From assembly GCA_020061705.1 (NCBI GenBank), contig JAGUXT010000038.1, positions 1 to 64,000 on the forward strand: a DNA stretch of 64,000 bases. The letters run 5' to 3'. Under the pieces are notes generated by a model, which was given only the letters and a program-made list of their open reading frames with translations, was not told the origin of the DNA and did not search any database. Of the stretch, positions 1 through 64,000 are shown piece by piece; position 1 is the first letter of the stretch, and every line of letters begins with the position of its first letter. The translations under genes were made by a program, and so were the position numbers. Origin of the DNA: Halothiobacillus sp. (GTDB lineage: Bacteria > Pseudomonadota > Gammaproteobacteria > Halothiobacillales > Halothiobacillaceae).

Positions 1-40
1 CAAGCAGGCCGATGGTATGAAAAGAAGAGGGCATGGGCAT
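1..40 (-). CDS. nadK: NAD kinase, N-terminal fragment (partial)
   Basis: Only the first 13 codons are inside the window; the gene runs off the left edge. Read on the minus strand from ATG at 40, the peptide is MPMPSSFHTIGLL. The pattern FxxIGLxG near the start is typical of gammaproteobacterial NAD kinases (NADP synthesis from NAD and ATP). A second in-frame ATG lies two codons in. No strong ribosome-binding site is seen. The call rests on 13 residues and is tentative. Confidence 0.35.
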   Translation of the reverse strand, partial: MPMPSSFHTIGLL

Positions 41-131
41 GAGTTTTAACGTTTTACATGGGCAACGATAACAAAGCCCTGCATGAGTGGGTATGTTTTG
101 CTGTTTGGATGTGGTTATCGGGCACGGATGT

Positions 132-1757
132 TTAACGTACAAACTCCCAGACAAACAAAATCGCCAGCGTAATCAAGGTCATTGTGGCCACAACCCAGCG
201 GCGCGTGACGTTGTCGAGGCGCTCGCCCCAAACACCTAACGCGGCATTGGCGCGCCCCAGGGTGTAAAGGACGACGGCAACATCACCTGTCGGGATGCGT
301 GGCAGTCGATGTCTCCAGCGTTCCAGACCTATCGCAAACACTACGCCCAGCAACACCGGCCATAACCCGTCCCACAGCGTACTCGGCGCAAGCGCTTGTG
401 ACAGGGTGTTGATGGGTATCACGAGGTACAGCGTCCAGGGCACAACGACGGAGGCGAGCGCCATAATTAGCCAAGGCCAGGCGAGTCCATTGGGCGGTCT
501 AGCGTTGCTGTCCACATGCGTGTTTTGCAGCAAGGTGCGCAAAAAATGCAGCATGAGCAGTGAGGTGGCGACGGATGAAATCATGGCGACCGTGCCCGCC
601 AGTCCGTCGCCAAGCAGGTCTTTGGCGGCGTATTTGGTCAAGGCGCCGCCGGTAAGGGCCAATCCGCCCAGTCCGAGGGCAATTACAGCGGCTGGCAGGA
701 GCATGGGCAGAAGATGCCTGCGTCCGGTGCGGGCGATGACGCCTACCGCGAGGAATAGTGCGCCCTTGACCAGCAGATGGTGCGCGGCATAAAACGCAAC
801 GGCCACAGCGGTTCCTGCCGCACCCGTTGTCAGCCCCATGCCGACCACGGCAGCGAGAAAGCTCATTTGACTCACACTGGAGTAGGCGAGGATGTGCTTT
901 GGGTTTTGTTGGGTCAGTCCGATGGCGACGCCGTACAGTGCGCCGAACAGGCCGATGGCCGCCAGGGGTAGGCCGAAGTTGGGTGCTGCGATATCCAGTG
1001 GTAAAAAACGGATCATGCCCAGCATACCTATCTTGACGATCACCCCGCCAAGAACCGCTGAAGATGGCATTGGGGCGGCGCCGTGCGCCAACGGAAGCCA
1101 GAAATGCAGCGGCACCAGACCGGCCTTTATGCCCAGGCCGATGAGTAATAGGGTCATGGTGAGTTCGCGGTTCGACGAGCTGGGGAGCGCCGCAACTGCA
1201 TCACGAATGAGCAGGCTGTCATTGGGTGCGGCAGCCGCCAATAACACCAGCCCGGCAAGTAAAAAGGACTCGGCCAACAATGCGAGTCCAAGATAAATAC
1301 TGCTCGCGCGCAGCGCATCCTCGCCCTTGCCCTGCAAGACCATGCCGCTGGCGCCGACGCTGAGGACGGCCAGCAGGAAATAAAAGCTGATCAGATCCGC
1401 AGCAAGGAACACGCCCACACATCCGGTCAGGGTCATGAGCCATGTGACGACAAAGCTGCCTTGTTTGGGCTGGTCGTGCAGCCATGTCACGGCGTACATC
1501 CCGGCGACACTCCACAATAGCGCGGCGACGCCGAGCAGAATGCGCCCCGGTCTATCCAGTGCAAAATGCACGGCGAATTGCTCATTGCCCAGTGACCACG
1601 CGGCATTCGGTTCGGCCAGAACGGCCAGCACTAACGACGGCAGCGGCGCGAGCCACAACCAAGGCAGCAGTGCGCGTCGCAGTGCAGGCGAGGTGCATGC
1701 AAGCAGTGCGCCGAGCGGCAAGCCAAGTGCAAGGATGAACAGCACCGTGGTCATCAT
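132..1757 (-). CDS. Second Mrp antiporter-like membrane subunit (MrpD/NuoN-like)
   Basis: A 541-residue polytopic inner-membrane protein of the proton-conducting transporter family shared by complex I NuoL/M/N and Mrp subunits A and D. It is the last gene of the mrp operon, and its ATG overlaps the stop of the preceding mrpD (ATGA). The central lysine is kept in the IKAGLVPLHFWLPLAHG stretch (K211). The transmembrane glutamate expected in the preceding helix is replaced: FYFLLAVLSVGA aligns with LYVALELLTFAG of MrpD, giving A130 where MrpD has E151. It probably takes the place of the missing large N-terminal half of MrpA as second channel-like subunit, perhaps with altered proton handling. 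Confidence 0.85.
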   Translation of the reverse strand: MMTTVLFILALGLPLGALLACTSPALRRALLPWLWLAPLPSLVLAVLAEPNAAWSLGNEQFAVHFALDRPGRILLGVAALLWSVAGMYAVTWLHDQPKQGSFVVTWLMTLTGCVGVFLAADLISFYFLLAVLSVGASGMVLQGKGEDALRASSIYLGLALLAESFLLAGLVLLAAAAPNDSLLIRDAVAALPSSSNRELTMTLLLIGLGIKAGLVPLHFWLPLAHGAAPMPSSAVLGGVIVKIGMLGMIRFLPLDIAAPNFGLPLAAIGLFGALYGVAIGLTQQNPKHILAYSSVSQMSFLAAVVGMGLTTGAAGTAVAVAFYAAHHLLVKGALFLAVGVIARTGRRHLLPMLLPAAVIALGLGGLALTGGALTKYAAKDLLGDGLAGTVAMISSVATSLLMLHFLRTLLQNTHVDSNARPPNGLAWPWLIMALASVVVPWTLYLVIPINTLSQALAPSTLWDGLWPVLLGVVFAIGLERWRHRLPRIPTGDVAVVLYTLGRANAALGVWGERLDNVTRRWVVATMTLITLAILFVWEFVR

Positions 1758-3277
1758 GGCGTCCCTCGCAACAATGAGAGAGGCGTGCGCCCCAGTTGCA
1801 CCAGATCCACCGGGCTAAGCGCGGCGAGTCCCAACAGGAATGCAGACAGTGCCAGTGCGAGCACAGCCATTTGCTGATACTGCGGCACGCGGGTTTTCGG
1901 CATCCAGCCCGCTTCGGCGGGGGCGAGACTACGCACCACGATGATAAAAACGTACACGCTGGTTAAAAGGCCGCCCAGCAGCATGACTGCGCCCCACCAC
2001 CATTGCCCTGATTCCAGTGCGGCGGAGAGTAGCAGCCATTTGGCCAGAAATCCGCCTGAGGGCGGCAGGCCGATCAGTGATGCCCCCGCCAGTGCAAGGG
2101 CGGTCACGGTCATGGGCAAAGCCTGCGCCACACCACGCAAATCGCTGATGCGGTCATGGCCGAGGGTGAGGTAAATCAGCCCGGCGGCGAGGAACATGGC
2201 GGCCTTGGCCAGTGCGTGCGAGATGGTTTGCAGCATTCCCCCGGTGAGCGCTGGTGCGCTGTCCATACCGGCAAAAGCCAGTCCAAAGGCCAGCGGAAAC
2301 ATGAGAAACAGATAGCCGATTTGCGCCACGGTCGAGTACGCGATCAAAAGCTTCAAGCGCAGTTGGCGCAGGGCGACGATATTGCCGACGATAATGGCCG
2401 CCGCACCGAGGGCGGCAAGCAACTGGGCGGCGGAAAGCGTGACCACATTCGGCATCACGTCAAACCAAAGTCGCAGCACCAGAAACCACGATCCCTTGAC
2501 CACTAGTGCGGAAAGCAGGGCACTGGCGGCGGCGGGTGCGCCTGCGTGGGCGGGGGGCAGCCAGATATGCAGCGGAAACAGCGCGGTCTTGGCCAGCAGG
2601 CCGACCGTCATCAGCGCCAGTGCCGCCCAACTTAGAGCCTCGGGGCGCACCACCTGCGACAGCAATTGAATATCCAACGTGCCGTAGGCTCCGTAGAGCA
2701 GCACCGCGCCGAGCAAATACAGCAAGGAGCCGAGCAGGGCAAAGAGCAGGTAACGCAGGGCGGCGCGCAGCGTTTCGCCGCGCCCGTCGAGCGCCACCAG
2801 CGGCACGCCCGCAAAGGTCAAAAGCTCCAGCGCCACGTAAAGGGTGAACAAATCGCCGCTGACGAAAACCAGATTCAACGAACCCCAGATGGCGAGCAGC
2901 ATCAGCCAGAAAACCAGCGGCGCACGCGTTTCCTTGCCGCTGTCGTGTGGGGCAAAATCGGCATGGGCATACACGCTGACCAGGCTGATGACCACGGCCA
3001 CCGCCAGCAGCATCAAGACGGACAAACCATCGGCGCGCAGGCGGATGCCCAGTGGTGGCGACCAGCCGCCCAGCACATATTCAATCGCGGTGCCTGAGCC
3101 TGAGCATGTGCCGAGCGCATGCCAGACGATGCCGCCGATGACCGCCAGCCCCAGTGCCACGGTGGTGAGCGCCACTGTGCGTACATGCCGACCGCCGATC
3201 AACAGGCCGAAAATGACCCCCGTAAATGGCAACAATACCGCCAGAACCAGCAGCAGACTTGCAGGAGATTCAGTCAT
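1754..3277 (-). CDS. mrpD: Mrp Na+(K+)/H+ antiporter subunit D
   Basis: A 507-residue multi-spanning protein of the NuoM/MrpD family, one of the ion-translocating subunits of the Mrp cation/proton antiporter. Both signature charges are present: E151 in LYVALELLTFAG and K230 in GLLAKTALFPLHIWLPPAHAG. The start is set at MTESPASLLL (3277); a longer in-frame extension is arginine- and tryptophan-rich and runs into mrpC, so it was discarded. The start overlaps the mrpC end by 8 bp and the stop overlaps the next gene by 4 bp, so translation is probably coupled. Confidence 0.9.
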   Translation of the reverse strand: MTESPASLLLVLAVLLPFTGVIFGLLIGGRHVRTVALTTVALGLAVIGGIVWHALGTCSGSGTAIEYVLGGWSPPLGIRLRADGLSVLMLLAVAVVISLVSVYAHADFAPHDSGKETRAPLVFWLMLLAIWGSLNLVFVSGDLFTLYVALELLTFAGVPLVALDGRGETLRAALRYLLFALLGSLLYLLGAVLLYGAYGTLDIQLLSQVVRPEALSWAALALMTVGLLAKTALFPLHIWLPPAHAGAPAAASALLSALVVKGSWFLVLRLWFDVMPNVVTLSAAQLLAALGAAAIIVGNIVALRQLRLKLLIAYSTVAQIGYLFLMFPLAFGLAFAGMDSAPALTGGMLQTISHALAKAAMFLAAGLIYLTLGHDRISDLRGVAQALPMTVTALALAGASLIGLPPSGGFLAKWLLLSAALESGQWWWGAVMLLGGLLTSVYVFIIVVRSLAPAEAGWMPKTRVPQYQQMAVLALALSAFLLGLAALSPVDLVQLGRTPLSLLRGTP

Positions 3278-3620
3278 GCGGCCTATCCTTCGACGTGTCC
3301 TTGTGCGCTGCGGGATCTTCATTGGCCAGCGATACATCGCCCGTGACTTCAAACAGGCGCAACAGCAAGGCCACGGCCAGTGCGCTGGCCGAGAATGCCA
3401 CCACAATGCCGGTAATCAGCAAAGCCTGCGGCACGGGGTCGGCATTCATCCCTGCCGCTGCACCGCGGAAGGCAATGGCACCGAACAAAAGAAAAATGCC
3501 CGAGCCGATCACATTCAGCGCAAGAATCTTGCGCAAGGGATGCGGATGGGTCAAAAGCCCGTACAAGCCAAGGCCAATCAACATGGAGGCGCAAAGACCG
3601 AACAGCGTGGCGGTATTCAT
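3270..3620 (-). CDS. mrpC: Mrp antiporter subunit C (NuoK-like)
   Basis: A 116-residue protein with three predicted membrane helices, homologous to NuoK/MnhC. The motif NVIGSGIFLLFGAIAFR and the following DPVPQALLITGIVVAFSASALAVALLLR are characteristic of the family. The start at 3620 gives MNTATLFGLC and overlaps the stop of mrpAB (ATGA). The tail of about 20 residues is polar and rich in Asp and Lys. It is a structural membrane subunit of the Mrp complex and is required together with MrpD. Confidence 0.9.
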   Translation of the reverse strand: MNTATLFGLCASMLIGLGLYGLLTHPHPLRKILALNVIGSGIFLLFGAIAFRGAAAGMNADPVPQALLITGIVVAFSASALAVALLLRLFEVTGDVSLANEDPAAHKDTSKDRPHD

Positions 3621-4564
3621 CTGCCAATCTCCCGCTTGGGTGCGCCCATGATGAGCAGACCGAGAATCAGCGTCAGCGACGGCAACAATGCCAGTTCGAC
3701 AGTCACAATCATCAGCTTGGCGTAGCCTTGCGGGTAGCCGAGAAAGCTGCCCGCCAACCAGCTTCCAAGCAAGCCCACGCTGATAAACACCAGCGGCCCG
3801 AGTACAACCCACAGGCGCAGCGCCTGACTGCTGACACGCGGCGCATCGCGCAGTCCGGCGAGCACCAGCAGCAGCCACATGGCCGCCAAGAGGGTTGCGC
3901 CCTGAAACTTGCCCCCCGGATCGTCTGCGCCGATCCAGAAAATATAGCCGCCAATCACCACACCGATAGGTACCAGAATGCGCGCGGCATAGTGCAGGAT
4001 GCCGCTGGCATCGTGTGCAATGGCAAAACCCGGACGCCCCCCCCAAACACGGTCATCAGCCAGCGACCAGATGCCGAGCATGGCCAGCACCAGCACCAGA
4101 GTCTCCAGCAGGGTGTCCAGCGCACGGAAGGCCAGCAATACGGCGGTGACTGGGTTGCCGACCTGGGTCATGGCGATATTCTCCGCCACGGCGGGAGCCA
4201 GGCTGGGCGCAGGCGAGGGTAGGGTGAGCACGGCAAACGCCAGTAACAGCGTGACCGAACCGGCAGCCAGAGCAGCCAGGATGCGCGTTGCCAGACCGGG
4301 GGCTTGTAGCGTCGCACGGTGTTCGACGCTGCGCAGGCGAACGGCAGCGCCCAAGAGCAGAAAGCCGGTCAGTCCACCGCCAATGGCCGCTTCGGTTAGG
4401 GCAACATCCAGCCCGTCCAGCCGCGCCCAGGCAAGGGTAAGCAGCAGGCCGAACACCATAAAGCCAATCACCGCTGCCTGGGTGGAACGCACCAGCACAG
4501 CCCAGCCCGCCATGCCGAGCAGCAGGAGCGCAAGCGCGAGATTGAGGGCAAGGCTCGGTGTCAT
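3617..4564 (-). CDS. mrpB: Mrp antiporter fused A-C-terminal (DUF4040) / B subunit
   Basis: A 315-residue membrane protein with two modules. Residues about 1-80 match the DUF4040/MbhD-type segment that forms the C-terminal part of MrpA (GFMVFGLLLTLAWARLDGLDVALTEAAIGG). Residues about 165-310 match MnhB (RILVPIGVVIGGYIFWIGADDPGGKFQGA). The large NuoL-like N-terminal half of canonical MrpA is absent from the operon; the extra MrpD-like protein at its end may substitute. Its start overlaps the mrpG stop and its stop overlaps the mrpC start, both by 4 bp. Confidence 0.88.
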   Translation of the reverse strand: MTPSLALNLALALLLLGMAGWAVLVRSTQAAVIGFMVFGLLLTLAWARLDGLDVALTEAAIGGGLTGFLLLGAAVRLRSVEHRATLQAPGLATRILAALAAGSVTLLLAFAVLTLPSPAPSLAPAVAENIAMTQVGNPVTAVLLAFRALDTLLETLVLVLAMLGIWSLADDRVWGGRPGFAIAHDASGILHYAARILVPIGVVIGGYIFWIGADDPGGKFQGATLLAAMWLLLVLAGLRDAPRVSSQALRLWVVLGPLVFISVGLLGSWLAGSFLGYPQGYAKLMIVTVELALLPSLTLILGLLIMGAPKREIGR

Positions 4565-4854
4565 GAGTCAATTTCGCCGGAGCGTGCGGCCTGCGCCAGC
4601 ATTTGACTGACGATGGCGCCGGAAAACAGCACCAGCAGCCAGATCAACAGCAATTTAAGCATGGCGTGAATACTGTTCATCTGCGGCAGCAAGCCCAAAA
4701 CCACCAAGCCAAGGCCGAGATTATCCGCCTTGGTCAGTGCGTGCAAACGGGTGAAAACATCAGGAAAGCGCAGCAGGCCGAGCGTGCCCGCCAGAAAGAA
4801 AAATACACCCAGCGATACGGCAAGTATCGTCCACAGATTCAGCAACAGGCTCAT
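4561..4854 (-). CDS. mrpG: Mrp antiporter subunit G
   Basis: A 97-residue MnhG/PhaG family protein with about three membrane helices. The family pattern GTLGLLRFPDVFTRLHALTKADNLGLGLV is clear. It is a small membrane subunit of the Mrp cation/proton antiporter. The start overlaps the mrpF stop by 4 bp (ATGA at 4851-4854) and the stop overlaps the mrpAB start in the same way. Confidence 0.92.
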   Translation of the reverse strand: MSLLLNLWTILAVSLGVFFFLAGTLGLLRFPDVFTRLHALTKADNLGLGLVVLGLLPQMNSIHAMLKLLLIWLLVLFSGAIVSQMLAQAARSGEIDS

Positions 4855-5138
4855 GTGGAATGATCCTGGTCAGCGTCCCGTAGGCGTCTTTGTTGATAAG
4901 CATGTACGAATGCGACCCCGGCAAAGGCAGTCAGTACGGCAAGAATTAGTGCAACATCCACCACGGCGGATTGCTGATTGACCACGCCGAATAGCAGCAT
5001 GGCGGCAATGCCGCCCGTACTGAGCAGTTGGGTGGCCATCAGGCGGTCGGTATCGCCGCCCACGAACAGGATGCGTACCAGCGCCACGGCGATACTGAGC
5101 ACAATCAGCACGGCGGCAAGCAACAGAAAGCTCGTCAT
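4851..5138 (-). CDS. mrpF: Mrp antiporter subunit F
   Basis: A 95-residue MnhF/PhaF family membrane protein with three helices. Typical features are VRILFVGGDTDRLMATQLLS and VVDVALILAVLTAFAGVAFV. The start at 5138 (MTSFLLLAAV) overlaps the mrpE stop by 4 bp; a much longer upstream extension in this frame runs through mrpE in a shadow frame and was not used. It is a structural subunit of the Mrp antiporter. Confidence 0.92.
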   Translation of the reverse strand: MTSFLLLAAVLIVLSIAVALVRILFVGGDTDRLMATQLLSTGGIAAMLLFGVVNQQSAVVDVALILAVLTAFAGVAFVHAYQQRRLRDADQDHST

Positions 5139-5614
5139 GGCGTGTGCCGAGCAGTTGGCAAAACATCGGCCAGCCGCTGTTCTTCTCTGGCCAGTTGTTC
5201 GAGGTGCGCTTGATGGATGTCGAGGACATGGTAGACGATGCCGTCCCTTGTGTGCTCGCAAGGCAGACTGCCGGGCAAAAGGCTGGTCAGGGTGGTAAAG
5301 GTGTTGCGCGCAAGTCCCGGCTCCAGCGCCGTCGGGTAGGTGATGAACCCCGGCGCCAGCGGCATTTTCGGGTGAAAGGCGCGCCAGGCGACCTCCCACC
5401 CGGCCATGACCGATTGCCACACGAAGCGCGGCATCAGCATCAGCAGCGCCAGCAGGCCGATGCTGCCCCGTGTCGGCGGAAGCAGGCGCAGGCTGACCCA
5501 TGTGGCAGCCAGTACGGCGAGCAGGCCAATCAGCAGGTCATACCACAGCAGACTTGGCATCAGCACCAGCCAAAGCAGGGCGAACAATACAAAGCGTGTC
5601 AAAGCGTGGGTCAT
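5135..5614 (-). CDS. mrpE: Mrp antiporter subunit E
   Basis: A 159-residue MnhE family protein and first gene of the mrp block. Two N-terminal membrane helices (residues about 8-50) are followed by a cytoplasmic domain containing VAWRAFHPKMPLAPGFITYP and a LLPGSLPCE stretch, both typical of MnhE. It starts only 14 bp after the stop of the RND pump gene on the same strand, so the antiporter is probably co-transcribed with the efflux genes. No separate promoter fits in that gap. Confidence 0.92.
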   Translation of the reverse strand: MTHALTRFVLFALLWLVLMPSLLWYDLLIGLLAVLAATWVSLRLLPPTRGSIGLLALLMLMPRFVWQSVMAGWEVAWRAFHPKMPLAPGFITYPTALEPGLARNTFTTLTSLLPGSLPCEHTRDGIVYHVLDIHQAHLEQLAREEQRLADVLPTARHTP

Positions 5615-5628
5615 GGGGGCTGTGTGCT

Positions 5629-8600
5629 TCAGTGTGTTTCCCCGGCCTGAGCCCGCACGGGCTCAGTAGCAGACTCAGGCTGGCGACGATCAAATACGGC
5701 GACATACAGGGCGGGCAGGAACACCAGCGTCAGCAGGGTGGCCACCAGCAGCCCGCCCATGATGGCAAACGCCATCGGCCCCCAGAACACCGTTGGCGCG
5801 ATCGGGATCAGCCCCAGAATGGTAGACAAGGCGGTCAGCATCATCGGGCGCAAACGTGACGCCGCCGAGGCGACAACCGCTTCCTGCACGCCTTTGCCCT
5901 CTTTGCGATCGCTTTCGATCTGCACGATCAGAATCACCGCGTTTTTCGCAATCATGCCGATCAGCGCCAGAATGCCGAGAATGGCCACGAAGCCGAGCGG
6001 CTGGTTAAACACCAGCAAGGCCATGACTACGCCAATCAAACCAAGCGGCAGCACGCTGACCACCATCGCCAGCCTGCGGAAACTCACCAGCATCACCATC
6101 ATGATGACCAGCATGAGCATAATCATCAGCGGCACCACAGCGAATACCGAGGCCTGGGAGATTTGGCTCTCCTCAAACATGCCGCCGGTAACGACATGGT
6201 AGCCCTTGGGCAACCGGGCGTTGAAAGCTTCGACTTTTGGCGCAAGCGCGGCAGTCACCGTATCCGGCAATACACCTTGGGGCACATCGGCGCGCACGGT
6301 CAGGGTGGGCACGCGGTCGCGACGCCAGATCATCGGCAACTCTTGCGTTTCCTCAAAGGTGGCGACCTGACTGAGCGGCACCATGCGCCCGCCGGGGGTT
6401 GAAATCTGCATGGCACTCAGGGTTTCCAGCGACACCCGCTGATCGTCAATCGAGCGCGCCACCACGTTGACCAGATAAATATCATCGCGCACCTGGGTCA
6501 GCGCCGCGCCGCTCATGGTGGTATTAAGCACCGAGGCCAGTGCGCGCGAGCTGATACCCAGACGGCGCACTTCATCTTGGTTCACTTCGACGCGAATCTG
6601 GCGCGCAGGCTCCATCCAGTCGAAGTTGATGGCGCGCATCCGCGCATCCGTACCCAGCACCTGCGCCAGTTCCAGCGCATGTTGACGCACCTGATCGGCA
6701 TCCGGCCCGCTGACCCGGTATTGCAGTGGCCAGCCCACGGGTGGGCCAAGCTCCAGCGGCGACACACGGGAAACGACTTCGGGGAAATCTTTGGCCAGCG
6801 CGGTTTCAAGCTTGGCCTGCAAGCGCTCGCGCGCCTCCAGATCCTTGGCCACAATGACAAACTGACCAAAGAAGGGATTTGCCAGCTGCACATTCAGCGT
6901 CAGGATAAAGCGCACCGCACCGCGTCCGACATAACTGCTGAAATGATCGACATCCGAGTCTTTGCTCAGGACGTCTTCCAGTCGCTTGACCTGTGCTTCG
7001 GTCGCATAAATCGACGCGCTTTGCGGCAGCGTCATGTCCACGGTCAACTCGGGGCGGTCGGAGGCGGGGAAGAACTGGCGCGAGACGTGTTGCGACAAAT
7101 ACAGCGCCACCACGAAAGCCACCAGGGTCAGGCCAATGGTCACCCACTTGAAACGAATGGCGCCGCGTAAAAAATGGCTATAGCCGGTGAGCAGCGCACT
7201 GGGTTTGATCTCGGTACCTGCCTTTGGGGATTTCAGAATCGCCTTGCCAATCAGCGGGGCAAAAATGACCGCCACCAGCCAAGACACAATCAGCGAGATG
7301 GCGACCACTGAGAATATCGAGAAGGTGTATTCGCCCGCCGAGCTTTGCGCGAAGCCAATCGGCACGAAGCTGGCAATGGTGACCAGTGTGCCGATCAGCA
7401 TCGGCGCCGCCAGCGTACTGTAGGCAAACGAGGCGGCTTCATCCTTGCTGTCGCCCATGCCCAGGCGGCGCAACATGGCATCCACGGTGGTCATGGCATC
7501 ATCCACCAGCAGGGTCAGGGCGATAATCAGCGCCCCCAGTGAAATGCGGTGCAGGTCGATGTCCGCAACATTCATTACCGCAAACACAATGGCCAGCGTC
7601 AACGGAATGGCCAGCGCCACCACCGTGCCCGGTCGCATCCCCAGACTGATGAAGCTGACCACCAGAATAATGATGATGGCTTGCCACAGCGATGTGGTGA
7701 AATCGTTGATCGCCACATCCACGGTGACCGCCTGATCGGCCACCAGCGTGGTTTCAATGCCATGCGGCAGGTGCGCCTTGATGTCGGTCATTTCGGCGCG
7801 AATATTTTTGCCCAGCGCCAGAATGTCGCCCGAATCGCGCATGGCAATCGCCAGGCCGATGGCAGGCTGGCCGTTGACTCGGAACATCGGCTGGGGCGGA
7901 TCGACAAAGCCGCGCCGCACCGTGGCAATGTCGCCGAGGCGGAAAATGCGCTCGCCAATCACCAGATTGAGGTTTTCAATGTCCTTCTCATTGTCGAAGG
8001 CGCCAGTGACACGCAGGAACACACGCTCCTGATCGGTTTGCGCCACGCCGGAGGGGCGTACCACGTTCTGCGCCTGCAAGGTGCCCAGAATCATGGCGTA
8101 ATCCAGGCGCAGCCCGGCGAGTTTCTCGGTGGAGAATTCGATAAAAATCTGCTCGTCCTGCGCGCCCAGCACGTCGATTTTGGACACGTCGGGAACCAGC
8201 AGCAGGCGCGAGCGCGCCGATTCAACGTAATCGCGCAATTCGCGGAAATTGAAGCCGTCGGCGGTGAAGGCATAAATAATGCCGAAGGTGTCGCCGAAAT
8301 CGTCATTGAAAAACGGGCCGACCACGCCCTGAGGCAAGGTCTGGCGCATGTCGCCAATGTTTTTACGCACCTGATACCAGATGTCTTCAACCTCTTCGGG
8401 CGGGGTGGACTGTTTGAGGTCAACAAAAATTGTGGTCTGCCCCGCCGTGGTGTAGCTGCGCACACGGTCAAGGTGGCGGGTTTCCTGCAATGTACGTTCC
8501 AGACGCTCGGTAACCTGCTTGATGGTTTCTTCCGCCGTGGCACCCGGCCAAGCCGCGCCGACGATCATGGTGCGGAAGGTGAAGGCAGGGTCTTCACCGC

Positions 8601-8709
8601 GTCCCAGATTGAGGAAGGACACAGCGCCTGCCACCATGGACAGGATCATCAGAAAGATGATGAGCGAGGTTTTGGAAATCGCCCATTTGGAGAGGTTAGG
8701 CCCGATCAC
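5629..8709 (-). CDS. RND-family efflux pump inner-membrane transporter
   Basis: A 1026-residue resistance-nodulation-division transporter of the AcrB/HAE type, within the usual family length. Proton-relay residues are visible: adjacent aspartates D403-D404 in LLVDDAMTTVDAM (AcrB D407/D408) and a lysine in IGMIAKNAVILIV (AcrB K940). Two large periplasmic loops separate helices 1-2 and 7-8. It is expected to export drugs, detergents or organic compounds with the adaptor encoded just upstream (4-bp overlap) and an outer-membrane factor, probably the NodT protein encoded at 13032. Substrate cannot be read from sequence. Confidence 0.93.
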   Translation of the reverse strand: MIGPNLSKWAISKTSLIIFLMILSMVAGAVSFLNLGRGEDPAFTFRTMIVGAAWPGATAEETIKQVTERLERTLQETRHLDRVRSYTTAGQTTIFVDLKQSTPPEEVEDIWYQVRKNIGDMRQTLPQGVVGPFFNDDFGDTFGIIYAFTADGFNFRELRDYVESARSRLLLVPDVSKIDVLGAQDEQIFIEFSTEKLAGLRLDYAMILGTLQAQNVVRPSGVAQTDQERVFLRVTGAFDNEKDIENLNLVIGERIFRLGDIATVRRGFVDPPQPMFRVNGQPAIGLAIAMRDSGDILALGKNIRAEMTDIKAHLPHGIETTLVADQAVTVDVAINDFTTSLWQAIIIILVVSFISLGMRPGTVVALAIPLTLAIVFAVMNVADIDLHRISLGALIIALTLLVDDAMTTVDAMLRRLGMGDSKDEAASFAYSTLAAPMLIGTLVTIASFVPIGFAQSSAGEYTFSIFSVVAISLIVSWLVAVIFAPLIGKAILKSPKAGTEIKPSALLTGYSHFLRGAIRFKWVTIGLTLVAFVVALYLSQHVSRQFFPASDRPELTVDMTLPQSASIYATEAQVKRLEDVLSKDSDVDHFSSYVGRGAVRFILTLNVQLANPFFGQFVIVAKDLEARERLQAKLETALAKDFPEVVSRVSPLELGPPVGWPLQYRVSGPDADQVRQHALELAQVLGTDARMRAINFDWMEPARQIRVEVNQDEVRRLGISSRALASVLNTTMSGAALTQVRDDIYLVNVVARSIDDQRVSLETLSAMQISTPGGRMVPLSQVATFEETQELPMIWRRDRVPTLTVRADVPQGVLPDTVTAALAPKVEAFNARLPKGYHVVTGGMFEESQISQASVFAVVPLMIMLMLVIMMVMLVSFRRLAMVVSVLPLGLIGVVMALLVFNQPLGFVAILGILALIGMIAKNAVILIVQIESDRKEGKGVQEAVVASAASRLRPMMLTALSTILGLIPIAPTVFWGPMAFAIMGGLLVATLLTLVFLPALYVAVFDRRQPESATEPVRAQAGETH

Positions 8710-9836
8710 AATGCTTTTCCTCCGGCTGGGTTGAGCAGCTCAACCTTCTGGCCGGGGCGCAGGGTCTGAATGCCTGCGGTCACCACTTTGTCGCCGGGGG
8801 CGAGTCCCTGGGTGACCTGGATGTTGTTCGTGCCGTAGGCGCCCACCTCGATGGTGCGCATGGCCACGGTCTTGCTTTGCGGATCAACAATCCACACGGC
8901 GGCCTGACCATCTTTGGAGCGAATCAGCGCGGAGGCGGGCAGTTCGATGGCCGTCACGCGATCCGTCGCCATTTGCCCGGTGACGGTGCTGCCCAGGCGC
9001 ATTTCCAGCGGCGGATTGATGAGCTGGATACGCACGGTGAAGGTGCCGGTGACCGGATCGGCACGCGGCGCGACTTCGCGCACACGCCCAACAGCGGTAA
9101 TCGACGGGGCGCTGGTCAGCGCCACGCTGATTTGTGCGTCGCGGGTGGCCTGGTTCTTGACGCTGGCGGGCACGTCAAACACCGCATCGCGCGCGCCTTC
9201 TTCGGCCACCTGGATAATCATGCGCCCGGCGGAAATGACTTCGCCCGGCTCGGCACCACGTGAGGTGACCACACCGCCGACATTGGAAAACAGGCGGGTA
9301 TAGCTCAGGCGGTTTTTCGCCAGCGTGACTTGTGATTCTGCCGATTTAACCTGCGATTCGGCCACCGAGAGCAGCGCCGTCGCCTGTTCAAATGCAGCTT
9401 GCGATACCGCTTTTTCCGCGATCAACTCGCGCATCCGCGTCTGATTGCTGCGCGCCTCGATCAAACGCGCCTGCGCGGCCAGCAACTGAGCCTGCGCCGC
9501 CAGCACGCCGCTTTCCTCGTTTTCAGGATCTACGCGCGCAATCAGTTGTCCGGGCTTGATGGTGTCGCCGACATCCACCGCGCGCTCGATCAGGCGACCA
9601 TCAATGCGGAAGGATTGGTTGATTTCGGTCTGCGCCTGCACCCGCCCGACCAGGGTCACAGTTGCACTGCTGGCGCTGGTTTCAATTGTGGTGTAGCGCA
9701 CCGGACGAATTTCGGGCTCGACCAGGTCTTCGACCGGCTGACATGCGGCAAGCAGGCCAAACACAGCGAACAGGGACAACAGGGCAGGGGGGCGCGAAAT
9801 GTTAAAAGCATTCGGCAAACAGGCAGGAATGCGCAT
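8706..9836 (-). CDS. RND efflux periplasmic adaptor lipoprotein (membrane fusion protein)
   Basis: A 376-residue HlyD/AcrA-type adaptor. The signal sequence ends in a lipobox (FGLLAACQ), so the mature protein should be anchored through an N-terminal lipidated cysteine. The split lipoyl domain is visible (GRLIERAVDVGDTIKPGQLIARVD and VVTSRGAEPGEVISAGRMI) around an Ala/Gln-rich helical hairpin of about residues 105-170, followed by beta-barrel and membrane-proximal domains. The stop overlaps the pump start by 4 bp. It would link the pump to an outer-membrane channel. Confidence 0.92.
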   Translation of the reverse strand: MRIPACLPNAFNISRPPALLSLFAVFGLLAACQPVEDLVEPEIRPVRYTTIETSASSATVTLVGRVQAQTEINQSFRIDGRLIERAVDVGDTIKPGQLIARVDPENEESGVLAAQAQLLAAQARLIEARSNQTRMRELIAEKAVSQAAFEQATALLSVAESQVKSAESQVTLAKNRLSYTRLFSNVGGVVTSRGAEPGEVISAGRMIIQVAEEGARDAVFDVPASVKNQATRDAQISVALTSAPSITAVGRVREVAPRADPVTGTFTVRIQLINPPLEMRLGSTVTGQMATDRVTAIELPASALIRSKDGQAAVWIVDPQSKTVAMRTIEVGAYGTNNIQVTQGLAPGDKVVTAGIQTLRPGQKVELLNPAGGKAL

Positions 9837-9910
9837 GGGAGTGTCCTGATAAAAAGCGAGAGCATGGCGGATGGCGGGATTCTAGACTGAAACCATGCCG
9901 GTTTTGTGCG

Positions 9911-11572
9911 TCATGGCGTGGGTTTTGTCCTGATTTTGCGCCGCATGTGGTGCGTTGAAGACACCGGGCTTGATTCGGGCGTGTGCTTCATGGCAGGTAG
10001 CTTGCGCGCGGGTACCACCATCAATAAAGCAAGCCCGGCGAAAAACAGAAAGGCGACGTGCAGGGCGTGCAGGCGCGCCTCGGCATTGATACGTATGGCT
10101 TCCTCAATCTGCTCGGGCGTGGCTGTCGTTGCGCTTACGACCTCAATCAGACGCTCGTTACTCGCAAAGGTTGGGCGGTCAATGTTGACCTGTTCGATCA
10201 ATTCGGGCGGAATCAGCGGGTGATCTTCGACTTCACGATGAATCGTCACACTCAAAATTCCGACCAGAAGCGCCGCAGCAAGCGCCGTACCCAGGCCATT
10301 GGACAGATTGTTGATAGCGCCGCGCAGCGCGCCCACATCGCCGGCAAACTGTTTCGGCGACGAGGTGACGAGCACATTGAACAGCAGGGTAATCAGTGCG
10401 CCCTGCCCCAGCCCCACCAGAATCAGCCCCACAATCACCAGTGCATTGTTCCATTCGTTGTCCATAACCACTGCCAGCAGGGTCAACGCCAGCGCGACCG
10501 ACGCGAAAGCGAAGCGCGCAATGCGGCGTGGCGAAAAACGCTCGTACAGGCCGATCACCAGCATGGCGGAGGTCAGAATGGCCAACTGGTAGGGAATCAG
10601 GGCAATGGCGGTGTCCATGCTGCTGCGCCCCTGCACCATCTGGATGTACATCGGCACCAGAAAACTCAGGGCATTACCGATGGTGACAATGGCCAGCAGG
10701 GAAACAGCCGCCATGCGTTCGGCCTGTGACTCAAGCACCTCCAGCGCGAGCAGAGGCGTCAACTGTGCGGCCTGCCGGCGCTGCGCCCAGGCCATGAACA
10801 TCTGGATGCCGATCACGCCCGCGAAAATCATCAGCAGGGCAGGCGAGATACCCAGCGGAGCCAGCGGGGCAGAGGCATGGGCAAAAAACAGCCCCCATTC
10901 GTTGATGTTGTTGAAGCCCAGGCTGAGCAGTGAAATGGCGGCAAACGCCAGCACCACACCTATGGCATCAATGCGCACATTCGCGACCTGCGGGACATCT
11001 TTAAGCCGGAAGCTCATGAACAGTGTGAGCACGGCGAAAACGATGACGAAGCCAAAGGCGTAGCGCCAGCCCAGCGTGGTACCTACAATGCCGGCAATAA
11101 AAAATGCCGCCGCCGAAGCCACAGCTGAAACGCCACCCAGAATTCCCAGCGCCTTGGCCTGCTGTTTGCCGGAATAATTGTGCGCAATCTGCACCACAAA
11201 GGTCGGGCCGATCATGGCCGCGCCCAATCCGGCGAGAAACTGGGCAATGAACATCACCGTGATGCTCGGGCTGAAGGTCATCAATATGGAGGCCAGCAGC
11301 AGAAAGCCGGATGCCCAACGAAAGACCTGCGTCGAGCCGAAGCGCTGCCCGAGTTTCGCCCCCAGCATGATGAAGCCAGCCACGGCGAGCGAGTAGATGA
11401 CAATCACCGTGCCGACCGTGGACGCGGCGACATTGAATTCGCCCACAATGCCGCCGATAGACACGGGCAGCGCATTGATATTCAGCGCGGTGAGCGTCTG
11501 CCCCATGGAGACTATGATCATGGGCATCCAGGAGGCGGGCGCAGCGGCGGGTTCTGGGTTTTGGGACGTCAT
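9911..11572 (-). CDS. DHA2-family MFS multidrug exporter (EmrB/QacA type)
   Basis: A 553-residue major facilitator protein with about 14 predicted helices, the DHA2 topology. The cytoplasmic loop 2-3 motif is present as GAKLGQRFGSTQVFRWASG and helix 5 carries a Gly/Ala-rich motif C-like segment. The C-terminal tail of about 30 residues is basic. It precedes the RND adaptor by 74 bp on the same strand. EmrB-type carriers normally pair with an EmrA adaptor; none is nearby, so it may act alone or share the adjacent adaptor (inference). Confidence 0.88.
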   Translation of the reverse strand: MTSQNPEPAAAPASWMPMIIVSMGQTLTALNINALPVSIGGIVGEFNVAASTVGTVIVIYSLAVAGFIMLGAKLGQRFGSTQVFRWASGFLLLASILMTFSPSITVMFIAQFLAGLGAAMIGPTFVVQIAHNYSGKQQAKALGILGGVSAVASAAAFFIAGIVGTTLGWRYAFGFVIVFAVLTLFMSFRLKDVPQVANVRIDAIGVVLAFAAISLLSLGFNNINEWGLFFAHASAPLAPLGISPALLMIFAGVIGIQMFMAWAQRRQAAQLTPLLALEVLESQAERMAAVSLLAIVTIGNALSFLVPMYIQMVQGRSSMDTAIALIPYQLAILTSAMLVIGLYERFSPRRIARFAFASVALALTLLAVVMDNEWNNALVIVGLILVGLGQGALITLLFNVLVTSSPKQFAGDVGALRGAINNLSNGLGTALAAALLVGILSVTIHREVEDHPLIPPELIEQVNIDRPTFASNERLIEVVSATTATPEQIEEAIRINAEARLHALHVAFLFFAGLALLMVVPARKLPAMKHTPESSPVSSTHHMRRKIRTKPTP

Positions 11573-11658
11573 GCGCGGCTCAGTAGGCGGTGTTTCGGGC
11601 GGATGATCGTTTAAAGTTGGGGCTGTGTAAAATCAGGATCTCGCTATAAATCAGATAA

Positions 11659-12939
11659 ATGCCTGTATCTGATAAATATCTTCCCTCATGCCGGGGTGTC
11701 ATGGGTGAAGTGGTGCGGGTTATGCTTGCTTCGTACCAATTACGATGCACACAAATTTTGAATAGGACAAAAATTCGCGGCGGGATGCTGCTCCTGAGCG
11801 CTTTGGCAGGCGCTCATCTTCCGACTGGCGTGGCCGCCGAGGCCTATGTTCAGCCGTTCGCTCCCAGTGCGGACGCGGCCTTGGATACGAGCGTCAAAGA
11901 GCACCTTGAGCGGGCGCTGGCGTACATGGCTCAGGGTGATGACGCCCGCGCCAAAATCGAATTCGAGGCAGTGCTGCATGTCGATGAGCTGCCCAGCGAT
12001 CTGCATCAGCAGGTTGGGATTTACGCCCGGCTGGCGAGTGACTATTTGCGCGGGCAGCGGCTTTTGCCACATGCCTATGTGCTACTTGGTGCAGGGAATT
12101 ACCGGGTTAACCCAAACAAGGGGACGGATGAGTTTGGCGGCAGCAATACCGATGATCTGTTTTTCAACGTTCGCCTCGGCGGCGGTCTGACCTATGCGCT
12201 CGACGACGGTTATGCGCTGGAAGGCTCGCTGGATTACCGTTACCGTGATTACCGCGCGAGGGACGAGGATATCGAGCGCAGGGATGACAAGGATTTGCGT
12301 TGGGGTGGCGCACTCAGTCATGTGCAGGGCGATGTCAACACGTCTCTGGGCGTACGCGGGCGTGCAAGCTATCGAGGCGAAGGTCAATACCGCCATGATT
12401 ATGGGGTTTTTTCCAGGCTGCGCTACACCCTGGATGCTGAAAATCAGCTGAGCGCAGGCGCTGAATTGCGTCGTCGCCAGTATCCGGTGGGCGTCTTGCG
12501 TGTGCGCAGCCGAAATATCACTGAGGTAAGCGGAGGTTGGGTGCGTGCTCTATGGGCGGGCAAGGCCAGCTTTAACCTCGCGGCGCATCTGGGGCATGAA
12601 ATGGCCACCGAGGGACGTGCGGATGGCGACTCCACTTTCATCATCGTGCGCCCCAGCCTCAATGTTGAACTAAGCGATGATTTGGGCGCTTTTGTTGCAG
12701 TCTCATGGGAGCATCAGCGTTATCAGACAGAACGCAATAACCTCAATGCGGCGGGCGAGGTGTTAGGCTTCGTCAAGCGCGTGGATGATCTGTTTGAAGT
12801 GCGTACCGGCTTAAGCTGGACACCTGCACCACAGTGGTCGCTCAATCCAGAGATTGTTTACAGCTATGATTCAAGCACGATTCTGGCGGCCAATTATAGC
12901 GCCACCGAGGTGTGGCTGTTGTTGCGCAGGGATTTTTGA
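11659..12939 (+). CDS. TPR-containing outer-membrane beta-barrel protein, Slam/DUF560-like
   Basis: A 426-codon frame whose real start is unsettled. A signal peptide ending VAAEA is preceded by possible starts at 11659, 11722 (ATG) and 11758 (TTG); none has a strong Shine-Dalgarno. Residues about 65-130 look like one or two TPR helices (HLERALAYMAQGDDARAKIEFEAVL without the full pattern). The rest alternates aromatic/hydrophobic and polar residues, as in a beta-barrel, and ends LLLRRDF with the terminal Phe recognised by BAM. This architecture resembles surface lipoprotein assembly modifiers and related DUF560 proteins. Function is not established. It is transcribed divergently from the MFS gene and upstream of nodT. 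Confidence 0.6.
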   Translation: MPVSDKYLPSCRGVMGEVVRVMLASYQLRCTQILNRTKIRGGMLLLSALAGAHLPTGVAAEAYVQPFAPSADAALDTSVKEHLERALAYMAQGDDARAKIEFEAVLHVDELPSDLHQQVGIYARLASDYLRGQRLLPHAYVLLGAGNYRVNPNKGTDEFGGSNTDDLFFNVRLGGGLTYALDDGYALEGSLDYRYRDYRARDEDIERRDDKDLRWGGALSHVQGDVNTSLGVRGRASYRGEGQYRHDYGVFSRLRYTLDAENQLSAGAELRRRQYPVGVLRVRSRNITEVSGGWVRALWAGKASFNLAAHLGHEMATEGRADGDSTFIIVRPSLNVELSDDLGAFVAVSWEHQRYQTERNNLNAAGEVLGFVKRVDDLFEVRTGLSWTPAPQWSLNPEIVYSYDSSTILAANYSATEVWLLLRRDF

Positions 12940-13031
12940 GTTCTGGCTTATGCTGGGCCATACACGGATGTATTAATCTTCACTTATTCAAGTTCAAGCA
13001 CTCAAGCATCAATCTAAAGGAACCCGTTGTC

Positions 13032-14474
13032 ATGCGTACCACCACTGCCCTGGCTTTTGCCGTCTTAGTCCTGTCGGGATGCACGATCGGCAAGGATTAC
13101 ACGCGACCGCAGGTGGAGATGCCCCAGGCGTGGCGGATTGACTACGCCCATGCTGCCGATGTGGTGAACACCAAGTGGTGGGAGCAATTCAACGATCCCG
13201 TGCTGAATACGCTGGTGGATGATGCGCTGCGTGAAAACCTGGACATCAAGATTGCCGCCGCGCGGGTCGATCAGTTTATTGGCGCGTTGACGGCGACCCG
13301 CTCGCAAATGTATCCACAACTGGGTTATGGCGCGGATATGAGTCGGGCGCGCGCCAGCCGCATTGGTCAACCGCCGATTCCTGCCGGTGCGGATGCGTAT
13401 TTCTCGCTGAATCAAATGGCCGTGAGCGCCGCCTGGCAGCTTGATTTGTTCGGGCGGGTGCAACGCCTATCCGAAGCCGCACAGGCACAGGTTTATGCCA
13501 GCGAGCAGGCGCAGCGCGGGGTGGTGTTATCGCTGGTGAGCAGTGTGGCGACAAGTTACATCGCCTTGCGTGCGCTGGATCGCCAGCTTGAAATTGCCCA
13601 GGCCGCCGAGGCCAACTTCAGCGCCACCGAACGTCTGTTCAAGCTGCGCTTCAAGTCCGGGCTGGTGTCGAATCTTGAAGTGATGCAGATCACGTCTCAG
13701 GCGCAACAGGCGCGCGCCACCATTCCCGCCTTGCAACAGGCAATTGCGGCGCAGGAAAACCTGATTTCATTGTTGCTGGGTCGCCAACCCGCACCGATCC
13801 CGCGTGGTAAAACAATTGACCAGCTTGCGGCACCGCTGATTCCGGAAGGCCTGCCCTCGGATTTGCTGCAGCGCCGTCCGGATATATTGCAGGCGGAGCA
13901 AAATCTGGTTGCCGCCAATGCGAATGTCGGCGCGACGCGCGCGCTGTACTACCCGAATATTTCGCTGACCGGAGCCTTGGGCAGCGTGAGCACGGTGTTC
14001 GCCAGCCTGCTGACCGATCCGGCTACCACCTGGCAGCTTGCCGCAGGCATCACCGGGCCGATTTTCACGTTCGGCGGCATCGAAGGGCAGGTGGCGAGTG
14101 CCGAGGCGCAGGAGCAACAGGCGCAACTGGCCTATCGGCAGATTATTTTGAACGCTTTGCGTGAAACCAACGATTCTCTGACTGGCACGGAGAAAAAGGC
14201 CAACGAAGTGGAGATGCAGCGCCAGCGCGTCGATGCACTGCGCGAGTCTGCTCGCTTATCTAAACTCAGGTTTGACAAGGGATTAGCTGACTATCTTGAA
14301 GTACTAGTGGCGGAAAATGAGCTTTTCGCCGCTGAGCTGGCAGGTGTGCGCGTGCAGTCTGAACGTTATGCGCAGATCATCAACGTGTATCAGGCCATGG
14401 GCGGCGGTTGGGTCGATATTGCGCGTGAAATTACGCCCAAACAAAGCGCAAATATCACCAGTGCGCGGCCTTGA
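13032..14474 (+). CDS. NodT-family outer-membrane efflux lipoprotein (TolC-like factor)
   Basis: A 480-residue outer-membrane factor of the OprM/NodT type. The signal peptide ends in the lipobox LVLSGCT, followed by the conserved start IGKDYTRPQVEMPQAW. Two repeats of coiled-coil plus beta strands follow, including LPSDLLQRRPDILQAEQNL, a hallmark of the family. ATG at 13032 follows an AAAGGAA ribosome-binding site; the longer in-frame extension lacks a lipobox position that makes sense. It is the likely outer-membrane channel for the RND pump encoded on the opposite strand. Confidence 0.92.
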   Translation: MRTTTALAFAVLVLSGCTIGKDYTRPQVEMPQAWRIDYAHAADVVNTKWWEQFNDPVLNTLVDDALRENLDIKIAAARVDQFIGALTATRSQMYPQLGYGADMSRARASRIGQPPIPAGADAYFSLNQMAVSAAWQLDLFGRVQRLSEAAQAQVYASEQAQRGVVLSLVSSVATSYIALRALDRQLEIAQAAEANFSATERLFKLRFKSGLVSNLEVMQITSQAQQARATIPALQQAIAAQENLISLLLGRQPAPIPRGKTIDQLAAPLIPEGLPSDLLQRRPDILQAEQNLVAANANVGATRALYYPNISLTGALGSVSTVFASLLTDPATTWQLAAGITGPIFTFGGIEGQVASAEAQEQQAQLAYRQIILNALRETNDSLTGTEKKANEVEMQRQRVDALRESARLSKLRFDKGLADYLEVLVAENELFAAELAGVRVQSERYAQIINVYQAMGGGWVDIAREITPKQSANITSARP

Positions 14475-14519
14475 TATCCAAGGTTGAGTACACGAACCAA
14501 GGTCATTAGTTTTGGAATT

Positions 14520-14596
14520 TGGTGTCCCCGACTGGATTCGAACCAGTGGCCTGTCCCTTAGGAGGGGACCGCTCTATCCATCTGAGCTACGGAGAC
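14520..14596 (-). tRNA. tRNA-Arg (anticodon CCU)
   Basis: A complete 77-nt cloverleaf on the minus strand with encoded 3' CCA. The acceptor stem pairs GTCTCCG with CGGGGAC (one T-G wobble), the D-arm contains GCTC/GAGC, the anticodon stem GTCCC/GGGAC carries loop CTCCTAA with anticodon CCT (plus-strand 14560-14562), and the T-arm shows GGTTCGAATCC. It reads AGG arginine codons. Confidence 0.96.
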
Positions 14597-14673
14597 GCGA
14601 CGCGCATTCTAGCACTTGGGGTACAAATTGAAGTACAAGCCCTGCTACCTCTGACTCGTATGGTTGAGCTGGT

Positions 14674-15141
14674 ATGATCGGTTCCATGACTAAGATTATC
14701 AGTGTGACATCAACCGTTCCGGCACCGCGTGTGCGCAGTTTCGCTGCGCTAATGGAGTTGTATGAGGCGAATTTCATTTTGCTGCGTCGATTGATGCCGT
14801 CAATGGCAAGCTTCAAAGGACTGCACCATTCACAGGGGCGGGGTAGTTTGCCACTGTATGTTGAAGTATTGGAGCAGGATAAATTTACGACGGTGTTGCG
14901 CATGTTTTACCGCTTTCCAACTGAGGCTGGAGGCTTCAATGAAGCGCCTGATATTCATGTGCGCGTTTACCATGACGCGAGTGTCGCGGAGGCAGTTGCG
15001 GGTCGGTTACGAGGGCGAGATTGTGTGGCGATGGGCCGCTCGGGTGAGCGCTGTTTGGATGTGCGTTGGCGTTTGAATCGGTTTTTATACAAATGGCTGC
15101 GCTATTTGCTTTTCCGTCAGCACCACTTTCCCAAGTGCTGA
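14674..15141 (+). CDS. DUF1249 family protein (YqiB-like)
   Basis: A 155-residue soluble protein matching the gammaproteobacterial DUF1249/YqiB family. Family hallmarks are LMELYEANFILLRRLMP near the start, VRVYHDASVAE in the middle and NRFLYKWLRYLL near the C-terminus. In E. coli the homologue sits near nudF/cpdA; its biochemical role is unknown. The start could also be the ATG four codons later (14686). It is a single-gene unit between a tRNA and the isc operon. Confidence 0.85.
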   Translation: MIGSMTKIISVTSTVPAPRVRSFAALMELYEANFILLRRLMPSMASFKGLHHSQGRGSLPLYVEVLEQDKFTTVLRMFYRFPTEAGGFNEAPDIHVRVYHDASVAEAVAGRLRGRDCVAMGRSGERCLDVRWRLNRFLYKWLRYLLFRQHHFPKC

Positions 15142-15158
15142 ACTTTTAAATTGAATTC

Positions 15159-15187
15159 TTGACTAAATTAGTCGGGAAGATTAAATT
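15159..15187 (+). promoter_or_regulatory. isc promoter with type 1 IscR operator
   Basis: A -35 hexamer TTGACT (15159-15164) lies 17 bp before a -10-like TAAATT (15182-15187). The core GACTAAATTAGTC at 15161-15173 fits every position of the type 1 IscR core GACTRWWWYAGTC and overlaps the -35 element, as in E. coli iscR autorepression. A perfect 11-bp inverted repeat, TTAGTCGGGAA / TTCCCGACTAA (15168-15178 and 15186-15196, 7-nt spacer), continues into the spacer and -10 and may form a second operator. Confidence 0.8.
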
Positions 15188-15248
15188 CCCGACTAAGGAG
15201 CTAAGGTAAAAGCCTGCTCATCAATTCAAGTTATCGGGAGGCACCACC

Positions 15249-15719
15249 ATGAGAGTATCTACAAAATCACGCCACGCGATCACGGCAATGATGCACCTTG
15301 CTGCACACAGCGGCCGCGGGCCAATGACCTTGTCGGATATTGCGCAAGTGCAGGGGATGTCCTTGTCCTATCTGGAGCAGCTTTTTTCACGCCTGCGCAA
15401 GCATGGTCTCGTGAGTGGCGTACGCGGCCCAGGGGGAGGGTATTGCCTTGCCACCCATCCGTCCGAGATTAATATGGCGCAAATCATGGATGCGGTAGAT
15501 GATCGCTCACCGGCCGAGCGTGAGCGCTTTTTTGCATCTTACCGCCGTGGTGCGCGCGGCGAGGCGCATGATATGTGGCACGATTTTAGCCAAAAATTGT
15601 ACGGATTTCTGGCAGACATGAGTTTGGAAGACTTCGTGCGTGCACAGGCCCCAACCTTGAGTGCACCTGCGAGTGTTCGTAGAGTCGTGCCCATGGGCAT
15701 GGCTTCACAGGCTGCTTGA
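15249..15719 (+). CDS. iscR: IscR-like Rrf2 family regulator lacking the cluster cysteines
   Basis: A 156-residue Rrf2 winged-helix regulator, first gene of iscRSU. The N-terminal DNA-binding domain is typical ([41 protein letters not shown]). IscR of E. coli ligates [2Fe-2S] through C92, C98, C104 and H107. Here the gap-free alignment gives E92, Y98 and G104, with only H107 kept; the sole cysteine is C66 in the wing. It should therefore not bind the cluster in the usual way, yet a type 1 box lies in its promoter. A GGGAGG ribosome-binding site precedes ATG 15249. Confidence 0.9.
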
Positions 15720-15760
15720 TCTGTAATTGTGCTTGTTGCTTTTTAAACCGAGAACTAGAA

Positions 15761-16981
15761 ATGACGCTTAAACTTCCAATTTATCTAGACTACAGCGCAA
15801 CAACGCCCGTCGATGATCGTGTAGCCAAGAAAATGTGCGATTGCCTCACCGCAGAAGGTAATTTTGGTAATCCTGCGTCACGTTCACATGTTTTCGGCTG
15901 GAAAGCCGAAGAAGCCGTCGAGGATGCGCGTGAACAGGTTGCTGCGCTGGTTGGCGCGGATCCAAAAGAGATTGTCTGGACCTCTGGAGCCACAGAGTCA
16001 AACAATCTCGCTATTAAGGGTGCTGCCCAGTTTTACAAGAAAAAGGGTCGCCACATTGTTACCATGTCCACCGAGCATAAGGCAGTGATTGACACCTGCC
16101 GTGCATTGGAGCGCGAAGGTTTTGAAGTGACTTATCTTGATCCTGAGCCTAATGGTTTAATGGATATTGATAAATTCAAGGCTGCATTGCGCGACGATAC
16201 CGTTTTGGCCTCAGTCATGTTCGTGAATAATGAAATCGGCGTGGTGCAAGATATTGTGCAACTTGGTTCGATCTGTCGAGAAAATGGCATTATCTTCCAT
16301 GTTGATGCCGCGCAAGCCACGGGTAAGGTCAAAATTGATCTGGAAAGCCTTCCTGTGGATTTGATGAGTTTTAGTGCGCATAAAACCTATGGTCCAAAGG
16401 GTATTGGTGCCCTGTATGTCCGCCGCAAACCACGCATTCGCGTTGAAGCGCAAATGCACGGAGGAGGGCACGAGCGTGGAATGCGTTCGGGCACGTTGGC
16501 CACGCATCAGATTGTCGGTATGGGCGAAGCTTTCCGTCTCGCAGGCCTTGAAATGGCAAATGAAAACGAACGCATTCGTATGCTGCGCGATCGTCTGTGG
16601 GCGGGGTTGCAGGATATGGAAGAGGTTTATTTGAATGGTGACTTTGAACGGCGCGTACCACATAACCTAAATGTGAGCTTCAACTACGTCGAAGGTGAAT
16701 CGTTGATTATGGCTCTGAAAGACATTGCCGTGTCATCGGGCTCAGCGTGTACGTCGGCAAGTTTGGAGCCCAGTTATGTTTTGCGCGCCCTGGGCCGTAA
16801 CGATGAACTTGCCCACAGTTCAATTCGCTTTACGTTTGGCCGCTACACCACACCCGAGGAAATTGATTACGTCATCGCGCTGGTTAAACGCGCGGTCGGA
16901 AAGCTGCGCGATCTGTCGCCATTGTGGGAAATGTACAAGGATGGCATCGACCTGAACAGTGTCCAGTGGGCGCATCATTAA
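15761..16981 (+). CDS. iscS: Cysteine desulfurase IscS
   Basis: A 406-residue PLP-dependent enzyme that takes sulfur from cysteine as a persulfide for Fe-S cluster assembly and tRNA thiolation. The PLP-binding region includes [17 protein letters not shown] with the Schiff-base lysine, and the active-site cysteine lies in [14 protein letters not shown]. The C-terminus ends in SVQWAHH, the IscU-docking tail. The start at 15761 gives [18 protein letters not shown]; an upstream in-frame extension is Cys-rich and not family-like. It lies 41 bp after iscR and 27 bp before iscU. Confidence 0.97.
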
Positions 16982-17008
16982 GTTACGTTAATTCAAGAGG
17001 ATACGATC

Positions 17009-17395
17009 ATGGCATATACAGACAAGGTTATTGACCACTACGAAAATCCACGCAATGTGGGCAGCTTGGACAAGGAAGACCCAAGTGTTGGCACAGGTAT
17101 GGTCGGTGCGCCGGCGTGTGGTGATGTTATGCGCCTTCAGATCAAGGTTAATGAACAAGGCATTATTGAAGATGCTAAATTCAAAACATACGGTTGCGGT
17201 TCTGCGATTGCATCCAGTTCACTGGTGACTGAATGGGTCAAGGGAAAGACCTTGGATGAAGTGAAGATGATCCGGAATAAGGACATTGCTGAAGAACTTG
17301 AGCTTCCTCCGGTGAAAATTCACTGCTCGGTGCTTGCTGAAGATGCAATTGCAGCGGCTATTGCCGATTACCAGAGCAAGCATGTAACGGCCTAA
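17009..17395 (+). CDS. iscU: Fe-S cluster assembly scaffold IscU
   Basis: A 128-residue scaffold on which IscS-derived sulfur and iron are assembled into [2Fe-2S] clusters. The three ligand cysteines are in GAPACGDVM, TYGCGSAIASS and KIHCSVLAEDAI, with the conserved Asp two residues after the first Cys. The LPPVKIHC motif is the HscA-recognition sequence. An AAGAGGA ribosome-binding site precedes the ATG. The usual downstream iscA, hscB, hscA and fdx are not present; a terminator follows 27 bp after the stop. Confidence 0.97.
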   Translation: MAYTDKVIDHYENPRNVGSLDKEDPSVGTGMVGAPACGDVMRLQIKVNEQGIIEDAKFKTYGCGSAIASSSLVTEWVKGKTLDEVKMIRNKDIAEELELPPVKIHCSVLAEDAIAAAIADYQSKHVTA

Positions 17396-17407
17396 CGAAG
17401 ACTTTGG

Positions 17408-17686
17408 TTAGAAAGTAAAATTAGCATTGTCATATATTCCGACAATGCTTTTTTTATGGCTATAAGGCGCTTGGTCGTGGAATAGCTTGCCGTCACGGAT
17501 ACGGAAGCCCTTGAACTGCGGGTCTAAGTGCATCAGTTCACCCGAAAGGCAGACCAAGAGTTTTTGCATGACCAACGGTGCGCGGTTGTCGGATTCCCAA
17601 CGCCGGAAGGTGCGCACATCCACGCCACAGGCTGCGGCGGCAGCTTCGAGGCTCAGGCCTGCGGTCACATAACGCAGGTCACGCAA
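17408..17686 (-). CDS. Phage-type HTH protein, XafT (VC1465)/DUF3653-like
   Basis: A 92-residue small protein with a helix-turn-helix start (LRYVTAGLSLEAAAAACGVDVRTFRRWE) and a second segment with FKGFRIRDGKLFHDQ. This order matches phage DUF3653 proteins and, as I recall the family, the VC1465 Xer recombination activation factors of TLC-phi-like integrative elements exploiting Xer. The start is uncertain: 17686 is a TTG, and the open frame continues upstream without ATG to about 17780. It ends inside the isc terminator. The dif site lies about 100 bp upstream, which supports an Xer-related origin. Confidence 0.6.
   Translation of the reverse strand: MRDLRYVTAGLSLEAAAAACGVDVRTFRRWESDNRAPLVMQKLLVCLSGELMHLDPQFKGFRIRDGKLFHDQAPYSHKKSIVGIYDNANFTF
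17423..17456. terminator. Rho-independent terminator of iscRSU
   Basis: A perfect 9-bp stem AGCATTGTC / GACAATGCT with a 9-nt loop is followed by seven T residues on the plus strand. It ends the isc transcript just after iscU. On the minus strand the hairpin is followed by a T-rich stretch, so it may also stop the small phage-type gene that ends at 17408. Confidence 0.88.
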
Positions 17687-17789
17687 CGAGCCACGCGGCG
17701 GAGTGACAGATACTGCACCACACCATGCGCTAGTTCTAGGATTTTCTTCAATGCAATCAGTAGGTTGAGGTGTTTTTGCCTCATCAATA

Positions 17790-17817
17790 ACTGCGCATAA
17801 TGTATATTATGTTAAAT
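17790..17817 (+). other. dif: Chromosome dimer resolution site dif (XerCD site)
   Basis: From my memory of E. coli dif, 26 of 28 positions are identical; only the first two bases differ. The XerC arm ends TGCGCATAA, the central hexamer is TGTATA and the XerD arm is TTATGTTAAAT. This is where XerC/XerD recombine under FtsK control, marking the replication terminus. Only one copy was found, so no intact integrated element is bracketed here. The adjacent XafT-like gene suggests past capture of an Xer-exploiting element. Confidence 0.9.
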
Positions 17818-17833
17818 AGGACATTAAGTTAAA

Positions 17834-17855
17834 GAAGACAGTTTTATCTGTCTTC
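17834..17855 (-). terminator. Possible terminator of the lipoprotein pair
   Basis: An 8-bp perfect stem GAAGACAG / CTGTCTTC with a 6-nt loop lies 33 bp beyond the stop of the minus-strand lipoprotein gene at 17888. On the minus strand it is followed by TTTAAC, a weak T-tract. It separates these genes from dif. Confidence 0.45.
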
Positions 17856-17887
17856 CTCCTTCACACCATATCGACTAATGCATGCTT

Positions 17888-18121
17888 TTATTCACTGTTT
17901 TCGCGAGAACGCCCTACCTGGTTACCAATCAGCGCACCTGCAGCACCACCAACAACGGCACCAGTTACTGGGTTGCCTGATTGATTACCGATAATCGCGC
18001 CCGCACCCGCACCAATCGCACCACCTGTCACGGTCGAGCGTTGGCGTTGATCCATTTCGGCACAACCACTTATAGCGATGAGTCCTGTCGCAATCAAAAC
18101 AAGATATGACAACTTTTGCAT
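17888..18121 (-). CDS. Glycine-zipper lipoprotein (copy 2)
   Basis: A 77-residue predicted outer-membrane lipoprotein. The signal peptide ends in the lipobox AISGCAEM. The mature part is a glycine-zipper membrane segment (GAIGAGAGAIIGNQSGNPVTG, then GGAAGALIGNQVG), as in the OsmB/SlyB/YmgG-type families. The start is set at MQKLSYL (18121); the longer frame reads back through the gene upstream. It is a close paralogue of the adjacent upstream gene (shared IGNQxGNPVTGA). Such proteins are linked to envelope stress in other bacteria; the role here is unknown. Confidence 0.75.
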   Translation of the reverse strand: MQKLSYLVLIATGLIAISGCAEMDQRQRSTVTGGAIGAGAGAIIGNQSGNPVTGAVVGGAAGALIGNQVGRSRENSE

Positions 18122-18140
18122 TATTAACAACTCCGAATTA

Positions 18141-18377
18141 TCAATCTTCAGCGCCGTTGTGACGGTTGATAAGCAAGCCTGTACCAGCACCCACAGCTCC
18201 ACCAATAATCGCGCCAGTGACGGGATTGCCGAATTGGTTGCCGATTACCGCACCGCCAGCCGCACCAATGGCACCACCGCTAAGTGCAGATTGCTGACGT
18301 GCACTCATGTCGGCACATCCACCCAGAAAAACTAGTGCGCCGGTAAGAATGATGACAGTTTGAATTGATTTACGCAT
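18141..18377 (-). CDS. Glycine-zipper lipoprotein (copy 1)
   Basis: A 78-residue paralogue of the next gene downstream, 19 bp away, so the two form a tandem duplication in one transcript. The lipobox is FLGGCADM, and the mature region repeats GGAIGAAGGAVIGNQFG and GGAVGAGTGLLI, a glycine zipper expected to span or associate with the membrane. The duplicated region diverges mainly in the signal peptide and C-terminus. Precise function is unknown. Confidence 0.75.
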   Translation of the reverse strand: MRKSIQTVIILTGALVFLGGCADMSARQQSALSGGAIGAAGGAVIGNQFGNPVTGAIIGGAVGAGTGLLINRHNGAED

Positions 18378-18523
18378 GATTATGTCCTGCTAATTGAAGG
18401 GAAGCTTCCATTAAAAAACATTCAATGGACAGATAACAAGATACACCTTAAGCAAATTAAGTTCACTCGCTTGGTTGTCTAGCGCGAGTTTAAGGCTTGC
18501 TTGCTGACGGCATTGAAGCAGCT

Positions 18524-19000
18524 TCAATTCAGTGCTACCGACAATTGATTTACCTCGGTTTCCTTGAATTGCTGAATTGACTTCACCTTGCCTGACTCAA
18601 CGCCAATCACGGTTACGCTATCCACGGCGCGCGGCAGCATTTCTGTTTGCTCCTTTTCTGCTCCAATCGCAATGCGATACGCATAGTCACGCATTTTGGG
18701 TAACGCGACCATACTGGTGATAAAACCAGGCATGGCGCTGATGTCAGCGATGTAGACCATCTTGCGCTGACTCATATAATCCGCCGGTTGTTGCTTAAGA
18801 AGGCCATTGATCATTTCGGCTGCTGATTTATCCGCCGTAAACACAAGAAGACGCGTATCGGCAGGCAATGGAAAGGGCTTGTCATGTTGATCATTCAGCT
18901 GAAGTTTAGGCACTGCGTCGCCTACTTTGAGAGTTGGGACTTCTGCGAAAGCGAGCAAAGGAATAAGCAATACAGCGGTAAGGACTGAGCGCATTTTCAT
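18524..19000 (-). CDS. Secreted thioredoxin-fold-like protein without cysteines
   Basis: A 158-residue protein with a clear signal peptide (MKMRSVLTAVLLIPLLAFA). The mature part begins like AhpC/TSA or TlpA proteins (TLKVGDAVPKLQLNDQHDKPF) but contains no cysteine at all, so it cannot act as a thiol oxidoreductase. Related proteins in other proteobacteria are annotated as hypothetical. An ATG with a GGAGATG-type ribosome-binding site precedes it. Probably periplasmic; function unknown. Confidence 0.65.
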   Translation of the reverse strand: MKMRSVLTAVLLIPLLAFAEVPTLKVGDAVPKLQLNDQHDKPFPLPADTRLLVFTADKSAAEMINGLLKQQPADYMSQRKMVYIADISAMPGFITSMVALPKMRDYAYRIAIGAEKEQTEMLPRAVDSVTVIGVESGKVKSIQQFKETEVNQLSVALN

Positions 19001-19097
19001 CTCCTGATGAATTCAATCAACCAAAATAAAACAGAGCCAATTTATAGCCCTATTTTAAAAAATAATCACCACAGTAAAGCAGGGTTTTGTGCGGAAA

Positions 19098-20384
19098 TCA
19101 GGCTTGCATTCGTTTGAACACACGACGTGCTGCATCCACCGTAATATCAATGTCTGCACAGCCGTGCGCTCCCGAAACAAACCCCGCCTCATAGGCACTG
19201 GGTGCAAGGTACACGCCCTCTTCCAACATGCCGTGGAAAAAGGCTTTGAATCGCGCGATATCACAGCGCCCTACTCCCGCAAAATCCTTCACGGCATCAT
19301 TATCAGTAAAGAACAGCCCGAACATCCCACCCACGTTATTCGTGGCAAGACCGATACCTGCATCCTTGGCCGCATCACGCAAACCGTCGCACAGATTCTG
19401 CGTGCGCGCGCTCAAGGTTTCATAAAATCCCGGCTCCATCACCAGCGCCATGGTCGCCAGCCCTGCCGCCATGGCCACCGGGTTGCCAGAAAGCGTCCCT
19501 GCCTGATAAACCGGCCCAAGCGGCGCAATGTATTCCATAATTTCACGACGCCCACCAAACGCACCGACTGGCATACCACCGCCCACCACTTTGCCCAGCG
19601 TAGTCAAATCGGGCATCACGCCGTAATGCTCCTGCGCCCCGCCGAGTGCCACACGAAAGCCAGTCATCACCTCATCAAAAATCAGCACCGCGCCATACTT
19701 GGTACACACCGCGCGCAAACCTTCGAGGAAACCTGGCTCAGGCAAAATGCAATTCATGTTGCCCGCCACCGGTTCCACAATCACACACGCAATCTCACTG
19801 CCCTTCTCGGCAAAGACCTGTTCTACCTGCGCCAAATTGTTGTATTCCAATGTCAACGTCAGCGCGGCCAGCGCCTCAGGAACACCGGGCGAACTCGGTA
19901 CGCCCAACGTCAACATGCCCGACCCAGCTTTAACTAGCAGCGAATCGCTATGCCCGTGATAGCAGCCCTCAAACTTCACAATCGTCTCGCGTCCGGTATA
20001 TCCACGCGCCAGACGGATGGCGCTCATGGTGGCCTCGGTACCGGAACTGGTCATGCGTACCATCTCCAGCGACGGCACAATTTCGCACAGCAGGTCTGCC
20101 ATCTGCGTTTCAGCTGCTGTCGGCGCACCAAATGACAAGCCACGCTCAGCCACATTTTTTACGGCATCAATCACCGTCGGATGTGCATGACCGGCAATCA
20201 TCGGTCCCCAGGAGCCGACAAAATCCACATAACGCTTATCGTCAACATCAAACACATAGGCACCTTGCGCACGCTCAAAAAATACCGGATCACCACCGAC
20301 ACCTCGAAATGCGCGCACCGGCGAATTCACGCCACCAGGGATGTGTTTTTGAGCTTGAACAAAAAGGTCGTGTGAACGGGACAT
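19098..20384 (-). CDS. hemL: Glutamate-1-semialdehyde 2,1-aminomutase
   Basis: A 428-residue PLP enzyme that converts glutamate-1-semialdehyde to 5-aminolevulinate in the C5 haem pathway. The PLP lysine lies in [18 protein letters not shown]. Other family motifs are [13 protein letters not shown] at the start and [17 protein letters not shown]. The start at 20384 (MSRSHDLF) follows GGAG by 8 nt; a GTG three codons upstream is less likely. Length matches E. coli HemL (426). It is followed downstream by the low-GC defence-type gene only on its 5' side. Confidence 0.97.
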
Positions 20385-20438
20385 AGGGTACACTCCAAAT
20401 AACTAACTATTAAAACTAAAACATTAAGATCACTTTCT

Positions 20439-21271
20439 TCAGAGATCCTTGAAATAAAATGAATCCGTGAATTCATCTAATTCATTTGCGGATAAGTGAT
20501 CTAGAAAGTTGTACTCACACAGTAATGGAAGCATTTTATCCGACCCAAGTTCACTAATGGCATAATAAAATATGATTATTAGCTCTTGATTCGACATCTG
20601 GGCAAACAGGATGTCAGTATATGTTTTTTTATTTTCAATTTGGCTTTCATGAATAAACCTGATTACATTAAATAAAAACCTATAGTAACGACCAATGTAG
20701 TTTTCATTTTTTTTGTGAAATTTGATGTAAGAATTTTTAATATAAATAATTCGCGAACCCGTATTTTGGCGGTTAATTTCAGAGCAAAGCTCACTTGATA
20801 ACTTATCAATAACCGATCTTCCGCTAAACTCAACTTGAGTTGCATTCGGCCACCTACCAGAATTACTTCTATCTATTAAGGTTTCGGTTTTTTTAATTGA
20901 GGATACAACCTCATTAAATGACTTAAGTAGCTCAAAGTAGGTTCCCTCAAACGCTTGTTTTTTTATGTATTCATTCTGGGTTTTTAAGGAGTTATTTGTT
21001 TTATCTAGCTCCTCTTTCGAGTGCTCAAGGATACGCTGATTTTGACCCAAAGCGGTCATGAGGGCGACAACAGACAGAAGCCCAAAGACAGGATTTAACA
21101 TGCCGCCAAAAAAATCGCCTGTTTGACCCCATGTTCCAATATCATTTGATATGCCATCATTATATATAAGGCAATCGCCACGCCAATTGCTAAACCAGCG
21201 AAGGTAAGAATACTATTAATTCTGTGTTCAATTGTTTTCCCATCCTTGGATGAGTCTTTTTTATTTACCAT
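20439..21271 (-). pseudogene. putAbiC-like phage abortive infection gene, frameshifted
   Basis: The 3' part (220 codons) matches putative phage abortive infection proteins (PF16872-type), for example YRFLFNVIRFIHES and MSNQELIIIFYYAISELG. The first membrane helix lies in another frame: ATG at 21271 has an AAGGTGG ribosome-binding site and encodes MVNKKDSSKDG followed by FAGLAIGVAIALY. Between them is a TATATATA tract (21161-21168). Removing one TA unit joins the frames into IALYNDGISNDIGTWGQ and the family motif GDFFGGMLNPVFG. As given, the upstream frame stops after about 50 codons. The gene is visibly AT-rich compared with hemL and thiE, suggesting transfer. Inactive or phase-variable. Confidence 0.72.
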
Positions 21272-21291
21272 AAATCCACCTTGAAATATTT

Positions 21292-21927
21292 TTAAATAAA
21301 TATATTTAAACCTCTGGCCGCGAACTCAATATCATCGGCAGCGAATACGGAAGAAATAACAGCAAGCATATCTGCACCCGCATCGATCAAGGCTTGTGCA
21401 TTTTCAGTGGTAATGCCACCGATAGCACAGCTTGGAATGGTCAATTTTTCTTTCGCGTTGCGCAAGAACTCAAGGCTGGCGGGTACAGCATCCGGTTTGA
21501 TCTGTGAAGGAAAAAAAGCGCCAAATGCCACATAATCCGCACCCTGTTTTTCCGCCTCAAGGGCAAGATCAAGGCGGTTGTAGCAGGACACGCCAATGAT
21601 TGCACCCTGCCCCAAACGTTCCCGCGCATGGTTCAAGGCTGCATCATCCTTGCCGATATGTACGCCATCCGCACCCACCTGAGCTGCGAGTTCAACATCG
21701 TCATTGATGATGCTTAACGCGCCATGTTCACGGCACAGGTAGACCAGATCCGTGGCGAGCTTGAGCCGCAAGGCGGGTGAGTCGCGTTTGTCGCGGTACT
21801 GTACGATGCGCGCTCCACCGCGCAGGGCAGCGGCGACCTTGGCGCTAAATTGATGGTCGGGAATCAGTGCGCTGTCGGTGATGGCATACAGCCCCTTGAG
21901 CACACGTACTTTGTCTACCGATTTCAC
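21292..21927 (-). CDS. thiE: Thiamine-phosphate synthase
   Basis: A 211-residue TIM-barrel enzyme joining HMP-PP and thiazole phosphate to make thiamine phosphate. Motifs include GLYAITDS, IVQYRDKRDS, INDDVELAAQVGADGVHIG and AIGGITTENA. The GTG start at 21927 overlaps the mgtC stop (GTGA), typical of coupled genes; a longer frame starting at 21966 lies inside mgtC and was rejected. It is the last gene of the PhK-like, glk, mgtC, thiE run. Confidence 0.93.
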   Translation of the reverse strand: MKSVDKVRVLKGLYAITDSALIPDHQFSAKVAAALRGGARIVQYRDKRDSPALRLKLATDLVYLCREHGALSIINDDVELAAQVGADGVHIGKDDAALNHARERLGQGAIIGVSCYNRLDLALEAEKQGADYVAFGAFFPSQIKPDAVPASLEFLRNAKEKLTIPSCAIGGITTENAQALIDAGADMLAVISSVFAADDIEFAARGLNIFI

Positions 21928-22649
21928 GCGGCTTGGCCTGTCTGCCAGCGCGCCTCGACCACCCATTCGTGCGTGTTCATCAGTTCGACAATCTTGTCGA
22001 GCGCATCCTCGTCGGCGGGTTTGGAGGCAAACTGGGCAAAAATACGAACATTGCCATCGTCGATAGGGCTCACCTGGAGTCGCTTAGGCGTGCATTCGTA
22101 GCCGTTTAATGCACCCTGAAGAAATTTCAGCACCTTGTTGTACTGTTTCGCCGAGGTTGTAAGTTCGACGTAAACCGCTTCGCTCGGTGTGCTTTCTTCA
22201 AGACGAAGTTGCATGGATTTTGCCTGGTATCGCAACAAGGTATTCGCCAGCAGAATGAAGGTTGCGCCCAGCATGGCCTCAAACACCAGATCGGCGCCCG
22301 CCGCTGCGCCGACTGCAGCCGAAGACCACAGCGTTGCCGCCGTATTCAGACCGCGCACATTGCCACCCTCGCGCATGATGACCCCGGCGCCAAGAAAACC
22401 CACGCCGGAGACCACATAGGCGATCACATGCACCGTGCCGTAATTGCCACCATGCAGGCCATGGTAGCGGTTGGCAATATCAACGAAAATCGCCGCGCCG
22501 ACGGCGACGAGCACATTGGTGCGCAAGCCCGCGCTGCTGCGATTAAGGTGGCGTTCATAGCCGATCAAGCCGCCCAGAATAAACGCGACCGTGAGGCTGA
22601 TCAGTGTGTCGAGCAGCGACGCGGCGTCGAAAATGTGCATGAACTCCAT
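21924..22649 (-). CDS. MgtC/SapB family inner-membrane protein
   Basis: A 241-residue protein with about five N-terminal helices (residues 10-145) carrying MgtC signatures GGLIGYERHL and GVGFLGAGVIMREGGNVRGLNTAATLW, followed by a cytoplasmic ACT-like C-terminal domain of about 80 residues. MgtC proteins affect Mg2+ starvation survival and can inhibit the F-type ATPase in pathogens; the role in free-living bacteria is less clear. It lies 12 bp after glk and overlaps thiE. Confidence 0.88.
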   Translation of the reverse strand: MEFMHIFDAASLLDTLISLTVAFILGGLIGYERHLNRSSAGLRTNVLVAVGAAIFVDIANRYHGLHGGNYGTVHVIAYVVSGVGFLGAGVIMREGGNVRGLNTAATLWSSAAVGAAAGADLVFEAMLGATFILLANTLLRYQAKSMQLRLEESTPSEAVYVELTTSAKQYNKVLKFLQGALNGYECTPKRLQVSPIDDGNVRIFAQFASKPADEDALDKIVELMNTHEWVVEARWQTGQAA

Positions 22650-22661
22650 AACCCGCTCCCG

Positions 22662-23642
22662 TCAGGCTAGTGATCGAGCGGTATGCGCCGCGCCAATCAA
22701 GGGTGCGCGCGGCTCCAATACAACTTCGACTGGAATGGTTTCCAATAAACCACGGAAGCGACCCTTGCTTAGGAAGCCATCCATAAACGCACCACGCTGC
22801 AGGAAATGCAGGATTTTCGGGGCGATACCGCCGCCCACCAGTACACCGCCAACTGCCAGCGACTTGAGTGCCAGATTCGCAGCTTCCGAGCCATAAATAT
22901 GCGAGAACAATTCCAGTGCATGCACGCAGGTCGCATCTGATGCGGCTATGGCGCGTGCCGCAATTTCAGCGCTTGGGTCATCCGCCAATTCAATCGCTTG
23001 TAGTACGCTTGCATCCATGACGCCGCGTCCGCTATCGCGCAAGAAGCGCCAGATATTAAACAGGCCAGGGCCGGACAACACGCGCTCGACACTCACATGC
23101 CCGCCGAGTTGATTGCGCATGTAGTTCAGTAGCGCATCCTCATCGGCGCTGGTGGGCGCGAAGCTGCAGTGGCCGCCTTCGGTGGGTTGGGCGTGGTAGC
23201 GCGCGCCGTCCCAGAACAACAGGGCCTCGCCCAGGCCGGTTCCGGCAGCAATTACCGCCTTCATGCCATCCTTGCCATAACGTGCGTTGGAGAGAGGCAC
23301 GCGCTGCTCAGCGGGTAAGTGCAACATGCCCAAGGCGGCAGCCTCAAGATCATTCAGCAAGCGCACAGCGCAATCGAAGCGTGCTTCAAGTTCACACTCA
23401 TCCAGTACCCATTGCAGATTTGTCGTCATGCAGCGTCTATCAACCACTGGGCCTGCTACACCGAACGATGCCCCATGCAGGGCAGGAGGATGTGCGCCTA
23501 AAAAGATGTCAACAATGTCTTTGAACTGTGCATGCTCGCGGCTTGGAAATGAAGCTTCATGCTCGCACACCAACTCACCCTCATGCAGACTGTAGAGTGC
23601 TAAAACGGTTTTGGTACCACCAATATCGCCTGCCAGAAACAT
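22662..23642 (-). CDS. glk: Glucokinase
   Basis: A 326-residue ROK-independent, Glk-type hexokinase that phosphorylates glucose with ATP. The N-terminal phosphate motif is GDIGGTKTVLALYS; other motifs are SFGVAGPVVDRRC and VIAAGTGLGEALL, and GGVLVGGGIAPKIL near the C-terminus. A GAGGAGT ribosome-binding site precedes ATG. It starts 5 bp after the phosphorylase-kinase-like gene, so the two are surely co-transcribed, pointing to glycogen or glucan metabolism. Confidence 0.94.
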   Translation of the reverse strand: MFLAGDIGGTKTVLALYSLHEGELVCEHEASFPSREHAQFKDIVDIFLGAHPPALHGASFGVAGPVVDRRCMTTNLQWVLDECELEARFDCAVRLLNDLEAAALGMLHLPAEQRVPLSNARYGKDGMKAVIAAGTGLGEALLFWDGARYHAQPTEGGHCSFAPTSADEDALLNYMRNQLGGHVSVERVLSGPGLFNIWRFLRDSGRGVMDASVLQAIELADDPSAEIAARAIAASDATCVHALELFSHIYGSEAANLALKSLAVGGVLVGGGIAPKILHFLQRGAFMDGFLSKGRFRGLLETIPVEVVLEPRAPLIGAAHTARSLA

Positions 23643-23647
23643 GCTGT

Positions 23648-26600
23648 TTACTCCTCGATAAGTACAAGATGCGCGGAGGAACCTTCGGCCACCAGAAACT
23701 CGAGTGCGTGTGTAATAAACACGGCAACATCATGAGGGGGGCGGCGATAGAAGGCTTCCCAGGCCAAGTCACGGACTTCACCGTATCGAGCGGCATCGCT
23801 TGGTTGAGCGTCCAGCCATGCCAGGCGGACGGCGTGTCCAATCAATACATCCATGACCAGGTCATCTTCAAAGCGCAGATTCGGATTAACCTGCAATACG
23901 GCCACCAAGGCGCCAATCCCTTCAATCACGAGCTGACGGTACTCTGTCGCCAGAATTTTGTTCAGCAAATGATCGACCCGCAGGGCGAAATTCTTTTCCC
24001 ATGCCGTATTTTCAGAAAGCAATTGCGCGCTATCCAGTCGATTTTTGCGGTTGTACTTGTCGCCAATAACCAAGGCACGGCAATGACGCAAAACATCCCA
24101 GACCTGCGGATAAAAACGCTCAGGCAAACGACCAATCGCGCCCTTACCCTGGCGCCATCCCAACCAGTCATCAATCACATTCGCGGTGCTTGAGGCATCC
24201 ATATCCTGATTGAATTGCACGGCCACAATGTTACTTGGCGTGCTGGCAATATGGAGCGATTCAATACGGCCCAAGCTGCGCTCTTCATCACCAAAATGTT
24301 CCAGCAAGGCATGTAAGCGCGCAAATAAACGATGCGGTGGCTTTTCCAGCAACACATCAAAGGCAGCATCAACAGTTAAATTTCTTTCTGCTGCCAAACC
24401 CGCAATCAATAATTGCAATAAATGACCAATACGCAGGGTCAAAATATCCCGAATCAGGTCATATTCATTCTTGGCAATATGCCCAAGATAGATAATAAGT
24501 TCCTGGGTAAGAATGCGTTCACGCTCATCTTGCCCGCAAAAGTCACGAATCATGGCCAGGGTTTCCAGATTACCCAGCGGCGCATGAATAATTGCTCTGC
24601 GACTATAGGCTCGCCCGACTGCAAGTTGTTTCTGGCGAACCAGAATATCCATCACCGCGACTTCAAGTTGGGTGTCCACCTTACCGAGCAAATCAGCTGC
24701 ACGACGCAACACGCTCCAAAGCTGCATTCGTCCTGCCCGATCAAAAACGTCCTGGGTCAAATCACGCAGGATCAACGTCTGTCGTGTTACGGGATGCAGG
24801 AACGGCGTTGGTACATCACCGCCATGTCTCGCGCACAGAGCCACGAGATACTCAATGTGTGTGTAGGGATTGCTGCTGGAGGCAAGCGCGGCAAATAAGG
24901 CTTCGGACGAATCATCCAGATTGAGTGCGCTAAATTCGGCATAGCTCAGAGGTTGGGGAGCACTTTGGCTTTCGGGCAAGAAAGAACGCTGAATCACCGT
25001 GCGTGGCAAACAATCATCTTCGAGACTAAAACTATCGGCGGTGTAGACATGTTCGGCGGCGCAGTTTTGCATCAGCTGACACACGCGCCCGGTACGCACC
25101 GGATAACCATCGCACTCCCCGTCACTCAATTCACGCAAGAGGTTGAACAAGTGCTCGCTATCTGCGGCGTTCAACATATCGCAGGTAATCCAGAGTGTGA
25201 CCAGTGGCATGCCCGGCTCACGCCAATAGCGGTGCACAAAACCAAGCTCGGAGCGCAGTCTACGAGTGAGATAGACATTATCCAGATTCAGATAAAAATC
25301 ATCACGATCAAGCAGTTGCGGCACAAAAGTTACGCGCTGCCCGGCGAGTGAATACACACGCGAAGTCGTAAGAATACGCATACGCCGTGCGGGGCGCCCG
25401 GTCATACCAAGCTTGAAACTACGCCCCAACACGCTGAATAATTCAATCAGCTTGCGCGAGTGCGCCACCCGCACCGGGCTGACTTGTTGCAACACTTCGG
25501 CACGAATTCCGACACGCTCCAGGCGCTCTTGCACATGCAGGCTTTCCGCAATCACCGCGACCTGCACCGGACGATGGTAGCGCTTGCCCAAACGCAGGCG
25601 CCGTCCCAACGGGTCGATGTCGGCGGGATGCAGCAGGTTTTCCTGAATCAGCTTGCCGAGGATAAACAGGCTTTGCGCCCAGACCAACGGCAGGTTTTCA
25701 TTCGGCACGCGCATCTGGCTGCCCGGCTGTGCGCGTTCGGCTTCAATCTTTTCAGCGGGGACAAAATACAGTTCAGGCAATAAACTCATGCCATCCTGTT
25801 CGATCGTCAGGCGGTTTAGAGTTTCGCGATAGAAATTGGCCTCCAGGGTTTTGCCAAGGAACAGGTTGTTCAGCAAAAGATAGGTAAAAAACAGCGGCCA
25901 CTCGGATTCTATATGCTCAAACTGCTTGAGTTCGTGTGACTCATAGTGCAAGCGAGTTGCATCCTCCAAAACTGTCTGATGACCATCGAGTAGAAAGCGT
26001 TTACAGCCGAATGCGCCTTGCAGTTTGTTCACCACCTCGCGCTGGGTTTGCTCAATACTCGCCATATTGCGCACGGCAAACGCAGGGAAACCGATGACTG
26101 AAAGCAGGGCGGCATCAACTTCTTTCGAGTTGGATTCACGTGGCAACAAGGTTTTAAGCGTAATTTCGGTGCGCGCAATTTCATCCGGCAAAACATGTAC
26201 AGTGGATTTTTCATCACCCTCGCCACCATACAGGTCGAAACCATTCATGGCCTCCAGCGCAGCCAATGCCATGCCGATGGAGCTGGAATTCAGTTCGCGG
26301 ATACCGTGATTGGTTTTGTGGCCGCGCTCCCAGATGCCAAAATCAGGTGTCGAATAGGCACGCCCAATGTAGTACACAAGGTTTTGTACAAAATCGACTT
26401 CATCCTGATTAAAAATAATGCGCAGACCGGAGGCGGTCATTTGCGCCAGCATCAACAGATAGAGCGAGGTGGCATCGAGCTGCAAATGTCCCCAGGCATC
26501 ATCACCTACCACCTCACTGCCGGTTTTGGTGTCGTATTTGGCGTGTAAAGCATCAAGTGGATTTTGAGTCTTCTTAAAGGTTTCAACCTTGTGTGACTGA

Positions 26601-26953
26601 CGCATCATGGCAAAAAGCAGGCCACGCATCAGCTTGACCACGCTTTGCTCGAGCAAGTAGGCACGTGCAGGATCAAGGTCGGCACGACGATAAGCCAAGC
26701 CCATACCCCACACGGCAAGGATGCTGTACACATTGTCGCGCACCCAGGCATCGGTGTAATCGCCATGCGCGCTCACAGCGGTGCTGGCGGGCAAAAGGCC
26801 GGTGACCGGATGCTGACGCGCCAAAATAATGCGCTCGACCTCGTCATCAAGCAGGTGTAAGCGGCGCAACTGCGCGTCTTTTTCACCACGCAGCGGTGCT
26901 TTTTTGCCCCAACCCGCCGTGATGTCGTCGCCCACAGAACTTTCGTCACTCAT
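23648..26953 (-). CDS. Phosphorylase b kinase alpha/beta-like glycoside hydrolase 15 family protein
   Basis: A 1101-residue protein resembling the regulatory alpha/beta subunits of eukaryotic phosphorylase kinase. The N-terminal GH15-like (alpha/alpha)6 domain has near-verbatim family motifs: DAWVRDNVYSILAVWGMGLA, LLEQSVVKLMRGLLFAMMRQ, LHAKYDTKTGSEVVGDDAWG and DFGIWERGHKTNHGI. Long helical C-terminal regions follow (residues about 640-1090). Eukaryotic subunits regulate a kinase; no kinase gene is nearby. The 5-bp gap to glk suggests a glycogen/glucan role. An AGGGG ribosome-binding site supports ATG 26953. Molecular activity in bacteria is not known to me. Confidence 0.85.
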   Translation of the reverse strand: MSDESSVGDDITAGWGKKAPLRGEKDAQLRRLHLLDDEVERIILARQHPVTGLLPASTAVSAHGDYTDAWVRDNVYSILAVWGMGLAYRRADLDPARAYLLEQSVVKLMRGLLFAMMRQSHKVETFKKTQNPLDALHAKYDTKTGSEVVGDDAWGHLQLDATSLYLLMLAQMTASGLRIIFNQDEVDFVQNLVYYIGRAYSTPDFGIWERGHKTNHGIRELNSSSIGMALAALEAMNGFDLYGGEGDEKSTVHVLPDEIARTEITLKTLLPRESNSKEVDAALLSVIGFPAFAVRNMASIEQTQREVVNKLQGAFGCKRFLLDGHQTVLEDATRLHYESHELKQFEHIESEWPLFFTYLLLNNLFLGKTLEANFYRETLNRLTIEQDGMSLLPELYFVPAEKIEAERAQPGSQMRVPNENLPLVWAQSLFILGKLIQENLLHPADIDPLGRRLRLGKRYHRPVQVAVIAESLHVQERLERVGIRAEVLQQVSPVRVAHSRKLIELFSVLGRSFKLGMTGRPARRMRILTTSRVYSLAGQRVTFVPQLLDRDDFYLNLDNVYLTRRLRSELGFVHRYWREPGMPLVTLWITCDMLNAADSEHLFNLLRELSDGECDGYPVRTGRVCQLMQNCAAEHVYTADSFSLEDDCLPRTVIQRSFLPESQSAPQPLSYAEFSALNLDDSSEALFAALASSSNPYTHIEYLVALCARHGGDVPTPFLHPVTRQTLILRDLTQDVFDRAGRMQLWSVLRRAADLLGKVDTQLEVAVMDILVRQKQLAVGRAYSRRAIIHAPLGNLETLAMIRDFCGQDERERILTQELIIYLGHIAKNEYDLIRDILTLRIGHLLQLLIAGLAAERNLTVDAAFDVLLEKPPHRLFARLHALLEHFGDEERSLGRIESLHIASTPSNIVAVQFNQDMDASSTANVIDDWLGWRQGKGAIGRLPERFYPQVWDVLRHCRALVIGDKYNRKNRLDSAQLLSENTAWEKNFALRVDHLLNKILATEYRQLVIEGIGALVAVLQVNPNLRFEDDLVMDVLIGHAVRLAWLDAQPSDAARYGEVRDLAWEAFYRRPPHDVAVFITHALEFLVAEGSSAHLVLIEE

Positions 26954-27045
26954 GCATTCATCCCCTGTTTAATTCTCGGCCAGCCCACTTGGAACAAGCA
27001 GCCAGATCGTCTTAAGTCAGACAGGCCGCACCCAGCCAGCATGTA

Positions 27046-27984
27046 TCAATGCAACCCTTGCGCACTCGAATGTGGCAAAGATGCAAACAGAGCCGCCGCA
27101 TCCACTGCATCAAACACGTAACGGGAGTTACAAAACTCACAATCGACCTCAATCACACCTTGCTCAGCCAGCGTATTGGCGACTTCCTCGCTGCCCAGGC
27201 CGCGTAGCATTTCACCGACCCGGTCCCGTGAGCATGAACACATGAACTTGACGTTCTCAGGGGTGAATACCCGCCGATCTTCCTCATGAAACAGGCGTCG
27301 CAACAAGGTTTCTGCAGGTAAATCCAGCAATTCATCCCGCGTTACAGTGTCCGAAAGCGCCACGATGCGATTCCAGTCTTCATCTTCTGCCGCCGACATA
27401 TGTTCCGGCATTTTTTGCACCAGCAAACCCGCTGCGTGATGCAAATCAGCCTCCAGCCACAAACGCGTCGGCAATTGTTCAGAGCGCTCAAAATAGCCTC
27501 GCAAGGCGTGTGCCAGGCGCTTGCCTTCGAGGGGGACGATGCCTTGATAACGTTCACCGCGTGCGGTTTCGATGGTCATGACCAAGCGCCCACCTTCAAG
27601 CAACTGCAAACCGCGTGCCTCATCGTGTAATGCATCGCCGTGCCAGCGGGCGAGGCCGCGCAATTCGCGTCTGGAGCTAACCTGCATGACCAAAAGGTGG
27701 ACTGCCAAAGGCTTGCCTGGCTCGTTTGTGCGCTCATGCGTCGGCGTATCGCTCATGATCTGCAGGGTTAATTTGCCGTCAATTTTCAAAGTCGCAGCTA
27801 ACAAAACGGCCGCCACCGCCGCCTCACCCAAAAGCTCGGCCACGGCGGGGGGATAATCACTACGCGTCAGCAAGGCCTGCCATGAATGATCAAGCTGCAC
27901 CAGTTCGCCGCGCACAGGGGCTTGACGCTCATCGCCTTCGGTACCCAGAAAGATAAAACGATGCAACAGGTCGCGAACAGCCAT
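27046..27984 (-). CDS. hslO: Redox-regulated chaperone Hsp33
   Basis: A 312-residue holdase chaperone activated by oxidation and unfolding. The zinc switch is complete: MCSCSR (CxC) and DCEFCN (CxxC) near residues 250-285. The N-terminal domain has GELVQLDHSW and GEAAVAAVLLAATLKIDGKLTLQ. It begins one base after the gatB stop, so it belongs to the gatCAB transcript or at least its read-through. The first 20 residues (RDLLHRFIFLG) fit the family start. Confidence 0.95.
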   Translation of the reverse strand: MAVRDLLHRFIFLGTEGDERQAPVRGELVQLDHSWQALLTRSDYPPAVAELLGEAAVAAVLLAATLKIDGKLTLQIMSDTPTHERTNEPGKPLAVHLLVMQVSSRRELRGLARWHGDALHDEARGLQLLEGGRLVMTIETARGERYQGIVPLEGKRLAHALRGYFERSEQLPTRLWLEADLHHAAGLLVQKMPEHMSAAEDEDWNRIVALSDTVTRDELLDLPAETLLRRLFHEEDRRVFTPENVKFMCSCSRDRVGEMLRGLGSEEVANTLAEQGVIEVDCEFCNSRYVFDAVDAAALFASLPHSSAQGLH

Positions 27985-27985
27985 A

Positions 27986-29422
27986 TCAGCTCTCCAAACG
28001 CTGTTTGAGTACAGCGTTTAACTGCGCGGGATTGGCCTTGCCCTTGGCGGCCTTCATCACCTGACCGACCAAAAAACCAAACACCTTGTCCTTGCCTGAA
28101 CGGAATTCGGCTACCTGTTCAGGGAATTGCGCCAGTACGGCATCGACAATGGCTGCAATCGCGCCTTCATCGGTAATTTGTTTCAGGCCTTTTTTCTCAA
28201 TAATTGCATCCGCACCGCCCTCGCCCGCCCACATGGCTTCAAACACTTCCTTGGCCAGCTTGCCGGAAAGCGTGTTGTCGGCAATGCGATTCAACAGGCC
28301 GCCAAGCATGTCGGCATTGACGGGAGATTGCTTGATCTCCAGCCCTGCCTTATTCAATGCTGCCGAAAGATCACCCATGACCCAATTGGCAGCGAGCTTG
28401 GCTTCACACCCTGCAACCTTGAGTGCATTTTCAAAATAATCGGCTAGCTCACGTTCGGCGGTGAGGAAGCTCGCGTCATACGGAGACAAGGCATACTGTT
28501 TGACAAAACGCTGCTTTTTATCGTTTGGAAGCTCAGGTAAACCCGCGTGCACCGTCTCGATATATGCTTCATCCAGTACGACCGGCAAAAGATCAGGGTC
28601 GGGAAAGTAGCGATAGTCATGCGCCTCTTCCTTACTGCGCATCGAGCGCGTTTCATCCCGATCCGGGTCATACAGGCGAGTTTCCTGCACAACCTTGCCG
28701 CCACTTTCCAGCACATCGATTTGGCGTTCAACCTCAAAGTTGATGGCGCGTTCCAGAAAACGGAATGAGTTGACGTTTTTGACTTCGGCGCGGGTACCAA
28801 ACTCGGCTTGACCCTTGGGGCGCACTGACACATTGGCATCCACGCGGAACGAGCCTTCCTGCATATTGCCATCGCACATACCCAAATAGCGTACGAGGCT
28901 ATGTATGGTTTTGGCATAGGCTACGGCCTCTTTGGCCGAACGCATATCCGGCTCGGAGACAATTTCCAATAAGGGCGTGCCTGCACGGTTAAGATCAATT
29001 CCAGTCAAACCGTGAAAGTCTTCGTGCAATGATTTGCCCGCATCCTCTTCCAAGTGCGCGCGGGTAATGCCGACGGTTTGACTTGTGCCATCCTCCTGCT
29101 CAATAAGAATTTCACCACGCGCCACAATTGGTAAATCCATTTGGCTAATTTGGTAGCCCTTGGGAAGATCTGGATAAAAATAGTTTTTTCGCGCAAAAAT
29201 CGAACGGCGATTGACCACTGCATTGATCGCGAGACCAAATGTGACAGCCAAGCGCACCGCCTCGGCGTTCAGAACCGGCAACGCGCCAGGCATACCCAAA
29301 TCAACCACATTGGCCTGCGTATTGGGTTCGGCACCAAACGCGGTGGACGAGCCGGAAAAAATTTTGCTCTTGGTGGCAAGCTGGGCGTGAATCTCAAGCC
29401 CGATAACGGTTTCCCATTGCAT
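27986..29422 (-). CDS. gatB: Asp-tRNA(Asn)/Glu-tRNA(Gln) amidotransferase subunit B
   Basis: A 478-residue tRNA-binding subunit that, with GatA and GatC, converts misacylated Glu-tRNA(Gln) and Asp-tRNA(Asn). Motifs: [13 protein letters not shown] at the start, [30 protein letters not shown] and a YqeY-like C-terminal domain ending LNAVLKQRL. The ATG at 29422 has an AAAGG ribosome-binding site. A 117-bp gap with an inverted repeat separates it from gatA. Confidence 0.97.
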
Positions 29423-29443
29423 GTAATAACCTTTCTAATTTAG

Positions 29444-29515
29444 CCACAGAGGACACAGAGAGCACCGTGAAGAAGTCATTCGGTTCAAGCGCTGTGTTCT
29501 CTGTGATCGCAGTGG
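29444..29515. repeat. Inverted CCACAGAG-type intergenic repeat
   Basis: Two 22-bp arms, 29444-29465 and 29494-29515, are inverted copies with about 17 of 22 positions matching (arms rich in CACAGAG). They fill most of the 117-bp gatA-gatB gap. Similar CCACAGAGGACACAGAG palindromes are dispersed in many proteobacterial genomes (recollection). The hairpin could reduce read-through into gatB or protect the upstream mRNA. Confidence 0.6.
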
Positions 29516-29539
29516 TAAATGTCGCAGTGAATAAATAAT

Positions 29540-31015
29540 TTATTTGAAAGCGTCCGGTATCTGACGATGCCAATCTGTAACTTGCTGAAACCGGTGCGCA
29601 ATATTTAGCAATTTACTTTCAGCAAAAGCGTTACCAATCACTTGCAATCCAACGGGTCGGTTGTGTGCAAACCCGACTGGTATCGAAATCGCAGGCAGCC
29701 CGGCCAAGTTCACTGGCACGGTGTAAATGTCGGATAAATACATCGCCACCGGGTCTTTGAATGATTCACCCAGATTTGGTGCAACGCTCGGTGTAACCGG
29801 CCCCATAATTACGTCTACTTCAGACAGCACGCGCTGAAAGTCGTTGGCAATCAAGCGGCGTACCCGCTGTGCCTTGAGGTAATACGCATCGTAATAGCCA
29901 GACGACAAGGCGTAAGTGCCAATCATGATGCGGCGTTTGACTTCATCACCGAATCCCTCGGCGCGTGAGCGCTCATACAAGTCGGTAAGATCCTTGGGTG
30001 CGTCGCAACGATGTCCGAAACGCACGCCATCAAAGCGCGAAAGATTGGATGAAGCCTCGGCAGGGGCTATGACGTAATAGGCCGGAATGGCCAGCTCGCT
30101 GTTGGGCAAGCTGACTTCACGAACCTCGGCTCCGAGCTTTTGGAATTCGGTAATTGCTTCATCAATTGCCTGCGCTACGCCTGCATCCAAACCCGAGCCA
30201 AAGTATTCACGCGGCAGGCCGATTTTCAACCCTGTTAAGTCGATATTGAGTTGAGCACTATAGTCTTCGCTGGCCTGCTCGCTACTGGTGGAATCACGCG
30301 CATCGAAGCCTGCCATGACATTGAGCAACAGGGCGCAATCTTCGGCCGAACGCGCCATCGGTCCGCCCTGGTCGAGTGAAGAAGCATAGGCAACCATGCC
30401 AAAGCGCGAAACACGTCCGTAAGTCGGCTTAAGTCCGGTAATGCCACAATACGCCGCAGGCTGACGAATCGAGCCACCTGTGTCTGTGCCGGTGGCAATG
30501 GGGGTTAATCCGGCTGCAATCGCCGCCGCCGAGCCGCCTGAAGAACCGCCGGGTACAGCCTGCATATCCCAGGGGTTTTTTGTTGCGCCGTAATAACTGG
30601 ATTCGCTGGTCGAACCCATGGCGAACTCATCCATGTTCAATTTGCCAAGCATGACCGTGCCGGCCTGATGTAGACGCTCAACAACTGTGGCATTGTATGG
30701 CGCAATAAACGTGTCCAGCATGCGCGAACCACATGAGGTTTTCACACCTTTGGTGCAAAAAATATCCTTATGTGCCAGTGGAACACCAGTCATCAGTCCC
30801 GCCTGCCCTGCTGCGATTTGTTCATCAGCCTGTTGTGCTGCTAGCAATGCCAGATCTTCGGTCACGCTGACAAAACAATTCAGCGTGCTGTCGTGGGTGC
30901 GGATGCGCTGGATAAAATGTTGTGCAAGCTCCTGGGCAGAGATTTGCTTGTCATCCAGCATCCCACGCAGCTCGCTGAGGGTTTTGTTGTGGATTGCTGT
31001 ACTCGAGTTACTCAT
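29540..31015 (-). CDS. gatA: Asp-tRNA(Asn)/Glu-tRNA(Gln) amidotransferase subunit A
   Basis: A 491-residue amidase that releases ammonia from glutamine for the GatB active site. The amidase Ser-cisSer-Lys set is visible: HKDIFC (Lys), [17 protein letters not shown] and [17 protein letters not shown] with the catalytic serines. The start at 31015 ([13 protein letters not shown]) lies 12 bp after gatC. It forms the GatCAB complex with the flanking genes and implies that Gln- or Asn-tRNA is made by the indirect route. Confidence 0.97.
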
Positions 31016-31027
31016 CTTTCAATCACT

Positions 31028-31315
31028 CTATTCAATAACTTTGGGCACAAGGAACAGGCCGTTTTCGACGGCGGGCGCATGTGCTTGCAGTGTGTCGCGC
31101 TGATTGAACTCAGTCACCACATCGGCGCGCAAACGTTGGCACATGTCTAAAGGATGCGCCATCGGCTCAATGCCGCGCACATCAACTTGATTCATGTGTT
31201 CAACCAGGTTGAGGATTCCGGAAAGGTCCTGGGCATAGCGCTCAACATCGTCGTGATCAACCGACATGCGAGCGAGGTGGGCAATTTTCATCACCTCGTT
31301 AGGTGTAATCGACAT
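31028..31315 (-). CDS. gatC: Asp-tRNA(Asn)/Glu-tRNA(Gln) amidotransferase subunit C
   Basis: A 95-residue linker subunit that wraps GatA and GatB. Motifs: MSITPNEVMKIAHLARM at the start, LSGILNLVEHMNQVDVRGIEPMAHP, and the C-terminal ENGLFLVPKVIE. The start at 31315 is the family start; a frame extending to 31450 overlaps the mreB promoter region. gatC and mreB are divergent, with 163 bp between them for promoters. Confidence 0.95.
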   Translation of the reverse strand: MSITPNEVMKIAHLARMSVDHDDVERYAQDLSGILNLVEHMNQVDVRGIEPMAHPLDMCQRLRADVVTEFNQRDTLQAHAPAVENGLFLVPKVIE

Positions 31316-31343
31316 AAATATTGCGCTCGTTTGTGCATCCTGA

Positions 31344-32516
<1,173 letters not shown>

Positions 32517-32557
32517 CGCGTTTGGCACGCCGCAAACACCGAACCCCAGAGATTTAA

Positions 32558-33496
32558 GTGGCCACCCTTTTTCGTAGTGCACACAGCCGACCGGTGTGGT
32601 TGGCTGTTTTGCTGCTTGCTGCGGTGGGGTTGTATTTGGCCGACGCTCGACTCCACTTGCTCGAAGGGCTGCGCGGTGGCTTGATGACACTGCTTGAACC
32701 GATACAGCGAGTGGCGGCTTTCCCCGGACAGGTTTGGATGGATACACGTGACGCTCTGCGCACACGTGAGGCGCTTGATCTTGAAAATCAGCAGCTTAAA
32801 GCTGAAAAAAAACTACTACAAGCGCAGATGCAAACCTTCTGGTCTGTTGAGCAGGAAAACAAGCGTTTGCGCGCTGCTTTAAATGCCGTGACGCCTCTGG
32901 ATGTGGATGTCATGCTGGCCCAGGTTTTGCGCAGCGCAGCGGCCACCAATAACCCAACAATTTTAATCAACCGTGGCACACGTGATGGCGTGTACGTGGG
33001 GCAAGCGGCCTTATTGGGTACGGGAGTGCTGGGACAGGTAGTCCATGCGGGAACAAACAGTGCTGAAGTTTTACCTCTGACCGACGAGCAGCATGCGATT
33101 CCGGTGAGAGTAGCGCGGTCTGGACAGCGCGGTATTGTAAGAGGCACAGGGGTGTTGAATGAAGTCAGCGTACATCATCTTCCCAAACAGGCCGATGTAG
33201 CAGTGGGTGATGTATTGCTTACTTCAGGGCTGGGTGGCCGCTTTCCAGAGGGTTTCCCTGTCGCCTCGATTACCCATATTTCGTCCGAGCAAAGTGGTGC
33301 TTTTGCCGATATTCGTGCTCGCCCCATGGCTGAGATAAGCGACGTGCGGGATGTGGTATTGGTTTGGATGCGCGAGCCAAATGCTACGCCCACAGAGTTA
33401 CCGCCCCCCCCTGCCTTCAACAAGCTCGCGCCGTTGGAATTGCCCCCACCTGAGCCGAGCGTGAAATCAGAGAAAAACCCCACCCATGCGCAATGA
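32558..33496 (+). CDS. mreC: Cell shape protein MreC
   Basis: A 312-residue bitopic membrane protein that couples MreB to the periplasmic elongasome. One N-terminal helix (VWLAVLLLAAVGLYLADA) is followed by a coiled coil of about residues 65-110 (ALDLENQQLKAEKKLLQAQM) and the beta-rich periplasmic domain with INRGTRDGVYVGQAAL and GQRGIVRGTG. The start codon is GTG. The C-terminal tail is proline-rich (TELPPPPAFNKLAPLELPPP). It overlaps mreD by 11 bp. Confidence 0.95.
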   Translation: MATLFRSAHSRPVWLAVLLLAAVGLYLADARLHLLEGLRGGLMTLLEPIQRVAAFPGQVWMDTRDALRTREALDLENQQLKAEKKLLQAQMQTFWSVEQENKRLRAALNAVTPLDVDVMLAQVLRSAAATNNPTILINRGTRDGVYVGQAALLGTGVLGQVVHAGTNSAEVLPLTDEQHAIPVRVARSGQRGIVRGTGVLNEVSVHHLPKQADVAVGDVLLTSGLGGRFPEGFPVASITHISSEQSGAFADIRARPMAEISDVRDVVLVWMREPNATPTELPPPPAFNKLAPLELPPPEPSVKSEKNPTHAQ

Positions 33497-33968
33497 ATTG
33501 GCTTTGGGTTTGATGGTCGTGCTCAGCCTGCTTTTGACCATGCTGCTAGAGCTGATTCCCCTGCCCCTTGCCCTGAATCTTAATCCGTGGCGCGCACCAT
33601 GGTTGCTGGTAATGGTGATGTTTTGGATATTGTATCTGCCCACAGTAATAGGCATTGGTGTGGCATGGATTACGGGTTTGTTTTTGGATGCAACAAGTGC
33701 CGCTCCGCTGGGGACTCACGCACTTGTATTTACTGTGGCGAGCGCCTTGACCCTTGCTGCTCGGCGTTTGCTTTTGACTTTTTCGGTCATACAGCAGGCC
33801 ATATGGATCGCGGCACTCAGCATAATTCAACACGGCATCCTGCTATTGATTTTGCCTTCGACGGGTTTATCGGGAATGCTTCAGAGCGCATTGTCCGCCG
33901 GGTTGTTTTGGCTTGCGTTGCACTTCGTACTTTTTCCGTGGGTAGGACCACGATTGCGCACTCATTAA
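33486..33968 (+). CDS. mreD: Rod shape-determining protein MreD
   Basis: A 160-residue membrane protein with five or six helices. Family features are LIPLPLALNLNPWRAPWLLVMVMFW split over two helices, and WITGLFLDATSAAPLGTHAL. It works with MreC, RodA and PBP2 in lateral wall growth. Its TAA stop falls inside the TTAA that flanks the MITE-like element beginning at 33969, so the insertion lies exactly at the end of the gene. Confidence 0.94.
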   Translation: MRNELALGLMVVLSLLLTMLLELIPLPLALNLNPWRAPWLLVMVMFWILYLPTVIGIGVAWITGLFLDATSAAPLGTHALVFTVASALTLAARRLLLTFSVIQQAIWIAALSIIQHGILLLILPSTGLSGMLQSALSAGLFWLALHFVLFPWVGPRLRTH

Positions 33969-34128
33969 CCCGGATGTTTCATAAATTCGCGCGATGATCG
34001 AGCAGGATATTGTTCGTACGAGGGATTTTCCGAAGGAGTGCCGTATCGGGTTATACGGTGGATTGGGGAAAATCCCTTGTACGGACAAGAGACTAGCGAG
34101 GGCGGGTGTAATTTATGAAACATCCGGG
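33969..34128. mobile_element. 160-bp MITE-like element with TTAA flanks
   Basis: Perfect 19-bp terminal inverted repeats, CCCGGATGTTTCATAAATT at 33969-33987 and its complement at 34110-34128, are each flanked by TTAA (33965-33968 and 34129-34132), consistent with a 4-bp target duplication. Inside are nested palindromes, including GTACGAGGGATTTTCC against its near complement and CCGTAT/ATACGG around the centre. No coding capacity is seen. It lies at the mreD stop and before the convergent dgkA, where its folded RNA could also act as a terminator. Transposase family not assigned. Confidence 0.8.
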
Positions 34129-34141
34129 TTAAGAAACAGTT

Positions 34142-34501
34142 CTAATCCAGCAACAACAAAAGCCAAATAACCGTGGTCATGAGCAAGGTCAGCATGACTG
34201 CTGCCGAACCCATATCTTTAGCACGCCCCGAGAGCTTATGTTGCTCGCCGCCAAAGCGATCAACGGTGTTTTCAATCCCCGTATTGAGCAGCTCGACAAT
34301 CAAAATCATGAACAAACTGCCCAATAGTACGGCACGCTCAAGATTGTTATCGCCTAGCCAAAAAGCCACGGGAGCCAGCACGATAGCCAGCCACATTTCC
34401 TGGCGAAAAGCAGCCTCCTTGCGATAACACGTTGTCAAACCTTGCCATGAGTATTTAGCCGCCAAGATGATGCGGCGGACTCCAGTATTTTCAGAGGCCA
34501 T
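34142..34501 (-). CDS. dgkA: Diacylglycerol kinase
   Basis: A 119-residue integral membrane kinase with three helices that phosphorylates diacylglycerol and recycles it into phospholipid synthesis. Catalytic motifs include RKEAAFRQE and VELLNTGIENTVDRFGGEQH with the conserved Glu and Asn, plus AKDMGSAAV. Length and topology match E. coli DgkA. It lies 8 bp downstream of gcvH on the same strand. Confidence 0.95.
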   Translation of the reverse strand: MASENTGVRRIILAAKYSWQGLTTCYRKEAAFRQEMWLAIVLAPVAFWLGDNNLERAVLLGSLFMILIVELLNTGIENTVDRFGGEQHKLSGRAKDMGSAAVMLTLLMTTVIWLLLLLD

Positions 34502-34509
34502 TGGGTGAT

Positions 34510-34890
34510 TTACTCGCTCGCAAAATCCTTGTAAGCATCGGCATCCATGAGCGTGTCCAGTTCTTCGCTGACTCGCACACGCACCAACCAGCCTTCACCA
34601 AATGCATCTTCATTCACGCGCTCGGGCTGATCGATGAGATCTTCATTGGTGGCTTCGATGATCATGGAAACCGGGGCAAGTACATCCCAAGCAGACTTCA
34701 CGGACTCCAATGTGGCAATCGTATCGCCTTCGTCAATTTGCGCACCCACCTCTGGAAACTGAATAAACACCAAGTCACCGAGTAATGACTGACCATACTC
34801 GGTCACACCTAGCGTGACCAAACCATCGTCATCTTGACGCAACCATGCGTGGCTGTCGGTGAACATAAGGTTTTCAGGTAATCCGCTCAT
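34510..34890 (-). CDS. gcvH: Glycine cleavage system H protein
   Basis: A 126-residue lipoyl carrier that shuttles the aminomethyl group between the P, T and L proteins. The lipoylation site is in TLESVKSAWDV; other family motifs are LGVTEYGQSLLGDLVFIQFPEVG and NEDAFGEGWLVRV. The start is placed at ATG 34890, 9 nt after GGAG; a TTG six codons upstream overlaps that ribosome-binding site. No gcvT or gcvP is nearby, so it either serves distant partners or donates lipoyl groups. Confidence 0.92.
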   Translation of the reverse strand: MSGLPENLMFTDSHAWLRQDDDGLVTLGVTEYGQSLLGDLVFIQFPEVGAQIDEGDTIATLESVKSAWDVLAPVSMIIEATNEDLIDQPERVNEDAFGEGWLVRVRVSEELDTLMDADAYKDFASE

Positions 34891-35104
34891 CAGTGCATTC
34901 TCCGTCAAATGGGGTTGTGTAACGCATCATGCCATACAAACAAGGCTTCTATATGACAAAAATTGCGCCAACTCTGAACGGGTTTATATAGCCTGAATGC
35001 TGTTTAACCATGGTGGGTTACAACGATTGATAGTGAGTTATTTCACATGGCAACTGTGTCAAATAACGCAACATTACAAGTCCCCTACCTTTTCCATAAG
35101 AAAA

Positions 35105-35152
35105 TTGAATGGAACTAAGTATTTTATTTATCATAAAATGCGAATCATAAAT
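35105..35152 (+). promoter_or_regulatory. Candidate promoter and Fur-like box of the TonB receptor
   Basis: The 290-bp gap between gcvH and the receptor gene is AT-rich. A -35-like TTGAAT (35105-35110) is 18 bp from a -10-like TATCAT (35129-35134). Just downstream, AATGCGAATCATAAAT (35137-35152) matches 12 of 16 positions of the Fur-box half AATGATAATCATTATC. Metal control is plausible but the regulator is unproven. An AAGGAG ribosome-binding site (35169-35174) precedes the gene. Confidence 0.4.
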
Positions 35153-35180
35153 AATTCATCATTTTGTAAGGAGACATTCT

Positions 35181-37262
35181 ATGTCTGCATCGCCGCATCG
35201 TCTCGCTCGTCCCGTGTTCCGCTTGAGTTTGCTCGCTGTTGCCATGTTCAACACGGGCGTGGTTGTAGCTGATGAACTGGAGCCGATTCAGGTGCAAGAC
35301 GGTGTAATTATCAACTCACCGAATATCGACACCGTGATTCCAAGTCAACAAAATGCGCGTATTCCAGTGGATGCAGCTGAGGCCTTGCTAGAGGTTCCAG
35401 GTGTTTCGGCCAGCCGTATGAGCCAGCATGGGCTCGATCTGGTTGTGCGTGGTCAAAGTGCGACACAGTTAAATGTATTGTTGGATGGTGGCTATGTTCA
35501 TGGTGGCTGTCCGAACCGAATGGATCCCCCCACCAGCTTTGCTGTTCTGCAATCCTATGATCGAGTGATCGTGCAAAAAGGTGTGCAAAGCGTACTGTAT
35601 GGCTTGGGTGGTAGCGGCGGAACGATTTTGTTTGAACGTGATACGGCGACAAAAGCGGCCATGGAAGGCATTCAAGGCAGCGCAGGACTATCGGGTTCAA
35701 CGAACGGTGCCGGTGGTGCGGGTTATGTGGATGGATTGTTTAGCAATGGATCGGCCTACATGCGCGCGTATGGTGAATACCAGGATGTGGATAGCTATGA
35801 GGACGGTGATGGTCGGGTCGTTCCTTCGGCAACCAGCAAGACGTCTGTCGGAGCAACACTCGGCTATCGCCTAAGTGACCACTCAGGCATTGAAGCCGGG
35901 GTCGATCTCACACGTGCCAGCGATACCTTGTATGCCGGTGCGGACATGGATTCACCCTATGACGATATGAATGCCTATCGCTTCAAGTTTTGGGATCAAA
36001 AAATTGATGGCCCGGTTAGCGGGGTGAAGTTTGAGGCTTGGCGCAGTGATGTCGATCACTTGATGGATAACTATTCCCTGCGCACGCCACCGGCCATGAA
36101 AACCATGTATCGTGCTGCGCCATCCGAAGTGACCACGCAAGGCATGCGTCTTACCCTTACTTCCACACCAATGAGTGCGCTCAAGCTCAATTACGGCATG
36201 GATTATCAGGATGTCAGTCGCAAGGGTTGGATTAACAACCCGGCAAGCGCCGTGCCGAGCGCTGTACTGGGTTGGTTATGGCCAGAGGCCGAATTCTCCA
36301 GTGTCGGCGGCTTTATTGAAGGTGAATACGGAATATCAGCCACCCAGCGCCTCAAGGCAGGCCTGCGCGTGGATGATGTTAACTCCAGCATCAATGGCTC
36401 GTTGATGGGTAGCATTGCAACCAACCCCATGGTGCCTGCGGCCATTCGTAATGCGGCTAATAGCGAGCAGGACAACACGGCCGTAGGCGGCCTCCTGCGC
36501 TATGAGCAAGATATTGATAAAAACCTGAGCTTGTTTGCAGGAATTAGTCGCAGCGTGCGTCAACCCGACGCAACCGAGCGCTATGTCCTCAAGGCAGCAC
36601 CAACGGGCATCGCCTGGATTGGTAACCCGACATTAGACCCTGAAGTCCACCATCAACTGGATGTAGGCCTAAGCGGCAAGGCTAATGGCAACATGCTGGA
36701 ATGGGACGCAGTGCTTTATTACGACAAGGTGAGTGACTTTGTCTTGCGCGACATTAACCGAGGGGCGATTGCCGGTGTAAGCCCAAACTCAACTATCTAC
36801 CGTAATGTTGATGCCACCCTGTGGGGCGCGGAGGTATCTGCGCAATGGATGTTTGCCAAAGGCTGGCAAACCTATGGCTCCCTGGCTTACGTCAATGCAG
36901 AAAACACCAGCGACAATCGCAATATTGCGCAAATTCCGCCACTCAATGGACGCATTGGCCTTGATTACACTGAAAGCGTCTGGGGCGCAGGTGGGCGCGT
37001 GCGTTTTGCAGCTCAGCAAAATGATATTGATACACTGAGTGGCCTCGATACCATCGAAACGCCAAGTTATGGCGTAGTGGATATTTATGGCAGCTACACC
37101 GTGGCAAAGAACACCGTATTGAAAGCCGGGGTGGATAATCTGTTCGATACCCTGTATGCCGAGCACGTCAACCGCGCCTATTCCGGGATATTTGGTAACC
37201 CACTAGATCGAATTTACGAGCCGGGCATTTCCTTCTGGGCGAGGATTGATACGACGTTTTAA
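35181..37262 (+). CDS. Copper-type TonB-dependent receptor (OprC/NosA-like)
   Basis: A 693-residue outer-membrane receptor: signal peptide (to about residue 30), a plug domain with VPGVSASRMSQHGLDLVVRG, and a 22-strand barrel ending ISFWARIDTTF. The plug contains HGGCPNRMDPPTSF, giving the CxxxM pair C110/M114, and a barrel loop has HLM (H293/M295). These correspond to the Cys-Met and His-Met copper ligands of OprC, and the CPNRMDPPT motif is shared with NosA (established knowledge, recalled). Copper uptake or acquisition for copper enzymes is the likely role. A terminator follows. Confidence 0.85.
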   Translation: MSASPHRLARPVFRLSLLAVAMFNTGVVVADELEPIQVQDGVIINSPNIDTVIPSQQNARIPVDAAEALLEVPGVSASRMSQHGLDLVVRGQSATQLNVLLDGGYVHGGCPNRMDPPTSFAVLQSYDRVIVQKGVQSVLYGLGGSGGTILFERDTATKAAMEGIQGSAGLSGSTNGAGGAGYVDGLFSNGSAYMRAYGEYQDVDSYEDGDGRVVPSATSKTSVGATLGYRLSDHSGIEAGVDLTRASDTLYAGADMDSPYDDMNAYRFKFWDQKIDGPVSGVKFEAWRSDVDHLMDNYSLRTPPAMKTMYRAAPSEVTTQGMRLTLTSTPMSALKLNYGMDYQDVSRKGWINNPASAVPSAVLGWLWPEAEFSSVGGFIEGEYGISATQRLKAGLRVDDVNSSINGSLMGSIATNPMVPAAIRNAANSEQDNTAVGGLLRYEQDIDKNLSLFAGISRSVRQPDATERYVLKAAPTGIAWIGNPTLDPEVHHQLDVGLSGKANGNMLEWDAVLYYDKVSDFVLRDINRGAIAGVSPNSTIYRNVDATLWGAEVSAQWMFAKGWQTYGSLAYVNAENTSDNRNIAQIPPLNGRIGLDYTESVWGAGGRVRFAAQQNDIDTLSGLDTIETPSYGVVDIYGSYTVAKNTVLKAGVDNLFDTLYAEHVNRAYSGIFGNPLDRIYEPGISFWARIDTTF

Positions 37263-37301
37263 TTCAGTCATCACAGCCGCATAAAGTGGCTACAAAATAC
37301 C

Positions 37302-37329
37302 AAGGCAGCTCAATCGAGTTGCCTTTTTT
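37302..37329 (+). terminator. Rho-independent terminator after the TonB receptor
   Basis: A 10-bp stem AAGGCAGCTC / GAGTTGCCTT (one G-T pair) with loop AATC runs into six T residues. It lies 40 bp after the receptor stop and separates it from the MacAB-like operon. Confidence 0.88.
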
Positions 37330-37418
37330 ATGCTCTTTGCGAACACTCTTTCGGGCACTCTTTGGTAAGTGGCTTGTCCTAGAGTACCTTAGCCCCACTT
37401 GAATCAACCCCCGCCAGC

Positions 37419-38699
37419 ATGACTTCATCAGCCCCCAACACATCCATTCAGCAAAACCTCGGTCTGCGTCCTAAAAAAGCACACCTCTTGGTACGCCTTT
37501 TCAGCAGCATCGTCATCATGGCCATCATCGGCATTGCAGTATGGTTTGCATTGCCCTGGATTAAGCCCGTAGAAAAAGCGCCAAACTACCGCACGGAAGA
37601 TGCGCATAGTGGCGATTTAGTGGTCAAGGTATCAGCCACGGGCAATCTCGAGCCAACCAATCAGGTCGATGTGGGCAGCGAACTTTCCGGCATGATCGAA
37701 GCGGTGTTGGTGGATGACAACGCCACTGTTACCCAGGGTCAGGTCATTGCAAGGCTTGATCCGAGTCGCGTACGCGACCAGGTGAATAAGTCCAAGGCTG
37801 CACTCATCGCCAGTCAGGCACAAGTGGCGCAAGCCGTGGCTACAGTAAGCGAAACGCGCCTCCAACTTGGTCGCTTGCGCGAGCTTGCCAAGCGCTCGAA
37901 TGGACAAATGGTGTCCGCCACCGAATTAAGCACCGCCGAAGCCGCCCTCGCTCGCGCCATGGCCAGCGAAGAAGTGGCGCGCGCCGGAGTTGGACAAGCG
38001 GCCGCAACCTTGAATTCCGATGAAACCAATCTTGCAAAAACGGTGATTCGTTCACCCATTAATGGCGTGGTGCTGGCGCGCAAGGTCGAGCCGGGACAAA
38101 CAGTTGCCGCCTCGCTGCAAGCGCCGGTATTGTTTACCCTGGCTGAAGATTTAACCCGCATGGAACTGCATGTGGCCGTGGACGAGGCCGATGTCGGTCA
38201 GGTCAAAGTCGGTCAAGTAGCCATATTCAGCGTGGATGCGTGGCGCAATCGTCGTTACCCAGCCGTTGTCACACGGGTGAATTATGGTTCGGAAATCAAG
38301 GAAGGGGTGGTCACCTACCCGACTGTACTGGAAGTGAACAATAGTGACTCAAGTCTGCGCCCTGGCATGACGGCAACCGCTGAAATTACCGTAGTCAACC
38401 GTGAGAATGTGCTCCTGGTGCCGAATGCAGCCCTGCGATTTACACCGGGAACCATGCCAAACAACAAGTCCAATGGCAGCCTGGTTTCAAGTCTTGTACC
38501 CAGGATGCCGCGCAGCAGCTCACAGCGCTCAAACAAGGCAAAAAAGGATGGTCTGCAAACGGTGTATGTATTACGTGATGCTAAAGCTGAGCCTGTGGAG
38601 ATCAGCGTCGGTTTAACCGATGGCAAATTCACCGAAGTGACGGGCGGAGATCTGACTCCTGGCACGGCTCTCATCGTCGAACAGCTTGCGCCAAAATAA
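37419..38699 (+). CDS. MacA-like periplasmic adaptor of an ABC exporter
   Basis: A 426-residue HlyD/RND-type adaptor with one N-terminal membrane helix (residues about 28-48: SSIVIMAIIGIAVWFALPW). The lipoyl halves are VDVGSELSGMIEAVLVDDNATV and INGVVLARKVEPGQTV around an Ala-rich helical hairpin. The barrel domains end with GLTDGKFTEVTGGDLTPG. A serine/lysine-rich insert (residues about 355-385) is unusual. TAATG couples its stop to the ATPase start. It would bridge the ABC pump to an outer-membrane channel. Confidence 0.9.
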   Translation: MTSSAPNTSIQQNLGLRPKKAHLLVRLFSSIVIMAIIGIAVWFALPWIKPVEKAPNYRTEDAHSGDLVVKVSATGNLEPTNQVDVGSELSGMIEAVLVDDNATVTQGQVIARLDPSRVRDQVNKSKAALIASQAQVAQAVATVSETRLQLGRLRELAKRSNGQMVSATELSTAEAALARAMASEEVARAGVGQAAATLNSDETNLAKTVIRSPINGVVLARKVEPGQTVAASLQAPVLFTLAEDLTRMELHVAVDEADVGQVKVGQVAIFSVDAWRNRRYPAVVTRVNYGSEIKEGVVTYPTVLEVNNSDSSLRPGMTATAEITVVNRENVLLVPNAALRFTPGTMPNNKSNGSLVSSLVPRMPRSSSQRSNKAKKDGLQTVYVLRDAKAEPVEISVGLTDGKFTEVTGGDLTPGTALIVEQLAPK

Positions 38700-39442
38700 T
38701 GAGCGAAAACCATGAGCCCGCAATCATGCGTTCAAATCAAACATCCATCCCGCTGATTGAATTCAGCCAGGTGACCAAGTATTACGGCAGCGGCACCGCG
38801 GGATTCCAAGCGTTACGCGGAGTGGATTTAAGCATTAACGAGGGTGATTTTGTCGCCATTATGGGGCCGAGTGGCTCGGGAAAATCCACAGCCATGAATA
38901 TCCTGGGCTGTCTCGATACGCCCACCAGCGGCAGTTATTTATTTCAAGGTGTGCCGGTCGAGCAGCTTGATCGCAACCAGCGTGCCCTGCTGCGCCGCAC
39001 TTACTTAGGCTTTGTGTTTCAGGGTTTTAATCTTTTGGCACGCACCACAGCGCAAGAAAACGTGGAGCTGCCCTTGCTTTACCGTGGGGAAAAGCGTAGC
39101 GCACGGCATCAGGCGGCGCAGGCCGCGCTCAAATCGGTGGGACTGGACGGTTTTGCCCACCACACGCCCGCCGAATTATCCGGCGGTCAACAACAAAGGG
39201 TGGCGATTGCGCGCGCCATCGTCACGCGCCCGCAAGTTTTGCTCGCCGACGAGCCTACCGGCAATCTTGATAGCCTAACCAGCCATGAAATCATGCAGTT
39301 ATTAACAAGCCTCAATCATGAATTGGGGATTACAGTTGTCATGGTGACGCATGAACCCGATATGGCAGAGTACGCGCGGCGGGTGATTCATTTCCGTGAC
39401 GGGCAGGTCGAGCGCCTGCAACACAATGGGGGGCACGACTGA
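38699..39442 (+). CDS. MacB-type ABC exporter ATPase
   Basis: A 247-residue ABC ATPase of the LolD/MacB group. Walker A is GPSGSGKST, the signature is LSGGQQQR, Walker B is VLLADEPTGNLD and the H-loop is VTHEPD. In E. coli MacB this domain is fused to the permease; here they are separate genes that overlap by one base (TGATG). It powers the mechanotransmission-type export by the adjacent FtsX-like permease. Confidence 0.95.
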   Translation: MSENHEPAIMRSNQTSIPLIEFSQVTKYYGSGTAGFQALRGVDLSINEGDFVAIMGPSGSGKSTAMNILGCLDTPTSGSYLFQGVPVEQLDRNQRALLRRTYLGFVFQGFNLLARTTAQENVELPLLYRGEKRSARHQAAQAALKSVGLDGFAHHTPAELSGGQQQRVAIARAIVTRPQVLLADEPTGNLDSLTSHEIMQLLTSLNHELGITVVMVTHEPDMAEYARRVIHFRDGQVERLQHNGGHD

Positions 39443-40647
39443 TGTTATGGAGCACCCTCCTCCTCGCCTTGCGCGAAATTCGGCGCAATGTGTTGCGCTC
39501 GTTTCTTACCATGCTTGGTATTGTCATCGGTGTGGCGGCGGTGATTACCATGGTCACGCTGGGCAAGGGTGCAACCCAGGCCATTGCCGACCAAGTGTCC
39601 AGCCTGGGGAGTAACCTGCTTATCGTGCGCCCGGGGCAACGGCTCGGGCCGGGCGCGACCTCCGCCGCTCCTCCATTCAAAATGGCCGATGTCATCGCCA
39701 TTCAGGAGCAAGTACCCTTGGTCCGCAGCATTGCACCAACCGTGACGCGCGGCATGACGATTGTGGCTGGTGCGCGCAACTGGAGCACCACCGTGACCGG
39801 CAGCACGAATGCCTGGTTTGGCACCGGAAACTGGCAACTCGCGGCCGGGCGCGAATTTAGCGAAGCTGAAGAACGTGGCGGTCAAGCCGTGTGTGTCATT
39901 GGCGAAACCGTGCGCCGTGAGCTTTTTGGCGGCCAAGACCCGCTTGGCTTATCCATCCGAGTGAAGGGTTTTTCCTGCGAAGTCATTGGCTTATTGGTGA
40001 GTAAAGGCCAGTCAGCATTTGGCTCCGATCAGGATGATACCGTCGTCATGCCGCTGAAAACCGCACAACGGCGCATTACAGGCTCGCAGGACATTTCCGC
40101 CTTGCGTATCTCGGTACAAGACGAGGCCGCCATCGACCAGGCCAAGCGCCAAATTACCCTGCTGCTGCGCGAGCGCAGAAATATCACTGACAACGAAGAT
40201 GATAATTTCAGTGTGCTCGATACACGCCAGATTACCGAAACACTCTCCAGCACGACCAAGGTCATGACCACCCTGCTCGGCGCGGTGGCCGCTGTGAGCC
40301 TATTGGTCGGCGGCATTGGCATTATGAACATCATGCTGGTGTCGGTGACCGAGCGCACGCGTGAAATCGGCATTCGTCTGGCGATTGGTGCGCTGGAGCG
40401 GGAGGTTTTGTTGCAATTTCTGATCGAAGCGGTGGTGTTGTCCTCACTTGGCGGCATCATTGGCATCATGCTGGCAACCGCCGCATCCATCGGGCTGGCC
40501 GCGGTGATGCAGCTACCCTATCTGTTCGACCCGGCAATTAATCTCTTGTCGTTCCTGTTTTCAGCCGCGATAGGCGTGCTATTTGGTTACTTCCCGGCGC
40601 GGCGAGCCGCACAACTCGACCCGATTGATGCGCTAAGGCATGAATAG
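39442..40647 (+). CDS. MacB/FtsX-like ABC exporter permease
   Basis: A 401-residue permease with one N-terminal helix (RSFLTMLGIVIGVAAVITMVT), a periplasmic MacB_PCD domain of about 220 residues, and three C-terminal helices (LLGAVAAVSLLVGGIGIMNIM onward) ending YFPARRAAQLDPIDALRHE, the family C-terminus. With the two genes upstream it forms a MacAB-type tripartite exporter. Substrate could be a macrolide, peptide or lipid; sequence does not decide. Confidence 0.94.
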   Translation: MLWSTLLLALREIRRNVLRSFLTMLGIVIGVAAVITMVTLGKGATQAIADQVSSLGSNLLIVRPGQRLGPGATSAAPPFKMADVIAIQEQVPLVRSIAPTVTRGMTIVAGARNWSTTVTGSTNAWFGTGNWQLAAGREFSEAEERGGQAVCVIGETVRRELFGGQDPLGLSIRVKGFSCEVIGLLVSKGQSAFGSDQDDTVVMPLKTAQRRITGSQDISALRISVQDEAAIDQAKRQITLLLRERRNITDNEDDNFSVLDTRQITETLSSTTKVMTTLLGAVAAVSLLVGGIGIMNIMLVSVTERTREIGIRLAIGALEREVLLQFLIEAVVLSSLGGIIGIMLATAASIGLAAVMQLPYLFDPAINLLSFLFSAAIGVLFGYFPARRAAQLDPIDALRHE

Positions 40648-40651
40648 CAGG

Positions 40652-40683
40652 CGTGTAGGTGCGAATGAATTCGCACCTACACG
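40652..40683. terminator. REP-like palindrome, probable terminator of the MacAB operon
   Basis: A perfect 14-bp inverted repeat CGTGTAGGTGCGAA / TTCGCACCTACACG with a 4-nt loop lies 4 bp after the permease stop. No strong T-run follows. The sequence resembles GTAGGTGCGAAT palindromes repeated in many gammaproteobacterial genomes (recollection). It sits between convergent genes and could terminate from both sides. Confidence 0.65.
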
Positions 40684-40710
40684 TTAAAAATGAAGATTAT
40701 TCAATGGCTC

Positions 40711-41697
40711 CTACAACGTATTCGGACACGCCTCGCCGCGCTCAAGCTGGCTCAAATTATTCAGCGTTGTTTCAGCAATCGCCGTCAGAGCCTCGCGGGT
40801 AAAATAGCCCTGGTGTGAAGTAATCAGTACATTGGGGAAGGTTAATAAACGCTGTAATAAATCGTCCTGAATAATCTCATTCGAGTGATCCTCAAAAAAC
40901 AGTCCCTCTTCCTGCTCATAAACATCCAGACCTAATGCACCAATATGGCCGGACTTCAGACCCGCAATAATGGCTCGGGTATCGACCAATGCACCGCGTC
41001 CGGTGTTTATGACCATCACCCCATGCTTCAACATTGCGATGCTTTCCTTGTTGATGAGGTGGCGTGTTTCGGGCGTGAGTGGACAATGCAGGCTGATAAT
41101 GTCGCTTTCCCTCAGTAGACTTGCACGATCTATATAGCGCACGCCCAAAGCCAAACACGCCGGATTCTGATACACATCTTCGGCCAGTACCACGCAACCC
41201 AAACCCGTTAAAATTTTAGCCAGCACCGCACCAATGCGCCCCGTACCAATAATGCCCACCGTCTTGCCGTGCATATCAAAACCAAGCAGGCCGTTAAGTG
41301 CAAAATTCCCCTCGCGCACCCGATTGTAAGCACGGTGTGTTTTGCGGTTTAGTGTAAGCATCAGCGCCACAGCATGTTCCGCTACCGCGTAGGGCGAATA
41401 GGCCGGAACACGTACCACGCGCATGCCCAATTCTTTGGCGACAGGCAGGTCAACATTATTGAACCCGGCGCAGCGCAGGGCCACGGTCTTCACCCCGCGC
41501 CCCGCCATACAGCGCAGCAAGCGCGCATCCACCTTGTCATTCACAAATACACATACTGCCTCGGACTCTTCCGCCAGGCTACAGGTCTCCACACTCAGTG
41601 CAGCCTCGAAAAAATGCAGGCTGTGGCCATGTACCGTATTTGCGGCGATGAAGGTGTCATGGTCATATGGCTTACTGCTGAAAACGGCGATGCGCAT
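40711..41697 (-). CDS. ldhA: D-lactate dehydrogenase (2-hydroxyacid dehydrogenase family)
   Basis: A 328-residue NAD-dependent enzyme that reduces pyruvate to D-lactate. The Rossmann motif is [13 protein letters not shown]; catalytic Arg, Glu and His are in [31 protein letters not shown] and [13 protein letters not shown]. The length and the start [12 protein letters not shown] match E. coli LdhA. AGGAG lies 9 nt before ATG. It is a single-gene unit transcribed divergently from the next gene. Confidence 0.95.
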
Positions 41698-41785
41698 GGC
41701 TTGATCTCCTGAACTAATTAAAGTGAGCGTAGCTCATATAAACATTAGACAATGTGACAATTTTCAAACCAAACAAGGATCAAGC

Positions 41786-42661
41786 ATGAAAATCACCATC
41801 TTTGGCGGCAGTGGATTCGTGGGACGGGTGTTGGTACAAAAATTACTCGCTGCCGGACATTCAGTTCGCGTTGTCTCACGCAAAGCCGCACTCCAGCCGA
41901 CCGCGTATGAGATCACCAACGCTGATCCGTATGATCCTGAACAACGTCGCGCCTGTATGCGCAATCAGGATGCCGTGATTAACCTGATCGGTATTTTGCA
42001 GGGCAATGAGGCCGCGTTTTATCGTGCCCATGCCACACTCGCCGAAAACCTGGCGCAGGCCTGTTTGGATGAATCCGTGCCGCTCTTTTTGCACATGAGC
42101 GCGCTACATGCTGATCCGCAGGGCGTGAGCATGTATCTGCGCAGCAAGGGGATGGGTGCCGAGCGCGTACATGCGCTAGCCAGTGAGCGATTACGTGTCG
42201 TGAGTTTTCACCCTTCGGTTATTTTTGGCACCGAAGACAACTTTTTGAATCAATTTGCCACACTGTTGCGATACTCACCCGGCATGATGATGTTACCGGG
42301 CGCCAAAGCGCGCTTTGCGCCGGTGTATGTCGGCGATGTAGCGGATGCTTTTGTGCGTGCACTTGACGATGCCACTATGCGCCCACGCATCAACCTTTGC
42401 GGCCCTCAAGATTACAGTCTGCAAGAATTGGTAGAGCTAACAGCCCATTGGAGCGGGCATAAACGTCTTGTTGTGCCGATGCCGAACATCATGGCGCGCG
42501 TGGTTGCCAGCATGATGAGCGTGTTGCCCAATCCACCACTCAGTCACGACAACCTGGACTCCATGCGTATCGACAGCGTGTGCGCAAGTGGCGAAGCCCG
42601 CCAGCCAACAGCGCTGGAGACGATTGCTCCGACCTATCTGGCTGCCAAAAAGTTAACGTAA
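41786..42661 (+). CDS. NDUFA9-like NAD(P)-binding epimerase/SDR protein
   Basis: A 291-residue atypical SDR. The nucleotide motif is TIFGGSGFVGRVLVQKL; others are AVINLIGIL and VISFHPSVIFG-like VVSFHPSVIFGTEDNFLNQF, which fit the complex I NDUFA9 family. Bacterial members are scattered and not part of nuo operons; quinone or sugar-nucleotide roles have been proposed. The start at 41786 (MKITIFGG) follows AAGGA; the longer frame was rejected. Monocistronic. Confidence 0.85.
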   Translation: MKITIFGGSGFVGRVLVQKLLAAGHSVRVVSRKAALQPTAYEITNADPYDPEQRRACMRNQDAVINLIGILQGNEAAFYRAHATLAENLAQACLDESVPLFLHMSALHADPQGVSMYLRSKGMGAERVHALASERLRVVSFHPSVIFGTEDNFLNQFATLLRYSPGMMMLPGAKARFAPVYVGDVADAFVRALDDATMRPRINLCGPQDYSLQELVELTAHWSGHKRLVVPMPNIMARVVASMMSVLPNPPLSHDNLDSMRIDSVCASGEARQPTALETIAPTYLAAKKLT

Positions 42662-42721
42662 ATCGGCCACGTGTTGACTTATCTCGGCACACTTGTCCAA
42701 GCTGATCGCCCAGAATAACGA

Positions 42722-42886
42722 TCAGGTTACGCACTTGTTGCGATTTTTGCGGCAGGCTTCGGAGCAGTACTTCACCTCGTCCCATACCTTGGCCCATTTT
42801 TTACGCCAGACAGACGGGCGAGCGCAAATCGCACAGGTTATCTGCGGAAGCAAGGTTTTGTCATTGGCCTGGCGGATTGGCATCAT
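42722..42886 (-). CDS. DUF2256 small zinc-ribbon protein
   Basis: A 54-residue protein with two cysteine pairs, CAIC and CSEAC, flanking PSVWRKKWAKVWDEVKY, the signature of DUF2256. It would bind one zinc. DUF2256 genes are typically found beside photolyase/cryptochrome genes (recollection), and here the gene follows a LOV photosensor gene by 24 bp. Two ATG codons (42886, 42883) are possible; neither has a strong ribosome-binding site. Function unknown. Confidence 0.85.
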   Translation of the reverse strand: MMPIRQANDKTLLPQITCAICARPSVWRKKWAKVWDEVKYCSEACRKNRNKCVT

Positions 42887-42910
42887 TCAAACAATGCCAA
42901 TTATGCGAAA

Positions 42911-43348
42911 TTAACTGGTTGCGGCGGCACGAAATGCAGCCAGCTCGGTGCGCAGGCGTTCAATCTCGTTTTCGAGGGCAACCTCTCGGGTGACTTCCTT
43001 TTGAATGCCGATGTAGTAAGTCAATTCGCTCGCTTCGTCATATACCGGAGTGATGGAAAGCTCATTCCAAAACAGGCTGCCATCCTTACGGTAGTTTCTG
43101 AGCACGGTGCGCACGGGCTGACCTTGAGCCAAGGCCGCACGGATGGAATAAACACCGGCCTGTTCGCGATCATTGCCCTGCAAAAAGCGGCAATCCTGAT
43201 AGAGGATTTCATCCGCCGCATAACCGGTAAGACGCTCAAAAGCCGGGTTAACGTAGATCAGAATATGGTCGTCCCCCTCCTGTTCGGAGATGACAATGCC
43301 GTCATTGGAGGCTTGAATGGCTTTAATCAGCAGTTCGGCGTTTAACAT
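42911..43348 (-). CDS. Short LOV blue-light photoreceptor
   Basis: A 145-residue stand-alone LOV domain with a C-terminal helix, very like the short LOV proteins of Pseudomonas putida (PpSB1/PpSB2-LOV). The photoactive cysteine is C53 in YQDCRFLQGND, with the flavin-contact motifs NPAFERLTGY, LRNYRKDGSLFWNELSITP and YYIGIQKEVT. No effector domain is present; output probably passes through dimerisation or a partner. It starts 4 bp after the LitR-like gene, which makes that regulator the obvious partner. The start at 43348 (MLNAELL) matches the family. Confidence 0.92.
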   Translation of the reverse strand: MLNAELLIKAIQASNDGIVISEQEGDDHILIYVNPAFERLTGYAADEILYQDCRFLQGNDREQAGVYSIRAALAQGQPVRTVLRNYRKDGSLFWNELSITPVYDEASELTYYIGIQKEVTREVALENEIERLRTELAAFRAAATS

Positions 43349-43352
43349 GGGA

Positions 43353-44312
43353 CTAATCCTGCGCAACGGTATGATTTTCACGACGTAACGTTTGGGTAAT
43401 CAAGTTTAGCGGAGCGTCATCTTTTGAGCCTGGATGGTGAATGCCTAATTCCGCAAGCGTAGCACCAAGCTCAAATGCGTAATGACCCACGGCAATGATC
43501 TTATGCCCTGCGGCGGCGAGTAATGGAAGCTGGCTACCGAGGACGGCTGTTGGGGGTTTGTGCTCAAGCAGAAGAACCAGGGTCTGTACCGACTGTGTTT
43601 GCATGGCCTGAAGCAAGGTCTGCGCCGGAACACCGGAGCCAAACAAGCGCGCATCCATACCCGCACGACGTAGCGACCAAACCAGATGCCACATGGCAAA
43701 CATCCCGCGCTCCGGCGGAAGGCTGGCAACAAGCATCGGCGGTTGCTGCGGATGGTCAGGAATGTTCCGCGCGGCATTGGCCAGCATGATCGTCAGGCGG
43801 TTTTGTAAAAGACGATACTCAGCATCCACTTGGGCGGACAGCAGACGATTGGCATCCATGCCGTGCATGAGAGGAATCAGATACATGGCGAGAAGATCAT
43901 CAAGCTGCATCAATCCAAGTGCATTGGCTTCCAGAATGGTCAGAGCAGCTTCGTCAAGTGTGGACAAGGCGCTACGATAGTTTTGCAGCCATGAAGCGGA
44001 CGCATCCAGATTATTCTCATGCACATCTACCGTATCAACCGCTATGGCTACAGGTTCACTGCGCGGTGCGTGTTCAAGCATGACGGGGACTTGGCCAATC
44101 GATACGCCCAGCTCCAGCATCGCCGTTATACGCTGAATGTCTTTAATATCCTGCTGCCGATAGAGGCGATGCCCCTTTTCGGTGCGTATCGGCTTAATCA
44201 GCCCATAGCGCCGCTCCCATGCGCGCAAGGTAATCGGATTAACCCCGGTGAGCTTGGCAACCGTACGCATCGGAAAAAAACCATGCTCATTTATGAGGTT
44301 ATCGGGAATCAC
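43353..44312 (-). CDS. LitR-like MerR family light regulator (class II, no B12 motif)
   Basis: A 319-residue regulator: MerR HTH (TVAKLTGVNPITLRAWERRYG, KGHRLYRQQDI), a helical bundle (residues about 115-190) and a C-terminal Rossmann-like domain. CarH/LitR photoreceptors bind adenosylcobalamin through an E-x-x-H motif; the corresponding stretch here is SLPPERGMFAMWHL without it. This fits the class II LitR proteins, which depend on a LOV partner rather than B12 (recalled from P. putida work). The start is GTG at 44312; the next ATG lies inside the HTH. A dyad operator lies 24 bp upstream. Confidence 0.85.
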   Translation of the reverse strand: MIPDNLINEHGFFPMRTVAKLTGVNPITLRAWERRYGLIKPIRTEKGHRLYRQQDIKDIQRITAMLELGVSIGQVPVMLEHAPRSEPVAIAVDTVDVHENNLDASASWLQNYRSALSTLDEAALTILEANALGLMQLDDLLAMYLIPLMHGMDANRLLSAQVDAEYRLLQNRLTIMLANAARNIPDHPQQPPMLVASLPPERGMFAMWHLVWSLRRAGMDARLFGSGVPAQTLLQAMQTQSVQTLVLLLEHKPPTAVLGSQLPLLAAAGHKIIAVGHYAFELGATLAELGIHHPGSKDDAPLNLITQTLRRENHTVAQD

Positions 44313-44335
44313 GCTGGTAGGACTCGTTTAGATAA

Positions 44336-44352
44336 TGTACAAGGATTGTACA
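44336..44352. promoter_or_regulatory. LitR-type operator in the litR/SDR divergent promoter
   Basis: A perfect dyad TGTACAAGGATTGTACA (7+3+7) lies in the 58-bp gap between the LitR-like gene and the SDR operon. MerR-family regulators bind such spaced dyads. The half-site TGTACAA recurs in relaxed form (TGTRCAA) in two more dyads at 50001 and 50099, upstream of other genes of the cluster. Assignment to LitR is inference. Confidence 0.7.
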
Positions 44353-44370
44353 ACATTACACGAGAATGGA

Positions 44371-45138
44371 ATGATGAATCAGCATGCAAAAATCAAACGC
44401 CCGCTGGCCTGGGTTACTGGAGCCAGTAGTGGTATTGGTGCGGCCCTGGCAACGCAACTCGCTGACGCGGGTTGGCATGTTGTGGCTTCGGCGCGCACAT
44501 TGGAAGCATTAGATCGCTTAGCGGCCACACACCCCTCGATAACCCCCCTGCCCCTTGATGTCACCGATTTAGAGGCCGTGCGTTCCGCCGTAGCGCAAAT
44601 CCATCATCAGCATGGTGACATTGATGCCGCGGTTTTAAATGCAGGTGATTACAAGCCAATGGCCTTGGCCGATTTTGATGTCACTCTTTTTGAGCATTTG
44701 ATGCGGGTCAATTTTATGGGCGTGGTGCATGGTCTTGATGCCCTGCGTGAGCCGATGTGCCAGCGTGGCAGCGGGCAAATACTGATTACCGCGAGTGTGG
44801 CCGGTTATCGCGGCCTGCCGCTGGCGGCGGCGTATGGCGCGACCAAGGCGGCACTCATCAATATGGCCGAAGCCTTGCAGCCGGAATTTAAGGCGAGTGG
44901 GGTGCATTTGCGCGTGGTGAATCCGGGCTTTGTACGCACTCCACTGACTGATCTGAATGACTTTGCGATGCCGGGAATGATCGAACCGCATGAAGCTGCG
45001 CAAGCCATTTTGCGCGACCTGCATAAAACCAACTTTGAAATCAGCTTTCCCACAGGATTTGTGTTTGTAATGAAACGCTTGCGGAATCTACCTTATGCAT
45101 TGTTTTTTCCACTGATTCGCTGGATAACCAAAAAATGA
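44371..45138 (+). CDS. Short-chain dehydrogenase/reductase (light cluster)
   Basis: A 255-residue classical SDR. The cofactor motif is WVTGASSGIGAALATQL, the catalytic Ser-Tyr-Lys set is in TASVAGYRGLPLAAAYGATKAAL, and NAG is intact. A hydrophobic C-terminal stretch (LPYALFFPLIRWITKK) may associate with the membrane. Homologues occur with LitR, CFA synthase and DUF1365 in light or singlet-oxygen regulons of other proteobacteria. ATG 44371 or 44374 are both possible. ATGA overlap couples it to the NTF2-like gene. Confidence 0.88.
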   Translation: MMNQHAKIKRPLAWVTGASSGIGAALATQLADAGWHVVASARTLEALDRLAATHPSITPLPLDVTDLEAVRSAVAQIHHQHGDIDAAVLNAGDYKPMALADFDVTLFEHLMRVNFMGVVHGLDALREPMCQRGSGQILITASVAGYRGLPLAAAYGATKAALINMAEALQPEFKASGVHLRVVNPGFVRTPLTDLNDFAMPGMIEPHEAAQAILRDLHKTNFEISFPTGFVFVMKRLRNLPYALFFPLIRWITKK

Positions 45139-45548
45139 GTATTGATACAGCTGTCGATCGTTATGCCGACTTTTTTCGCAATTTTTCACCGAGTGATCTT
45201 GATCGTTTTCACGACTTTTTTGCCGAAAATGCCCATTTTCGTGATCCGTTTAATGATGTTTATGGCGTGGCTGCGATACGCAAGGTATTTGCGCACATGT
45301 ATCAGCAGTGTGCTCAACCGCGTTTTGAGGTGAATGACTACGCAATATCGGGTCAGGTGGCTTATCTGCACTGGCGATTTAACTGCGATGAAGGACTTGT
45401 TATCGACGGCCTGAGTAAGGTGGTTTTTGACGAGCGAGGCATGGTGCTTGAACACCTGGATTATTGGGATGCCGTTGCGCAGGTTTACCAGCGTATCCCA
45501 CTGCTTGGTTCAATCTTGCGCATTATCCGGCGCAAACTCGCCGCATAA
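45135..45548 (+). CDS. NTF2-like / SnoaL family protein (light cluster)
   Basis: A 137-residue alpha+beta cone-fold protein. FFAENAHFRDPFNDVYG and LHWRFNCDEGLVIDGLSKVVFDERG are typical of SnoaL-type nuclear transport factor 2-like proteins that accompany SDR genes in LitR/ChrR-type clusters. A basic, hydrophobic C-terminus (IPLLGSILRIIRRKLAA) is notable. It overlaps the SDR stop by 4 bp. Enzymatic activity is not known. Its end lies 9 bp from the convergent chalcone isomerase-like gene. Confidence 0.8.
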   Translation: MSIDTAVDRYADFFRNFSPSDLDRFHDFFAENAHFRDPFNDVYGVAAIRKVFAHMYQQCAQPRFEVNDYAISGQVAYLHWRFNCDEGLVIDGLSKVVFDERGMVLEHLDYWDAVAQVYQRIPLLGSILRIIRRKLAA

Positions 45549-45557
45549 CCGAGCTAA

Positions 45558-46094
45558 TTAATCCGCTTTATTGCCGAGCAATGCCAGACGAAGCTCAGGC
45601 GATAAGCATGCTTCACCAAGCCATATTCCAAAATACATTTCAGCCAAACGCGCATCACCACCCTGCCACACAGCTTGATCGTTAAGACTGAGAGTTACTC
45701 CCCGGGTCGGTCGATAATCCAAAGTGTAAACATCACCCTCGTTTACATCACGCATGGCGGCATGCAATTGGTCGAGTTGGTTTTTCCTGCTTTTCAATAC
45801 CTCGTCAGGCCATTGTTTTTGCAGTGTGCTCCATGCCGCCAGTTCAATATCACTGCGTTTGATTGCCAGCTTGTAGCGCAAGCTTAGTCGGCGGCTAGTT
45901 TCACCCTGCAGCGCAGCAGCGGCTGCAATACCGGGCGGCAAATACAAACGCGCTTCGTAAACCTCAAACAATAGATAATTGGCCGTGCCTTGACCGCGCA
46001 AGGTCAAGGCATCGTTGACAGGCTTGCTGCCTGATTCAGCCTGCACGGGTAAGGCAAGGCCGAATATCACGCCAAATATAAAAATAATTTTCAT
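45558..46094 (-). CDS. Secreted chalcone isomerase-like protein
   Basis: A 178-residue protein with a signal peptide (MKIIFIFGVIFGLALPVQA) and the bacterial chalcone isomerase-like fold (LRGQGTANYLLFEVYEARLYLP, YFGIWLGEACLSPELRLALLG). Bacterial members bind fatty acids or are of unknown activity; no flavonoid pathway is expected. Last gene of the FAD oxidase-DUF1365-CFA-DUF3833 operon, 11 bp after its neighbour. Confidence 0.85.
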   Translation of the reverse strand: MKIIFIFGVIFGLALPVQAESGSKPVNDALTLRGQGTANYLLFEVYEARLYLPPGIAAAAALQGETSRRLSLRYKLAIKRSDIELAAWSTLQKQWPDEVLKSRKNQLDQLHAAMRDVNEGDVYTLDYRPTRGVTLSLNDQAVWQGGDARLAEMYFGIWLGEACLSPELRLALLGNKAD

Positions 46095-46105
46095 CTTTGC
46101 GTCAC

Positions 46106-46642
46106 CTATTCAATCACCTTGGATTTACGCTGAAAAAACAAGGTAACCTGTCCCACCCCGAAACCAAACTTGCTGACTTTGGCGCGATTAAGTAAAACCT
46201 CATCGGGTTGCAGCAGCATCCAATCGTCAAAATCAACGGCAATCGTGCCGTCTCCGAAAGGTAATTCCAGTTTATAACGCCAATTCAAGGCCTGACCACG
46301 TTGTACACCCTCGGCCACACCAATCACATCCCCCGCGCGACCTTCATAACGCCCATCGTCCAACTTGCGAATCCGCCAAGTGCGGGTTTGCCTTTCACCA
46401 TCGTCATAAACGAACGATTCATCTAGCACAAACTCGCCGTCCTGATGGTAACCATGAGTATCCACGGTGAATTGACGCTTGATATTGCCTGAACCATCTT
46501 CAAACATGCCCCAGGCACGGGTATGGCCGCTGAAATAACTCTCCAAATCGAAAACAGGTGTCGTTTTGGCAAAGTCATCAATTTTCATGGTTGTGCATCC
46601 TCCAAGGGCGAGTAAAACAAGTCCGATAAGTAAAGCACGCAT
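46106..46642 (-). CDS. DUF3833 lipoprotein
   Basis: A 178-residue lipoprotein with lipobox ALGGCTTM. The mature domain (DLESYFSGHTRAWGMFEDGSG, WRIRKLDDGRYEGRAGDVIG) is DUF3833, a lipocalin-like family found almost only with CFA synthase and DUF1365 genes in light-response clusters. The start at 46642 (MRALLIGL) was chosen because the longer frame has no signal peptide. It lies 19 bp downstream of the CFA synthase gene. Confidence 0.88.
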   Translation of the reverse strand: MRALLIGLVLLALGGCTTMKIDDFAKTTPVFDLESYFSGHTRAWGMFEDGSGNIKRQFTVDTHGYHQDGEFVLDESFVYDDGERQTRTWRIRKLDDGRYEGRAGDVIGVAEGVQRGQALNWRYKLELPFGDGTIAVDFDDWMLLQPDEVLLNRAKVSKFGFGVGQVTLFFQRKSKVIE

Positions 46643-46661
46643 CAAAAATACCTCCCTAACA

Positions 46662-47882
46662 TCAGGCCGGTTTCTCCAGCACAATTTGCAGTAAATTGAC
46701 CCGACCCGCGCGGAAAGCGGCCTCACAGTAGGCGAGGTAGTACGACCACATACGACAAAAGCGCGGGTCATAACCTAGGGCAGTAATGTCTGTGTTTTTT
46801 GCCTCGAACGCTTCACGCCAAAGTGCCAGGGTACGGGCGTAGTCCAGGCCAAATAAGGCCTGATCTCGTACCTGTAAACCTGCCGCCTGCGCGCCTTGCA
46901 CAAACAGGTTTTGGGTGGGCAACATGCCGCCGGGAAAGATGTACAACTGTATATAATCAGGCTCACGGCGATAGCGCGGGTAGTCGGCTTCGTCAATCAC
47001 AATGACCTGAATCACTGCGCGTCCACCGGGGGCAAGTCGTCGATAAACGCTCTGGAAATAGCTTGGCCAGTATTTTTCACCCACGGCCTCAAACATTTCG
47101 ATCGAGACGATATGGTCAAATTCGCCGCTTTGATCTCGATAGTCCGTGAGTGAAAAGTTGACCTGAGCCGCTAATCCCGCTTCGTGCACGCGCTGTTCAC
47201 TCCATTTGAGCTGTTCCTGCGACAAGGTTATACTGGTGGTCTGAAATCCCCGCCGCGCGGCGTGCTCCGAAAAGCCACCCCAACCGCAACCAATTTCGAG
47301 AATATGTTGCCCCGGTTTGGCGTCCAACAAGCCTAGAAGACGGGCATATTTTGCCTCTTGAGCCTGTGCAAGACTGGCTTCTGGATGAGTGAACAGCGCA
47401 CTGGAGTAACTCATGCTCTCATCAAGCCAGAGCCGGTAGAAATCGTTACCCAAGTCATAGTGCGCTGCGATATTTTTGCGGCTGCCACGCTTACTGTTGG
47501 GGCGGCGCAAATGTTGCAAGCGGTGCAGTTGACGTAAAAACCAATGGGGTCGTAATTGCGCTTCCATGGCATCCATATTCAGTGCGCCCAAATACAATAG
47601 CTTGGCAACATCAGGACTCGACCAATCGCCCTCATGAAAGCCCTCGGCGAAACCAATCACCCCGCCACGCAATACGCGCTGCAAAAGTTGTGCAGGATGG
47701 TGCAGATTCCAATGCGCGTGCGGGCCATCGTGCCGGCCATGCAAGTGCAGGCTGGGGGCATGGTCGAAATGAATACTCAGGTGCCCATACGCAAGATCGC
47801 GCAAAAAATGTTTCAGACCTTGCGCCGCCAAGGGGAGATGCTGGGCGGGCAGATTCAGATTTTTGGTGTGTTCTGCTTGCAT
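46662..47882 (-). CDS. Cyclopropane-fatty-acyl-phospholipid synthase family protein
   Basis: A 406-residue SAM-dependent methyltransferase acting on unsaturated acyl chains in membrane phospholipids. SAM-binding motif: ILEIGCGWGGFSEHAAR; others are SYSSALF, QELLKWSEQRV-like LSQEQLKWSEQRV, and IVSIEMFEAVGEKYW. An N-terminal helical lipid-binding domain of about 110 residues precedes it. In Rhodobacter the homologue in the sigmaE-ChrR regulon makes furan fatty acid precursors (recollection). It overlaps DUF1365 by 28 bp. Confidence 0.92.
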   Translation of the reverse strand: MQAEHTKNLNLPAQHLPLAAQGLKHFLRDLAYGHLSIHFDHAPSLHLHGRHDGPHAHWNLHHPAQLLQRVLRGGVIGFAEGFHEGDWSSPDVAKLLYLGALNMDAMEAQLRPHWFLRQLHRLQHLRRPNSKRGSRKNIAAHYDLGNDFYRLWLDESMSYSSALFTHPEASLAQAQEAKYARLLGLLDAKPGQHILEIGCGWGGFSEHAARRGFQTTSITLSQEQLKWSEQRVHEAGLAAQVNFSLTDYRDQSGEFDHIVSIEMFEAVGEKYWPSYFQSVYRRLAPGGRAVIQVIVIDEADYPRYRREPDYIQLYIFPGGMLPTQNLFVQGAQAAGLQVRDQALFGLDYARTLALWREAFEAKNTDITALGYDPRFCRMWSYYLAYCEAAFRAGRVNLLQIVLEKPA

Positions 47883-48661
47883 ACGCTGCTGTCTTTTTCA
47901 GGGTGTGGTGGTGCGGGAAATAATCGTGCGCCCTTGAGCCAAATTTTGAGCGCCTGCCAATGGATGAGGGTGATGACCTTGAGGGTCAAAAAAGGGATGC
48001 GTAAACACTGCTTGAGCAGATTGCCATCCGTAAGCGGCTGTTGATGCGCTACATGTGTGGCGACCAGGAGACGCTTATCCCCTTCGGTTTCAAGGATATG
48101 CACCACGAGCCGCTCATCCGGCGGCAAAAAGCGGAAGTGATAGCGCATCGGCATATCGATGAACGGCGAGACATGAAACACCTTGTCGGCCTGAGCCTCG
48201 AATGGCCAAGCCAGCGCCTCGCCCTGGTTATGCAGAATGTAGTGGTGCCACTGGCCAAAGGTGTTGCTTACCGTACATACGATGGCGATCATGTCTCCCG
48301 CCTGATCTTCGCAATACCACGTCGTCATCGGGTTGAACTGGTAACCCAAAATTCGCGGATACGCATTAATACGTGCGCGCCCAAGAGGCACGTTGACTCC
48401 GGCCTGGAACAGCGCCTGCTCCAACCACGGCCGCAATGCTTGAGAACTGTGCGCACCATGATCGCGATCGTAGAAACTGAGTAAATTAAAGCGGTTATGT
48501 GAAAGCAGACGGTTATTTGGAAAGCCTGCTTCAATATCTTCCAAATCAAGCAGCACGCTGAAAACACTGTAATTAAAGCGATAAGCCAGCGGATAAAAAC
48601 GCTGGTGCATGACGTCGCCGACGTAAAGCGCCGACGCTGTGGCTGTGGCAGCGCTATTCAT
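47855..48661 (-). CDS. DUF1365 family protein
   Basis: A 268-residue member of DUF1365, which nearly always sits between an FAD oxidoreductase and a CFA synthase. Motifs: LYVGDVMHQRFYPLAYRFNY, NPMTTWYC, VCTVSNTFGQWHHYIL and KVFHVSPFIDM. The start at 48661 overlaps the FAD oxidase stop (ATGA). Probable role in the same lipid modification as the neighbouring enzymes; biochemical function unproven. Confidence 0.92.
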   Translation of the reverse strand: MNSAATATASALYVGDVMHQRFYPLAYRFNYSVFSVLLDLEDIEAGFPNNRLLSHNRFNLLSFYDRDHGAHSSQALRPWLEQALFQAGVNVPLGRARINAYPRILGYQFNPMTTWYCEDQAGDMIAIVCTVSNTFGQWHHYILHNQGEALAWPFEAQADKVFHVSPFIDMPMRYHFRFLPPDERLVVHILETEGDKRLLVATHVAHQQPLTDGNLLKQCLRIPFLTLKVITLIHWQALKIWLKGARLFPAPPHPEKDSSVCKQNTPKI

Positions 48662-49971
48662 GCCTGAACCCAAGGTGGCTGAATATCAAAATGAGCCGCC
48701 AGATCGACGGCCGAGCGCAGCGCGTCTTCGTGAAACCCGTAGCCAAAATAACTGCCGCAATACCAACTTTGACGATGCCCCTGAAGCTCGCGCATACGTG
48801 TTTGTGCCTGCATGGCCGCCGCATCAAAAACAGGATGGTGATAAACATAACGACCAATCACTTTGTCCTTGGCCGGAGGGTTCGGCGGATTAAGAGTGAC
48901 AAAATAATCGGTGGAGGTATCCAGTTTCTGCAGACAGTTCATCCAATAACTCACCGCCACACGCTCGGTGCTTTGAGTGCTTGCGTCGGCGGAATAGCCA
49001 AGGTAATTCCAGGACGACCATACCTTTTTCATGCGTGGCATCAGCGCCGTGTCGGCATGCAGCCAGGCGATATTTTCCTGATACTCAAACGCCCCCAACA
49101 GCTCGTTTTCCTTAACATCCGGGCTATCCAGCATGGCAAGAGCCTGATCGGCATGACAGGCAAACACCACCGCATCAAAACGGGTAGATTCATTGTTTAT
49201 GTAAACACCATCTTCGCGCCGTGCGACATGCTCAACCGGGCTATTGAGCCGCAATTCAAACCGCCCGGAAGCCAGAAATTGATCAACATAACTGCGGCTG
49301 CCGTTTACAACCGTTCGCCACAGCGGGCGGTCGATCAAATTGAGCAGGCCATGATTGTTGAAAAAGCGCGCAAAGCTCAAAAAAGGAAAGCGCAGCATGG
49401 TCTCCGTTGGACATGACCAAATCGCGGCGGCCATGGGCAAAAGATAATGATGCCTAAACGCAAGGTTGAAGTGATGTCGATCCAGCATATCCCCCAGGGA
49501 CTCAGCATGTGCCGTAACAGCCGTTGGCTCATATTCGTCCAACGCCTTCTTGGCAAGCCGGTTAAAGCGCAAAATATCCGAAGCCATGCCCAAAAAGGCA
49601 GGACGTAATAGATTGGCTCGCTGGGCGAACAAGGTGTCCAGGCTATTGCCCGCGTATTCCAGCCGACCATGATCAAGTGAAACCGCAAAGCTCATTTCGC
49701 TTTCCTGGGTACTCACGCCCAAGTGCCGAAAGAGCGCACTCAAATGCGGGTAATTGGGTTCGTTGTACACAATGAATCCCGTGTCCACGGCAAGCTCACG
49801 TACTGCTGCGCCCTCGCCTTCCCGTACGGTGATCGTGTGTGTGTGACCGCCGGGATAGTCGTTCGCTTCAAACAGTGTGACCCGATGGCGCGAGCCCAGC
49901 ATCCATGCGGCTGAAAGACCGGCAACGCCCGCGCCAATCACGGCAATATTTAATAATGGCTTGGAACTCAT
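48658..49971 (-). CDS. FAD-dependent amine oxidase-like oxidoreductase
   Basis: A 437-residue flavoprotein. The FAD dinucleotide motif is IAVIGAGVAGLSAAWML with the GG motif YPGGHTHT. Homologues precede DUF1365 and CFA synthase in light and singlet-oxygen regulons and may desaturate methylated fatty acids (as proposed for UfaD-type enzymes). The start is ATG 49971 (MSSKPLLN); a GTG frame reaching 50016 overlaps the operator. First gene of a five-gene operon running to 45558. Confidence 0.9.
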   Translation of the reverse strand: MSSKPLLNIAVIGAGVAGLSAAWMLGSRHRVTLFEANDYPGGHTHTITVREGEGAAVRELAVDTGFIVYNEPNYPHLSALFRHLGVSTQESEMSFAVSLDHGRLEYAGNSLDTLFAQRANLLRPAFLGMASDILRFNRLAKKALDEYEPTAVTAHAESLGDMLDRHHFNLAFRHHYLLPMAAAIWSCPTETMLRFPFLSFARFFNNHGLLNLIDRPLWRTVVNGSRSYVDQFLASGRFELRLNSPVEHVARREDGVYINNESTRFDAVVFACHADQALAMLDSPDVKENELLGAFEYQENIAWLHADTALMPRMKKVWSSWNYLGYSADASTQSTERVAVSYWMNCLQKLDTSTDYFVTLNPPNPPAKDKVIGRYVYHHPVFDAAAMQAQTRMRELQGHRQSWYCGSYFGYGFHEDALRSAVDLAAHFDIQPPWVQA

Positions 49972-50000
49972 ACTGACCCAGTGTTGTCTGTTGAATGCGT

Positions 50001-50017
50001 TGTATAAGTTTTGCACA
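50001..50017. promoter_or_regulatory. LitR-type operator upstream of the FAD oxidase operon
   Basis: TGTATAAGTTTTGCACA matches the perfect dyad at 44336 in 13 of 17 positions, with half-sites TGTATAA and TGTGCAA around a 3-bp spacer. It lies 30 bp before the FAD oxidase start and overlaps a possible minus-strand promoter (TTGTGT, 18 bp, TATACA), an arrangement suited to control by a MerR-type protein. Confidence 0.55.
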
Positions 50018-50098
50018 TATAATCACACAACTTCGCAACTTCCAACGCCCTTTTGCACACAATGACCCTATAAGTGCGAGTATTCAATCACCCAAGTC

Positions 50099-50115
50099 TA
50101 TGCAACTGTTGTGCA
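50099..50115. promoter_or_regulatory. LitR-type operator upstream of the aldo/keto reductase operon
   Basis: TATGCAACTGTTGTGCA has half-sites TATGCAA and TGCACAA around a 3-bp spacer and keeps the spacing and the CAA/TTG cores of the 44336 dyad. It lies 33 bp before the aldo/keto reductase start, in the same divergent gap as the 50001 site. Control by the LitR-like protein is inferred from similarity only. Confidence 0.5.
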
Positions 50116-50147
50116 TGGCGCTTTAGGCCACATAGAAGGATCGAAAT

Positions 50148-51182
50148 ATGCAGTATCGAAAACTGGGCTGGACGGACGTGAATATTTCCGCCATTGCCCT
50201 TGGCACCATGACTTTTGGCGAACAAAACACCGAGACCGAGGCTCACCGGCAGCTTGATATGGCTTTCGAACATGGTGTTAATTTCATTGATGTGGCGGAG
50301 ATGTACCCCGTGCCGCCGCGCGCCGAAACGCAAGGCTTAACCGAAACCTTTGTCGGGCATTGGCTGAGTCGCCAAGCGCGCGACAGGGTTTTTCTGGCCA
50401 CCAAAGTCACGGGACCATCACGCGGATTTGACTGGATTCGGGGTGGGCCACGCTTGAGTGTCGGGCACATGCGCGAAGCCTTGGAGGGCAGCCTGCGCCG
50501 CTTGAACACGGACTACATCGACCTTTACCAAATTCATTGGCCGGATCGTTATGTGCCCATGTTTGGTGAAAGCGCCTTCGATGCAAAACGCCTGCACGAA
50601 TGCACACCCGTCCTGCAACAGCTTGAAGTACTGGATGAATTTGTCCAATCCGGCAAGGTGCGTTATGTCGGCCTGAGCAATGAAACGGCCTGGGGGGTGA
50701 ACGAGTTCGTACGTCAGGCTGAAAAGCATGGTTTACCGCGTATCGCCTCCATACAAAACGCCTACAACCTGCTTAATCGCAGTTTTGAAAGCACCCTGGC
50801 CGAAACCTGCCATTACCTGAACGTGCCCTTGTTGGCCTATAGCCCGCTGGCCTTTAGTTGGTTGAGCGGTAAATCCTTTGATAAGAATTCCAACGGTGGT
50901 CGCTTGAAGCTTTATCCAAACTTCGGTCGACGTTATGCCAAAACCAACGTACCCGAAGCGACGGCGGAATACCTGCGTATTGCCTGCGAAGCCGGGCTTG
51001 ATCCGTCCCAGATGGCAATTGCCTATGTGCTGGAGCAAGGTTTTGTTGGCAGCGTGATTATTGGCGCAACTTCATTGACGCAATTAAAAAGCAATTTGGA
51101 CGCGCTGGACGTGCAGATTCCCAATCATGTACGTGGAAAAATCGACCTTGTACATCGGCGTTATCCTGATCCCGCACCATGA
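50148..51182 (+). CDS. Aldo/keto reductase (Tas-like)
   Basis: A 344-residue NADPH-dependent TIM-barrel reductase, Tas/YajO-like. Motifs: ALGTMTFGEQN at the start, the catalytic Asp-Tyr in FIDVAEMYP, Lys in FLATKVTG, His in YQIHWPDRY, and the cofactor region SVIIGATSLTQLKSNL. An AGAAGGA ribosome-binding site precedes ATG. Its stop overlaps the DUF3429-DUF2237 gene (ATGA). Position after a LitR-type dyad suggests it belongs to the light regulon. Confidence 0.92.
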   Translation: MQYRKLGWTDVNISAIALGTMTFGEQNTETEAHRQLDMAFEHGVNFIDVAEMYPVPPRAETQGLTETFVGHWLSRQARDRVFLATKVTGPSRGFDWIRGGPRLSVGHMREALEGSLRRLNTDYIDLYQIHWPDRYVPMFGESAFDAKRLHECTPVLQQLEVLDEFVQSGKVRYVGLSNETAWGVNEFVRQAEKHGLPRIASIQNAYNLLNRSFESTLAETCHYLNVPLLAYSPLAFSWLSGKSFDKNSNGGRLKLYPNFGRRYAKTNVPEATAEYLRIACEAGLDPSQMAIAYVLEQGFVGSVIIGATSLTQLKSNLDALDVQIPNHVRGKIDLVHRRYPDPAP

Positions 51183-52039
51183 GTAAGAGCTTCGAAGTAC
51201 ATGCATTACAGCGTCCCGCGCAACTCCTGAGTTGCAGCGGCACGTTTCCTGTTATTGGCTTGGCACTTGCCATGATTGTGATGCGCGAAGCTCCCGAGTG
51301 GATGATTCAGGCTCTGACCAGTTATGCCGCCATTATTTTGGGCTTTCTTGGCGGCATTCATTGGGGCATGGGTCTTCTGCTTCACCGCGTCGCCAGGCTG
51401 TATATCGCTGTATTGCCCGCGCTTTATGCGTGGGGTGTACTTCAGCTCCCATGGCCAGTATCTGGTTGGGCTCTCGCCTTGGGATTTTTACTCATGCTCG
51501 GTCTGGATTGGCGCAGTCAGGTTTTACCTGCATGGTATCGGCAACTTCGCCTCTCGGCCTCGGTCGTCGTCATCCTGAATCTTTGTGTCGCGGCATGGCT
51601 GGTGACTGCCACCGCACAATCCACTCCTCAATCATCCATCCATCCAACGCTCAATGAGACTGCCATAAACAAAAACGTCCTCGGTACGGCTTTGCAGTTG
51701 TGCAGTAGCAACCCGCGCACCGGCTTTTATCGCAATGGATTTTGTGAAACGGGTGCTGATGATGTAGGAACGCACACGGTGTGTGCCGTACTCACGCAAG
51801 ATTTTCTTGATTACACCCTCTCGCGCGGCAATGACCTCATCACCCCACGCCCGGACTACAACTTTCCAGGGCTTAATCCGGGGGAAGGCTGGTGTCTGTG
51901 CGCCTTGCGCTGGCAAGAGGCTCTGCGTGGCGGCTTCCCGCCAACGGTGGTTTTGGATGCGACCAACAAGAAGACGCTCGACCATGTGCAGCGCGAAGAC
52001 CTCGTGCGCCATGCCTGGCCACAGCTCCAGGGTGAGTAA
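51179..52039 (+). CDS. DUF3429-DUF2237 fusion protein
   Basis: A 286-residue single frame with two unrelated modules. Residues about 15-145 are a DUF3429 membrane domain of four or five helices (IILGFLGGIHWGMGL). Residues about 165-280 are DUF2237: KNVLGTALQLC, TGFYRNGFCETGADDVGTH, RGNDLITPRPDYNFPGL and WCLCALRWQEAL, with several conserved cysteines. The linker is Ser/Thr/Gln-rich. Both families are usually separate proteins. The fusion suggests a membrane-tethered DUF2237. It overlaps the AKR stop and is 3 bp from the next gene. Confidence 0.82.
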   Translation: MSKSFEVHALQRPAQLLSCSGTFPVIGLALAMIVMREAPEWMIQALTSYAAIILGFLGGIHWGMGLLLHRVARLYIAVLPALYAWGVLQLPWPVSGWALALGFLLMLGLDWRSQVLPAWYRQLRLSASVVVILNLCVAAWLVTATAQSTPQSSIHPTLNETAINKNVLGTALQLCSSNPRTGFYRNGFCETGADDVGTHTVCAVLTQDFLDYTLSRGNDLITPRPDYNFPGLNPGEGWCLCALRWQEALRGGFPPTVVLDATNKKTLDHVQREDLVRHAWPQLQGE

Positions 52040-52042
52040 TCC

Positions 52043-52804
52043 ATGAGCGAGAGCAATTTTGAACGCTTCATCGGCATTGATTATTCAGGTGCCAAAGCAC
52101 CCAATGAATCACTGTCAGGGCTGCGTGTATTCATGGCTTCGCGCCATGGTCATGCCGAAGAAATTCGTCCTGATGGGGCTCGTCACTGGACACGGCAACA
52201 GCTTTTTACGTGGTTGGCAGACGAGATAAGCCACGGACCGCGCAGCTTGATTGGCATCGACCATGGGTTCTCGTTCCCCAAAATCCATTTTCTACGCCAC
52301 GCACTCAAAAGCTGGCCTGAGATGCTGGCCGACTTTATCGCGCGCACCCCTACGCATGAACACAGTGTGGAAAACTTGCGCCAGCAACACCGGTTGCGCA
52401 TCGAATCATCCACCAGCTTGCGCCTTTGTGAAACCTGGACAAGCTCGGCCAAAAGCGTGTTTCAGTTTGATGTGCAAGGCTCGGTGGCCAAGTCCACCTA
52501 CGCAGGATTGCCCTGGCTGCATTTATTGCGCCAGCAGGCAAAGGACAAGCTCCATTGCTGGCCCTTCGATGGCTGGGACATTCCGCAACAAGGCAGCGTA
52601 ATTTGCGAGGTTTACCCATCGCTCTACAAATGCCGCTACCCACGCGCTGATCGCGGCAAGGATGCGCACGACGCATATGCCACCGCGCGCTGGATGCAGG
52701 ATATGCAACAACGCGATGTTTTATCCAACTATTTTCAGCCTCCATTGAGTGCCGAAGAGCGCGAGCTCGCCAGCCTTGAAGGCTGGATTCTGGGCGTGCG
52801 CTAA
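52043..52804 (+). CDS. DUF429-like RNase H-fold protein
   Basis: A 253-residue protein with an RNase H/actin-like start (FIGIDYSGAKAPNESL), a second acidic strand (SLIGIDHGFSFP), and EVYPSLYK and DAHDAYATARWM later, as in DUF429 proteins. The acidic residues resemble a nuclease site, but activity is unproven. The C-terminus ends ASLEGWILGVR, a common DUF429 ending. Third gene of the AKR operon. The following gene has its own 74-bp upstream gap. Confidence 0.75.
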   Translation: MSESNFERFIGIDYSGAKAPNESLSGLRVFMASRHGHAEEIRPDGARHWTRQQLFTWLADEISHGPRSLIGIDHGFSFPKIHFLRHALKSWPEMLADFIARTPTHEHSVENLRQQHRLRIESSTSLRLCETWTSSAKSVFQFDVQGSVAKSTYAGLPWLHLLRQQAKDKLHCWPFDGWDIPQQGSVICEVYPSLYKCRYPRADRGKDAHDAYATARWMQDMQQRDVLSNYFQPPLSAEERELASLEGWILGVR

Positions 52805-52878
52805 CCAACGCGAAATATTGTCCTTTGATACACCATGCAAGGCGTGTATTTTTCAATCAACTTACGGAGTACTTCATC

Positions 52879-53685
52879 ATGAAAAAAGGCCTCAGCCTCG
52901 TTGTATGTTCTGCCATTTTCGCCCCCTGCCTCGCACATGCTGCAGCCATTGAGTTGCCACGTGTCAAACCGCCCGAGGGCTGGCAAGTCACGGTGGGCGT
53001 CGCGCCTGTCATCACCCCGGTCTATTCCGGATCACAGGATTACGCGCTTTCCATCTATCCTGACCTGCGGGTTCGCTACGATGATCGCTTTTTCGCCTCC
53101 ATTCCCGAAGGCATGGGTTACAACGCCGTGTTAACCCAGAACTGGAAAATTGGCCCGCTGATTAAACTGCGCTTTGGTCGCAAGGAAGATACTGGCGGCT
53201 CCTCCTTTCTTGTCGCAGGGGAAACCGATGCCCTATTGGGCATGGGCGATATTGATCCTGCCGGTGAGGCTGGTGGTTTTGTGGAATATCGCACGCCTAA
53301 TTGGGGTACGCGTTTTGAACTTCGCCAGGGTTTTGGCGGGCATGACGGGCTGATCGCTGACGTGAATGTCAACTATTTCAACCGCATCGGTTCCGTGGCC
53401 TACACCGTCGGCCCGCGCATGACGTTGGCATCGGACGGATTTACGAATACCTATTACGGTGTCAGCCCCAGCCAATCTGCGGCCAGTGGTTATAGCCCCT
53501 ACTCAGCGGGCAACGGCATTGTTTCGATGGGCGTAGGCGCAAGTGCTTTCATGTCCTTGTCCAGCTCGTGGAAAGTGGCGCTCATTGCGGGCTATGACTA
53601 CCTGATGGACGAAGCCAGCAACTCACCCCTGGTTGAATCAGCCAGCCAGTTCAGCCTTATAGGCTCACTGAGTTACAGCTTTTGA
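52879..53685 (+). CDS. MipA/OmpV family outer-membrane protein
   Basis: A 268-residue beta-barrel with signal peptide (MKKGLSLVVCSAIFAPCLAHA). Motifs GVAPVITPVYSGSQDY, YPDLRVRYDDRFFASIPEGMGYN and the terminal SLIGSLSYSF (C-terminal Phe) are typical of the MltA-interacting MipA/OmpV family. Members act as scaffolds of murein synthesis or as porin-like proteins in stress. The start at 52879 is preceded by ACGGAGT. A weak dyad (52834-52850) upstream only partly resembles the LitR-type operators. Confidence 0.9.
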   Translation: MKKGLSLVVCSAIFAPCLAHAAAIELPRVKPPEGWQVTVGVAPVITPVYSGSQDYALSIYPDLRVRYDDRFFASIPEGMGYNAVLTQNWKIGPLIKLRFGRKEDTGGSSFLVAGETDALLGMGDIDPAGEAGGFVEYRTPNWGTRFELRQGFGGHDGLIADVNVNYFNRIGSVAYTVGPRMTLASDGFTNTYYGVSPSQSAASGYSPYSAGNGIVSMGVGASAFMSLSSSWKVALIAGYDYLMDEASNSPLVESASQFSLIGSLSYSF

Positions 53686-53777
53686 TGTTAAACAGTTAGT
53701 TATGCATAACTTTTTAACATCCTGATTTTGAAGCATTAAGATCCATCGGCCGCATTCAGGTCCAGGAATTCCGCATC

Positions 53778-54353
53778 ATGCCCATGCAAAGCGCCATCAA
53801 CCTCTTACTGCAACGCCAATCAACCCCCGCCAAATATCATGGCGAGCCCGCGCCGGGGGGTGATGATCTGGATTTAATCCTGCGTGCGGCCATGAGTGCA
53901 CCCGATCACGGCGCTATGCAGCCATGGCGTTTACTGCTGGTGCGCGGCACCGCCTTGGTACGACTGGGCGACTTGTTTGCCGAGAGCTTCAAACGCCGCA
54001 ATCCCGAAGCCAGCGCTGAACTGGTTGAGCGCGAGCGCAGCAAACCCACGCGCTCACCCCTGCTGATTTTGTTGATTTCCAGGCCGCAACCCAATGCAAA
54101 AGTACCCGAATGGGAGCAAATGATGTCGCTCGGTGCGGCGGCAGAGCATATGCAGCTGATGGCGCAGGCGCTAGGTTACGGCAGCATCTGGCTTTCTGGT
54201 GAACGCTGCCAGGATCGCTGGCTCCTCGAACAGCTTGGATTGGGTGGAGACGAATGGCTTTACGGCTACTTGGCCATGGGTTCGCCCACGGAACATTGCG
54301 CAGGCAAGACGCGCAAAGACCCTTGGGACTTAACTCAGGACTGGGTCGGCTGA
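53778..54353 (+). CDS. Nitroreductase family protein (YdjA-like)
   Basis: A 191-residue FMN-dependent oxidoreductase of the short YdjA type. Motifs: LILRAAMSAPDHGAMQPWR near the start and GAAAEHMQLMAQALGYGSIWLSG. Substrate unknown; such enzymes reduce nitro or quinone compounds with NAD(P)H. The last 19 bp overlap the end of the convergent arsJ gene. A 14-bp palindrome (AGTTATGCATAACT, 53698-53711) lies in its upstream gap. Confidence 0.9.
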   Translation: MPMQSAINLLLQRQSTPAKYHGEPAPGGDDLDLILRAAMSAPDHGAMQPWRLLLVRGTALVRLGDLFAESFKRRNPEASAELVERERSKPTRSPLLILLISRPQPNAKVPEWEQMMSLGAAAEHMQLMAQALGYGSIWLSGERCQDRWLLEQLGLGGDEWLYGYLAMGSPTEHCAGKTRKDPWDLTQDWVG

Positions 54354-55540
54354 GAACTGCTTGCAGGTAGCCCGAAGGACAAACCCGCTGCCGCCAACAG
54401 TAGCAACGTTGAAGCGATCAAACACCCCTCCAGCCCCCACACGGTATATGCCAAACCGGACAGCACCGTACCCGCCAGTCGTCCACCTGCATTGGCCATG
54501 TAATAGAAGCCAACCTTCATCGCTACCTTATCGCCTTCCGCGTAGGCGAGGATGAGGTAGGAGTGGATGGATGAGTTGAGTGCAAAAACCACGCCGAATA
54601 ACGCCAATCCACCGATCACAATGGTGGCAGGGTCATAGCCTTCACCCAAGGCCCAGGCCATCGCCACGGGGATGGCGGCCAGCACCAGTGCACCCATAAC
54701 CACTGCGCAGCGCCCCGGCGAGTGACCGGGTCGTCTCCACAGCCCCGGTGTAGCTGCCTGCACAATGCCGTAGCCGATCACCCACAACGCCATAAACCCA
54801 CCGACTTCGGCAAAGCCCCAGCCGAGGACCGAATGCAAATACACCGGCAGGCCAACCACAAACCACACATCGCGTGCGCCAAAGAGGAAGAAACGTGCGG
54901 CGGAGAGCCAGTTGATCGCTGGAGTGTTGGAAAATATCTGGCCAAATCCGGGTTTTCCCTTCACCACGCCCAGTGAGTTGGGTAGGGTCAGCGTCACCGC
55001 CAGTCCCACGCTTAGCAGCGCAATCATCGCCCACAAGGCGCCGTGGAAGCCCCACACTGCCAGTAAAAATCCACCGAGGAAAAAGCCCACGCCTTTAAGC
55101 GCATTTTTGGAGCCGGTAAGAATCGCCACCCACTTGAACAACGCACCCTCCCCCGCCACCAGCTTTACCGAGGACTTGGCGCTCATCTTGTTGAGGTCTT
55201 TGGCGATACCGGACAAGGCTTGTGCGGCCATGACGTAAGGCACGGTCAGCCAAGCGGCTGGAGCGAGCAGCAGGGCAAGCGAAACGATTTGCAAGGCGGT
55301 GCCGATCTGCATGGTGCGATTCACGCCTATACGCGCCCCCAGCCAGCCGCCTACCGCATTGGTGACAATGCCGAATACCTCGTAGAAGAGGAACAGCATG
55401 GCGATTTCAAACGCCGAATAACCCAGATTGTAGAAGTGCAGCAAGACCAACATGCGCAAGGCACCGTCGGTCAGGGTAAACGCCCAGTAGTTGCCAGTGA
55501 CAATGGTGTAGTTGCGCAGATCGGATGTCATTCTTGCCAT
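54335..55540 (-). CDS. arsJ: Organoarsenical efflux MFS transporter ArsJ
   Basis: A 401-residue MFS permease with 11-12 helices. The start NYWAFTLTDGALRMLVLLHFY is the hallmark of ArsJ, and SGIAKDLNKMSAKSSVKL is likewise conserved. ArsJ exports 1-arseno-3-phosphoglycerate made by the partner GAPDH, which then decays to arsenate outside the cell. Start choice among TTG 55549, ATG 55540 and ATG 55531 is unclear; AAGGAG lies 11 nt before 55540. The GAPDH gene is directly upstream. Confidence 0.93.
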   Translation of the reverse strand: MARMTSDLRNYTIVTGNYWAFTLTDGALRMLVLLHFYNLGYSAFEIAMLFLFYEVFGIVTNAVGGWLGARIGVNRTMQIGTALQIVSLALLLAPAAWLTVPYVMAAQALSGIAKDLNKMSAKSSVKLVAGEGALFKWVAILTGSKNALKGVGFFLGGFLLAVWGFHGALWAMIALLSVGLAVTLTLPNSLGVVKGKPGFGQIFSNTPAINWLSAARFFLFGARDVWFVVGLPVYLHSVLGWGFAEVGGFMALWVIGYGIVQAATPGLWRRPGHSPGRCAVVMGALVLAAIPVAMAWALGEGYDPATIVIGGLALFGVVFALNSSIHSYLILAYAEGDKVAMKVGFYYMANAGGRLAGTVLSGLAYTVWGLEGCLIASTLLLLAAAGLSFGLPASSSQPTQS

Positions 55541-55555
55541 ATTCCTCAATGCTCC

Positions 55556-55580
55556 TTCTCCCTTGACGAGAGAGGGAGAA
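55556..55580. repeat. Short hairpin between gapdh and arsJ
   Basis: A 7-bp perfect inverted repeat TTCTCCC / GGGAGAA with an 11-nt loop fills the small gap between the GAPDH stop and the arsJ start. It may lower read-through or stabilise the GAPDH mRNA; it overlaps the arsJ ribosome-binding region. Confidence 0.4.
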
Positions 55581-55582
55581 AA

Positions 55583-56587
55583 TCACATCGCTCGCGCCAC
55601 CTTGCTCACAAGCTCCATCATGCGGTTCACATAGCCCCATTCGTTGTCGTACCAGGCCATGACTTTCACTTGCGTACTGTCGATCACCAGCGTGCACAGC
55701 GCATCCACAATCGCCGAATGCGGGTCGCCCTTGTAATCAATCGACACCAGCGGCAGTTCCTCGTAGCCCAGAATACCCTGCAATTCGCTGGCCGCTGCAG
55801 CTTTAAGGAAAGCATTCACTTCCTCCGCCGTGGTCGGACGGGCGGCCTCGAACACAAAGTCGGTCAGCGAAGCATTCATCAGCGGCACACGCACGGCATG
55901 GCCGTTCAGCTTGCCATTCAATTCAGGAAAAATATCACCGATGGCTTTGGCCGAACCGGTGGTGGTGGGAATCAGGGACAACGCACTTGCCCGCGCACGA
56001 CGCAGATCTTTGTGGCCTTTGTCGATCAGTGTCTGGGTGTTGGTCAAATCGTGCAGCGTGGTCATGGTGCCGTGCAGAATGCCGATGTTTTCGTGCATCA
56101 CCTTGACCACCGGCGCGAGGCAATTGGTGGTGCAGGAGGCGGCAGTGAGCAGATCATGCTTGCTCGCATCGTAGAGATGATCGTTCACGCCCATGACGAT
56201 ATTCAGCGCGCCCTTGACGGGTGCGGCGACGATAACCTTCTTCGCGCCGCGCTCGAAATGCGGCTGAATCTGCTCGACCGTGCGCAGCTTGCCCGTGGCT
56301 TCGATCACGATGTCCACGCCCAAGCCTGCCCAGTCAATCTTGGCCGGGTCTTTTTCCATGCTGTAGGACATGCGCTGGCCATCAACCACAATCGCCTCGG
56401 CTTCGCTGCTGACCTCATGCGCCCAGCGCCCGTGTACCGAATCAAATTTCAGCAAATGAGCCAGCGAAGGTGCATCGGCACAGATCTCGTTGATATGCAC
56501 AATCTCGAAATCCGCACTGCCCCACGCCGCACGCAAACCCAAACGCCCCATCCGCCCAAAACCATTGATCGCAACACGCACAGCCAT
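55583..56587 (-). CDS. ArsJ-associated glyceraldehyde-3-phosphate dehydrogenase
   Basis: A 334-residue GAPDH. The Rossmann motif is [18 protein letters not shown] and the catalytic cysteine is in [13 protein letters not shown]. In ars operons this enzyme uses arsenate in place of phosphate to give 1-arseno-3-phosphoglycerate for ArsJ (Chen and co-workers, recalled). The start at 56587 (MAVRVAIN) follows GAGGTGG. A candidate ArsR box lies 67 bp upstream in the divergent gap shared with the MBL gene. Confidence 0.94.
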
Positions 56588-56653
56588 AAACCACCTCATT
56601 AAAGTTAACTTGCACAGCACACTGCACTGTCATAAAAACATTCGATGATCATC

Positions 56654-56673
56654 ATATACGCTTTTGTGAATAT
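56654..56673. promoter_or_regulatory. Candidate ArsR box between gapdh and the MBL operon
   Basis: ATATACGCTTTTGTGAATAT matches 17 of 20 positions of a box upstream of the ArsR-ArsC gene (60687-60706) and shares ATATACG-N7-GAATAT with a third (60671-60690). It lies in the 129-bp divergent gap and could repress gapdh-arsJ and MBL-CDF-ACR3 together. Recognition by this ArsR is inferred. Confidence 0.6.
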
Positions 56674-56716
56674 AATGCCAGCCGCATCCATCAAGCTTTT
56701 TTACGGAGTCATTAGC

Positions 56717-57658
56717 ATGTACAAATCATTCACCCTACCGTTCACTCTGGGCGCGACCCTTGTCTTCACCACCCTCGGTCAGGCCTGGGCGAACGACGAG
56801 CCGCTCAAAATCACCAAGGTCAATGAGCATGTGTATGCGATTGTCGGTGAAATTGATGACCGTAGTTATGACAACGACGGTCTAAACAACAACCAGGCCT
56901 TTATTCTTGCCAAAGACGGCGTGATTCTGGTGGATTCCGGTGCAAGCAAAATCGGTGCGCAACGCATCGAAAAGGCCATTGCCGGGGTGACCAAGTCTCC
57001 AGTGAAATGGGTTATCAACACCGGCAGCCAGGATCACCGCTGGCTGGGCAATGCGTATTTTGCCAGCAAGGGCGCCGAAGTGATCGCCTTTGAAGGCACG
57101 GTTGCCACGCAGAAAAAAGTTGGTGCACAACAGATTGATGCGCTGAAAAAGACCCTGAAAGAGCGCATGGACGGCACCACGCCCGCCTATGCCACACGCA
57201 TTCTCAAGGACTCGCCTGCCAAGCTCGACCTGGGCGGCGAAAATCTTGAAGTGATGTACACCAATGCCCACTTCCCCGGCGACAGCATGGTCTGGCTGCC
57301 CAAGGAAAAAGTCGCGGTAGCTGGGGACTTGGTGTACGTCGATCGTATGCTCGGTGTGCACGACACCTCCAGCGTGAAAAACGCCTGGGCCGCCTGGCAG
57401 GAGCTGGTCAAGCTCAACCCGACCACCGTGATTCCCGGCCACGGCCAAGTGTGCGACATGGCCAAGGCCAAGAAAGATACCGGCGACTACTACGCCTTTT
57501 TGGTCAACGTGATTGGCAAGGCGGCACAGGATATGGCACCGATGGATGAAGTCATCAAGGCCAATGCCGATCGTCCGGAGTTCAAGCACCTCAAGCACTA
57601 CGACACCTGGCACAAAACCATCATGAACCGCACGTATCTTCAGTTTGAAGGCCAGTAA
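56717..57658 (+). CDS. Periplasmic MBL-fold protein with altered metal ligands (ars cluster)
   Basis: A 313-residue metallo-beta-lactamase-fold protein with signal peptide (MYKSFTLPFTLG to about AWA). The HxHxDH motif is replaced: WVINTGSQDHRWLGN aligns with NTHxHxDHxxGN, giving Gly, Gln, His and Arg at the four ligand positions. Later ligands persist in NAHFPGD, AVAGDLVYVD and PGHGQ. So it is a modified-site MBL protein; hydrolase activity cannot be assumed. It is first in the MBL-CDF-ACR3 operon behind a candidate ArsR box. ATG 56717 follows ACGGAG. Confidence 0.8.
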   Translation: MYKSFTLPFTLGATLVFTTLGQAWANDEPLKITKVNEHVYAIVGEIDDRSYDNDGLNNNQAFILAKDGVILVDSGASKIGAQRIEKAIAGVTKSPVKWVINTGSQDHRWLGNAYFASKGAEVIAFEGTVATQKKVGAQQIDALKKTLKERMDGTTPAYATRILKDSPAKLDLGGENLEVMYTNAHFPGDSMVWLPKEKVAVAGDLVYVDRMLGVHDTSSVKNAWAAWQELVKLNPTTVIPGHGQVCDMAKAKKDTGDYYAFLVNVIGKAAQDMAPMDEVIKANADRPEFKHLKHYDTWHKTIMNRTYLQFEGQ

Positions 57659-57673
57659 ACAGCGGAAAGACAC

Positions 57674-58615
57674 ATGAACCCCAGCCAGCACGCGGTGCAC
57701 GCCCACCCGGGACACAACCACGCACATGACCGTGCGCAGGCTCCGGTGCGCGTGCTCTGGCTGGCGGTCGGACTGACCCTCGGCTTCGCCCTGATCGAGG
57801 CCGCTGCAGGCTGGTGGTCGGGTGCGCTTGTCCTGTTGGGCGATGCGGCACACATGATCACCGACGCCTTCGCGCTGGGACTGGCCGCCGTCGCCGCGCT
57901 ACTGGCGCAGCGCCCGGCGGATCAGCGCCATTCCTTCGGCTTCGGGCGGGTGGAGATGCTCGGCGCGCTGCTTAATGCCGTTCTTATGCTGATCGTGGTC
58001 GCCATGATCGCCTACGAGGCGGTGATACGCATGCAATCACCGCCGGTCGTCAACGCCCAGATAATCGCATGGGTGGCGCTGATTGGCCTGCTGGTCAATA
58101 TCGGCGTCGCCCGCCTGCTGTGGCCAGCGGGCGAAAGCAGCATCAATGTGCGCGGCGCGTTGCTGCATGTGATGGGCGATATTCTCGGCTCCATCGTCGC
58201 CCTGGTAACCGGCGTGGTGTTGCTGTTTGCGGACTGGTATTGGCTCGACCCCGTGCTTTCCCTGCTGATCTGCGGCCTGATCGGCTTTTCCGCGCTCGGG
58301 CTGCTACGCGAGGCGGTACATCAGTTACTGGACGGCGTGCCGCTGGATCTCGATCTGGAGGCGGTGCGCACTGCGCTGAACGCGATTGAGGGTGTCGAAC
58401 AGGCACGGCATGTGCACATTTGGCGCATCCACGGTCAGATCATCGGCCTAACCGCCGAATTGGCAGTGCGCGAGGCGAGCGACTGGGAGCGCATCCTGCA
58501 TTCAGCGCAAGACATGATGCACGAGCGCTTTCATATCGACCACGCCACCCTGCAACCTAGCTTCGGCAACAGCTCGTTATTCTCTGAGAAATCATCCAAT
58601 GTCTGCTCAATGTGA
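57674..58615 (+). CDS. Cation diffusion facilitator family transporter
   Basis: A 313-residue CDF antiporter (ZitB/CzcD type) with six helices and a cytoplasmic C-terminal domain. Metal-site motifs are LLGDAAHMITDAF and LLHVMGDILGS, the HxxxD pairs usual for zinc. A His-rich N-terminus (HAVHAHPGHNHAHD) supports divalent metal binding. C-terminal CDF domain motif: ARHVHIWRIHGQ. It lies 15 bp after the MBL gene and overlaps ACR3 by 17 bp, so it is co-expressed with arsenite efflux. Confidence 0.92.
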   Translation: MNPSQHAVHAHPGHNHAHDRAQAPVRVLWLAVGLTLGFALIEAAAGWWSGALVLLGDAAHMITDAFALGLAAVAALLAQRPADQRHSFGFGRVEMLGALLNAVLMLIVVAMIAYEAVIRMQSPPVVNAQIIAWVALIGLLVNIGVARLLWPAGESSINVRGALLHVMGDILGSIVALVTGVVLLFADWYWLDPVLSLLICGLIGFSALGLLREAVHQLLDGVPLDLDLEAVRTALNAIEGVEQARHVHIWRIHGQIIGLTAELAVREASDWERILHSAQDMMHERFHIDHATLQPSFGNSSLFSEKSSNVCSM

Positions 58616-59687
58616 AATCACCGCGCGCAAGGCTGCCGGCCAGTCGATGAGCCTGTTCGAACGCTATCTCACTTTGTGGGTGGCACTGTGCATCCTGGTC
58701 GGCATTGGCCTCGGGCATGTGTTTCCGGGTGTGTTCGAAAGCATTGGTACGATGGAAATCGCGCATGTCAATCTGCCGGTCGCAGTACTGATCTGGCTGA
58801 TGATTATTCCAATGTTATTGAAGATCGACTTCGGCGCGCTGCACGAGGTGCGCCAGCATTGGCGCGGCATCGGTGTGACACTGTTCATCAACTGGGGCGT
58901 GAAGCCGTTTTCGATGGCGCTGTTTGCCGCGATTTTCATCTACGGCCTGTTCACCGCCTGGCTGCCCGCTGATCAGCTCGATAGCTATGTTGCCGGGTTG
59001 ATTTTGCTGGCCGCCGCACCCTGCACGGCGATGGTGTTTGTCTGGAGCCGCCTGACCGGCGGCGAGCCGAATTTCACCCTCACCCAGGTTGCGCTCAACG
59101 ACGTCATCATGGTATTCGCCTTTGCACCCTTGGTCGGGTTGCTGCTGGGCATGGCCGCTATCGTCGTGCCTTGGGACACCCTGCTGCTTTCGGTGCTGCT
59201 GTACATCGTCGTGCCGGTGGCGCTGGCGCAGCTCTGGCGTCGGATGCTGCTCTCACGCGGCGGCGAGGCGGCGCTGGAAGGTGTCCTTAAGCTTTTGCAA
59301 CCGCTGTCCCTATTCGCCTTGCTCGCCACCTTGGTGCTTTTATTCGGCTTTCAGGGCGAGGAGATTATCCGGCAGCCGCTGATTATCGCCCTGCTGGCGG
59401 TGCCGATTCTGTTCCAGGTGTATTTCAATGCCGGGCTGGCCTACTGGTTGAGTCGGCGCTTTGGTGTGGCGCACTGCGTGGCCGGGCCGGCAGCCTTGAT
59501 CGGCGCGAGCAATTTCTTCGAATTGGCAGTGGCTGCGGCGATCAGTCTGTTCGGCCTGCAGTCCGGCGCGGCGCTGGCAACCGTAGTCGGTGTACTGGTT
59601 GAGGTGCCGGTGATGTTGTCGGTAGTCGCCATCGTCAACCGTTCGCGTGGTTGGTATGAGCGCGGGCTGAGTACAACCAAGTCTTGA
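58599..59687 (+). CDS. acr3: Arsenite efflux permease ACR3
   Basis: A 362-residue, ten-helix transporter of the BART/ACR3 family that expels arsenite. Key motif: ILLAAAPCTAMVFVWSRLTGG with the functional cysteine, plus GASNFFELAVAAA in helix 9. The N-terminal 16 residues before MSLFERYLTLWVALC are polar and could be an over-long start. It overlaps the CDF gene and ends before a bidirectional terminator shared with the convergent ArsR-ArsC gene. Confidence 0.94.
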   Translation: MSAQCEITARKAAGQSMSLFERYLTLWVALCILVGIGLGHVFPGVFESIGTMEIAHVNLPVAVLIWLMIIPMLLKIDFGALHEVRQHWRGIGVTLFINWGVKPFSMALFAAIFIYGLFTAWLPADQLDSYVAGLILLAAAPCTAMVFVWSRLTGGEPNFTLTQVALNDVIMVFAFAPLVGLLLGMAAIVVPWDTLLLSVLLYIVVPVALAQLWRRMLLSRGGEAALEGVLKLLQPLSLFALLATLVLLFGFQGEEIIRQPLIIALLAVPILFQVYFNAGLAYWLSRRFGVAHCVAGPAALIGASNFFELAVAAAISLFGLQSGAALATVVGVLVEVPVMLSVVAIVNRSRGWYERGLSTTKS

Positions 59688-59703
59688 ATCGATGTTAAGC
59701 ACA

Positions 59704-59739
59704 TAAAAAAAGGGCGGAACCTAATGTTCCGCCCTTTTT
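59704..59739. terminator. Bidirectional terminator between acr3 and arsRC
   Basis: A 9-bp perfect stem GGGCGGAAC / GTTCCGCCC with loop CTAAT is flanked by seven A on the left and five T on the right. It can terminate both the acr3 transcript and the convergent ArsR-ArsC transcript. Confidence 0.92.
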
Positions 59740-59760
59740 GTCGGATCGGCGGGAGTCCGC

Positions 59761-60663
59761 TTATTCGGCGGCAGGCATTTCCGTACCGATTCGGTCGATC
59801 TCGGTCTTGATGCGCAGTTTGTCCAGTTGTCCCAGCGGCAGGCTGGTGAACAGCTTGATGCGGTTTTCCAGCACGCGGAACGCTTCGCGGAAGGCCAACA
59901 TGCGCATGACTTCATCACCTTCAACCGCGACCGGATCGGGCACGCCCCAATGCGCGGTCATCGGCTGACCCGGCCAGACCGGGCAGATTTCGTCCCTGGC
60001 GGTATCACAGACCGTGAACACGAAATCCATGGCTGGCGCGCCCGCTTGGGCGAACTCGTCCCAGGACTTGCTGCGCAGTTCTTCGGTAGGGAAGTCCAGT
60101 CGTTGCAGCAACTCAAGCGTAAGCGGATGAATCCCTCCGCGTGGGTGGCTGCCCGCGCTGTAGGCGTGGAAACGCCCTTTGCCCCAATGATTCAGCAGGG
60201 CTTCGGACATGATGCTGCGCGCGGAATTGCCCGTGCACAGGAAAAGAACGTTGTATATCGGTTGCTCCATCGCACATTCCCCTTTCGTTTGCTCTGATTC
60301 AAGGTTCGACGTTATGGAAACCTCCGGCACACAGTTTCCCGGCTTGTTTGCCCATTCGCACAGATCGGCCTGTCCCTGGGGACTGGCGGCAAAGGCGGGC
60401 AGTGCCGCAGCAAGTACCGACAACGCCCAATCCGGTAGAGCTGGGGTGATGCGGTAGTGCATCCACACTCCGGCACGACGCGCCTCGACCAAACCAAGAT
60501 CGCGCAACAGGCCGAGATGGCGGGAAATCTTAGGCTGCGACTGCCCCAGCGTACGGGTCAGCTCACAGACGCAGACTTCACCCTGACTATCCAGCAGCGC
60601 AAGGCAACGCAATCGGGTCGGGTCGCTCAAGGCGTGGAAAAACTGATGGCTTTCGATTTCCAT
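59761..60663 (-). CDS. ArsR-ArsC fusion: arsenic repressor and arsenate reductase
   Basis: A 300-residue uninterrupted frame. Residues 1-105 are ArsR/SmtB: FFHALSDPTRLRCLALL, the inducer-site pair C31/C33 in VCVCEL, and QSQPKISRHLGLLRDLGLVE. Residues 137-270 are an LMW-phosphatase-type arsenate reductase: NVLFLCTGNSARS (CX5R, C143-R149) and VFTVCDTARDEICPVWPG. Fused ArsR-ArsC proteins are known in a few acidophiles (recollection). An internal ATG (M132, at 60270) with AAAGGGG upstream could also yield free ArsC. The two 20-bp boxes upstream suggest autorepression. Confidence 0.9.
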   Translation of the reverse strand: MEIESHQFFHALSDPTRLRCLALLDSQGEVCVCELTRTLGQSQPKISRHLGLLRDLGLVEARRAGVWMHYRITPALPDWALSVLAAALPAFAASPQGQADLCEWANKPGNCVPEVSITSNLESEQTKGECAMEQPIYNVLFLCTGNSARSIMSEALLNHWGKGRFHAYSAGSHPRGGIHPLTLELLQRLDFPTEELRSKSWDEFAQAGAPAMDFVFTVCDTARDEICPVWPGQPMTAHWGVPDPVAVEGDEVMRMLAFREAFRVLENRIKLFTSLPLGQLDKLRIKTEIDRIGTEMPAAE

Positions 60664-60670
60664 GGGGCTA

Positions 60671-60706
60671 ATATACGAAAATATGAATATATGTTTTAGT
60701 GAATAT
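60671..60706. promoter_or_regulatory. Tandem candidate ArsR boxes upstream of arsRC
   Basis: Two overlapping 20-bp copies, ATATACGAAAATATGAATAT (60671-60690) and ATATATGTTTTAGTGAATAT (60687-60706), share ATATAYG-N7-GAATAT and lie directly before the ArsR-ArsC start (60663). The second matches the box at 56654 in 17 of 20 positions. They probably cover the promoter of the gene. Confidence 0.65.
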
Positions 60707-60718
60707 TTAGTGACGAGA

Positions 60719-61306
60719 TCAATTCAGGCCACGTAAACGTGCATGATTCAACATCAGCCATTGCATCAGAATCATCGGCGCGGCGGAGCAAATCAGCCCT
60801 TGTTGCAACATTAGCTCCGCATCCTCACGCGGTACCACGCTGACGCGAATATCCTCGTGCTCGTGTTCAAGTCCGAATAATCCGCCAACATTTTCGCTAT
60901 CCACTTCGGCATAGTACAAAAACAGGCTTTCGGTGGTACCGCCGGGACTAACCCAACAGCGCGCAATATATTCAAGGCTCAGGGGAACCAATCCAGCCTC
61001 TTCCTGCATCTCGCGCTGCGCCACATCCTCGAGCAATTCCCCGCTTTCAATCATTCCGGCAGGAAATTCGCGCATCCAGGGTCCGCCGGGGGCATCCAAT
61101 CCACCCGGACGGAACTGTTCCAGCATGACGACGGCATCACGCTTTGGGTCATAGGGCAATACCGCCACTGCATGACCACGTTCAAACATCTCGCGGGTCA
61201 TGGTTTCGCTCCAGCCCCCGGCAAATAGCTGGTGCCGCAGCTGATAGCGTTCCAGACGGAAAAACCCCTGAAATACCACCTCGCGCTGAAGAACTTCCCA
61301 TTGCAT
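60719..61306 (-). CDS. nudF: ADP-ribose pyrophosphatase (NUDIX)
   Basis: A 195-residue NUDIX hydrolase that cleaves ADP-ribose to AMP and ribose 5-phosphate. The NUDIX box is GMIESGELLEDVAQREMQEEAG, matching Gx5Ex7REUxEExGU, and the substrate-specific downstream residues WVSPGGTTESLFLYYAEVD fit NudF. Start at 61306 gives MQWEVLQREVVF and has AGGAGTAA upstream. It is transcribed away from the ars cluster. Confidence 0.93.
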   Translation of the reverse strand: MQWEVLQREVVFQGFFRLERYQLRHQLFAGGWSETMTREMFERGHAVAVLPYDPKRDAVVMLEQFRPGGLDAPGGPWMREFPAGMIESGELLEDVAQREMQEEAGLVPLSLEYIARCWVSPGGTTESLFLYYAEVDSENVGGLFGLEHEHEDIRVSVVPREDAELMLQQGLICSAAPMILMQWLMLNHARLRGLN

Positions 61307-61342
61307 ACTGATTACTCCTCAATGTCTTGAAACTAAAACATC

Positions 61343-61645
61343 ATGCCGGATGCCAATGACGAAGTGATGCACCGCCTGAGCCAATTAATTGGCCGGGAGG
61401 CTATCGTGGAGGGACGGCATGTGCGCGTCGTGGACGTGTTGCGCGAAAATGAATGCCTTGTGCTGTGTGAAGTAGGTATTGGGCGCATGCAGGAGAGTTT
61501 GTATGGCCAAGCCCGACGCCGTGCACCGCGCCATTTTCAGATACCGTTGCGTAGCGTGGTAAGCACCCAACTCCACCCCGTCCTGCGCGCTATGCTTGAC
61601 GAAGGTGAGCAGGCCGCCTTGCATGCGTTAATGGCTAAGCAATAG
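61343..61645 (+). CDS. Small conserved-looking protein of unknown function
   Basis: A 100-residue, probably soluble protein that I do not recognise. It begins VMHRLSQLIGREAIVEGRHVRVVDVL, suggesting an SH3-like small beta fold, and has a basic stretch SLYGQARRRAPRHFQIPLRSVV. There is no signal peptide or membrane helix. It is divergent from nudF (36-bp gap) and its last 18 bp overlap the end of the convergent kdsB. Confidence 0.5.
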   Translation: MPDANDEVMHRLSQLIGREAIVEGRHVRVVDVLRENECLVLCEVGIGRMQESLYGQARRRAPRHFQIPLRSVVSTQLHPVLRAMLDEGEQAALHALMAKQ

Positions 61646-62407
61646 CGCTGCCACACGCTGTCGGTCGTCCTCGGTGTCCACGCCATGTCCAGGCGGCTCA
61701 TCAACTACATCGACATGAATGCGTACCCCGTGCCACAGTGCGCGCAATTGTTCGAGCTTTTCCAGCCCTTCAATCGGCGCTTCCGGCCAGGTTGCGAAGT
61801 CGCGCAAAAAGCCCGCACGATAGGCATACAGACCCAAGTGACGGTAGCCGTGTTCATGCGCCGCGCTCTCCTCCACACCAAAACGATCACGCTCCCAGGG
61901 AATCGGTGCGCGGCTGAAATACAGAGCAAACCCGGAGCGGTCACGTACCACTTTGACCACATGCGGGTCGAACATATCGCGTGCATGATGAATTGGTGTG
62001 CAAAGCGTGGCGATGCCTGCCTGTGGAAACTGCACCAGATTGGCCGCCAGACAATCAAGCAAGGACGCTGGAATCAGCGGTTCATCACCCTGCAAATTAA
62101 CGACCACGGCATCGTCCGCCCAGCCCATGCTCTGCACCACCTCGGCCAGTCGATCGGTGCCGGTGGCGTGATTGGGCGAAGTCATGACCACCTGGATGCC
62201 TAGTGATTCGCCAACTTCGGCAATGCGCGCATCATCGGTCGCCAGCACAATCTGCTCGGCATTGGCACGCTGCGCGGCCTCAATCACATGCTGCACCAAG
62301 GGCTTGCCGCCAATATCGAGCAAGGGTTTGCCAGGCAGTCGGGTGGAGGCATAACGTGCCGGAATGACCAATTTATAGGCCAGTCTGTAGGAAGGCCGGG
62401 CTGACAT
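61628..62407 (-). CDS. kdsB: 3-deoxy-manno-octulosonate cytidylyltransferase
   Basis: A 259-residue enzyme that activates Kdo with CTP for LPS inner-core synthesis. Motifs: VIPARYASTRLPGKPL with the nucleotide-binding Arg/Lys, ATDDARIAEV, NHATGTDRLAEV and VNLQGDEPLIP. Residues before LVIPARYAS are few and acceptable; the start abuts the stop of the Trm112-like gene. It follows lpxK and the Trm112-like gene in an msbA-lpxK-Trm112-kdsB order common in Gammaproteobacteria. Confidence 0.96.
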   Translation of the reverse strand: MSARPSYRLAYKLVIPARYASTRLPGKPLLDIGGKPLVQHVIEAAQRANAEQIVLATDDARIAEVGESLGIQVVMTSPNHATGTDRLAEVVQSMGWADDAVVVNLQGDEPLIPASLLDCLAANLVQFPQAGIATLCTPIHHARDMFDPHVVKVVRDRSGFALYFSRAPIPWERDRFGVEESAAHEHGYRHLGLYAYRAGFLRDFATWPEAPIEGLEKLEQLRALWHGVRIHVDVVDEPPGHGVDTEDDRQRVAALLLSH

Positions 62408-62617
62408 TCAGGCCGCCGCCGGATGCTTGGCACGCAATGCTTCGGCTTCCTCTTCGCCCAGGGTGCGCGCTTCTTCAGGCAACATGACCGGAATGCCGTC
62501 ACGAATCGGATACGCCAGGCGTGCAGCGATCGAAATCAGCTCCTGAGCGTTCTGATCGTACACCAGCGGGCCTTTGGTCAACGGGCAGGCCAGAATTTCA
62601 AGCAGTCGTTTGTCCAT
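62408..62617 (-). CDS. Trm112 family protein (YcaR-like)
   Basis: A 69-residue protein of the Trm112/UPF0434 type. It begins [21 protein letters not shown] and contains [25 protein letters not shown], the family pattern. The start at 62617 was chosen because the longer frame runs back into lpxK; even so the two overlap by 20 bp. It sits between lpxK and kdsB as in E. coli. Function in bacteria is unclear. Confidence 0.92.
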
Positions 62618-63626
62618 CGCGCAAATCCTCCAAACGGGAAAAAATAAACTCTTCAAACCCTTGATCCAACTGAGCCACCACCGGGATATACCAGTGATTG
62701 CGCCATTGATGCGCCTGCGCCAAGGCTTTGCATTTTACGGCATCCTTGGCGGTCATAAGCAGTGGGCGCTCACAAAACTGGCGCATTTCATCCGCTGTAA
62801 AAACATGGTGATCGCTGGCGAAATCATGTGCATCAATTGTCAAACCCAAGCCGCGCAACATGCTGAAAAAACGCTCAGGATGCCCAATGCCAGCTAGCGC
62901 GTCACATTCTTGACCAATAAAGTCTGCCAAGGCACGCCGCGAGCCATCGACAAGATTTACTGCGGCACCAGGCTGCAAATGCATCGCCCATTGATGTTCC
63001 ACCCCATTGCTCACGCCGTCGTGCAACACCAGCGCATCGGCCTCGCCAAGTCGTTGAACCGGCTCACGCAGAGGACCTGCGGGCAAACAGCGCCCACTCC
63101 CCATACCCTTGTTTTGGCCGTGCGCGACATCCAGCACACAAATTTCCAGATCACGCGCCAATTGCATATGCTGTAACCCATCGTCCAGCAGAATAATGTC
63201 CACGCCCTGCTCAATCGCAATCAACCCAGCACGATAACGCACCGGATGCACAATGACCTCAACCTCGGGCAGCGCAAGCTTGAGCATCAGTGGCTCATCA
63301 CCAACCTCGTCGGCGCGACTATCGAGCATGACGCGGCGCGGTTCGCCCGTAATTCGAGCGCCGTGCCCACGACTCAGGATGGCCGGATGCCAGCCACGTG
63401 CTAACAAGCGCTGCGCCAACCAGAGTGTCAGCGGAGTTTTCCCAGTGCCACCGACCGTGATATTGCCAATCACAATCACCGGAACAGGCAAGCGTTTCGC
63501 TGTTTTTTGACCGCTGCGATAGGCGAGCAAACGCCGGCGTGCCAGCGCACACCAGAGCCAGCCCAGCGGGGCGAGCATTAAACTGCGCCAATCATGCGCC
63601 GATTGCCAGAATCCTGGAGCCTTCAT
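62598..63626 (-). CDS. lpxK: Tetraacyldisaccharide 4'-kinase
   Basis: A 342-residue inner-membrane-associated kinase that phosphorylates lipid A disaccharide. Walker A is [13 protein letters not shown] within [13 protein letters not shown]; other motifs are [18 protein letters not shown] and [20 protein letters not shown]. An N-terminal hydrophobic helix ([21 protein letters not shown]) provides membrane contact. It begins 9 bp after the msbA stop. Confidence 0.96.
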
Positions 63627-63635
63627 GCGCGAAAA

Positions 63636-64000
63636 CTATGCCGCATTAAATTGCAGATGATAGAGCCGCGCATACGCCCCATTGAGAGCCAGCAACTCGT
63701 CGTGCCGCCCCTGCTCCACAATTTGCCCGGCGTGCATCACCACAATCACATCGGCCTTTTGAATCGTGGACAATCGATGCGCCACCACAAAGGTCGTACA
63801 GCGGTGCAGCAGGCTATCCAGTGCAGTTTGTATCAACCGCTCCGATGCCGTATCCAAAGCCGAAGTGGCCTCATCCAAAAGCAGAATGGGCGCCTGTTTC
63901 AACAGAGCACGCGCAATCGCAATGCGTTGACGCTGCCCCCCGGAAAGCAACACGCCGCGCTCCCCGACACGGGTATCAAAACCTTGCGGCAAAGCTTCAA
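63636..64000 (-). CDS. msbA: Lipid A export ATP-binding/permease MsbA (C-terminal part)
   Basis: The gene enters from the right edge; about 121 C-terminal codons are present, starting [15 protein letters not shown]. The ABC signature is [16 protein letters not shown], Walker B is [12 protein letters not shown] and the H-loop VVAHRLSTI. MsbA flips lipid A-core across the inner membrane. The identification as MsbA rather than another ABC exporter rests on lpxK following directly. Confidence 0.9.

Follow-up and report, generated by a model that had tools for sequence, protein, structure and literature searches.

A short LOV photoreceptor gene and a gene for a LitR/CarH-like repressor lie next to one another in the window analyzed here (a 64,000-nucleotide stretch of a Halothiobacillus sp. 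contig), and three related 17-bp sites stand before the operons around them. Does a single light-responsive regulator serve this cluster, and what form do its operators take? The preliminary description of this DNA read the sites as dyads of TGTRCAA half-sites and predicted one regulator for all of the operons. From the sites, their rarity in the genome, a tandem layout that relatives share, the families of the encoded proteins, and the loss of the cobalamin ligands, we propose with good confidence that a LOV-gated LitR with tandem 11-bp operators runs the cluster as a blue-light regulon. LOV plus cobalamin-free LitR is already published as a kind of system, and Pseudomonas offers a close precedent in its class II LitR, for which a short LOV protein serves as anti-repressor (PMC9758184). 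The papers that we found do not describe the N5 operator geometry, the addition of an aldo/keto reductase (AKR) operon, or such sites at rpoS in sister genera.

A LitR protein without cobalamin ligands beside a short LOV photoreceptor

The litR gene (43353 to 44312, minus strand) encodes a protein with a Pfam MerR domain and a predicted CarH fold (model pLDDT, 82.5), for which the top Foldseek matches are full-length CarH structures (E value of 4e-14), the DNA-bound form included. The Pfam match and the model together indicate a MerR helix-turn-helix, a CarH-like helical bundle, and a Rossmann-type B12 domain fold, the makeup of the LitR/CarH family. It does not qualify as a class I LitR/CarH, as the W-x9-EH motif is absent and the axial His position aligns with Gly. 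In a phylogenetic tree, proteins with the cobalamin motif fall on their own side (support 95/95) and this LitR lies outside, joined with Pseudomonas class II LitR at weak support (49/88). By sequence it has the class II traits: predicted lack of cobalamin binding and a short LOV gene nearby. It is the only LitR match at an E value of ≤1e-3 in the genome.

The LOV gene (42911 to 43348, minus strand; Pfam PAS) starts four nucleotides downstream of litR. Among solved structures, its product is best matched by short LOV “sensory box” proteins (E value of about 1e-57), and the conserved Cys is at position 53, as in PmSB-LOV. A DUF2256 protein gene (42734 to 42886, minus strand; Pfam DUF2256, 1.9e-18) ends the litR-LOV operon.

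Candidate operators cluster at promoters

All three 17-bp sites are present exactly where the preliminary description had placed them. Operator 1, TGTACAAGGATTGTACA (44336 to 44352, assigned to neither strand), lies between the leftward litR and the rightward short-chain dehydrogenase (SDR) gene and consists of two TGTACA units with an 11-bp period. Operator 2, TGTATAAGTTTTGCACA (50001 to 50017, minus strand), reads TGTGCA-N5-TATACA toward the FAD oxidoreductase operon, and operator 3, TATGCAACTGTTGTGCA (50099 to 50115, plus strand), which is less certain, reads TATGCA-N5-TGTGCA toward the AKR operon. Operators 2 and 3 share one 176-bp intergenic region. The half-sites, said to fit TGTRCAA with at most two changes, do so more closely than that, each of the six within one change.

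The earlier statement that no further convincing copy lies outside the cluster extends to the whole 2.27-Mb genome in strict pattern scans; all genome-wide scans here are pattern searches. The genome-wide dyad scan that the preliminary description had proposed, run as TGTRYAA-N3-TTGYACA with ≤1 mismatch, returned three places, two of them in the cluster: 44336, 50001, and one near queC and a tRNA. Within the 64-kb window, just the three sites remain when 0 to 2 mismatches are allowed; up to 3 mismatches gave no enrichment (10 found versus 11.0 expected from shuffles), so that the loose pattern is uninformative. The tandem pattern TRTRCA-N5-TRTRCA occurs at four places in the genome, three of which are inside the 5.8-kb cluster. 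The fourth, C12:2518, lies within an ABC-transporter coding frame and was set aside. By our own arithmetic, and with a pattern fixed after the sites and their relatives had been seen, the chance of three in 5.8 kb, were four places random in 2.27 Mb, is ∼1e-4. A scored scan for 11-bp pairs found exactly the three sites in the window, compared with an average of 1.05 in dinucleotide shuffles. Because 8 of 100 shuffles reached three or more, what is unusual is the clustering at promoters rather than the number of sites. Unit base counts are circular at fixed positions and were left out of the evidence.

Probable tandem repeats rather than dyads

The sequence at 44336 is indeed a perfect dyad, as first described, and to this extent the dyad claim stands; the better reading of the sites is nevertheless that of 11-bp direct repeats in tandem. 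TGTACA is a palindrome, and therefore any two copies 11 bp apart give the appearance of a 17-bp dyad spaced by 3 bp. At the corresponding promoters of relatives, two to five 11-bp units run head to tail: the region upstream of the FAD gene carries four in L053 (TGCACAATAAC CATACATGATC TATACATAAAC TATACA), TGTGCAAAACC TGTACAGAGTT TATACA in L056, and five in L054. Direct 11-bp pairs are present in 11 of 12 orthologous FAD promoters (<0.1 expected in shuffles) and in 15 of 16 litR upstream regions (0.07 expected), counts that overstate independence since the relatives are phylogenetically related. The surrounding intergenic sequence mostly differs, both between and within the two sister genera. 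In CarH operators as published, 11-bp nnnnTnnACAn units repeat in tandem and overlap the −35 or −10 element (PMC9304148), and tandem 11-bp direct repeats with TnnACA are what the relatives' promoters contain. CarH operators usually have three or four units, whereas the window sites have two clear units each, and three of their six units fit solely as TnnGCA.

Could the sites be true inverted-repeat operators for a symmetric LitR dimer, as the preliminary description proposed? Besides the perfect dyad at 44336, the consensus published for Pseudomonas, T(G/A)TACA-N12-TGTA(C/T)A, also reads the same on both strands, and the Myxococcus CarA operator has been described with inverted repeats. Yet a self-palindromic unit gives symmetry for free, and among distinct pairs of non-palindromic units at 11-bp spacing in the relatives, 23 are direct and 3 inverted. 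Pairs at 22 bp are enriched as well (7/12 FAD promoters and 10/16 litR upstream regions). We dropped the dyad reading, which we consider unlikely, because relatives carry three to five tandem units; the window sites are probably head-to-tail 11-bp repeats of the CarH/LitR kind. Less likely still is that a different regulator binds these repeats and that LitR and LOV are mere neighbors. Another global regulator could explain why rpoS in sister genera has the tandem sites though far from litR. Against this, the repeat matches CarH operators in both unit and period, precedes the litR gene itself in 15 of the 16 sequences, and recurs at LitR loci of other orders; in G003, a congener that lacks a LitR orthologue, the strict pattern matches once in the genome and not at AKR. 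The adjacent LitR is the likely regulator of the tandem sites.

Operons predicted to be under LitR control

Operator 1 faces the SDR gene (44371 to 45138, plus strand; Pfam adh_short) and, after it, a gene for an NTF2/SnoaL-like protein (45135 to 45548, plus strand; Pfam SnoaL_2). Sister genera keep this arrangement of LOV-LitR and a divergently oriented SDR-NTF2. Operator 2 precedes a minus-strand operon that encodes an FAD oxidoreductase (48658 to 49971; Pfam Amino_oxidase), a DUF1365 protein (47855 to 48661; Pfam DUF1365, 8.5e-77), a CFA-type methyltransferase (46662 to 47882; Pfam CMAS, 3e-84), a DUF3833 protein (46106 to 46642; Pfam DUF3833, 2.2e-64), and a chalcone isomerase-like protein (45558 to 46094; Pfam Chalcone_3). 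In Rhodobacter, UfaD (an FAD-binding desaturase related to phytoene desaturases), UfaO (which contains DUF1365), and UfaM suffice for furan fatty acid synthesis (PMC7380195). When Pfam domains were matched to the published descriptions, an FAD desaturase, a DUF1365 protein, and a CFA-type methylase were found encoded together here, as in ufaM-ufaD-ufaO of Rhodobacter sphaeroides, and the first three genes of the operon appear to correspond to ufaD-ufaO-ufaM. Published work on chrR mutants has the R. sphaeroides furan pathway raised by loss of ChrR, whereas here a candidate LitR operator precedes the operon. Furan fatty acid synthesis would then be under likely blue-light control in sulfur-oxidizing bacteria.

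The TATACA unit of operator 2 (50001 to 50006) is plausibly a −10 element, and repression would therefore be steric; a scan for the sigma-70 consensus found no promoter. No operator lies within 400 bp upstream of the photolyase gene of this genome (contig C1).

Operator 3 points toward genes for an NADP(H)-dependent aldo/keto reductase (50148 to 51182, plus strand; Pfam Aldo_ket_red; NCBIfam PRK10625 at 392.7 bits, with a cutoff of 415), a DUF3429-DUF2237 fusion protein (51179 to 52039, plus strand; by Pfam), and a 253-amino-acid protein (52043 to 52804, plus strand). The last had been labeled DUF429, a label that we could not support, as there is no Pfam match even at an E value of 10. A 56% homologue of this third gene belongs to a gene run divergent from LitR in a congener (G001), where a tandem site lies beside LitR. 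Other members of that run, which we take from reading their sequences to be folE, folX, and folM, are accompanied by a photolyase gene. In Pseudomonas mendocina, folM and folE are modestly light induced (PMC9758184).

Taken by sequence, the prediction of one regulator has good support at litR-LOV, SDR-NTF2, and the FAD operon and moderate support at the AKR operon; its dyad-binding form is probably wrong. It is quite possible that LitR control stops at litR/SDR and the FAD operon and that the 50099 site is a chance match, with AKR outside the regulon. The second unit of operator 3 is weakened in the sister species, and AKR orthologues elsewhere neither have an upstream site nor adjoin FAD. On the other side, 50099 is one of just four strict matches in the genome, it shares its short intergenic region with operator 2, and the third AKR-operon gene has its homologue in the LitR-divergent cluster of the congener. 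We keep the AKR operon as a probable member of the LitR regulon.

In the mechanism that we propose for the regulon, the cobalamin-independent LitR/CarH-like repressor would bind the head-to-tail 11-bp repeats (TRTRCA-N5) in the dark, where these overlap the promoters of litR-LOV-DUF2256, SDR-NTF2, FAD-DUF1365-CFA(-DUF3833-chalcone isomerase-like), and probably the AKR operon. Blue light would produce a Cys53-flavin adduct in the short LOV protein, and the lit LOV would bind LitR and lift it off the DNA, allowing the operons to be expressed. Repression, LOV-LitR contact, and the light response are all projected from PmlR2/PmSB-LOV of P. mendocina, in which, in vitro, the illuminated LOV protein attaches to LitR, LitR no longer binds DNA, and repression is relieved (PMC9758184).

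Distribution of the sites in relatives

The sister species is represented by contig L126 of a sulfur-cave metagenome-assembled genome, whose record name, Dichelobacter nodosus, looks wrong. Its LitR is 86% identical to that of the window, and gene order from litR to AKR is the same. The litR/SDR site there is TATACA-N5-TGTACA, with the repeat kept, and both units of the FAD site are unchanged; in the weakened AKR site, the second unit is TGTGCG. In Cocleimonas flava, of another order, LOV, a LitR free of the cobalamin motif, SDR, the FAD operon, and photolyase are all present, and four tandem sites lie at promoters before the FAD/LOV, SDR, LitR, and photolyase genes. Sites also precede LitR/SDR and FAD in Thioalkalivibrio sulfidiphilus and Ectothiorhodospira marina, and LitR/SDR in T. 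denitrificans. We found no LOV gene within the Thioalkalivibrio and Ectothiorhodospira loci, and tandem operators alone therefore do not imply LOV control. Most of the Pseudomonas LOV loci found have no strict pair with a spacing of 11, 18, or 19 bp.

Comparison with known light-responsive systems

The nearest counterparts are PmlR2/PmSB-LOV of P. mendocina and PplR/PpSB-LOV of P. putida, in which litR is likewise near a short LOV gene. Shared with these class II systems are a LitR without cobalamin ligands, the LOV Cys53, a TGTACA core, and targets that include SDR, an FAD oxidoreductase, and UfaM. Unlike the Pseudomonas operator, TGTACA-N12-TGTACA, the operator here is tandem, with N5 and an 11-bp period, and the sole N12-type pair in the window at one mismatch (49764) is inside the FAD gene. 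The photolyase gene is elsewhere in the genome and without a site, the AKR operon is added, and LitR gives no B12-binding_2 Pfam match.

With class I CarH/LitR of Thermus, Bacillus megaterium, and Myxococcus, the system has in common a MerR-type repressor, the CarH fold, and the tandem 11-bp operator; light lifts repression in class I, and the same is proposed here by analogy. Class I senses light by adenosylcobalamin, whereas the LitR here lacks the ligands and its gene adjoins one for a LOV protein; class I controls carotenoid genes, and we found none here. This combination suggests how LOV-coupled LitR may have originated: a partner LOV protein would have taken over light sensing from cobalamin, with the CarH-style tandem operator retained.

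Candidate tandem operators upstream of rpoS in sister genera

Unexpectedly, a strict pattern search in the sister genera placed sites just upstream of rpoS, which encodes the general stress regulator. The shared motif is what points to LitR acting there, and we lean slightly toward the view that the LOV-gated, cobalamin-free LitR has retained an operator of the CarH tandem type and that, in two sister genera within this family, it directly controls rpoS through paired operators. Blue light would then act directly, at the level of transcription, on the general stress response in those genera, and the rpoS operators make such an input directly testable in culturable species. No tandem site precedes rpoS in the present genome or its g1/g2 relatives. 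Across 20 genomes of the two sister genera, the region upstream of rpoS has at least one strong tandem site (score of ≥19 of 20) in 19 and two strong sites in at least 16; in the remaining genome, G024, there is a single weaker site. In alignments, the rpoS sites stand out as conserved islands in otherwise diverged upstream DNA.

Candidate light-responsive clusters and operators in relatives

In the congener G001 (L035, 3047-9386), the gene for LitR, the CarH-like MerR repressor, is divergent from a gene run that reads as folE-folX-(homologue of a 253-aa protein of the window)-folM-photolyase-epimerase, with a predicted tandem site (an 11-bp head-to-tail repeat of the TRTRCA-N5 kind) flanking LitR. 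The 253-aa protein is encoded by the third gene of the aldo/keto reductase operon (52043-52804); the DUF429 label of the preliminary description is unsupported by Pfam, as the protein has no match there even at an E value of 10, yet its homologue is linked to the LitR-photolyase cluster in this congener. The public MAG contig DYPE01000148.1 (L126) is labeled Dichelobacter nodosus; because its cluster proteins share 77 to 97% identity with those of the window's genome, that label is probably wrong.

A compact LOV/LitR cluster in Cocleimonas flava (L156) includes a photolyase gene as well as a DUF1722/2-thiouracil desulfurase (RudS-like) gene, and each of its promoters carries a tandem site (L156 positions 5199, 5928, 7898, and 10658). 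The LitR-SDR-NTF2 arrangement and tandem sites are also present in Thioalkalivibrio and Ectothiorhodospira (L135, L141, and L191), and no LOV gene was found in the 8-kb flanks of these loci.

Candidate tandem 11-bp operators also lie ∼65 to 340 bp upstream of rpoS in the sister genera g3 and g4 (L221 to L240), where 19 of the 20 genomes have at least one strong site and at least 16 have two; such operators are absent upstream of rpoS in the g1/g2 genomes, including that of the window.

Aeromonas LitR loci (L151, L162, L164, and L165, among others) have in common TRTACA pairs ∼1 kb upstream of LitR with a period of 19 bp rather than 11 bp; these pairs may represent a further operator geometry.
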